Positions 1 through 33,571 of a DNA stretch of 33,571 nucleotides are shown one piece after another. Made by a program: the position numbers and the translations under genes. Within the stretch, counting starts at the first letter, position 1. Each line of letters starts with the position of its first letter. The notes under the pieces were generated by a model. That model worked only from the letters and a program-made list of their open reading frames with translations. It was not told the DNA's origin and made no database searches. This DNA is from Rhodobacter sp. (lineage in GTDB: Bacteria; Pseudomonadota; Alphaproteobacteria; Rhodobacterales; Rhodobacteraceae): positions 1-33,571 of the forward strand of contig PNJK01000039.1 of NCBI GenBank assembly GCA_013821825.1, in the 5' to 3' direction.

Positions 1-932
1 TCGAGGCCGTTTTCCAGCATGGCAATCATCTTGTACCAGGTCTCGAAGATCTCGCGCCCGTAGACGCCCTTGATGGTGATCGCCTTGAAGACGATGCGGC
101 TCCAGTCCACCGGCGATTTTCCCGGCGGGATCCCCAGCATCGCGATGCGGCCACCCATGACCATGTGTTCGACCATCTGATCAAGGGCTGCCTGCGAACC
201 GGACATCTCCATCCCCACATCGAAGCCCTGGCTCATCTTCAGTGACGGAAACACCGATCGCAGATCGGTTTCCGCCACGTTCACCGGAACCACATCGGCG
301 ACATGCGCGGCAAGATCAAGCCGTGCCTGGTTGATATCGGTGATCACCACATGGCGCGCACCGACATGGCGGGCGACGGCTGCAGCCATGATGCCGATCG
401 GTCCGGCGCCGGTGATCAGGACATCCTCGCCCACCAGATCGAAGGAAAGCGCGGTGTGGACGGCATTGCCCAAGGGGTCGAGGATCGCCCCGATCTCATC
501 GTCGATCGCGTCAGGCAGGGGCACGACGTTGAAGGCGGGCAGGCGCAGGAATTCGGCGAAAGCGCCGGGTTCATTGACGCCGATGCCCCGGGTTTCGGGA
601 TCGAGGTGGAACTTCCCCGACCGGCTTTGACGGCTGGTCTTGCCGATCAGGTGGCCTTCGCCGGAACATCTTTGCCCGATGGCCAGCCCCTCGACATTGC
701 GACCGATCTCGACAATCTCACCGGCGAACTCATGACCTGTGACCAGAGGCACTGGGACAGTGCGCTTGGCCCAGTCGTCCCAGTTCCAGATATGCACATC
801 GGTGCCGCAAATACCGGTCTTCCTGATGCGGATCAGAACATCATCCGGGCCGATCTCGGGGACCGGGCGGTGCTCCATCCAAAGGCCAGGCTCGGGCTTG
901 GCTTTCACCAGGGCTTTCATTTCGTTGGTCAT
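1..932 (-). CDS. tdh: L-threonine 3-dehydrogenase, 3' end outside window
   Basis: Cytosolic zinc-type medium-chain dehydrogenase that oxidises L-threonine to 2-amino-3-ketobutyrate with NAD+. I translated the minus strand from the ATG at 930-932. The catalytic-zinc region is present (GICGTDVH near residues 40-47 and GHE at 66-68), as are the conserved [17 protein letters not shown] stretch and the NAD-binding [13 protein letters not shown]. About 310 of roughly 341-345 residues are inside the window; the C-terminus is cut off by the edge. The start codon overlaps the stop of kbl (ATGA, 929-932), so the two are translationally coupled. Oddity: the lobe that carries four structural-zinc cysteines in the E. 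coli enzyme (CGHCRNC...C) aligns without gaps but has Gly97, Ser100, Ser103 and Asp111 instead. The rest of the protein is highly conserved, so the identification is secure. Confidence 0.95.
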
Positions 933-2122
933 TTCAGAACTCCGGTTGCCTTGCCCGCCGCCCGGAACGCTTCAAGCGCGAAATCAAGATCGCCGGTCGT
1001 CAGGGCCGCGTTCATCTGGGTGCGGATGCGCGCCTGCCCCTTGGGGACCACCGGAAAGAAGAAGCCCGCGACATGCACGCCCCGGGTGAAAAGCTCAGCC
1101 GCCATGGCTTGTGCCAGCTTCGCTTCGCCCAGCATGACGGGGATGATCGGGTGCTCTCCGGGCAGGATGCTGAAGCCTGAATCCGCCAACCCCGCACGCC
1201 AGTATGCGGCGTTCGATGCCAGTCTGGCGCGGAGGTCATCCGCTGCTTCCACGATGTCCAGCGCGGTCAGCGCTGCACCCACGACAGCCGGAGGCAGGGC
1301 GTTCGAGAAGAGATAGGGCCGCGCGCGCTGGCGCAGAAGGTCGATCACCGGTTGCGGCCCGGCGATATAGCCGCCAAGCGCTCCTCCCAGTGCTTTCCCC
1401 AAAGTTCCGGTCAGAAGGTCTACCTCAATCCCGGCCCTAGCCGGCGTGCCCCGGCCCTGCGGCCCGACAAAGCCGGTAGCATGGCAGTCGTCCACCATGA
1501 CCAAAGCCCCGTAACCGTCCGCGAGTGCCCGGATATCCGCAAGTTTCGCGAAATAACCGTCCATGGAAAAGACCCCATCGGTCGCGATCATGATGAAGCG
1601 GGCGCCATCGGCCCGGGCGGCCTTCAGCTGCGCTTCAAGGTCGGACATGTCGGAGTTGGCATAGCGATAGCGCCGCGCCTTGCACAATCGGATACCGTCG
1701 ATGATCGAGGCATGGTTGAGACTGTCCGAGATCACCGCATCTTCCGGCCCGAGCAGGGGCTCGAAAAGCCCGCCATTCGCATCGAAGCAAGCGGCGAAAA
1801 GGATCGAATCGTCCTGGCCGAGAAACCTGGCAAGCCGGGTCTCCAAGGTCCGGTGCAAATCCTGCGTCCCGCAGATGAAGCGCACGCTTGCCATGCCGAA
1901 ACCATGGTCGTCCATCGCGGCCTTCGCGGCAGCAACCAGACGCGGATCATTGGCAAGGCCGAGGTAATTGTTGGCGCAGAGGTTCAGCATCTGGCGCCCG
2001 CCCATCGCCACATGCGCCCCTTGCGGTCCGGTGATCAGACGCTCGCGCTTGGTAAGGCCTTCGGCATCGATCGCCGAAAGCGTAGAGGTGATCTGGTCAA
2101 GAAACGCAGCCCTGGCCGTCAT
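929..2122 (-). CDS. kbl: 2-amino-3-ketobutyrate CoA ligase (glycine C-acetyltransferase)
   Basis: PLP enzyme of the alpha-oxoamine synthase family that splits 2-amino-3-ketobutyrate with CoA into glycine and acetyl-CoA, the step after Tdh. The product is 397 residues, matching the usual 398. Visible landmarks are NNYLGLA (51-57), HASIIDG (137-143), the PLP-binding VDDCHATG (210-217) and the Schiff-base lysine in [13 protein letters not shown] (K243). I chose the ATG at 2122 rather than the longer frame to 2176 because GGAAAGGAA lies just upstream and the protein then starts where the family does. It ends in a 4-base overlap with tdh. A 148-base gap separates it from the XRE-cupin regulator upstream, and a TTGACA-like hexamer can be read near 2170 on the minus strand, so it may have its own promoter. 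Confidence 0.95.
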
Positions 2123-2270
2123 CGCAGATTCCTTTCCGGTTTGGCGGAATTTCGCAGATCGTTTCCGATATGTCAACTTAACGGATGGATGTCTGCTAAA
2201 GCGGATATGGACTTTCTATTCCCCAAATCTCCCGTGGGGCGCGCGGGCGGGAAACCCCGCTCCCGCAGGG

Positions 2271-2825
2271 TCAGCTGTCCTGCACGATCAAGATTGCCCG
2301 TGCCGCCCCCGAATGGGCCGCAATCTCATGCGCCCGGTCGGCTGGATAGCGCGCCACGTCGCCGGGCCCAAGCGCCTCTGCAGCTTCGCCCGAGGTGACC
2401 GAAAGCTTTCCCTCCAGGACTGTCAGATGCTCTCGGCAACCGGGGGAATGGGCGTCCGAGGTCAGTCGGGCCCCGGGGGCGAACACCAGATCGTAGACTT
2501 CGTGTGCACCAACGCTTTCCGGTCCGGAAAGGATGCGGATCGTCACGCCACCACGGTCGATCACCGGGGCCGAACCGTCCCGGATAACTTCGATACCCGG
2601 GGCAGGGCGGCCCTCCAGAAGGCCGGCGAAATCCAGTTGCAGCGCCTGGGTCAGAGCCCAAAGCGTCGCCACCGTGGGGCTCGATTCGCCGCGTTCGATC
2701 TGGCTGACCATCGACCGGCTGACGCCGGACAACTTGGCCGCGGCATCAAGGCTGAGGCCGCGCGCCTTGCGTGCCGCGCGCAAGGAAGCTGCAAGTCGGT
2801 CGTGGATGTCGGATCGGTCAGCCAT
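2271..2825 (-). CDS. XRE-family regulator with C-terminal cupin
   Basis: Predicted cytosolic transcription factor of 184 residues. Residues about 10-66 form a helix-turn-helix of the XRE/Cro type (ARGLSLDAAAKLSGVSRSMVSQIERGE, with SPTVATLWALTQAL after it). Residues about 105-180 form a small cupin barrel (FAPGARLTSDAHSPGCREHLTVLEGKL, then GPGDVARYPADRAHEI), which in this family senses a small ligand. It lies 36 bases after selO and 148 bases before kbl on the same strand. It could therefore regulate the threonine-degradation genes or itself, but that link is inferred from position only. The ligand is unknown; amino acids or related metabolites are typical for the family. The ribosome-binding site before the ATG at 2825 is weak. 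Confidence 0.88.
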   Translation of the reverse strand: MADRSDIHDRLAASLRAARKARGLSLDAAAKLSGVSRSMVSQIERGESSPTVATLWALTQALQLDFAGLLEGRPAPGIEVIRDGSAPVIDRGGVTIRILSGPESVGAHEVYDLVFAPGARLTSDAHSPGCREHLTVLEGKLSVTSGEAAEALGPGDVARYPADRAHEIAAHSGAARAILIVQDS

Positions 2826-2861
2826 GCTGCGAGAGTGACGGCGAAGCCAGAAGGCGTCAAC

Positions 2862-4268
2862 CTAGGTGCCGCAGAAGGTGACATAGGTCCCAAACCCCGA
2901 TGGGGCGGGCAGCATATAGGCCTCGCGCTCGACAAACGGGTCCTGAACGGCAGCAAGCAGGGCTTGGAACGGGGCCATATCTCCAGCTGTCGCAGCGGCC
3001 AGGGCGTCCTCGACCTGATGATTGCGCGGGATGACGGCGGGGTTGGCGGCTGCGACGCGCTGGGCAGCCCCTTCGCCCGCGCGGGCGTGCCAGCGTGGCA
3101 GCCATGCCTCCATTCCGCGAAAGTCCTCGAACAGCGGGCGAAGCGTTGCTTCGTTGGCAAGGCGTCGGAACGTCAGCGTCCAGTCGGCCCCGGCCATCGC
3201 GGTCATCAGGTCGTCGGAAAGGTCCGCGTCGCCCGGGTCTTCGCCGACCAGACCAAGCTTGCGGCGCATCACCCCGATCCATTCTGCCCGATACCGGCCG
3301 GAAATGCTTTCAAGCCTGCCGTTGGCCAGATCGACCGCCCGGTCGGGATCGGGATCGATCAGCGGCACCAGCGCCTCGGCCAGGCGAGCGATGTTCCAGC
3401 CCAGAATCACCGGCTGGTTTGCATAGGAGTATCGCCCCTGATGGTCGATCGAGGAAAAGACGGTGCCGGGGGCGTAGCCTTCCATGAAGGCGCAGGGACC
3501 ATAATCGATGGTCTCGCCGGAAATCGCCATGTTGTCGGTGTTCATCACACCATGGATGAACCCCACGCCCATCCATTCGGCGATGAGCCGGGCCTGCCGG
3601 TCAATCACCGCGTCAAGGAAGGCAAGATAGGGGTGGTCGCCGGCCGCATGATCGGGGTCATGGCGGGCAATCGCGTAATCGGCAACCGCCCGCAATTGCG
3701 CCTTGTCGCCGCGTGCCGCAAAGAACTGGAACGTGCCCACGCGCAGGTGGCTGGCGGCGATCCGGGTCAGGACCGCGCCGGGCAGCGCGGTTTCGCGCCA
3801 GACCGTGGCGCCCGTGGCCACCACGGCCAGGGACCGGGTGGTCGGGATGCCAAGGGCGGCCATCGCTTCAGAGATCAGGTACTCCCGCAGCATTGGCCCT
3901 ACCGCCGCCTTCCCGTCGCCGCCGCGCGAAAACGGCGTACGGCCCGAGCCTTTCAGCTGGATATCCAGGCGCTGACCATCCCGCCCGCTTATTTCCCCCA
4001 GAAGGTGGGCGCGGCCATCGCCAAGCTGGGGCGAAAAGCCGCCGAACTGATGCCCGGCATAGGCCTGGGCGATAGGATCGGCACCCGGGGGCAGCGACGC
4101 TCCCGAAAACCAGCTTTCCGCGTCGCCCGCGTCAAGGTCGAGGCCAAGATGTGCGGCAAGCGGTTGGTTCAGAACCAAAAGCCTGGGTGCGGGAGCCGGG
4201 TCCGGGACCACGCGCAGGTAGGTGCCCGGCAAGTCGCGAGCATAGCTGTTGTCGAAGGTCAGGGTCAT
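2862..4268 (-). CDS. selO: Protein adenylyltransferase SelO (YdiU/UPF0061)
   Basis: Pseudokinase-fold enzyme that transfers AMP from ATP to protein hydroxyl groups; the E. coli homologue AMPylates redox-related proteins. The 468-residue product (E. coli 478) begins at the ATG at 4268, supported by GAGGAG just upstream; the frame open to 4466 is only run-through and reaches into the tRNA-Pro gene. Conserved blocks visible are QFGGFSPQLGDGRA (74-87), LKGSGRTPFSR (105-115), the catalytic-loop HGVMNTDNM (239-247) and the metal-binding DYGP (255-258). The protein ends in F-C-G-T, so a cysteine sits third from the end. That is the position of selenocysteine in eukaryotic SelO, so this is the usual bacterial Cys form. 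It is followed after 36 bases by the XRE-cupin regulator on the same strand. Confidence 0.94.
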   Translation of the reverse strand: MTLTFDNSYARDLPGTYLRVVPDPAPAPRLLVLNQPLAAHLGLDLDAGDAESWFSGASLPPGADPIAQAYAGHQFGGFSPQLGDGRAHLLGEISGRDGQRLDIQLKGSGRTPFSRGGDGKAAVGPMLREYLISEAMAALGIPTTRSLAVVATGATVWRETALPGAVLTRIAASHLRVGTFQFFAARGDKAQLRAVADYAIARHDPDHAAGDHPYLAFLDAVIDRQARLIAEWMGVGFIHGVMNTDNMAISGETIDYGPCAFMEGYAPGTVFSSIDHQGRYSYANQPVILGWNIARLAEALVPLIDPDPDRAVDLANGRLESISGRYRAEWIGVMRRKLGLVGEDPGDADLSDDLMTAMAGADWTLTFRRLANEATLRPLFEDFRGMEAWLPRWHARAGEGAAQRVAAANPAVIPRNHQVEDALAAATAGDMAPFQALLAAVQDPFVEREAYMLPAPSGFGTYVTFCGT

Positions 4269-4422
4269 CACGGCTCCTCGTCGCCAGGCAAATATGCGAA
4301 ACGAGGGGCCAGTCGACAAGGGGCCAGGATAATTTGCGCGCCCGGGCCATCCGACAGCAGTGCCACGATGCCCGGACGCGGACCCCGGCACCCGGTGGCA
4401 CGCAAACCTGAAAAAGGCAAAG

Positions 4423-4499
4423 TGGTCGGGGCGGAGGGATTCGAACTCTCGACCTACGGTACCCAAAACCGTCGCGCTACCAGGCTGCGCTACGCCCCG
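4423..4499 (-). tRNA. tRNA-Pro (anticodon UGG)
   Basis: On the minus strand the 7-base acceptor arms CGGGGCG (4499-4493) and CGCCCCG (4433-4427) pair perfectly. The anticodon stem ACGGT/ACCGT encloses the loop TTTGGGT, giving anticodon TGG. The T-loop GTTCGAATCC is canonical. Discriminator A and an encoded CCA follow at 4426-4423, making 77 nt. It lies in the gap between the DUF192 gene and selO. Confidence 0.97.
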
Positions 4500-4540
4500 A
4501 CGAAGGACCCTCTAGCGGGAAACATCGGGCTTGAAAAGCC

Positions 4541-5017
4541 TTACTCTTGACAAGACCACGCTGCGAGGTCCGCCGGGACCGCAGGGTGGCGCAGTTCAGC
4601 CCCCGGAGCGATGCCCAGAGTTGCCGCAAGCCCGCCATTGATCTCCAGAACGAACACCACACCCGGCCCGCCGTCGATCGGCGTCAGGTCGCCGGGAATC
4701 GCGTTCGAATGAACCCGCGTCACCCGCCCGCTGGCGTCGGCAAAGATCATGTCCAGCGGGATAAGCGTGTTTTTCATCCAGAACTGGGCCTGACGCGGGC
4801 TTTCGTAGACGAAAAGCATCCCTGCGGCCGGATCGAGAGCCGAACGGAACATCAGCCCGCGCGACCGTTCTGCCGGATCGTCAGCCAGTTCAACGGAAAA
4901 ACTTTCGCTGCCGCCTTGCCAGCGCAGGTCGATCCTGTCCGCGGAACAGCTGGCTTGGGCATGGGCAGACCACGGCAGGGCCGCGAGAATCGCAGCAAGG
5001 GCCAGACCGGTCTTCAT
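4541..5017 (-). CDS. Secreted DUF192 family protein
   Basis: A 158-residue protein of the DUF192 family, small beta-rich proteins of unknown biochemical role that are often exported. Residues 1-20 are a signal peptide (MKTGLALAAILAALPWSAHA, with cleavage after AHA). The family core follows: ELADDPAERSRGLMFR, then GMLFVYESPRQAQFWMKNTLIPLDMIF around residues 65-92, and DLTPIDGG and VVFVLEINGG near 110-130. The start codon overlaps the stop of the cold-shock gene (ATGA, 5014-5017), implying coupled translation. The pairing of a double cold-shock protein with a DUF192 protein is one I recall from related alphaproteobacteria. The stop lies about 40 bases before the tRNA-Pro gene. Confidence 0.9.
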   Translation of the reverse strand: MKTGLALAAILAALPWSAHAQASCSADRIDLRWQGGSESFSVELADDPAERSRGLMFRSALDPAAGMLFVYESPRQAQFWMKNTLIPLDMIFADASGRVTRVHSNAIPGDLTPIDGGPGVVFVLEINGGLAATLGIAPGAELRHPAVPADLAAWSCQE

Positions 5018-5547
5018 GCCGGTTCACGCGCTGCGGCTTCCCACGACACAACTTGCACCGCCATCCGTCCGCGCTTGCCTTCGATGATGCGCAAGGCCAC
5101 AGCCTCGCCTGCGGCAAGATCGGCAAATCCCGAAACGCGCAGGACCTCGGCGTGAATGAAAATATCCGCGTTCAGGCCAAATACGTTGGCGAAACCAAAG
5201 CCCTTGCCCTTGTCGAACCACTTCACCCGGGCAGGCTCCATCGGCAAGGCAAGGATGTCGCTCCCCAGCAACTGACCGGCCTCGTCGGCAAGCGGAAAGA
5301 TCACGCCCTCAGGCGGTTGGATGCTAAGCACTTCGACCGCCTGCACCCCGCGTTGGGTCTTCTGGACACGAACGACAATGCCGGCGCCATCCGCGACCGA
5401 GCCTTGTCCGAAATTCCGTAGCACATTCGCGTGCAACAAAATGTCCACTTCTGCGTCGTCGGAAACGATGAAACCAAAGCCTTTGGTAGGATCGAACCAC
5501 TTCACGCGGCCATGCACGGATTGCATGACCTCATTTTCTTCCATCAT
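5014..5547 (-). CDS. Cold-shock protein with two CSD domains
   Basis: Nucleic-acid-binding protein of about 177 residues made of two cold-shock domains, likely an RNA chaperone in the cytosol. The first domain (about 10-75) has GRVKWFDPTKGFGFIVSDD and DILLHANVL. The second (about 105-170) has ARVKWFDKGKGFGFANVFG and DIFIHAEVL. Both keep the RNP1 (KGFGF) and RNP2 (DIxxH) motifs. I placed the start at the first of two adjacent ATGs (5547; the other is 5544), with GGGGAG upstream; the longer open frame to 5931 runs into pdxH and has no coding character. Double-domain cold-shock proteins of this size are common in Rhodobacterales. It lies 146 bases after pdxH and overlaps the DUF192 gene by 4 bases. 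Confidence 0.92.
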   Translation of the reverse strand: MMEENEVMQSVHGRVKWFDPTKGFGFIVSDDAEVDILLHANVLRNFGQGSVADGAGIVVRVQKTQRGVQAVEVLSIQPPEGVIFPLADEAGQLLGSDILALPMEPARVKWFDKGKGFGFANVFGLNADIFIHAEVLRVSGFADLAAGEAVALRIIEGKRGRMAVQVVSWEAAAREPA

Positions 5548-5693
5548 AAGCAGAGCCGTCTCCCCAGAATGAGCCCTTCGAATGCCCAAATGGGACCATT
5601 CCAGTTCCGGGTGCAAGCAAAAAACTGACCTACAGGTTGCCGAATACCGACTATTTGGTTGCCGATTGCCGCCACCCGAACGGGAAGAGCGTA

Positions 5694-6296
5694 TCAAGGG
5701 TAAAGCCGGTCCACCGACCATTCCATATCGATCGTCTGGCGGGACCAGCGAAACCGGTTGTGCAGCCGGAACGCCCCATCGGCCCAGAACTCGATTTCGA
5801 GCGGATGAATGCGGATTCCGCCCCAAAACGGCGGGCGGGGGGGATTCGGCCCCTTGGTCACGGCAACCTTCGCGGCTTCGGCCATCAGCGCCTCTCGCGA
5901 GGACAGCGGCTGCGACTGCGAAGAAGCCCATGCCCCAAGCCGCGATTTCAAAGAGCGGCTGGAAAAATACTCGTCCGCCTTTGGCCCTTCTTCCCGTTCC
6001 GTCAGGCCGCGCACCCGGATCTGACGCCGAAGCGACTTCCAGTGCAAAACGAAGGCGGCCTTTCCGGACGCTTCGATCTCTCGCCCCTTTTTGGAACCGT
6101 AGTTGGTGTAAAACACGAAAGCGTCAGCTTCGATCTCTTTCAGCAGGACCATGCGCACATTCGGCAGCCCGTCGCTGTCCACCGTTGCCAGAGCAATGGC
6201 GTTCGGGTCGTTCGGTTCGACAGGCTCGGCTTCGGCCAGCCAGCTTTGGGCAAGGGCGAAGGGGTCGGCTCCTGCGAAAATTCCGCTCCGGTCCAT
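5694..6296 (-). CDS. pdxH: Pyridoxamine 5'-phosphate oxidase
   Basis: FMN-dependent enzyme that oxidises pyridoxamine or pyridoxine 5'-phosphate to PLP, the cofactor used by Kbl and the aminotransferase in this window. The 200-residue product has the family blocks [72 protein letters not shown] and the C-terminal FRLHNRFRW followed by RLYP. I chose the ATG at 6296 (MDRSGIF) because GGGAG precedes it; a longer frame reaches 6338. It is divergent from fabI across 97 bases, which must hold both promoters. Confidence 0.94.
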
Positions 6297-6393
6297 CTGG
6301 AACTCCCTGCCACGGCGGAAGGACCTGCCTTGAAGCATGGCCCCTCTTCGCCTACACGTCGAAATCGATGCAAGGGTGGGCTAGGGGTCAGGA

Positions 6394-7224
6394 ATGTCAA
6401 CCGGACTGATGCAAGGCAAGCGCGGGCTGATCATGGGCCTTGCGAACGACAAGTCCATCGCCTGGGGCATAGCCCAGGCCGTGGCGGCCCAGGGTGCCGA
6501 ACTGGCCTTTTCCTATCAGGGCGAAGCGCTGAAGAAACGGGTCGAACCGCTGGCCACCTCGCTTGGCAAGCCGATGCTCGTCGAATGCGACGTGGCAAGT
6601 GAAGACAGCATGGACGCGCTGTTTGAATGGCTGAAGGCGGAATGGGGCAGCCTGGATTTCGTTGTCCACGCCATCGGCTTTTCCGACAAGAACGAGCTTC
6701 GCGGTCGTTACGTCGACACCAGCCGGCAGAACTTCCTGATGTCGATGGATATCTCGGTCTACAGCTTCACCGCGATCGCTCAGCGCGCGGCGGCGATGAT
6801 GGGGCCGGGGGGCAGTATCCTGACGCTGACCTATTACGGCGCGGAAAAGGTCATGCCGCATTACAACGTCATGGGCCTGTGCAAGGCCGCGCTTGAGGCG
6901 TCGGTCAAGTATATCGCCGAGGATCTCGGCAAGGACGGCATCCGGGTCAACGCGATCTCGGCCGGGCCGATCAAGACCCTTGCCGCCAGCGGTATCGGCG
7001 ATTTCCGCTATATCATGCGCTGGAACGAGCTGAACTCGCCGCTCCGCCGCAACGTGACGCAGGAAGAGGTGGGCAAGGCCGCACTCTACCTTCTCTCGGA
7101 CCTTGGGTCAGGGACCACCGGCGAAAACCTGCATGTCGATGCAGGCTACCATGTCGTGGGCATGAAGGCGATCGACGCGCCCGATATCGACATCGTCACC
7201 GGCAAGAAAGAGAACGGCCAATGA
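6394..7224 (+). CDS. fabI: Enoyl-[acyl-carrier-protein] reductase (NADH), FabI type
   Basis: Catalyses the last reduction in each cycle of type II fatty-acid synthesis. The 276-residue short-chain-dehydrogenase-like protein has the FabI N-terminus GKRGLIMGLANDKSIAWGIA (8-27), the NAD site region HAIGFSD (92-98) and the catalytic Tyr-Tyr-Lys set: Y147, Y157 and K164 in TLTYYGAEKVMPHYNVMGLCK. SAGPIKTLAASGI near 190-202 is the conserved substrate-loop region. It starts at the ATG at 6394 and its stop overlaps the next start by 4 bases. It is divergent from pdxH. Confidence 0.96.
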   Translation: MSTGLMQGKRGLIMGLANDKSIAWGIAQAVAAQGAELAFSYQGEALKKRVEPLATSLGKPMLVECDVASEDSMDALFEWLKAEWGSLDFVVHAIGFSDKNELRGRYVDTSRQNFLMSMDISVYSFTAIAQRAAAMMGPGGSILTLTYYGAEKVMPHYNVMGLCKAALEASVKYIAEDLGKDGIRVNAISAGPIKTLAASGIGDFRYIMRWNELNSPLRRNVTQEEVGKAALYLLSDLGSGTTGENLHVDAGYHVVGMKAIDAPDIDIVTGKKENGQ

Positions 7225-7832
7225 CCCTTGCCGCCTTCATCGCGGTGGCCGGTCTGCTGACCATGGGGGCGATCAGCCCCGGCCCGGCGGTGCTGATGTC
7301 GGCGCGGACCGGGGTAGCCGAGGGTCTGAGGACCGGGTTCTTCCTGTCGCTCGGCATCGGCGCGGGGGCGGTCTTCTGGGCGGTGCTGGCGCTTAGCGGG
7401 TTGGCGTTGATCTTCCAGATCGCCCCGACGCTTCTCTGGGCCTTCAAGATCGCGGGCGGGGTTTACCTTGTCTGGATGGCTTACGGCATGTGGCGGCAAG
7501 CCGCCGAGCCGCTGCCGGACCTGACGGACGCGCCGCCCCGCACGGCGGCTTCGGCGTTCCGGCTCGGCCTTCTTACCCAGCTGTCAAATCCGAAACCGGC
7601 GGTCCTTCTCAGCGCCATATTCATCGGCACCGTGCCGCCCGGCACGCCGCCCTGGATGCTGGTGGCGCTTCTCACCTTTCTCTTCACCGTCGAGACCGGT
7701 TGGAACACCGTCGTCGCCCGCATCTTCTCGCTTGACCGCACCCGCCGCGTTTATACCGGGGCGAAGCCCATGATCGACCGCCTCTTTGGTGGCCTTCTGG
7801 GCGCACTCGGCCTCAAGATCGCCGCCACCTGA
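7221..7832 (+). CDS. LysE/RhtB family exporter
   Basis: Inner-membrane exporter of the LysE/RhtB superfamily, which pumps amino acids or related compounds out of the cell. The 203-residue protein shows the family N-terminus (FIAVAGLLTMGAISPGPAVLMSARTGVAEG, with the SPGP motif near 19-22) and about five or six hydrophobic segments. The SNPKPAVL motif occurs near 120. It overlaps fabI by ATGA and is followed 12 bases later by the phosphoribosyltransferase gene, so the three are probably co-transcribed. The substrate cannot be told from the sequence. Confidence 0.9.
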   Translation: MTLAAFIAVAGLLTMGAISPGPAVLMSARTGVAEGLRTGFFLSLGIGAGAVFWAVLALSGLALIFQIAPTLLWAFKIAGGVYLVWMAYGMWRQAAEPLPDLTDAPPRTAASAFRLGLLTQLSNPKPAVLLSAIFIGTVPPGTPPWMLVALLTFLFTVETGWNTVVARIFSLDRTRRVYTGAKPMIDRLFGGLLGALGLKIAAT

Positions 7833-7844
7833 AGGAGCCTGCCC

Positions 7845-8354
7845 ATGTCCGCCGACCGCCTGCCGCATGAAAAGGGATTTCACGTCAGCTGGGACCAGAT
7901 CCACCGCGATGCCCGGGCTTTGGCCTGGCGTCTGGACGGCAAGGGTCCGGGCGAAGGCGGGTCCTGGAAAGCCGTTGTCGGGATCACCCGGGGTGGGTTG
8001 GTGCCCGCCATGATCGTCAGCCGCGAGCTTGATATCCGCGTGGTCGATACGATCAGCGTCAAAAGCTACAATCATCAGGCCCAGACCGAAGCGCGGGTGA
8101 CAAAGTCGCCGCAGCCGGACCTGATGGGGGATGGCACCGGGATTCTGGTCGTGGATGATCTGGTCGATACCGGCAAGACGCTGGAACTGGTCCGCCAGCT
8201 TTACCCCAAGGCGCATTTCGCCACGGTCTATGCCAAGCCCTCGGGCAAGCCGATGGTGGACAGCTATATCACCGAGGTCAGCCAGGACACCTGGATCTTC
8301 TTTCCCTGGGACATGGCGCTGCAATATGTCCAGCCGATGCGCGGGACGGACTGA
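7845..8354 (+). CDS. gpt: Xanthine phosphoribosyltransferase
   Basis: Purine-salvage enzyme that makes XMP (and GMP) from xanthine (or guanine) and PRPP. The 169-residue type I phosphoribosyltransferase has the PRPP loop [13 protein letters not shown] (100-112), [12 protein letters not shown] (44-55) and the C-terminal [10 protein letters not shown] typical of Gpt. GAAGGAG lies ahead of the ATG. It sits between the LysE-type exporter and the aminotransferase gene. Confidence 0.93.
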
Positions 8355-8438
8355 CCGACCGGCGCTTGCGTTCCGCTTTGCCCCACAGTCTGCAAGGACA
8401 CCCGTCAGGGTGGTTGAGCGGCCCCGGAGGATGACCGA

Positions 8439-9617
8439 ATGACGATGCCCTTGAACCCCGCCTTCGCCGCGACCGAGCCGCCCCCGGTGATGGAGGCGCG
8501 GCGCTGGCTGCTCGGGGTAACGTTCCCGGCGGACCGCCCGCTGATCAACGTCAGCCAGGCCGCGCCGGTGGAAAGTCCGCCGCTGGGCCTGCGACAGGCG
8601 CTGGCCGAGGCCGCCCTGAACGACCCGAACGCGCATCTTTACGGCCCCGTCCTCGGCCTGCCAGCCTTGCGCGAGGAGATCGCGACGCAATGGTCCGCGG
8701 CCTACGGAGGCAGCATTGATCCGCAGCAGGTGGCGATCACCCAGGGCTGCAACCAGGCCTTTACCGCCATCATGGCCACCCTCGCCGGGCCGGGGGACGA
8801 GGTGATGCTGCCGACGCCGTGGTACTTCAATCACAAGATGTGGCTCGACATGGCGTCGGTCACCGCCGTTCCGCTGGACACCGGTGCTACCCTGATCCCG
8901 TCGGTCGAAGTCGCGGCCGCCCTGATCACTCCGCGCACCAGGGCGATCGTGCTGGTCAGTCCGAACAATCCCGGCGGCGTGGAATACCCGGCGGAAACTC
9001 TTGCCTCCTTCCGTGATCTGGCCCGCGCGCAGGGGATTGCCCTGATCGTGGACGAGACCTACCGCGATTTCGACAGCCGCTCCGGCGCGCCGCATGATCT
9101 GTTCAGCGATCCGGACTGGGCGGAAACCTTCATCCATCTCTACAGCTTTTCCAAGGCTTACCGGCTGACGGGGCATCGGGTGGGCGCCATCGTCGCCTCC
9201 CGGGCACGGCTGGCCGAGGTCGAGAAGTTTCTTGACACCGTGGCGATCTGTCCGTCGCAACTGGGCCAGATCGGCGCGCTTTGGGGGATGCGGAACCTGA
9301 GCCAGTGGGTGGCGGGCGAACGCGACGAGATCCTGTCGCGCCGCCGTGCGATGGTTGACGGTTTCGCGACGCTGAAGGGCTGGAAGCTTCTGGGCTGCGG
9401 GGCCTACTTCGCCTATGTCGAACACCCGTTCGACATGGCGTCGGATGTTCTTTGCAAACGGTTGGTGGCCGAGGCATCGCTGCTGATGCTGCCCGGAACG
9501 ATGTTCCAGCCCGCAGGTTCGGCCGCTGGCAAGCGCCAGATCCGGATCGCTTTTGCCAATGTCGATGCCAGCGGCATCGCCGAGATGTTCCGCAGGCTTG
9601 CGGGCTTCGTGCCCTGA
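8439..9617 (+). CDS. Class I/II PLP-dependent aminotransferase
   Basis: A 392-residue fold-type I aminotransferase. Conserved elements are the YGPVLGLPALREE block (68-80), SPNNPGG (174-180), VDETYRDF (204-211; Asp205 and Tyr208 contact PLP), the Schiff-base lysine K239 in SFSKAYRLTGHRVG, the phosphate-binding R247 and a C-terminal IRIAFAN with the substrate-carboxylate arginine. The start ATG at 8439 lies 8 bases after GGAGG. The amino-acid substrate is not evident; aspartate- or aromatic-type specificity is possible. An 84-base gap separates it from gpt, and a hairpin follows it before the foldase gene. Confidence 0.9.
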   Translation: MTMPLNPAFAATEPPPVMEARRWLLGVTFPADRPLINVSQAAPVESPPLGLRQALAEAALNDPNAHLYGPVLGLPALREEIATQWSAAYGGSIDPQQVAITQGCNQAFTAIMATLAGPGDEVMLPTPWYFNHKMWLDMASVTAVPLDTGATLIPSVEVAAALITPRTRAIVLVSPNNPGGVEYPAETLASFRDLARAQGIALIVDETYRDFDSRSGAPHDLFSDPDWAETFIHLYSFSKAYRLTGHRVGAIVASRARLAEVEKFLDTVAICPSQLGQIGALWGMRNLSQWVAGERDEILSRRRAMVDGFATLKGWKLLGCGAYFAYVEHPFDMASDVLCKRLVAEASLLMLPGTMFQPAGSAAGKRQIRIAFANVDASGIAEMFRRLAGFVP

Positions 9618-9631
9618 TCACGGTGGAACCA

Positions 9632-9658
9632 GGGGCAGGATGATCTTGATCTTGCCCC
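9632..9658 (+). terminator. Hairpin after the aminotransferase gene
   Basis: GGGGCAGGAT (9632-9641) pairs with ATCTTGCCCC (9649-9658), a 10-bp stem with one G-U pair and a 7-base loop, located 15 bases after the stop. There is no T-run (a C-run follows), so it may be an RNA 3'-end stabiliser rather than a true intrinsic terminator. Confidence 0.4.
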
Positions 9659-9710
9659 CCCGACCCCTTCGCTCTATTCACCGTTGCCAGGAAAACCCAA
9701 AGGCAGACCC

Positions 9711-11582
9711 ATGGCAAAGACCCCGGACGACGAAGCGAAGCGCCCGAAAAGCAAGACCAAGGAAGCGGCTGTCTGGTTGCTGCTGTCCATGCTGATCCTG
9801 GGGCTTGGCGGCTTTGGCGTCACCAGCTTTACCGGTGGCGTGACCTCAATCGGCCGCGTCGGCGACATCGACATCTCGACCGACGACTATGCCCGCGCGT
9901 TCCAGACCCAGGTCAAGGCCTTCTCGGAGCAGATCGGCCAGCCGATTTCCTCGCAAGAGGCACTGGCCTTCGGGATGGACCGGCAAGTGCTGCAAGGTCT
10001 CGTGATCCGCGCCGCGTTGGACAACGAAGCCGCTCGGGTGGGCCTTTCGGTCGGCGATGAGGTCGTTGCATCGGAACTCATCACGATGGACGTGTTCAAG
10101 GGCGCCTCCGGCGGTTTTGACCGCGACACCTACCGCTTCCTTCTGGACCGCAGCAACCTGTCTGAGGCCGAGTTCGAGGAAAACCTGCGCCGCGACGTGA
10201 CGCGCGAACTGTTTGAGGGCGTGATTGCCGGTGGTTTCGCCGCACCTGCGACACTGACTGACACGCTTTACGCTTGGGTCGCCGAACGGCGCGGCTTTTC
10301 CATGCTGCGCCTTTCCGAGGCAGACCTGACTGCCCCGCTGGCCGATCCGACTGACGAAGAGCTGCAGGCCTTCCACACTGCCAACATCGCCACATTCACC
10401 CGCCCGGAAGCCAAGCGCATCACCTATGCCGCCCTTCTGCCCGAGGCTATTGCCAAGGATCAGCCAGTGGATGACGCCACGCTGAAGGGCATGTACGAAG
10501 ACAGGATCAGCGAGTTCGTCGTGCCCGAGCGTCGGTTGGTCGAACGTCTGGTCTACCCGGATCAGGCGGCAGCAGATGCGGCCAGGGCGCAGCTTGACGC
10601 CGGGGCCGGTTTCGAGAAGCTCGTCGCCGACCGGGGCCTTACGCTGGATGCCATCGACCTTGGCGATGTTGCCCGCGAGGATCTGGACGAGGCGGGCGAA
10701 GCCGTCTTCGGCCTGGACGAAGGCGGCGTCGCGGGTCCGCTGCCAACTGACCTTGGACCTGCGCTGTTCCGCGTCGTGGCAATCCTCGCCGCCGAGGAAA
10801 TCACCTTCGACGAAGCCCGCGAAACCCTGGCCATCGAAATCCAGACCGATGCCGCGCGACGGCTGATTGCTGACAAGTTCGAGACGGTGGACGATCTTCT
10901 GGCCGGTGGTGCCACGCTTGAAGACCTCGCCAAAGAGGCAGGTCTCAATCTGGCCTCGGTCGATTTCGTACCAGAAGTGCAGGGCGACTCGGTGATCGAA
11001 GGCTATCCCGCCTTCCGCACGGCTGCCGAAGCGGTGGCCGAGGGCGATTTCTCGGAAGCCATCATCCTGGAAGACGGCGGACTTGTTGCGTTGCGCCTGG
11101 ACGAGATTGTGCCCGCAGCCCCGATTCCGTTCGAAGAGGTCCGCGATTCCGTGGCCGAAGCCTGGCGCACCGACGCTCTTGCCAAGGCGCTGGCGAACCG
11201 CGCAGCCGAGATCAAGGCGGAAATCGAAGCCGGTGCCCCGATCGGCAGCTTCGGCATTGTCGATGTGACCCCTGAGACGGCCCGCGACGGGTTCATTGCC
11301 AACGCGCCGGACAGCCTCTTGTCGGATGTGTTCGGCATGGCGGAAGGCGATGTCCGCGTGATCGAGGCCGCCGGCTTCGTGGTCGTGGTCCGGCTGGACC
11401 GCGTCTTGCCCGCCACGACCGAAGGCACCGACGCCGAGGCAATGCGTGCGGCTTTGGCGGCCAAGGCGCAACAGGCAATCTCGGGCGATGCGTTCAACGC
11501 CTTCACTGCCGCTCTGACCGCCGAAGCCGGGATCAGCATCGATCAGGCCGCCATCAACGCCGTCCACGCGAGCCTGCCTTGA
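9711..11582 (+). CDS. PpiD-like peptidylprolyl isomerase / SurA-N domain foldase
   Basis: Membrane-anchored periplasmic folding factor of 623 residues. A cytoplasmic, Lys-rich N-terminus (1-17) is followed by one transmembrane segment (about 18-38, VWLLLSMLILGLGGFGV). Next comes the SurA-N/PpiD N-terminal region (VGDIDISTDDYARAFQTQVKAF onward, with LIRAAL-type helices). A parvulin-like central section follows (PERRLVERLVYPDQAAADAARAQLDAGAGFEKLVADRG, with the typical GVAGPLPTDLGPALFRV), then a C-terminal region with a second weak parvulin-like repeat. I chose the ATG at 9711 rather than an upstream TTG at 9684. The gene ends in a TTGA overlap with trpE; the foldase-trpE adjacency is one I recall from related genomes. 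Confidence 0.88.
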   Translation: MAKTPDDEAKRPKSKTKEAAVWLLLSMLILGLGGFGVTSFTGGVTSIGRVGDIDISTDDYARAFQTQVKAFSEQIGQPISSQEALAFGMDRQVLQGLVIRAALDNEAARVGLSVGDEVVASELITMDVFKGASGGFDRDTYRFLLDRSNLSEAEFEENLRRDVTRELFEGVIAGGFAAPATLTDTLYAWVAERRGFSMLRLSEADLTAPLADPTDEELQAFHTANIATFTRPEAKRITYAALLPEAIAKDQPVDDATLKGMYEDRISEFVVPERRLVERLVYPDQAAADAARAQLDAGAGFEKLVADRGLTLDAIDLGDVAREDLDEAGEAVFGLDEGGVAGPLPTDLGPALFRVVAILAAEEITFDEARETLAIEIQTDAARRLIADKFETVDDLLAGGATLEDLAKEAGLNLASVDFVPEVQGDSVIEGYPAFRTAAEAVAEGDFSEAIILEDGGLVALRLDEIVPAAPIPFEEVRDSVAEAWRTDALAKALANRAAEIKAEIEAGAPIGSFGIVDVTPETARDGFIANAPDSLLSDVFGMAEGDVRVIEAAGFVVVVRLDRVLPATTEGTDAEAMRAALAAKAQQAISGDAFNAFTAALTAEAGISIDQAAINAVHASLP

Positions 11583-13090
11583 CGCAGCTTGCGCCCGCTT
11601 TCGCCGAGTTCGAGGCCGCCTGGAACGAAGGCAAGAACCAGATCGTCTGGGCGCGGCTGGCGGCTGATCTGGATACGCCCGTCAGCCTGATGCTGAAACT
11701 GGGTGATGCCCGGGCGGAAACCTTCATGCTGGAATCCGTCACCGGCGGTGAAGTGCGCGGCCGTTATTCGGTCGTTGGCATGAAGCCCGACCTGATCTGG
11801 CAGTGCCACGGCACGCAAAGCCGGATCAACCGCGAGGCCCGCTTTGACCGCCAAGCCTTCTCCGACCTGCCGGGCCACCCGCTTGAAACCCTTCGCGCGC
11901 TGATCGCCGAATGCCGGATAGACATGCCAGAGGGTCTGCCAGCAGTGTCGGCCGGCCTCTTCGGCTATCTTGGCTATGACATGATCCGTCTGGTGGAACG
12001 TCTGCCGGACGTGAACCCGGACCCGATGGGCGTGCCGGATGCCGTCCTGATGCGCCCCTCGGTCATTGCGGTGCTGGACGGGGTGAAGGGGGATGTGACT
12101 GTCGTCGCCCCCGCGTGGAAAAACGCGGGCTTGTCGGCGCGAGCTGCCTATGCGCAAGCGGCGGAACGGGTGATGGACGCGCTGCGCGATCTTGACCGCG
12201 CCCCCTCTGCCGCGCGCGATCTGGGCGAAGTGGCACCGGTCGGTCCCGCACGGTCGAACTTCACCCATGCCGGCTACAAGGCTGCGGTCGAAAAGGCCAA
12301 GGACTACATCCGCGCAGGCGACATCTTCCAGGTCGTCCCCAGCCAGCGCTGGGCGCAACGCTTCGAACTGCCGCCCTTCGCGCTTTACCGGTCGCTGCGC
12401 CGCACCAACCCCTCGCCGTTCATGTTCTTCTTCAACTTCGGCGGCTTTCAGGTGGTCGGGGCCAGCCCGGAAATCCTTGTCCGTCTGCGCGACGGCGAAG
12501 TGACGGTCCGCCCCATTGCCGGCACCCGCAAGCGCGGCGCCACGCCCGAGGAAGACCGCGCCCTGGAGGCTGACCTCCTGGCCGACCCCAAGGAACGGGC
12601 CGAGCATCTGATGCTTCTCGACCTTGGCCGCAACGATGTGGGCCGCGTGGCGAAGGTCGGGACGGTGCATCCGACCGAGACCTTCATCATCGAACGCTAC
12701 AGCCATGTCATGCACATCGTGTCGAACGTGGTCGGAGAGATTGCCGAGGGTGAGGATGCGTTGTCCGCACTTCTGGCTGGTCTGCCCGCTGGCACGGTGT
12801 CAGGCGCGCCCAAGGTGCGGGCGATGGAAATCATCGACGAACTGGAACCCGAAAAGCGCGGCATCTATGGCGGCGGCGTCGGCTACTTTGCCGCCAACGG
12901 CGAGATGGATTTCTGCATTGCGCTGCGGACGGCCGTGCTGAAGGACGAGACGCTGTATATCCAGGCCGGGGGAGGGGTGGTCTACGACAGCGACCCCGAG
13001 GCGGAGTATCAGGAAACCGTCAACAAATCCAATGCCCTGCGCCGCGCGGCCGAAGATGCGGGCCTCTTCGCCCGGCGCGGCAACAGCTGA
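11579..13090 (+). CDS. trpE: Anthranilate synthase component I
   Basis: Chorismate-using enzyme of the first committed step of tryptophan synthesis, partner of a TrpG glutaminase. The 503-residue product has the N-terminal feedback region (LDTPVSLMLKLGD, LLESVTGG-like MLESVTGGEVRGRYS), then the chorismate-binding domain: IRAGDIFQVVPSQR, NPSPFMFFF, ASPEILVR, PIAGTRKRG, DLGRNDVGRV, GTVSGAPKVRAMEIIDELEP and GGGVGYF. Translation must start at the TTG at 11579, which overlaps the stop of the foldase gene; the next in-frame Met lies inside the conserved SLMLKL block. No trpG follows. Instead a convergent YibQ-like gene begins 44 bases downstream. Confidence 0.95.
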   Translation: MTQLAPAFAEFEAAWNEGKNQIVWARLAADLDTPVSLMLKLGDARAETFMLESVTGGEVRGRYSVVGMKPDLIWQCHGTQSRINREARFDRQAFSDLPGHPLETLRALIAECRIDMPEGLPAVSAGLFGYLGYDMIRLVERLPDVNPDPMGVPDAVLMRPSVIAVLDGVKGDVTVVAPAWKNAGLSARAAYAQAAERVMDALRDLDRAPSAARDLGEVAPVGPARSNFTHAGYKAAVEKAKDYIRAGDIFQVVPSQRWAQRFELPPFALYRSLRRTNPSPFMFFFNFGGFQVVGASPEILVRLRDGEVTVRPIAGTRKRGATPEEDRALEADLLADPKERAEHLMLLDLGRNDVGRVAKVGTVHPTETFIIERYSHVMHIVSNVVGEIAEGEDALSALLAGLPAGTVSGAPKVRAMEIIDELEPEKRGIYGGGVGYFAANGEMDFCIALRTAVLKDETLYIQAGGGVVYDSDPEAEYQETVNKSNALRRAAEDAGLFARRGNS

Positions 13091-13095
13091 CGCGA

Positions 13096-13124
13096 ACCGG
13101 CACGCGGCAAAAGCCCGCGCCGGT
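13096..13124. terminator. Hairpin between convergent trpE and yibQ-like genes
   Basis: ACCGGC (13096-13101) and GCGG (13104-13107) pair with CCGC (13115-13118) and GCCGGT (13119-13124), leaving a 2-base bulge and a 7-base loop. It sits between two convergent stop codons and has no T-run. An 11-bp tandem direct repeat CCGGTCAGTCG (13120-13130, 13131-13141) overlaps the yibQ-side stop. Confidence 0.4.
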
Positions 13125-13134
13125 CAGTCGCCGG

Positions 13135-14760
13135 TCAGTCGATCGTCAGCACCGCAGTCAACGGCGCAATCGCCACGGTCGCAGCCCGGCCTTCCACTGT
13201 CCATTCCAGCAGTGTGGCGACCGTACCCTCCGAGGCGGTTCCGGCCAGCGTCACGCGCCCGTCCTGACCCGCCTTGAACACGGCACGGTCCAGGATCCGG
13301 CGGATCGAGGCACCGTCATCCCCGGCCGAGACCAGATCCCGGAAAACCACAGCCGAGGCGATGTCTTCGCGTCTGGCTACCTGATCGGCGGCGTTCAACC
13401 CCTGATCCCAGGTCAGCAACCCCCGCCCCTGTGCACCGACGACCGGCACGACCATGCTTGCGAGCGGGCGGTTGTTCTGGAACAGCGCCTCTGACAGGTC
13501 CATCACGGCAACCGCCTCGGGCAGGCTCTGTGCCATCGACTCGAACGCGACCTCGAGGTCTGATGCCTGCGCGCCAGCCGGGAGGCCGGTGGCCAGCATC
13601 ACCACCTCTTTGCCGCCGGCACGGTAGATCGCGGCGCGTTCGGGCGTGGCAGGGTCCAGCGGGTCCAGCGCAAAGCTGACCGGGAAGGGCAGGGCGGCAA
13701 GGGTCTCGCGGTTGAGATCGGCCGTGCCGGGGTCGATCAGCACGATTGCCATAACCGGCTTTGCGTCCGGGTTCTCGAAAATCGCGGCAAACTGAGCGAT
13801 CGGACGGTCGTCGGCTGGCGCGGCTTCTGCTTCGGCTCCGGGAATCTCGGCGCCTTCCGCAGGGGCCGGGGCGTCACCGATCCGGGGCAAACGCCCGACG
13901 ATCACGCCTTCGGTCTTGTCGCCAAGGCCGGGGGCGGGCTTGAACGTCTGGCCATCTTCGGCCTCGGGCGTCACTGCGACTTCCGGCTCCGGGGTGGTCT
14001 CGGCTGCCTCAGGCTGGGGCACAGGCTCGGCCTCCGGCTCCGGGGCCGGCTGGACATCGGCAACCGGAGGCTCCGGTTCAGGTGCAGGCACTGGCTCCGG
14101 CACTGGCTCCGGCACTGGCTCTGGCACTGGCTCCGGCTCCGGGCTCGGTTCTGGTGCTGGCTCCGGGGTCGGCTCAGGTGCCTCGGCGGGTTGGGGTTCT
14201 GCGACTTCGGGCTTTGGCGCCGGGGGAGGGCTTTCCGTCGCGGCCCCGTCCAGCGCGGCAAGGACGGCATCGGCGTCCAGCTCGGGCAAGGGCGCCGGTG
14301 GGGTCGGCACGGACGGCAGCGGCACGTCTAGGGGCGGTGCGGGCGAGGTCACGCTGATCGGCGGGGCTTCTGGCTGTAGGGCGGGCTCAACTGCGGGTGT
14401 CGGTTTGGCAGCAGGGGCTTCGGGTTCAGGGGTCAACTCGACCGCGGCAGAGGCCTCGGGCGCGGGTCCGCCGTCTGCAGCCTCCGTCGCAGGTTCGGAC
14501 GGGGCCTCGGCAACCGTCTCAGGCTGGGGTTGTTCCGCGTCGTCGGGTTCGACCACGGGCTCAGTCACGGGCTCAGCAACGGGTTCGGCCTCGGGCGCAA
14601 CAGGTTCAACCGCTGCGGGTGCAGCTATTGGGTCCTGCTCTACCACCGGAGAATTTGCCGTGTCCAGGGTCCGCAAGGGGACCATGGCGGACCAAAGCAC
14701 CAGACCGCCCGTGACCAATACTCCGCCAGAGAGCATGCCTAAAAGGAACTTGCCGACCAC
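13135..14760 (-). CDS. Divergent polysaccharide deacetylase (YibQ/DUF610-like) with Pro/Glu-rich linker
   Basis: Predicted envelope protein of 541 residues. A hydrophobic N-terminal anchor (about 3-27) is followed by some 260 residues dominated by Pro, Glu, Ala and Val, with perfect PEPV repeats near 215-235. A folded C-terminal domain (about 315-541) starts with [14 protein letters not shown]. The block [33 protein letters not shown] resembles YibQ-type divergent deacetylases, in which the NodB zinc motifs are altered. Translation starts at a GTG (14758-14760) five bases after GGAGG. It is convergent with trpE. I recall a trpE(yibQ)trpGDC order in Rhodobacter sphaeroides, so the neighbourhood is conserved although trpGDC is not seen here. 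The linker could span the peptidoglycan layer. Confidence 0.85.
14087..14134 (-). repeat. Four tandem 12-bp repeats coding PEPV
   Basis: Four direct copies of GGCACTGGCTCC (one with a C-to-T change in the last base) lie head to tail. On the coding (minus) strand each copy encodes Pro-Glu-Pro-Val in the linker of the YibQ-like protein. Since 12 is a multiple of 3, copy-number change would vary linker length without a frameshift. Confidence 0.9.
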
Positions 14761-15489
14761 CGCCGCCTCCGAGTTTGCGCCCTTTCCGGCTTGGCGGACC
14801 GGGGGGACACCCCAGAACCCCAGAACCGGCCTGGCAATCCTGGGCCCGGCGCTATTCTTCCAAGTCGCAGTACTATAGCGCGGGCCTCATGTGGCTGCAT
14901 CCCATTTTAACGGCTTCGTCAACAAGTTGCCGTTCCGTGGCCCGGTTGCAATGTGAAGGTTCCGCCGGCAGCGGCCATTCGCCAGGTAAGTTGACCCGAA
15001 TGGCGCGAGGAAAGGGGAGGCGTCGGGCCATGTGCCTTGACCGAACGCCTCACCGAACCCGTCGGCATGGCAAAGCGCTTGATCTGTCAGACGCAAACCT
15101 GCCTGGCCAATTGCGGGTCGTTCCCGGAGGGCGCAAACCCATCCGGTCCGCGCCCCCATACCCGTCCAGGATGCCCCCGCTTCTGGCAGCCCCGCATCAG
15201 CGTCGGCAGTTATTCGCCGAAAGCCGCCCCGGGGCAGTTTCCGCGACCCGGCATTTCGGTCTACCAATGATTGAATCCCGAAACGGTGCTGACTGTGGCG
15301 GATGACTATGGGGCGTTATCCGTGGTCGAGCCCAATTCAGCCACAGACTGAGCACGGAATTGCCGGATTCCCCACTCATCCTGAAAGCCGCGTCGAGATT
15401 TGGGCAAGAGGTATCGTGCAGCGATCCTCATTTCGCCCTTGCAGTTCACTGGTCCTCCGGCAGCGCCCCAGAATGAAAGAGGGACATCT
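14761..15489. other. 729-base gap without a convincing gene
   Basis: Open frames here (for example 14887-15267 on the minus strand) have no recognisable domain and no good ribosome-binding site. The stretch must hold the promoters of the yibQ-like gene (minus) and the lysozyme-like gene (plus). Two inverted repeats stand out. One is GGCCCG-G-CGCTAT (14843-14855) facing ATAGCGCGGGCC (14875-14886), with a TACTATAG-like -10 inside. The other is a nested pair at 15293-15346: CTGTGGC/GCCACAG outside CGGAT/ATCCG. I see no tRNA or known riboswitch. Confidence 0.6.
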
Positions 15490-16035
15490 ATGCAAACGCT
15501 TAACGCATTCCTTGTTGCCCTGCGGATGATGGAATCCGGCGGGGATTACCAGGCGGTGAATTCACTCAACTTCCTTGGCGCCTATCAGTTTGGCGAGGCG
15601 GCCCTGACCGACCTCGGCTATGTCCGCCTCGACAGTGATGCCTTGGACAACAACTACTCCGGCGGCTGGACGGGCAAGAATGGCATCGATTCGGCCAAGG
15701 AGTTCCTGGCCAGCAAGAAGGTGCAGGACAAGGCGGCAGAAGCCTGGGTCAAGCTGATGTGGCATTACATCGAATCCGAGAACATGGGGCGCTACGCCTA
15801 TTCGGAAGTGGGCGGCGTAGAGTTGACGCCAAGCGGGATGCTGGGTGCCACGCATCTGCTTGGGACCTATGCGCTGAAGGAGTTCATCCGGTCTGATGGA
15901 ACTGCCGACCTGCGCGATCCCTATGGAATGCCGCTGGTGAGCTATATCGACCGGCTGGCGGGTTACGACATACCCTTCGCACCAAAGCCGCGGCGGGTCG
16001 CTTCCGCAAGCGATGGGTCTGGCGACGACTCCTGA
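15490..16035 (+). CDS. Lysozyme/transglycosylase-like protein (stand-alone ESGG module)
   Basis: A 181-residue protein starting at the ATG at 15490 (GAGGGA upstream). The block RMMESGGDYQAVNSLNF then GAYQFGEAALTDLGY (12-43) looks like the catalytic-Glu region of lysozyme-fold peptidoglycan hydrolases (E15 in ESGG; GAYQF as the second conserved block). The whole first 140 residues, including GSWTGK-like GGWTGKNGIDS and SGMLGATHLLGTYALKEF, resemble a module I recall at the N-terminus of some RTX/hemolysin-type calcium-binding proteins. Here it stands alone, with no RTX repeats and no visible signal peptide, and with a Ser/Asp-rich tail. It is convergent with the glycan-synthase operon. Peptidoglycan cleavage is an inference from fold-level similarity. 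Confidence 0.7.
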   Translation: MQTLNAFLVALRMMESGGDYQAVNSLNFLGAYQFGEAALTDLGYVRLDSDALDNNYSGGWTGKNGIDSAKEFLASKKVQDKAAEAWVKLMWHYIESENMGRYAYSEVGGVELTPSGMLGATHLLGTYALKEFIRSDGTADLRDPYGMPLVSYIDRLAGYDIPFAPKPRRVASASDGSGDDS

Positions 16036-16122
16036 TCGCTCGATGGCTCCACTTCTGGACGCTCGATCAGCGCCAGGCGCGCTTTTGACAAAGGCGGGGC
16101 GGTCCAGAGCACGGGAACAGGT

Positions 16123-19100
16123 TCAGGCCTTCTTATCACTCGCCGCGCTTAGCTTGCTGCCGGTGCGGTCCAGCTTGTACCAGCCCGTCGGGTGACCGGC
16201 CAGCGCGCGGAAAAGTCCCCGGATCGCGGTCAGATAAAGCAGCTGCCGATAGCCGAAGCGCAGCACGGGGATCAACAGCAGTGTCTTCAGTTCGAAGCGG
16301 CGTTCGAACCAGAACGCGGTCAGGGTGCGCAGAACCTCGATCCCGGTCATGATGAAATAGCTGGTGAAAAGCAGGATCGGCAATTCCCCCCCCGGCAGCG
16401 CATCGCGAAGCGCAATGGTGTAGATCGCCGTCCCCAGAACCGTCACCAGCAAGAGATCGTCCAGGATCGCAAGCAGCAGCGAGACCGGCCCGAACCAGAT
16501 GGAGTCGATCACCGAAAACCCGACCGGCAGGCCAGAGGTGATCACACGGCGGTGCTTCCAGCTGACCTGAAGCATGCCCAGCTGCCAACGCAGCCGCTGC
16601 CGCAGGAAAGCGCGGATGGTGGCCGGGGCCTCGGTGATTGACCGCGCACGCTCCTCGAACTGGACACGATAGCCCGCGCGATGAACCGCCACCGTCAGAT
16701 CGGCATCCTCGGTAATCGTCTCGCCGGAAAAACTGCCACCTTCGCGCACCGCCTTGGTCCGCCAGGCCCCGGCGGCTCCCGGTACCACCAGAATGCCGTC
16801 GAAGAATTCATGCGCCCGCCGCAACACGTTCTGCGTGACCATGTATTCCTGATGCTGGAAGTCGCTAAGGATGTTGACGCGGTTTCCGACCTCGACCAGC
16901 CCGGCGACGGCACCGACGGATTCGTCCTTGAAGGGCTGGACCAGCCAGCGGATCGTGTCGGGCAGGAAGATTGAATCCGCGTCGGCGGCAACGAAGATCG
17001 GCGTGGTTATCGCAGACAGCGCGAAATTCTCGGCATGCCATTTGCCGGCATTCGTTTCTTGCAGGAAGTGTATACGCGGGTTTTCGGCAACCAGTCCACG
17101 GACGACCTCGGCCGTTCGGTCTGTCGATCCGTCGTCGACGATATAGACCTCGAAATCCGGATAATCCGACCGCAGAATCGAAGCGATGCAGGCCGCGATC
17201 ACCTTTTCTTCGTTGAAGGCAGGGATCACCACCGACACGGGCGGCGCAAAATCGGGGTCGATCGGGCCTTGCGGGCGCCGGATCAAGGATAGGCCAATGT
17301 ACAAGACCGAAAAGGCCGCCGAAACCACCAGCATGACGAAGAACAGCAGCGTCACGCCGTTCATGAAGAAACCGACCAGGGCGAAGGCCGGCCCGTCGCC
17401 GATCTGGCTGACCCGCGGGTCATTAACGGGCGGGGGCAGATCGCCGGACGGGGTGGCCAGCTCAGGCGCCACAAAGCGGAACCCGTCGTCGACCAGCCGC
17501 GTCATGAGGTCGGGCAGGTTGATCGCCACGTCCGCACTGGACTGGCGCAGGTCCAGCGTAATGACTTGTGTCTGCCTGGGGTCGCCTTCGCGAAGGATGC
17601 GGTCCACGAATTCGGTCGGGTCGACCGGGCCATAAGGCGCGTCAAAGGATGACCGCACCGAGATCAGCCCGCGCTGCAAAAGGTCAGTCTCTTCCCGAAA
17701 GGCATCCCGGCTGAAGTTCGGCGGCCCCGAACCGGGGCGCAACATGGCCAGAGCGGCTGGCTTGCCGAAGACACGGGACAGGTAAAGCTGCGCGGCATTG
17801 ATCTGCATCCGCGCCGCAACCAGTGATTCAGGCCGGTCAGGCAGCGGCGGCAGGATGCGCAGCCCCAGCACATGCCCGGCCTCGCTCAGCCTTCTTGCCG
17901 CGTCGTCATGCTCCAGAAGGGCCGACAGATCGACAAAGAAGACGGCCTTGGCCCCCCGCGCCGACAAGGCGGAGATTATTGCCTCGACGTCGCTGCCGTC
18001 GGGCAGTCCGTCAAAGGCCAGCATCACCCCGCCAGCCACACTGCCCCCGCGACGTTGGACCCGGTTGGGCAAGGGCAGCCGGTCGTAACCCTGCGCCACG
18101 ATCCGGGTACCGGTCGCGTCAAGCCGTAGCCAGCGCTGCGCCTTGACGTCGGGCTCGATAGCGCTTAGCGCCGGGCCGCCGGTTTCGGTCAGGACCTGGG
18201 ACGACAGATCGACCTCGTCTTGCAGGCGCAGGTGTGGCGGACGGTCTTGCGGGTCGGGTTGCAGTAGCGACCAGATTGCCGGATCCTCATACCCCAGCGG
18301 CCAGATCGCAATGCTTTGGTTCCGGTCCAGCGCGCCAAGCTGGTTGTGCAGCGAGGCCGCATCCAGAAGCCACAACTCGTTCACTTGCCGGTCGGCGTCC
18401 AGAAAGCGCAACCGCGTGGCGCCGGCGGTCGCGTCGAACACCGGCACTGCACCTGCACGCTCGGCGCGCGAGAGGGTTTCTCCATAGCTCAGCCGCAGGC
18501 TCCGGCCCTGTCCGGTTTGCCAGCTCAGGCCAAATCCGCCAAGCGCCACCACCAGTTTTGGTCCCGGGATCAGCGCCCGCATTTCAGCCATCGAAGTGGC
18601 AAACCAATCAGCCGGGGCAGGCGCCATCATCGGCGTGGAGCCTTCCTGGAAGCCCTTGACCACTGCGATATCCAGCAGAGCAACAAGTCCGGGGTCGCGC
18701 CAGAACCCGGCCTCGGGCCCGGCGATCAGGCAAAGCGCCAAGGGCGTTCTACCAGGGCTGGCGGTGGCGATCTTCAGCCGCGACAAGGCGGCGCGCAGCA
18801 CACCCGGGTTCAGATCGGGATGCGCATCAAGGTTCAGGCAAAGGCCGGGCCGCAACTGCGAGGCCAGAAAAGCCGCCATCTGGGTGACGAGCTTTTCCAG
18901 TGCGGGGCCCGGCGAAAGCAGGGCGGCAAGCTCGTCAGTCCGCGTGCTGGCCGTGATCCGCGCCACCAGCAAAGCCGATCCTCCCGGCATGGCAATGCTG
19001 TCGGCCAGCTCCTGCAGGGCCTCGTTGCGATTGGCCCAAAGCGGCACCACGGTTCCGTCCGGCGCGCCCAACAGGAAGGCATCGGCCAGAACCCGGTCCA

Positions 19101-19449
19101 GCTGGTCGCAGCGGCTGCGCAATCCCGTGAGCGCGGTGCTGTCCGCAGCAGACAGATAGCCAAGCACAAGGCGCTGTCGCTGCCAAAAGGCACTTTCGTC
19201 GCGGGCACAGGGCGCCGACTCGTTCGTCTGAAGTGTGATCAGGGCATCCAGAGGCCGTGGCCCGCCCGCCGGCAAAACAGCAATCTCGGCCGCCGCCGGG
19301 GGGTCAATCAGCAGTCGGCGGCCGAAGTCCCACAGCCAGACCGCAAGCACCACAGACAGAACCACCAGCATGGCCACCACAACCTTGCCCCGGATTCCGC
19401 TGCGGTCTTCGAAGACGTGATCCGGTTCTTCTTCTGGCGTCTGGTCCAA
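16123..19449 (-). CDS. Membrane GT2 polysaccharide synthase fused to GH18-like and NodB-like domains
   Basis: A three-part 1108-residue inner-membrane protein. A single transmembrane segment (about 22-42) leads to a GH18/YaaH-like domain (about 85-400) and a NodB deacetylase-like domain (about 472-665). Then come membrane segments (about 690-723), a processive GT2 domain (about 737-960) and four or so C-terminal helices. The GT2 part has all hallmarks: VDDGS (771-775), DAD (823-825), TED (913-915) and QRLRW (951-955), as in cellulose, PNAG and chitin synthases. The extra-cytoplasmic domains look inactive: GH18 DxDxE reads N-L-D-A-H (206-210), and the NodB sites read AFDG and GHVLGLR with the zinc histidines missing. 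The only available start is TTG at 19449, since a stop lies 10 codons upstream. It is the last gene of the five-gene cluster. Confidence 0.88.
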   Translation of the reverse strand: MDQTPEEEPDHVFEDRSGIRGKVVVAMLVVLSVVLAVWLWDFGRRLLIDPPAAAEIAVLPAGGPRPLDALITLQTNESAPCARDESAFWQRQRLVLGYLSAADSTALTGLRSRCDQLDRVLADAFLLGAPDGTVVPLWANRNEALQELADSIAMPGGSALLVARITASTRTDELAALLSPGPALEKLVTQMAAFLASQLRPGLCLNLDAHPDLNPGVLRAALSRLKIATASPGRTPLALCLIAGPEAGFWRDPGLVALLDIAVVKGFQEGSTPMMAPAPADWFATSMAEMRALIPGPKLVVALGGFGLSWQTGQGRSLRLSYGETLSRAERAGAVPVFDATAGATRLRFLDADRQVNELWLLDAASLHNQLGALDRNQSIAIWPLGYEDPAIWSLLQPDPQDRPPHLRLQDEVDLSSQVLTETGGPALSAIEPDVKAQRWLRLDATGTRIVAQGYDRLPLPNRVQRRGGSVAGGVMLAFDGLPDGSDVEAIISALSARGAKAVFFVDLSALLEHDDAARRLSEAGHVLGLRILPPLPDRPESLVAARMQINAAQLYLSRVFGKPAALAMLRPGSGPPNFSRDAFREETDLLQRGLISVRSSFDAPYGPVDPTEFVDRILREGDPRQTQVITLDLRQSSADVAINLPDLMTRLVDDGFRFVAPELATPSGDLPPPVNDPRVSQIGDGPAFALVGFFMNGVTLLFFVMLVVSAAFSVLYIGLSLIRRPQGPIDPDFAPPVSVVIPAFNEEKVIAACIASILRSDYPDFEVYIVDDGSTDRTAEVVRGLVAENPRIHFLQETNAGKWHAENFALSAITTPIFVAADADSIFLPDTIRWLVQPFKDESVGAVAGLVEVGNRVNILSDFQHQEYMVTQNVLRRAHEFFDGILVVPGAAGAWRTKAVREGGSFSGETITEDADLTVAVHRAGYRVQFEERARSITEAPATIRAFLRQRLRWQLGMLQVSWKHRRVITSGLPVGFSVIDSIWFGPVSLLLAILDDLLLVTVLGTAIYTIALRDALPGGELPILLFTSYFIMTGIEVLRTLTAFWFERRFELKTLLLIPVLRFGYRQLLYLTAIRGLFRALAGHPTGWYKLDRTGSKLSAASDKKA

Positions 19450-19485
19450 GCTGGAAACCGCTTTCTGACTGCAAGGTCACACATA

Positions 19486-19516
19486 TCGCAGAAGCAATTT
19501 ATTCTTGCTTCTGCGA
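19486..19516. promoter_or_regulatory. Perfect 12-bp inverted repeat upstream of the GT2 fusion gene
   Basis: TCGCAGAAGCAA (19486-19497) and TTGCTTCTGCGA (19505-19516) are exact reverse complements with a 7-base loop. The element lies 37 bases before the TTG start of the synthase gene and 86 bases after the stop of the DUF3131 gene, in an unusually AT-rich spot. No T-run follows on the minus strand, so an operator or an mRNA 5' hairpin is as likely as a terminator. Confidence 0.65.
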
Positions 19517-19601
19517 AAAGGTTGAAAAATTCTATACTTCCACACCGCCTACCTCGTGTCAGTGGCCTTCCGGCTGTCCCCTGCCGGTCGGTCCCAGCCG
19601 A

Positions 19602-22127
19602 TCAGCGCAAGGTGTGGCCGATCGCTTCCAGGATCACTCCGTTGGTGTTCAGGTCCGAATATCCCGGCATCGCCTGCATCGTGCTGGCAAAGACGCCGAC
19701 CGAGAAGCCCAGTCCGTCGATCCGCGCCGTGTTGCGCATCAGGGTCAGCAAGCGGTCGGAATACGGGTGCGAACGGACGGTTGCCCAAAGATAGGCCGAT
19801 TTCGCGCTCAGAAGCTCGGCGCGGCTGCGGAACTCGGGGGTATCGTACTCAGCCGCCCCACCCAGTCCCCGCACGATCCAAGCCGCATCGCCCAGATAGC
19901 CGAAGCGCAGGCCCTGATAGGAGAACCACGGCGGGAAGTTCAGTGGTGCCTCAGAGGCAGATTTCAGCTGACCGGTCGTTTCAAGCCAGGTCAGCTGCGC
20001 GTCAAACAGCACATCGGCGATCAGGCCCGAGGCTGGATCGGGCCCAAGCTCGACGATTTCAAGCAGGGTCGGTTCGACGCCGACCTGGCCGATCCGCGCC
20101 ACATCGTAAAGCAACGCGATCTCGTCGTCGGTCGGGCTGCCCCCGACCAGTCCGGCATAGGAGGAAACCAGATCAAAGCCCCAGTCGGCCATGCCGCGCC
20201 GAATATAGGGGGTGCAGTGTGACAGCGTGGTGTCGATCCACTTGCCGCCGACATGGGTATGCGGCCGTCCCCCGGGAAGTGCTGCGGCAAGATCCCAACC
20301 AGCTACCACAGTCTCGGCCTCGGCCGCTTCAAGCAACCCCGCACTGACGGCAGAGCGCAGCGCGATCATGAACCGGCCAACGTCGCAGATGTCGAAGCCG
20401 GGGGTCACGATGGCATCGCTGTCGGTGCGGAACATCGCTGGCGGCAGTCGGTTGCCGTCGATTTCCGCAAGGGGCAGGTTGTCGATCAGCAGTCGGGCGC
20501 GCTCGCGGGCCTCTTTCGCCTCGATCAGGGACAACTGGCCTGCCACGCGAATACCGTGCAGTTGGCTGGCCAGATCCCACATCGTGGCTTCGCGGTTGAT
20601 TATTGTGGTCTTGCGAAGCTGGACCGTCCCGGCGCTGCGGCCGGTCCGTTCGTCGGTGAACCGGTCGATATACAGCCAGGCAAGCCGGGCATCGTCCAGC
20701 AGACGAACCCGTTCGTCCGCGTCCGGGGCCGGCGGAACCAACGGATCAGTAAGGCTGCGCCGCCGTACTGACCACAGCCGCGCCAGAACGGGTTCGGTCG
20801 ACACAAGATGTTCGGCCAGACCTGGCACGGTGTGGAAATAGGCCTGTCCGGACTGGGCGGCCCCCAGAAACCGGCGCAGAAGCTGTGCGCGCTGGACCGG
20901 CAAAAGCACGTCGGCGGCGCGAATGGCAATGACGTGGTCTTCCAGCGGCGACAGGTCCAGCACCGCATCCGGACCGCTGCCCGCAAGCCGGCGCAAGGTC
21001 AGCCGCAGGCGACCGTCCGGGCCGATGCCTTGCCGGGTCCACACCGCCTCTTCTGCCGCTACGTGAACCGGCACCGGCAGGGACAGCGCGTCGGGCTGGT
21101 CGTCTGTGTCGCGCTGGCAGTCGGCGGGGGGGGCGGCTTCGGCGGCATCTGCCGGAGGCAAGGCGCAGAAATGAACCGTTCCCGGCAACTCTCCGAACTG
21201 CTCAGCCTTTCCGGTCAGGGTCAGCGGCACGCCCTGACCTGCAAGATCGCGCACGAAGGCAAGAAGCGCTTCCTGTTCTTCCAAAGTGTCACCCGGTTCG
21301 ACCAGAAGCGCCACGTCAAGGGGGAGGCCATCCCCGATGAAAAGCCGCAATTGCGCCGGGGTGGCCATGACGATCCGCCCGTCAACCATCGCCTTCGCCA
21401 GATCCCGGGCAATGGTTTCCGAGCGGACAGCCAGATCTGCCGCCTTGTCCAGCGTCAGCCCGGCCAATGACAGCGACAGCAGGATGTCCCCGCCGTCGCC
21501 CAGCGCGACACTCAGCCTTTTCCCAAGATCGGGGGCGGCAAGACCAGCCCAGATGCCGCCGCTCATGACCAGCTCGCCACGTCCCGCTATCGTCCGTTGG
21601 ACCGGCCCGTCCCCGGCACGGAGGTGAATCCGGAAACCTGCGCCCCGAAAGGCCGTGTGGTCGATGTTCGGGTCCTCAACCCGGTCGATCAGGGTCACCA
21701 CCGGGAACGACCGGTCAGCGGCCGGACCCCGACCGAAGGCCCGCGCGACTGCATCGCGCAACTCGGCGGCGCGGCGGAGCTGGAAGTAACGCTCGGTTCG
21801 GGGCAGCTTGCCGATCGGCAGGGCCAGTTCGAACAATCCCGGATCGCCCAATGCCAACCTCGCCAGAAGGTCAAGAAGCGGCCGCCCGCCGACGTCAGGC
21901 GCCGTCAGGGCGGCAAGGTCGGCCACGCAACACAGCGGCAGGCCCGATGACAGGAAGGGCGCCACGATTTGTTCGAGCACCCGGTAATCAAGGTCCGGGC
22001 CAACCCCGTCAAGCAAGAGCGACACCTGTGCAGCGCGGCTCTGTCCGTGCAAGCCCGCAGGCAATGCCATCAAGGGAAGCATGGTGGCCCCGCCGCGCAG
22101 GACGGTCCGGCGTGTCAGGCGGATCAT
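19602..22127 (-). CDS. DUF3131 protein with deacetylase-like N-terminal region
   Basis: An exported 841-residue protein. The N-terminus has a twin-arginine-like signal (TRRTVLRGG, then a hydrophobic stretch ending near AGLHG at 27). Residues about 33-315 look like a divergent polysaccharide-deacetylase/TIM-barrel region (VSLLLDGVGPDLDY, SGLPLCCVADLAAL) without the zinc motif. Residues about 475-840 match the DUF3131 type: DDARLAWLYIDRFTDERTGR, then TTIINREATMWDLASQLHGI and FRTDSDAIVTPGFDICDVGRF. DUF3131 belongs with (alpha/alpha)6-type glucan-acting enzymes, so glycan trimming or binding in the periplasm is likely. AGGGTGG precedes the ATG at 22127. It sits between a deacetylase gene (88 bases) and the GT2 fusion (152 bases). 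Confidence 0.82.
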   Translation of the reverse strand: MIRLTRRTVLRGGATMLPLMALPAGLHGQSRAAQVSLLLDGVGPDLDYRVLEQIVAPFLSSGLPLCCVADLAALTAPDVGGRPLLDLLARLALGDPGLFELALPIGKLPRTERYFQLRRAAELRDAVARAFGRGPAADRSFPVVTLIDRVEDPNIDHTAFRGAGFRIHLRAGDGPVQRTIAGRGELVMSGGIWAGLAAPDLGKRLSVALGDGGDILLSLSLAGLTLDKAADLAVRSETIARDLAKAMVDGRIVMATPAQLRLFIGDGLPLDVALLVEPGDTLEEQEALLAFVRDLAGQGVPLTLTGKAEQFGELPGTVHFCALPPADAAEAAPPADCQRDTDDQPDALSLPVPVHVAAEEAVWTRQGIGPDGRLRLTLRRLAGSGPDAVLDLSPLEDHVIAIRAADVLLPVQRAQLLRRFLGAAQSGQAYFHTVPGLAEHLVSTEPVLARLWSVRRRSLTDPLVPPAPDADERVRLLDDARLAWLYIDRFTDERTGRSAGTVQLRKTTIINREATMWDLASQLHGIRVAGQLSLIEAKEARERARLLIDNLPLAEIDGNRLPPAMFRTDSDAIVTPGFDICDVGRFMIALRSAVSAGLLEAAEAETVVAGWDLAAALPGGRPHTHVGGKWIDTTLSHCTPYIRRGMADWGFDLVSSYAGLVGGSPTDDEIALLYDVARIGQVGVEPTLLEIVELGPDPASGLIADVLFDAQLTWLETTGQLKSASEAPLNFPPWFSYQGLRFGYLGDAAWIVRGLGGAAEYDTPEFRSRAELLSAKSAYLWATVRSHPYSDRLLTLMRNTARIDGLGFSVGVFASTMQAMPGYSDLNTNGVILEAIGHTLR

Positions 22128-22162
22128 CCGGCCACCCTGCAGATTGCCAGGCGTTCAGGCTG

Positions 22163-22208
22163 GGCATTGCCTGAATGGATGCGCTGGCGTGGCCAAGCAG
22201 GCAATGCC
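22163..22208. other. 11-bp inverted repeat between deacetylase and DUF3131 genes
   Basis: GGCATTGCCTG (22163-22173) and CAGGCAATGCC (22198-22208) are exact reverse complements around a 24-base loop. They fill the 88-base gap between two same-strand genes. It may be an attenuating or RNA-stabilising hairpin within the operon. Confidence 0.5.
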
Positions 22209-22215
22209 GGGACGG

Positions 22216-22986
22216 TCATTGGGCCGCCTCGATCATTCGTGCCGCGTCGCGCACAGTCGCCACCTTGATCAGGCCGCGGCGGTCCAGAAAGGCGGCGCAA
22301 GAGAATATCTCGTCGACCATGCGGGCCGAAACCTCGTAATCGCCAGGCGCGCTTTCAGTGATTCCGTGAAACAACAGCACAAGCCAGGTGCCATCCCGCG
22401 CGCTGGCCACCATCTCGCCGCAGACCTCGGCGGCGGTCATGGTGTTGACCACCTCCAGCCGACCGATCTGGCGCGGGTCAAACATCGTGCGCGGATTGCG
22501 TCCGCCGTGCCCCCTCCAGGACAGATGGAACCGATACTGCTCCATGATCCGATCAAGCGTCGCATCCGAAATGGCGCCAAATGGCGAGGAGAACGACTCC
22601 GGCGCCACCCCGATCTGGGCGGTGATGTCGGAAAAGGAGCCCGATACCTCGGCCAGAAGCTCGGCAGGGCCAAGGTCTGGCAGACGCACATGGCTTTGCC
22701 CATGCGCACCGATTTCCCAGCCCGCAGCAAGGAATGCGCGCACTTCGTCCCAGGTCATCGTCCAGGCATCCGGGGCCGGGGTATCCCCGATCAGCCCGGT
22801 CGGCACGAACAGGGTGCCGACAAGGCCATGCGCCTTGGCCAGCCGCAAACCATGGTCGAACTGCGCCCGCGAGGCATCATCGAAGGTGATCGAGACCAGA
22901 CCTTTTCCGGGGTCCGCGACCGCAATGGAAGGCGACATGGCGGTCACCACCAGCGAGATCAGAAGCTTGCCCAGACGCCCGATCAT
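22216..22986 (-). CDS. Polysaccharide deacetylase, NodB (CE4) type
   Basis: An exported 256-residue zinc-type esterase that removes N- or O-acetyl groups from a glycan. Residues 1-24 are a signal peptide (IAVADPG after it). The NodB motifs are intact: SITFDDAS (33-39, D36 and D37) and GAHGQSH (93-99, zinc ligands H95 and H99). RPxF-type motif 3 is less clear (SFSSPFGAIS). The later VLLFHGI (about 176-182) supplies the last conserved histidine. Its ATG overlaps the stop of the sulfatase-GDPD gene (ATGA, 22983-22986), so the two proteins are made together. It is the best candidate for the true deacetylase of the cluster, as the copies fused to the synthase look inactive. Confidence 0.9.
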   Translation of the reverse strand: MIGRLGKLLISLVVTAMSPSIAVADPGKGLVSITFDDASRAQFDHGLRLAKAHGLVGTLFVPTGLIGDTPAPDAWTMTWDEVRAFLAAGWEIGAHGQSHVRLPDLGPAELLAEVSGSFSDITAQIGVAPESFSSPFGAISDATLDRIMEQYRFHLSWRGHGGRNPRTMFDPRQIGRLEVVNTMTAAEVCGEMVASARDGTWLVLLFHGITESAPGDYEVSARMVDEIFSCAAFLDRRGLIKVATVRDAARMIEAAQ

Positions 22987-25900
22987 GGTGCTACCTCGAC
23001 AAAGATCGTCTCGCGCAAGCTGCTTTCCGGCGCGCCCGAAAATTCAAGTACACGACCATCGGCCCGGATCTGCCCAATGTAGGGCTGACGGAATTCGATC
23101 TTCGGGGCGGCGACAAGCGGGCTGCCGGCAAACAGCGGCGCAAGCGTCACCCCTTCGCAGAAGGCGCTGTCATGGACCACCACGGCAAGATCCTGTCCGC
23201 GAGCTGCCGCCTCCGTCAGCGCTTTCCGGAAAGGGGCCGGATCCGGCGCCTTGCCGGTGTCCAGCGCTGCGCAACCGTCGAAAGTTGTCAGCAGCTCCGG
23301 GGAACCGTCTTGGGCCAGCGCCACAAGGTTTACCCCCCGGGTCAGGCGAACCGCCGCGCCACCGTCCAGCGGGCGCAACGTTGACTCACCCGAGGCATGA
23401 CCGGACGAGATCACCTCGAACCGCGCGACCACCGGAGGAGGCAGGCTGTCGGTGAAGATCTCTGCGGCCCCGGCCTGCAAGGCTGCGTCGAACTCGGCCA
23501 GCGTGTTCAGGGTATGCACCCAGCTCAGCACCCCCGTCGCCTCGCGCGCCTGACGGGCCAGACCGGTGGACAGCCGTTCGGGCGGCATCGCAAGCCCCAG
23601 AAGATCCATCCGCTGCAGCCATGCCAAGACGTCCAAGGTTCCGCCACCATACTGATAAAGCGACCAGATCACATCACCATAGCCCATGTCGCGCACCGCG
23701 CGGTAGTCTTCTGGCTGATAGATCTGCGGCACAAAGCGGCTGCCCAGATCCGGATAGGTTTCGGCAATCTTGCGATAGGCCTCGACGGCACCCGCCTTCA
23801 GATCCAGCACGATCCGGACGCCGCCATTGGCACGCATCCAGCCTGCCAGGCTTGCCAGGGTGCAAGGCCTGAACCCGGCCTTTGCTGCTGTCCGGTCCTG
23901 GACTTCGGCCAGGCTCAGGGGATTGGCGGGCAGCACCCCGTCAAGGGCCAGAAAGGGCTGATCCCAGTCATGCAGGCAGACCAGTTCCCGATCCGACGTC
24001 CAGGTCAGGTCGATCTCGATCAGGTCGAAGGCGTCGGCATTGGCGTTCAGGGCTTCCAGCGAATTGGTGTAAGTCCGCCCGTCCAGCGCACCCCCCGAAT
24101 GAGCGATCCGCGGCAGGCTGGACAGAAGGCGTTGCTGGTCCTGCTGCACCGGGCGCATGAAGTTCTGCAGGTCCAGTCCCAGTGCTGTCTGGCGCGCACC
24201 GACGAATTCCTTGGTCTCGCCGTTGCCCGCGATCAGGGCGATATAGGGCTGCTCGTACCAAAGGTCGCGCCATTTCGTCAGGCCGGTGCCTTCGAACAGC
24301 GGCTCCAGACCCGGCTCCACCTCGTAACAGACTACGCTGTTGTGGGCGACGATTGCAAAGGCCCCGAACACCCCGGCATTGGCATCGATCGCGGCCTGAA
24401 ATCCGGTTTCCAGCGGCACCCCATCGGACTGACGCCCGCCATAGCCGCAGGTGTCGACATGACCGATCTTGATCGGCGCCTCATTCGGGCTGAGGCCCAG
24501 CAGCGTCAGACCCCGCATCAGTTTGACACGTTCACCAGTTGCCAGGTTCAGCGCCCAGGAATCGCCGGTCGAGTATCCAGCCGAGCGGATGGCAACTTCG
24601 CCGGTCAGCCCGTTTGGCGGCGTGTAATCGATGACATTGGCCGTGGCAAAGCGGCGCCGGCGCTTGCGGTCGGTCAGCAGGGCGTCGTGGAAAGCCAACT
24701 GGTCCGGTCCGCGCGCAAAAGCCTCTCCAAGTGCCTCTGCCTCCACGGGAATTCCGCCAAACAGTGGAATCTGGCGCAGGTCCGGGCTGGCCAGGGTGCC
24801 GGCCAATGCGCAAAGCTCTGCCGCTTCCGGCGGGGGGGCTGCGGCGAAGACCGCCGTCTTTCGGCAGGCATCCATCCAGACAAAGCGCTGGTCATCCGGC
24901 AGGCTGGCGACCAGTTCGGTCAGGGTGATGCCGCCGGCCAGGTCAAAGTCGATTGCAGTTACCTCCAGCGCCGCGTTCAGGCGAAGCAGCGCCGGCGGCT
25001 TCAGCCTGCGCCGTCCCAGAATCACCTCTCCTGCCTCCGGATCGGAGATGATACCGTCGGCAAGCTGCGGAAAGGCCCAGAGCGTTGCAAGATATCCGCG
25101 GCTGTCGCCGATCAGTTCCTCCAGTCCCGGCGCGCCGCCGCGCAGGGTGGGCGCGTTGGCCAAGAGGTCGCGGCCAAAGCCCAAGGCCGGGGTCGGGGCC
25201 CCGATCAGGCCCAGCAGCATCGGCCCGATGTCCAGCGTCGTCCCCGGTTTTGGAATTGTCGCGGGCGGCAGGTCCGGGGCGAAGACCATCAACAAGTTGC
25301 TCCGGTCGCCTGCCTCAAGCCGGTCTTGCGCAAGGTTGGGCATCGCCAGATGGTCCGAGGCGACAATCAGCACCGTGTCCTTGAAGGCAGGGCTTTCAAT
25401 CACATAGCGGATGAACTCCGCCGCCAGCCGGTCGGCGCAATGGACCGCGTTAAGGAACTCGTTCTCGCCGGTGGAATAGGGCTGGTCGGCGCAGGACCGG
25501 GACGTAAAGCCGAAGGGGTGGTGCGTGTCCAGCGTCAGGAGGACCAGACCGAACGGCGCATCCGCCCCGGCAAGGGCGTCAAAGCGGCGGGTGGCTTCGG
25601 CGTAGAGACTGTCGTCGAAAAGACCCCAGTCGTTCACATAGTCCGGATCGTCCAGCAGTGGCTGCAACTCGGCCCGGCCAACGACCCGGTCAAAGCCGTG
25701 GCTGTCGTAGAAGGCGCCCTTGCCGGCAAAGGCCAGATCCGCGCCGCCCAGATAGGTCAGATCGAAGCCCTGCGGATCAAGAAGGTCCCCAATACAGGTG
25801 GCCCCGGGCAGAAACGCATCCAACCCCGCGCCTGACCCGATCAGCGGCATGCCGCATTGGCTGGCCACCATCCCGGCGATGGTCCAGCCGCTGCCGGAAA

Positions 25901-26525
25901 CCTCGGAAATGTCGGTGAAGCTGATCGCCCGCGCCTCAAGCGCGCTCAGGTTTGGCATCAGGCCCGGGAAACGCGCCTCGTCCAGATAGCTGCGCTCGAC
26001 GGACTCCAGATACAGCAGGACAAAGTTGCGCGGCGCGTCGGGGAACTCCAGCCGTTCGACCGGCACGAAGTGTGGCGGTGGCGGGCCGGACATCCGGGTG
26101 CCGGTCAGGCGGGCATTGGCGGCAAGCTGCGCAAGGTCGCCCGCCCCGGGGTTGAACCAGATGGCCCCCGCCATCAGCGCCAGACCCGCAAGAAGCCTTG
26201 CAACTGAGGGGCTCTTGGGATCGACCGCCCGAAGCAGACGGAAGCTGACCGTCGCCACGACCAGACTGGCAACGACCAATGCCGCAGCAGCCGTCAAAGT
26301 CCCGGCGAATGCCCCAAGACCCGCGCCATCGAACCCGACCCTCAGGTGATAGAGCACCGAAGCATCGATGCCCGACCCGGTCAGCCGGTTGATCGTCGCA
26401 TAGGCCACCAGCAGCAGAAGCTGGGTCAGAACCACCGCTGACACCGCTCTTGCGGCCCATTTCGAGGTCAAGCTGCGCCGCCACATGCCGATCGCCCCGG
26501 CAAGAAGTGCCAGGCTAGTCCACAT
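22983..26525 (-). CDS. Phosphoglycerol-transferase-like sulfatase-fold protein fused to GDPD and two repeat modules
   Basis: A giant envelope protein. Numbering here is from a GTG at 26537; the ATG at 26525 is my preferred start (minus 4), and neither has a strong ribosome-binding site. Membrane segments occupy about 7-130. A sulfatase/LtaS/MdoB-fold domain (170-460) shows LLYLESVE (metal Glu178), SGSGWTIAGM (nucleophile candidate T219) and VASDH (394-396). A module at about 645-780 follows. A GDPD domain (805-1035) has AHSGG (H813), EID (841-843) and HD (856-857), close to the catalytic set of glycerophosphodiesterases. A second copy of the module lies at about 1040-1170. It probably transfers phosphoglycerol to a periplasmic glycan and hydrolyses glycerophosphodiesters. 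It is coupled to the deacetylase downstream by a 4-base overlap. Confidence 0.85.
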   Translation of the reverse strand: MWTSLALLAGAIGMWRRSLTSKWAARAVSAVVLTQLLLLVAYATINRLTGSGIDASVLYHLRVGFDGAGLGAFAGTLTAAAALVVASLVVATVSFRLLRAVDPKSPSVARLLAGLALMAGAIWFNPGAGDLAQLAANARLTGTRMSGPPPPHFVPVERLEFPDAPRNFVLLYLESVERSYLDEARFPGLMPNLSALEARAISFTDISEVSGSGWTIAGMVASQCGMPLIGSGAGLDAFLPGATCIGDLLDPQGFDLTYLGGADLAFAGKGAFYDSHGFDRVVGRAELQPLLDDPDYVNDWGLFDDSLYAEATRRFDALAGADAPFGLVLLTLDTHHPFGFTSRSCADQPYSTGENEFLNAVHCADRLAAEFIRYVIESPAFKDTVLIVASDHLAMPNLAQDRLEAGDRSNLLMVFAPDLPPATIPKPGTTLDIGPMLLGLIGAPTPALGFGRDLLANAPTLRGGAPGLEELIGDSRGYLATLWAFPQLADGIISDPEAGEVILGRRRLKPPALLRLNAALEVTAIDFDLAGGITLTELVASLPDDQRFVWMDACRKTAVFAAAPPPEAAELCALAGTLASPDLRQIPLFGGIPVEAEALGEAFARGPDQLAFHDALLTDRKRRRRFATANVIDYTPPNGLTGEVAIRSAGYSTGDSWALNLATGERVKLMRGLTLLGLSPNEAPIKIGHVDTCGYGGRQSDGVPLETGFQAAIDANAGVFGAFAIVAHNSVVCYEVEPGLEPLFEGTGLTKWRDLWYEQPYIALIAGNGETKEFVGARQTALGLDLQNFMRPVQQDQQRLLSSLPRIAHSGGALDGRTYTNSLEALNANADAFDLIEIDLTWTSDRELVCLHDWDQPFLALDGVLPANPLSLAEVQDRTAAKAGFRPCTLASLAGWMRANGGVRIVLDLKAGAVEAYRKIAETYPDLGSRFVPQIYQPEDYRAVRDMGYGDVIWSLYQYGGGTLDVLAWLQRMDLLGLAMPPERLSTGLARQAREATGVLSWVHTLNTLAEFDAALQAGAAEIFTDSLPPPVVARFEVISSGHASGESTLRPLDGGAAVRLTRGVNLVALAQDGSPELLTTFDGCAALDTGKAPDPAPFRKALTEAAARGQDLAVVVHDSAFCEGVTLAPLFAGSPLVAAPKIEFRQPYIGQIRADGRVLEFSGAPESSLRETIFVEVAP

Positions 26526-26605
26526 GGTCCGACCCACGGTCGCTGCGTGTTCTATGCCCCATGATCATCGCCCGGGCAGCACCCTCCAATCCGCTCGGGC
26601 AAGCA

Positions 26606-26665
26606 CCGGCGATGCGCCGGCTGGCCCCACTTCACGAGGTAATCCCTTGCCCCACCAACGGCAAG
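26606..26665. other. Two small perfect hairpins upstream of the sulfatase-GDPD gene
   Basis: CCGGCG/CGCCGG (26606-26611 and 26615-26620) and CTTGCC/GGCAAG (26646-26651 and 26660-26665) lie in the 139-base gap between the two same-strand genes. No T-run follows, so a terminator role is uncertain; they could stabilise the upstream message. Confidence 0.4.
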
Positions 26666-26676
26666 CACAGCCCCCC

Positions 26677-27492
26677 TCATCGTGGCGTGTCTGGCACCAC
26701 CCCTATGGCATCGCGCGCGCTCATCAGCCGGATGATCCCGGCATCGCGCAGCCGGTCGGCGCAGTCCAGGACACCCAGAAACTGATCGACCGAGTTTTCG
26801 TATTCATAGGTCGGGATATCGACCACCCGATGCCAGATATAGACCAGCCAATAGCCATCGCGCCCGGCGCGCTCCATCTCGGCGCAGATCTCATCGACGG
26901 ATTTCGTGTTCGCCACCTGCTCGCGGTTGATGCGGAAATGGTCGGTCCGGTCAAAAAGGTTGATCCCCTCGTTTCCCCAGCCCCGGAAATGCGCGTTGTA
27001 ATAGAAACGGGCGCGGTCCAGCACCCGCTCGTCATAATCGCCATTGGGCGAGGCGAAGGTTTCAGGATAGATCCCTGTGGCCCGAAGGATCTGCGCAGCG
27101 GGCACTCCAAGTTCCATCTCAAGCACTTCGTCACTGGCTTTGGACAGCATGTAGGCATGGGTGAAGCCATGCGCCCCGAACTCCCATCCGAACTGCTGCA
27201 AACTGCGGACATTCTCCCATGAGATGTCGCCAGGCGCGCCGGTGATCGGCTTGGTCTGGCCGAACATGGTGCCGGGAATGTCACGCCCGAAGAACTCTGG
27301 CATATACTTGGCGAAGAACTCCGAAGTGACATTATCGACAGTGAAGGTGACGATCCCCACCTCTGGTTCAGCCGATGCCGGGACGGCGAACATCGTCGCC
27401 AGCATGGCTTTCCAGATCGGACCACGACAAGCGCGCCGACGCCCGGCACTCGACCCGCCTTTACGTTGATCCGGAAGATTATCCTTGCGCAT
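26677..27492 (-). CDS. Polysaccharide deacetylase, NodB-like with altered first motif
   Basis: First gene of the cluster, about 271 residues. A basic N-terminus with a hydrophobic stretch (IWKAMLATMFAVPASAE, 26-42) suggests export. The zinc-histidine motif is intact: GAHGFTH (106-112, H108 and H112). The first motif reads TVDN (51-54) where its sister at 22216-22986 has TFDD, so the metal-ligand Asp is replaced by Asn while the base Asp is kept. SPNGDYDERVLDRA and the late YIWHRV (with its histidine) also match the sister, so the two are paralogues. Two adjacent ATGs exist; I chose 27492 because GGGAG is five bases before it (27495 would leave only two). It is followed by the sulfatase-GDPD gene after about 150 bases. 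Confidence 0.85.
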   Translation of the reverse strand: MRKDNLPDQRKGGSSAGRRRACRGPIWKAMLATMFAVPASAEPEVGIVTFTVDNVTSEFFAKYMPEFFGRDIPGTMFGQTKPITGAPGDISWENVRSLQQFGWEFGAHGFTHAYMLSKASDEVLEMELGVPAAQILRATGIYPETFASPNGDYDERVLDRARFYYNAHFRGWGNEGINLFDRTDHFRINREQVANTKSVDEICAEMERAGRDGYWLVYIWHRVVDIPTYEYENSVDQFLGVLDCADRLRDAGIIRLMSARDAIGVVPDTPR

Positions 27493-27607
27493 CATGGCTC
27501 CCTGCCGCGGATGATGTGCCACCACCCGTCCAGAATGCAACAAGCTTGGCCCATGTCGATGTGCGCGATTGACGCGGGCCGACACCGTTCAGCGGTTTGC
27601 CCGCCTC

Positions 27608-27642
27608 ATCGGCAGTTCGCTTCGCCCCGGCCCGATGCCGAT
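27608..27642. terminator. Hairpin just after the ABC ATPase gene
   Basis: ATCGGCA (27608-27614) and TGCCGAT (27636-27642) are exact reverse complements with a GC-rich loop, five bases beyond the stop of the minus-strand ATPase gene. No T-run is seen. It may separate that gene from the glycan cluster. Confidence 0.4.
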
Positions 27643-27646
27643 CAGG

Positions 27647-28645
27647 CTATCTTATGCGCAGCCCGTCGGCGTCGAAATACAGCTCCCGCGCCCGGTCGAG
27701 GTCCAGGAAGACCGCCGCTCCGGGGGTGAAATCCTGATGGCCGAACAGGCGTGCCGTGATTGTTCCCAGCCGTTCCGTCCGGATGATCAGGTTCGTCTCG
27801 CTGCCCAGGGTTTCGACGTGGTCCAATGTTCCGGCAATTGCCCCCGCCGTCAGGCTTACGGAGATATGTTCGGGACGGGTGCCGACATATCGGCCCGGCC
27901 TGCCAAGCGGACCAGAGTCGAGGAAGTTCATCTTTGGCGATCCGATGAAGCCTGCGACGAACATGTTGTCAGGGTCGTGATAGACATCCATCGGACGTCC
28001 CCACTGCTCGATCCGGCCCTTGTTCATCACGACGATATGGTCGGCCAGAGTCATCGCCTCGACCTGATCATGCGTGACATAGATCGTGGTGGTCCCAAGC
28101 CTGCGGTGCAGGTCGGCCATTTCGATCCGCATATGCACCCGCAGCGAAGCATCAAGGTTGGACAGCGGCTCGTCGAACAGAAACAGGCTTGGCTTCCGGA
28201 CAATCGCGCGTCCGATCGCCACCCGCTGACGCTCGCCGCCCGAAAGCTCTTGCGGTAGCCGCCGCAGCAAGGGTGACAAGGCAAGGATTTCGGCAACATG
28301 GCGCACTGCCTTATCGGTATCGCGGCGCGAAAGCCCTGCCTGCCGAAGCCCAATGCCAAGATTGCCCGCTACGGTCAGATGCGGATAAAGCGCGTAGCTT
28401 TGGAAGACCATCGCAATGTCACGCTCGACCGGGGGCAGGGCGGTCACATCCCGTCCCGCAAGCCGGATACTGCCGCTGTCGGGGTCAAGCAGCCCGGCGA
28501 TGATCCGCAGCAGGACCGACTTGCCGCAACCCGACGGCCCGACCAGTGCCCAGAACTCGCCCGATCCAATGGTCAGATCAAGTCCGTGAAGAACTTCCAG
28601 CCCGTCGAAGCTCTTGCGCAGAGCAGAGATTTCCAGTGATGCCAT
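27647..28645 (-). CDS. ABC transporter ATP-binding protein, UgpC/MalK type (orphan)
   Basis: ATPase subunit of a carbohydrate- or glycerophosphate-type importer, 332 residues. Walker A is GPSGCGKS (36-43), the Q-loop lies in VFQSYALYPHLTV (80-92), the signature is LSGGERQR (134-141), Walker B is LFLFDEPLSNLDA (154-166) and the switch histidine is H192. A C-terminal regulatory/TOBE region follows (GSPKMNFL, then VGTRPEHISV), typical of the MalK/UgpC group. No permease or binding-protein gene is in the window, so it is an orphan and may serve a transporter elsewhere. It lies about 155 bases upstream of the glycan cluster on the same strand. A damaged copy of its own first 42 codons lies directly upstream. 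Confidence 0.9.
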   Translation of the reverse strand: MASLEISALRKSFDGLEVLHGLDLTIGSGEFWALVGPSGCGKSVLLRIIAGLLDPDSGSIRLAGRDVTALPPVERDIAMVFQSYALYPHLTVAGNLGIGLRQAGLSRRDTDKAVRHVAEILALSPLLRRLPQELSGGERQRVAIGRAIVRKPSLFLFDEPLSNLDASLRVHMRIEMADLHRRLGTTTIYVTHDQVEAMTLADHIVVMNKGRIEQWGRPMDVYHDPDNMFVAGFIGSPKMNFLDSGPLGRPGRYVGTRPEHISVSLTAGAIAGTLDHVETLGSETNLIIRTERLGTITARLFGHQDFTPGAAVFLDLDRARELYFDADGLRIR

Positions 28646-28776
28646 TCAGCGGTGGGCCTTGCTTCTTATCCGGTTTACGCGGCGAACAGGGCGGCGCGCA
28701 ACCTCGATTGGCCCGAACAGGCCCGAGGGAAGGCAAGTTGAAGGCCAGAGTTGCCGCGAAACCATAACCCCCCCCG

Positions 28777-28901
28777 TTGCCGCAGCCCGACGGTTCGACC
28801 AGCGCCCGGAACCTGCCAGAGCCGACGGTCAGATCAAGCCCGAGCAGGACCTTCTGGCCATCGAAGCATTTGGTCTGCGCAAGGATTTCCAGTAAAGCCA
28901 T
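28777..28901 (-). pseudogene. Decayed N-terminal fragment of a second UgpC/MalK-type ATPase
   Basis: On the minus strand, from the ATG at 28901, a frame of about 42 codons reads MALLEILAQTKCFDGQK, then LLGLDLTVGSG and ALVEPSGCGN. This aligns residue for residue with the start of the intact ATPase at 27647-28645 (MASLEISALRKSFDGLE, LHGLDLTIGSG, ALVGPSGCGK). The match stops exactly in Walker A, where the lysine codon is lost at a run of eight C (plus strand, 28768-28775). The DNA is roughly three-quarters identical by eye, so the copy is old or came from a related gene. It cannot encode a working ATPase. Confidence 0.8.
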
Positions 28902-29331
28902 GAAAGATCAGACCCGCTTCTGTCTCGATCTGCGCGCATGACGACGCGGGGTGTAACTGTCTTCGGCCCGCCACTGGGTGGGCGCTGGCACTGGTTCGCC
29001 TGGGCAGCCCTGCCGGACGTTGCACGCAGGATATGTTCAAAGGCTGGCGCACCCCCGGCGCGGGCCCTTTTCGCCTGGCTGGAGCCATCTGAATTGTGCG
29101 GGGAAATCTGGGGGCGGCGCTGTTGCGCATCGCCTTGGTTCAGGGCTTCAATAGGTGCATCCGGCGGGCTTGACGGATCGGACGGGCAAGCCTGACCCTC
29201 TTGGTTTCCGTGCCACGCACTGACCTTCGTGCGATCCTGCGCTTGAACGGCCCTTCGCTTGAACCGTCTGCGTCGCTGCCGATACTGATCAGCCCAATGA
29301 TCCACTGACATTCAAAGCCGGATGGCGAGGT

Positions 29332-29541
29332 TTGCCGCCCCGCAGTCTTGATCGCCGGGCCATTCATCAGCGAATGTCAGACAAGGTGCTGTTCAAGATG
29401 CCGTTTCAGCGGGCCTTGCACCGGGCGCGGGCGTTCCTGCAAGACTGGCGGCGCATTGCGACCCGAAACGACAGATGGTCGAAAGCCTTCTTCTTCGCTG
29501 TCGCACTCACGGCGACCGTCATGTCCCGGCATGGGGGGCTG
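29332..29541 (+). pseudogene. Remnant of an IS5-family transposase C-terminus
   Basis: In the plus frame starting at 29332, the stretch FLQDWRRIATRNDRWSKAF followed by FFAVALTATV (about 29428-29520) matches the C-terminal end of IS5-group DDE transposases, where the usual form is KDWRRIATRYDR..FxxAIxIAATV. The upstream catalytic part is missing: the same frame before 29400 is short and has no DDE motif, and no start codon with a ribosome-binding site is present. Terminal inverted repeats were not found by eye. It shows that a mobile element once inserted here and decayed. Confidence 0.65.
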
Positions 29542-29568
29542 ACGCTGCGAAAGCCGCCTGATCCGCCT

Positions 29569-29778
29569 TCATGCCACCAGGGAAATGACATTGCCTTGAC
29601 GGACGTGACCCGTCTCGGCTGCCGCCACCTTCATTCGAAGCTGATAGACCCGCGCCTCATGCTCTCTGAAGGCGATGTCCGGCCTCGTGCCCTCACGAAC
29701 CGAGGCAATGGATTGCAGAAAGTCTTCATAGATCTGAATCTTAAGGCAATCAGTGTAGTTCAGCCGATTTTGGTCCAT
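29569..29778 (-). CDS. Small hypothetical protein, 69 residues
   Basis: I do not recognise this family. The ATG at 29778 is seven bases after GGGGG. The predicted product is soluble and mostly helical, starting MDQNRLNYTDCLKIQIYEDF with a central REHEARVYQLRMKVA helix; it has no signal peptide or membrane segment. Codon choice looks natural (many GCC, GGC, GTC and GAG codons), unlike the surrounding degraded DNA, which is why I list it. It lies just beyond the transposase remnant, on the other strand. Confidence 0.45.
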   Translation of the reverse strand: MDQNRLNYTDCLKIQIYEDFLQSIASVREGTRPDIAFREHEARVYQLRMKVAAAETGHVRQGNVISLVA

Positions 29779-30646
29779 CAAGATACCCCCAAGGATCTGA
29801 ACTCAAACCCTGGTCAGAAATGATGGCAAAATCTTGGCACTGCGGCCCAGACAGCCAGGACGCCGGCCCGCGAATGCCCGTGAGGCAAGCCTTCAATGGA
29901 TGGGTTCGGTGATCCAGAGCGCATCAATCCGGATGAGAATTGCCTTTCGGATTCGCGTTCCGGGCGGTCTGTCGATCAGCCAAAGACGTCTGGTCGGCAC
30001 GCCTTCATTTTGATGCAACCGCACGTATGATCGACGGTCCCGCAGGGCGGTTCCGTCCCGGCAGCCTACAGGCAACCATTTGTATTAACACAAAAAACAT
30101 ATTCAGATATGGGCGGGGCGGCGGCGGGTTCCAAACAGTGGGGCGGTTCTTGTCAAACGGCCGCGCGAGGGGATTCACGCGGCCAATAGGCGATGACGGT
30201 TTTACCAAACAAGGCAACTCGGAACTCTATTTCTAACTTTAACGTATTCCACTAATATAGCATAAGCAAGCCTAATATTGGCTGGTTGCGGAAACAGTCT
30301 GTTCTTGGAGATGGAACAAGAAACCTCCATCAAAACGAAGTTGCCGTCGGCGACTCACTAATATCTGACGTCGTGAAAGTCCGGGACAACAGGCAGGCTT
30401 AAAGAGCGCAGGCACCAAGACGCGTGCCGGGCCAGCGCCAGACAGCACGGATTCGCCGGTATCAGGCAGGCCGACAACCGGGCCTCGCCGCTTCGACTTG
30501 GGCTCCTGACCTGAGCCCCCCAGGTCTCCGACCGGCGCTCCTTCCTGTCATGCCAAAGGTGACAGGCGCTGAGGCGATCGAAGCATGCAAGCGGGCGGGC
30601 GGCCAGGTTCTTCCGGTCTGACTTGACCCGCGCGCTTGCGCTACAC

Positions 30647-31579
30647 TTACTGACCCTTCCACAGAACCCCGGCCAGCCGGGCCTTTTCAGGGCGGGCATC
30701 GATGGGCCGTGCTGCTGAGGGCAGGCTTCGGTAGACCGGATCCTTGCACAGCTCCACATGTGCGCGGTGGAGGTGTCGCGCCGGAACCTGCGGAAAAAGG
30801 TGATGGACAAGGTGATACGAGTCGTTGCGCGGGAAGAAAAGCAGGCGAACCACCGTTGGGGCAAGGACGTTGCGCGAAGCTTCCAGCTCGTCTTTGGCCC
30901 CGACGAGCCCGGCATGATCCAGGCAGTCGGTCCAGAAGTTCAAGGTCGGATAGATGTAGAACAACGGCAGGATGACGAAGAAGATCGCGGTGAGGGGCGA
31001 GATGATGGCGAAGGCCGCAATCAACGTGAGGAGAGAGAGTTTCAGAAACACGAAGAGACGACCGTCTTCGCCGGACAGGTTGATGCCGGTGTAAAGCGGC
31101 AGGTGGCGACCCAGCAGCGGCGTCGCAATGTGCCTCAGGATGGTCCGCATGTTCACCGGGTCGTGCAGGCCGAACCGCTCGATCGATCCGAACTCGGCAT
31201 CGTGCTCGTAGTCGCCATTGTTGGCATGATGCGACAGGTGGTCGTCCCTGTATTTCCGGAAGGACTTCATCAGGATCGACGTACATACCCGGCCGATCCG
31301 CACATTGTCTTCACGAAGTTCGGAAAACGTCGCGTGGCTGCACTCATGCACGATGTTGTTGATCCCGCGCAGGCGTGTTCCTATGAAGATTGCCGTGATG
31401 GCCATCATCGCCACCGACCAGAACGTGACCGGCAGCGACAGCAGATAGGACCCCAACGCGATCGACGCGAGGATCGAACCGGCATAGGCCGCGACAATCG
31501 CCCAGGAAACCGTCCGCGAGTATCGGGTCATCCCAAAAAAACGCCGGATGTAGGTCTTGCGTAAGAATTTTCCTGACAT
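30647..31579 (-). CDS. Membrane fatty-acid desaturase
   Basis: Di-iron membrane desaturase (or hydroxylase-like relative) of 310 residues. All three histidine boxes are present: HECSH (78-82), HLSHH (114-118) and HLVHH (256-260). The hydrophobic stretches around 27-68 and 180-212 fit four membrane crossings. The ATG at 31579 follows GGAGGGAA. It is divergent from the ArgP-like regulator across 192 bases, an arrangement that suggests the regulator controls it. Double-bond position and substrate cannot be read from sequence; phospholipid acyl chains are the usual target. An open frame at 30358-30915 on the same strand is only a shadow. Confidence 0.9.
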   Translation of the reverse strand: MSGKFLRKTYIRRFFGMTRYSRTVSWAIVAAYAGSILASIALGSYLLSLPVTFWSVAMMAITAIFIGTRLRGINNIVHECSHATFSELREDNVRIGRVCTSILMKSFRKYRDDHLSHHANNGDYEHDAEFGSIERFGLHDPVNMRTILRHIATPLLGRHLPLYTGINLSGEDGRLFVFLKLSLLTLIAAFAIISPLTAIFFVILPLFYIYPTLNFWTDCLDHAGLVGAKDELEASRNVLAPTVVRLLFFPRNDSYHLVHHLFPQVPARHLHRAHVELCKDPVYRSLPSAARPIDARPEKARLAGVLWKGQ

Positions 31580-31727
31580 GTTCCCTCCGATGCGGTTGCC
31601 GAATTCTACCTAAGTTGTTGAACAATTTATACTGCAACCTATGACTGTTTTCATTTTCGACACAGTCCATCAGCGCAGCTAATGCAGATTCAGGCCTGGG
31701 TCTTTGCCTTCAGGGTTTTATCCAGTA

Positions 31728-31759
31728 ATGCTTAACTGAAGCATAAGGCGCGCTTATGC
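31728..31759. promoter_or_regulatory. Overlapping palindromes upstream of the LysR gene
   Basis: ATGCTT (31728-31733) and AAGCAT (31739-31744) form one inverted repeat. GCATAAG (31741-31747) and CTTATGC (31753-31759) form another that shares its left arm with the first. The result is three half-sites of a GCTTA/TAAGC-like motif ending right before the AAGGAGG ribosome-binding site (31761-31767). This fits a LysR autoregulatory operator that also faces the divergent desaturase promoter. Confidence 0.6.
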
Positions 31760-31771
31760 GAAGGAGGGGAT

Positions 31772-32692
31772 ATGTCCCGTATCGACTACGATTCAATCAC
31801 AATACTTGCTGCGGTTGTGCGGGAAGGAAGCTTTGAAGCTGCCGCGAAATCGATGAATGTGACGCAGTCTGCGGTCAGTCAGCGAATCAGGCAGCTGGAA
31901 GAAAGGGTAGGGGTGGTCCTCGTCGCGCGGGGGCGCCCTTGCGTTCCGACGGAGGCGGGGCTCCAGTTCTGCCGCCACCTGGATCAGGTAACATTGCTGC
32001 AACAGGAACTTGACGAGCACATGCGTGCCCTGACTGGGGGCGCAGGTGCCCAGGCTGCAACCATTCGCCTTGCCGTAAACAACGACAGCCTGGCGACCTG
32101 GTTTCCAAATCTGATCAAGCGCGCGACGCTGGAGCTGGGTGTCCGCTTTGACATCCTTCCCGACGATCAGGAGCACACTGAAGTCAGCCTGAAGTCGGGA
32201 AACGCTCTTGCCGTGATCACGACGCTCGAAACCCCGGTTCAAGGGTGTCGGAGGATTTCGCTCGGGTCCATGGACTATATCGCCGTGGCTTCGCCAGATC
32301 TGTTCAAGAGGGAATTCTCCAAAGGTGTTTCGCTGGATACCCTGCGCGAATCGACCTGCCTGGCCTTCAACCGCAAGGACACGATCCAGGATCAGTGGAT
32401 GACCCTCTGCTTTGGCGCTTCCGTTCCCGTTTCAACGCATTTTGTCCCATCCTACGAGGGATACCTCTCCTGCTGCCTGAAAGGCGCCGGATGGGGCCTT
32501 GTGCCCAGAATTGCGGGAATGCCGCTCATAGATCGTGGCGAGCTAGCAGACCTCTCTCCCGGTAAAGAGGTGAGGGTATCCTTGCATTGGCAGGCCAGCA
32601 TGCAATCGAGCGAGATCCTCAGCCGGCTCGGAGACATGGTGCTGGAAGAGGCGAGGAAACACCTCACCTCGGACCGTTTCAGGCCGGACTGA
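31772..32692 (+). CDS. LysR-family regulator, ArgP/IciA-like
   Basis: Transcription factor of 306 residues. The N-terminal winged helix-turn-helix (1-60) has YDSITILAAVVREGSFEAAA and VTQSAVSQRIRQLEERVG, close to the ArgP/IciA group. The effector domain (about 93-300) includes RLAVNNDSLATWFPNLI, MDYIAVASPDLF and GWGLVPRIAG, also ArgP-like. AAGGAGG precedes the ATG. ArgP normally controls the basic-amino-acid exporter ArgO (a LysE-family protein), but here the divergent neighbour is a desaturase; the window's LysE-type gene is 24 kb away. Control of the desaturase is inferred from the divergent layout and the palindromes at 31728-31759. Confidence 0.88.
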   Translation: MSRIDYDSITILAAVVREGSFEAAAKSMNVTQSAVSQRIRQLEERVGVVLVARGRPCVPTEAGLQFCRHLDQVTLLQQELDEHMRALTGGAGAQAATIRLAVNNDSLATWFPNLIKRATLELGVRFDILPDDQEHTEVSLKSGNALAVITTLETPVQGCRRISLGSMDYIAVASPDLFKREFSKGVSLDTLRESTCLAFNRKDTIQDQWMTLCFGASVPVSTHFVPSYEGYLSCCLKGAGWGLVPRIAGMPLIDRGELADLSPGKEVRVSLHWQASMQSSEILSRLGDMVLEEARKHLTSDRFRPD

Positions 32693-32741
32693 CAGGACGG
32701 CGATCCCGCCCGGGTTCACCTTTTCGCTTGCCAGGTCACCC

Positions 32742-33296
32742 ATGTGCCTTGGCCGCGCCTTCGACCATGAATACCAGATCATAGGCAAGCCTTCGGCGCA
32801 ATTGCGCCACATTGATCCCGGAAAATCCTACGTGTCGGCATCTGTCACTCATGCAGAAGCCAGCCTTGCAAGTGGGGAGTTCTTCACCTTGTTTTCGCAT
32901 ATGCTTCAACGCGGCGCACAGCAGTTGACGCGCCACCTCCGCCACGGCCCTTCAGTGGCCGCCTTGCGCGGTCTTGCCTACAGGCGACCTGGTGACGATG
33001 TTGCGGCCCTGGACGATGTTGGCGAAAAGACGATTGTTCTTCGCACGCTGATCGAAGAGTTTGGCGGTGAAGCGGTCAGTTCCTCCCTCGGTCGTCGCAT
33101 GGTCCATCTGGTCAGATGGAAAGAGGGCAAATTCGACCTCTGGATGCGCGAGGTCCTCGGTGACCTTGAACAATGCGGTGCTCTGACCCTCGAAGCCATG
33201 CACGGGACCGAGATGATAGCGCGGATCGAGCCCGCAGGTGTCATTCTCGCCTATGATCGGACCGCCCTGAGCCAGGTGTGTGGTCCAGCAATCTAA
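32742..33296 (+). CDS. Unrecognised ORF, 184 residues
   Basis: I do not recognise a family. The frame starts at an ATG 49 bases after the LysR stop, behind a weak AGGT, and could be co-transcribed with it. The predicted protein is soluble and mixed alpha/beta, with VLRTLIEEFGGEAV and LVRWKEGKFDLWMREVLGDLEQ as its most protein-like stretches. Codon-position composition (third and first positions richer in GC than the second) is compatible with coding on either strand. The competing minus frame (32952-33527) begins inside the tRNA-Cys gene, which makes it less likely. It may be an accessory or decayed gene. Confidence 0.35.
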   Translation: MCLGRAFDHEYQIIGKPSAQLRHIDPGKSYVSASVTHAEASLASGEFFTLFSHMLQRGAQQLTRHLRHGPSVAALRGLAYRRPGDDVAALDDVGEKTIVLRTLIEEFGGEAVSSSLGRRMVHLVRWKEGKFDLWMREVLGDLEQCGALTLEAMHGTEMIARIEPAGVILAYDRTALSQVCGPAI

Positions 33297-33493
33297 GGGT
33301 GCGATCGGGTCTGCTGCACGAATCCTCTGCGGATTGATTGGCGGATCCAGCGTGGCGGCTGGAGGGCATGAGCAGGCCCTCAGCCCCGCCAGCATGGCCG
33401 GGAACTGTGCGTAGCCTGGCCCGAGGCGCAAAACGCCTTGCGGAATTCCACCCCGACCGGTCGAAGAATTCCTGCTGGGGATCCGGATGGATT

Positions 33494-33567
33494 TGGAGGC
33501 GGGTACCGGAATCGAACCGGTCTTCACGGATTTGCAATCCGCTGCGTAACCTCTCCGCCAACCCGCC
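33494..33567 (-). tRNA. tRNA-Cys (anticodon GCA)
   Basis: On the minus strand the acceptor arms GGCGGGT (33567-33561) and ACCCGCC (33504-33498) pair. The anticodon stem CGGAT/ATCCG encloses TTGCAAA, giving anticodon GCA. The T-arm holds GGTTCGATTCC. The discriminator is U, as in other tRNA-Cys, and CCA is encoded (33496-33494). It is 74 nt and lies at the window edge with its 3' end toward the accessory-looking region. Confidence 0.96.
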
Positions 33568-33571
33568 GCGA

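Follow-up and report, generated by a model that had tools for sequence, protein, structure and literature searches.

A predicted Rhodobacter envelope protein joins an OpgB-like half, a GDPD-like domain, and two FAM3/POMGnT1-stem-like modules within a conserved gene cluster

One gene in the analyzed stretch of DNA (33,571 nucleotides of a Rhodobacter contig, hereafter the window) encodes a protein of 1180 amino acids (aa) in which an OpgB-like, sulfatase-fold half is followed by a module (module 1), a glycerophosphodiesterase (GDPD)-like domain, and a second copy of the module (module 2), the latter having the FAM3/POMGnT1-stem fold in its structure model. The fusion gene lies on the minus strand (22983 to 26525, counted from the ATG at 26525, within an open frame of 22983 to 26537), and its orthologues (L002 to L005 and L026) start with the residues MW at the same aligned position. 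The initial annotation had placed a single joined protein at these coordinates, and the open frame and domain matches agree with it. Full-length orthologues occur in 5 of the 100 other genomes searched, all of the same genus, with 63 to 67% identity over residues 1 to 1180; together with the window's own genome, they make up the set of six to which the counts of orthologues, carriers, and loci below refer.

The N-terminal 585 residues follow Escherichia coli OpgB: blastp aligns the two proteins at 31% identity over 590 columns (E 2e-78), spanning OpgB residues 8 to 585 of 763. A membrane-anchoring part (residues 1 to 160; 26046 to 26525, minus strand) shows two hydrophobic segments in its hydropathy (27 to 45 and 77 to 95), versus three in E. 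coli OpgB by the same rule. It leads into the sulfatase-fold, phosphoglycerol-transferase-like domain (residues 166 to 442; 25200 to 26030, minus strand; Pfam PF00884, E 2e-23), which has VP1736 (3lxq) and Listeria LtaS (4uoo) as solved relatives, and then into a second part in common with OpgB by blastp (residues 461 to 590; 24756 to 25145, minus strand). The Glu, Thr, and Asp-His of the OpgB active site are present in this fold as E174, T215, D391, and H392, invariant in all six orthologues; work on LtaS and OpgB assigns these residues as catalytic. Neither of the two NCBIfam equivalog models for OpgB is reached, the scores being 341.9 bits (cut-off 572) and 321.9 bits (cut-off 574). The best 50 of 739 Foldseek matches of the whole-chain model are alkaline-phosphatase-superfamily proteins, but the model is poor (pLDDT 52.1, pTM 0.33), too poor for the active-site geometry of either enzyme.

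Module 1 (residues 640 to 790; 24156 to 24608, minus strand) and module 2 (residues 1030 to 1180; 22986 to 23438, minus strand) are copies of each other. They share 32.1% identity over 137 aa (E 1.8e-18), and hhalign joins them over 132 columns with a probability of 99.2%. The internal duplication that had been read from paired motifs therefore stands, with those motif pairs in alignment, and the two regions are homologous rather than unrelated folds.

The loose resemblance to the FAM3/ILEI fold that the initial annotation had proposed proved right: module 2 was modelled with confidence (pLDDT 87.5, pTM 0.87; built from ten rows holding both modules of the window and four loci), and its model matches the stem of POMGnT1, a relative of FAM3/ILEI. 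Against the PDB, Foldseek returns three POMGnT1 stem structures (5ggl, 5ggj, and 5ggn; E 1.1e-5 to 1.1e-4, probability 1.00, TM 0.60 to 0.62) and TMEM2 (8c6i; E 2.4e-3, probability 1.00), after which the fifth match drops to a probability of 0.05. Among viral models (BFVD), an entry named interleukin-like EMT inducer protein ranks first (E 1.8e-6, TM 0.74) and a glycosyltransferase second. By this model, module 2 has the FAM3/POMGnT1-stem fold, and module 1 is predicted to share it through its homology to module 2. Phage tail-fibre connectors and proteins of giant viruses are also numerous among the BFVD matches, so that the fold seems widespread in viral proteins that deal with adhesion and glycans.

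The corresponding link in sequence is weak. The Pfam model of ILEI (PF15711) matches nowhere in the 1180-aa protein; across the order, it matches in 2 of 390 genomes, both times below the cut-off (one of these host proteins resembles, by eye, a periplasmic binding protein), and across the phylum in 0 of 398 genomes, a zero that carries no weight because no control genome gave a match either. The module profile finds nothing in the PDB by sequence up to E 10. Compared with FAM3C/A/B, the combined-module profile scores at best 21.3 (probability 4.4%), above all of its 60 column shuffles (top 17.8); module 1 alone scores 12.1, module 2 alone 16.9, and a GDPD control 14.5, the shuffles applying to the combined profile only.

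What the modules might do is suggested by their solved relatives. In PMC9802357, the POMGnT1 stem is described as binding beta-linked GlcNAc through R129, D179, and R207, and a copy in the worm protein FAMP-1 without the last two of these three residues as not binding. In the profile alignment with FAM3C, R1063, D1119, and R1146 of module 2 stand in register with Arg, Asp, and Arg, and by sequence register this set is kept in six of six orthologues; the Arg-Asp and Asp-Arg spacings are 54 to 56 and 26 to 27, versus 50 and 28 in POMGnT1 (a comparison of sequence register). Module 1 reads R/N/E in five orthologues and R/D/E in the sixth, so that the full set occurs in none. Of the two relatives with a single module, P0003 has R/D/R and P0002 has R/S/E.

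As to the earlier proposal that the modules bind the polymer, a role in glycan binding is plausible, by analogy, given that the nearest solved fold is reported to bind beta-GlcNAc and that module 2 keeps the matching residues throughout, and module 2 appears to be the better GlcNAc-binding candidate of the two. Module 1 has the poorer residue set yet is the more conserved (mean pairwise identity between orthologues of 77.5%, versus 59.1% for module 2), and its role may thus not be GlcNAc binding; the same conservation counts against a simple reading of module 1 as dead.

Between the modules, the GDPD-like domain (residues 800 to 1030; 23436 to 24128, minus strand) barely reaches its family's Pfam gathering score: PF03009 matches residues 820 to 878 with 23.8 bits, the cut-off being 23.6. 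H809, E837, D839, H852, D908, and K910 are invariant in all six orthologues and include two His and acidic metal ligands (H809, H852, E837, D839, and D908), the third metal ligand being, by alignment, Asp instead of Glu. The sulfatase-fold and GDPD motif residues that had been quoted at the outset are all present in the 1180-aa translation. Missing is the equivalent of Arg44 of GlpQ, described in PMC7086022 as a phosphate-binding residue: position 810 is Ser in two and Ala in four of the six orthologues. Mean orthologue identity is 67.9% for this domain, versus 78.2% for the sulfatase-like domain. Homology to GDPD enzymes is weak by sequence, and no GDPD, a family with a TIM-barrel fold, is found among the best 50 of 739 matches of the (poor) whole-chain model. 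A search of the class returned matches at 9 places in 8 of 308 genomes beyond the window's own, of which the five best lack the GlpQ Arg (one also having Gln for His), whereas it is present at the four weakest; since the Arg is missing in the five best, the domain seems to be part of a separate GDPD subgroup.

The missing Arg bears on the substrate. As given in PMC7086022, GlpQ cuts sn-glycerol-3-phosphoryl ends, and phosphatidylglycerol donates sn-glycerol-1-phosphate. Erasing phosphoglycerol added by an OpgB-type enzyme would need another specificity, because sn-glycerol-1-phosphoryl ends are, on that account, not cut by GlpQ; a different active site makes such a specificity possible. The earlier suggestion that the domain removes or recycles phosphoglycerol added by the OpgB half finds no support so far, with the GlpQ Arg44 absent and the stereochemistry of the donor one that GlpQ is reported not to cut.

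The complete architecture appears confined to part of one genus. The GDPD profile matches 7 of 32 genomes in a search of the genus: the six carriers and, at half length, a genome without the fusion (G031), where a 179-residue open reading frame (L027, 10066 to 10603) matches the GDPD domain over its second half only (32%). The module profile matches 3 of 248 genomes in the family, the window's included, and 1 of 385 in the class, the window's own; as 17 (family) and 10 (class) candidates were scored per genome, distant copies of the module may have escaped these searches. The other two members of the family, in two other genera, carry OpgB plus one module (P0002, of 836 aa, stops after its module, and P0003 runs to the end of its contig), which suggests that OpgB plus one module is probably the older form, to which the GDPD-like domain and module 2 were added in this genus. 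Among viral contigs, four stretches matched a pattern in a search with the module profile, and none is a relative. Plasmid searches gave 43 records for the whole protein (none over 80% of the query, and the best 20 of the 43 matching the OpgB part), 2 for the GDPD domain, and none for module 2. Searches of the open-access literature for this kind of fusion, or for bacterial FAM3-like modules, gave no paper whose title or abstract opening shows such a fusion.

The fusion gene sits in a conserved cluster, with the same gene order at all six loci: a CE4-type gene, the fusion gene, and then genes for a CE4 polysaccharide deacetylase, a DUF3131 protein, and a GT2 glycosyltransferase, all on the minus strand in the window. 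The downstream CE4 gene (22216 to 22986; PF01522, E 1.7e-17; HfsH as best NCBIfam match, below the equivalog cut-off) begins, in the window, with an ATG in a 4-base overlap with the stop of the fusion gene. It is followed by the DUF3131 gene (19602 to 22127; PF11329, E 1.9e-39) and the gene for a PgaC-like GT2 protein of 1108 aa (16123 to 19449; identified by Pfam and NCBIfam), which carries a deacetylase-type domain in midchain (475 to 573), has no Pfam model at E ≤ 0.01 over its ~470 N-terminal residues, and best matches PgaC_IcaA in NCBIfam (E 9.7e-51), missing the cut-off with 173 of 422.3 bits. The CE4-type gene upstream (26677 to 27585; PF01522, E 1.7e-11) is present at all loci and in two copies in L002, L005, and L026; the true start of its product is probably farther downstream, since the alignments with orthologues begin only at about residues 43 to 77. 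This protein has TVDN where the neighboring CE4 protein reads TFDD, a metal-ligand motif of CE4 enzymes, and one of its metal ligands may thus be changed. Beyond it lies a lone ABC-transporter ATPase of the UgpC/MalK type (27647 to 28645, minus strand; 404.7 bits against the UgpC model, with a cut-off of 432), present at five of six loci. We considered and rejected a role for this UgpC-like ATPase in importing released glycerol phosphate: upstream genes vary between loci, and the ATPase is absent from L003. Beside the GT2 gene, a 211-aa protein on the plus strand (15400 to 16035) is kept at all six loci and matches no family above a cut-off, and a divergent polysaccharide deacetylase gene contains tandem repeats of 6, 12, and 24 bases (14069 to 14181).

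From its sequence matches, the cluster looks like a GlcNAc-polymer synthesis system, and its DUF3131 protein occurs in 13 of 101 genomes searched. At 66 to 69% identity it is found in exactly the five other carriers of the fusion, and at 32 to 35% in three genomes of the same genus without the fusion; a further four genomes give partial matches. The GT2 gene adjoins the DUF3131 gene in those three genomes as well, and the 20 kb covered there hold nothing that matches OpgB, the module, or the GDPD domain. In L057, the pair is close to the trpE, surA, and aminotransferase genes that the window also has. It thus seems that the fusion joined a polymer system already in place.

If the OpgB half is a transferase, its acceptor could be an osmoregulated periplasmic glucan (OPG), as in E. 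coli, with the other domains as additions. We consider this quite improbable. The reading draws on the resemblance of the N-terminal half to OpgB and on the presence of opgG in the window's genome, yet the OPG marker opgG (PF04349) occurs in just this one of the six carriers, versus two of seven genomes of the genus without the fusion, and the cyclic glucan synthase domain PF10091 in none of the six (a weak control, being found in 1 of 14 control genomes). Unless some other glucan system was missed, an OPG cannot, on these counts, be the acceptor that all carriers share, and with opgG in so few of them, the polymer made by the cluster itself is the probable acceptor. The module does not appear to be tied to this polymer, given that no homologue of the cluster surrounds the genes for OpgB plus one module in the two other genera (20.0 kb covered for P0002 and 8.7 kb for P0003).

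Taken as a whole, the best explanation, to which we give about an even chance, centers on the GlcNAc-type polymer of the cluster. The protein would be an inner-membrane enzyme active on the periplasmic side, its OpgB-type half moving phosphoglycerol from phosphatidylglycerol to a sugar polymer, most likely the GlcNAc-type product of the PgaC-like GT2, DUF3131, and CE4 proteins and not an OPG. The two FAM3/POMGnT1-stem-like modules may hold or inspect the polymer by binding its sugars, and the GDPD-like domain between them would cut a phosphodiester, whether to trim the decoration or to hydrolyze some related glycerophosphodiester. A more specific version, which we regard as tentative and on the unlikely side, would combine writer, reader, and eraser on one chain: the OpgB half writes, the modules read the state of the sugar or its decoration, and the Arg-less GDPD domain removes sn-glycerol-1 phosphoglycerol, so that one protein sets the charge pattern of the polymer.

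Two further readings concern the GDPD-like domain. A real, if minor, possibility is that it acts on lipids or small molecules, clearing glycerophosphodiesters, lysophosphatidylglycerol among them, that arise close to the transferase, much as the Staphylococcus aureus GDPD LpgD is reported, in PMC10404611, to convert lysophosphatidylglycerol to lysophosphatidic acid. The domain could be such a general enzyme, being the sole PF03009 match (E ≤ 0.001) in the window's 97.9%-complete genome, but it sits between two folds of a glycan-binding type and within a polymer cluster. The OpgB reaction, moreover, leaves diacylglycerol rather than lysophosphatidylglycerol. It is improbable, in our estimate, that the GDPD-like domain, module 1, or both have lost their activity and are structural parts: the bare Pfam match, the Ser or Ala in place of the GlpQ Arg, and the Glu in module 1 where module 2 has Arg (six of six) would fit such a loss, but the six GDPD residues from H809 to K910 are invariant, and module 1 is conserved like the sulfatase-like domain (77.5% and 78.2%).

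Should the polymer-centered explanation be true, an enzyme of the bacterial envelope would carry, as an integral glycan module, a fold that is known chiefly from secreted proteins of animals and the stem of a glycosyltransferase, and also from phage tails. The protein would compactly unite opposing activities in a single chain and be a candidate enzyme for the cleavage of sn-glycerol-1-phosphate decorations, a task to which GlpQ is unsuited. It would also point to a phosphoglycerol-modified GlcNAc-type polymer, of which we found none in the open-access literature.

Set beside known systems, the protein resembles E. coli OpgB/MdoB (phosphoglycerol transferase I) in having all four active-site residues in place; unlike OpgB, it lacks the last ~180 residues, with module 1, the GDPD-like domain, and module 2 in their stead, scores below the equivalog cut-offs, and is accompanied by no OPG marker in five of six carriers. 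The GDPD-like domain keeps the two His, Glu, and Asp of the GlpQ/GDPD metal site, with D908 at the E/D-x-K position, but unlike GlpQ has no Arg after the first His. Module 2 shares its fold with the FAM3/ILEI (PANDER-like) proteins (the POMGnT1 stem, TMEM2, and FAM3), from which the window protein differs in giving no PF15711 match, in carrying two copies within a bacterial envelope enzyme, and in having two invariant Cys in each module; relative to the Arg/Asp/Arg set of the POMGnT1 type, module 1 has lost two of three residues in five orthologues and one in the sixth. A comparable non-animal setting is provided by CBM_1 of the Streptococcus phage TP-778L Tal protein, for which PMC9437275 gives a POMGnT1-stem-like fold with the Arg and Asp kept (residues 1119 and 1174), a spacing of 55 versus the 54 to 56 of module 2, although that protein is a phage tail adhesin and not an envelope enzyme. 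The cluster, finally, is like the PgaC/IcaA and HfsH polymer systems in the best matches of its GT2 and CE4 proteins and unlike them in the fusion of GT2 to a deacetylase-type domain and in the addition of a DUF3131 protein and a phosphoglycerol-transferase-like protein, with none of these proteins reaching its equivalog cut-off.
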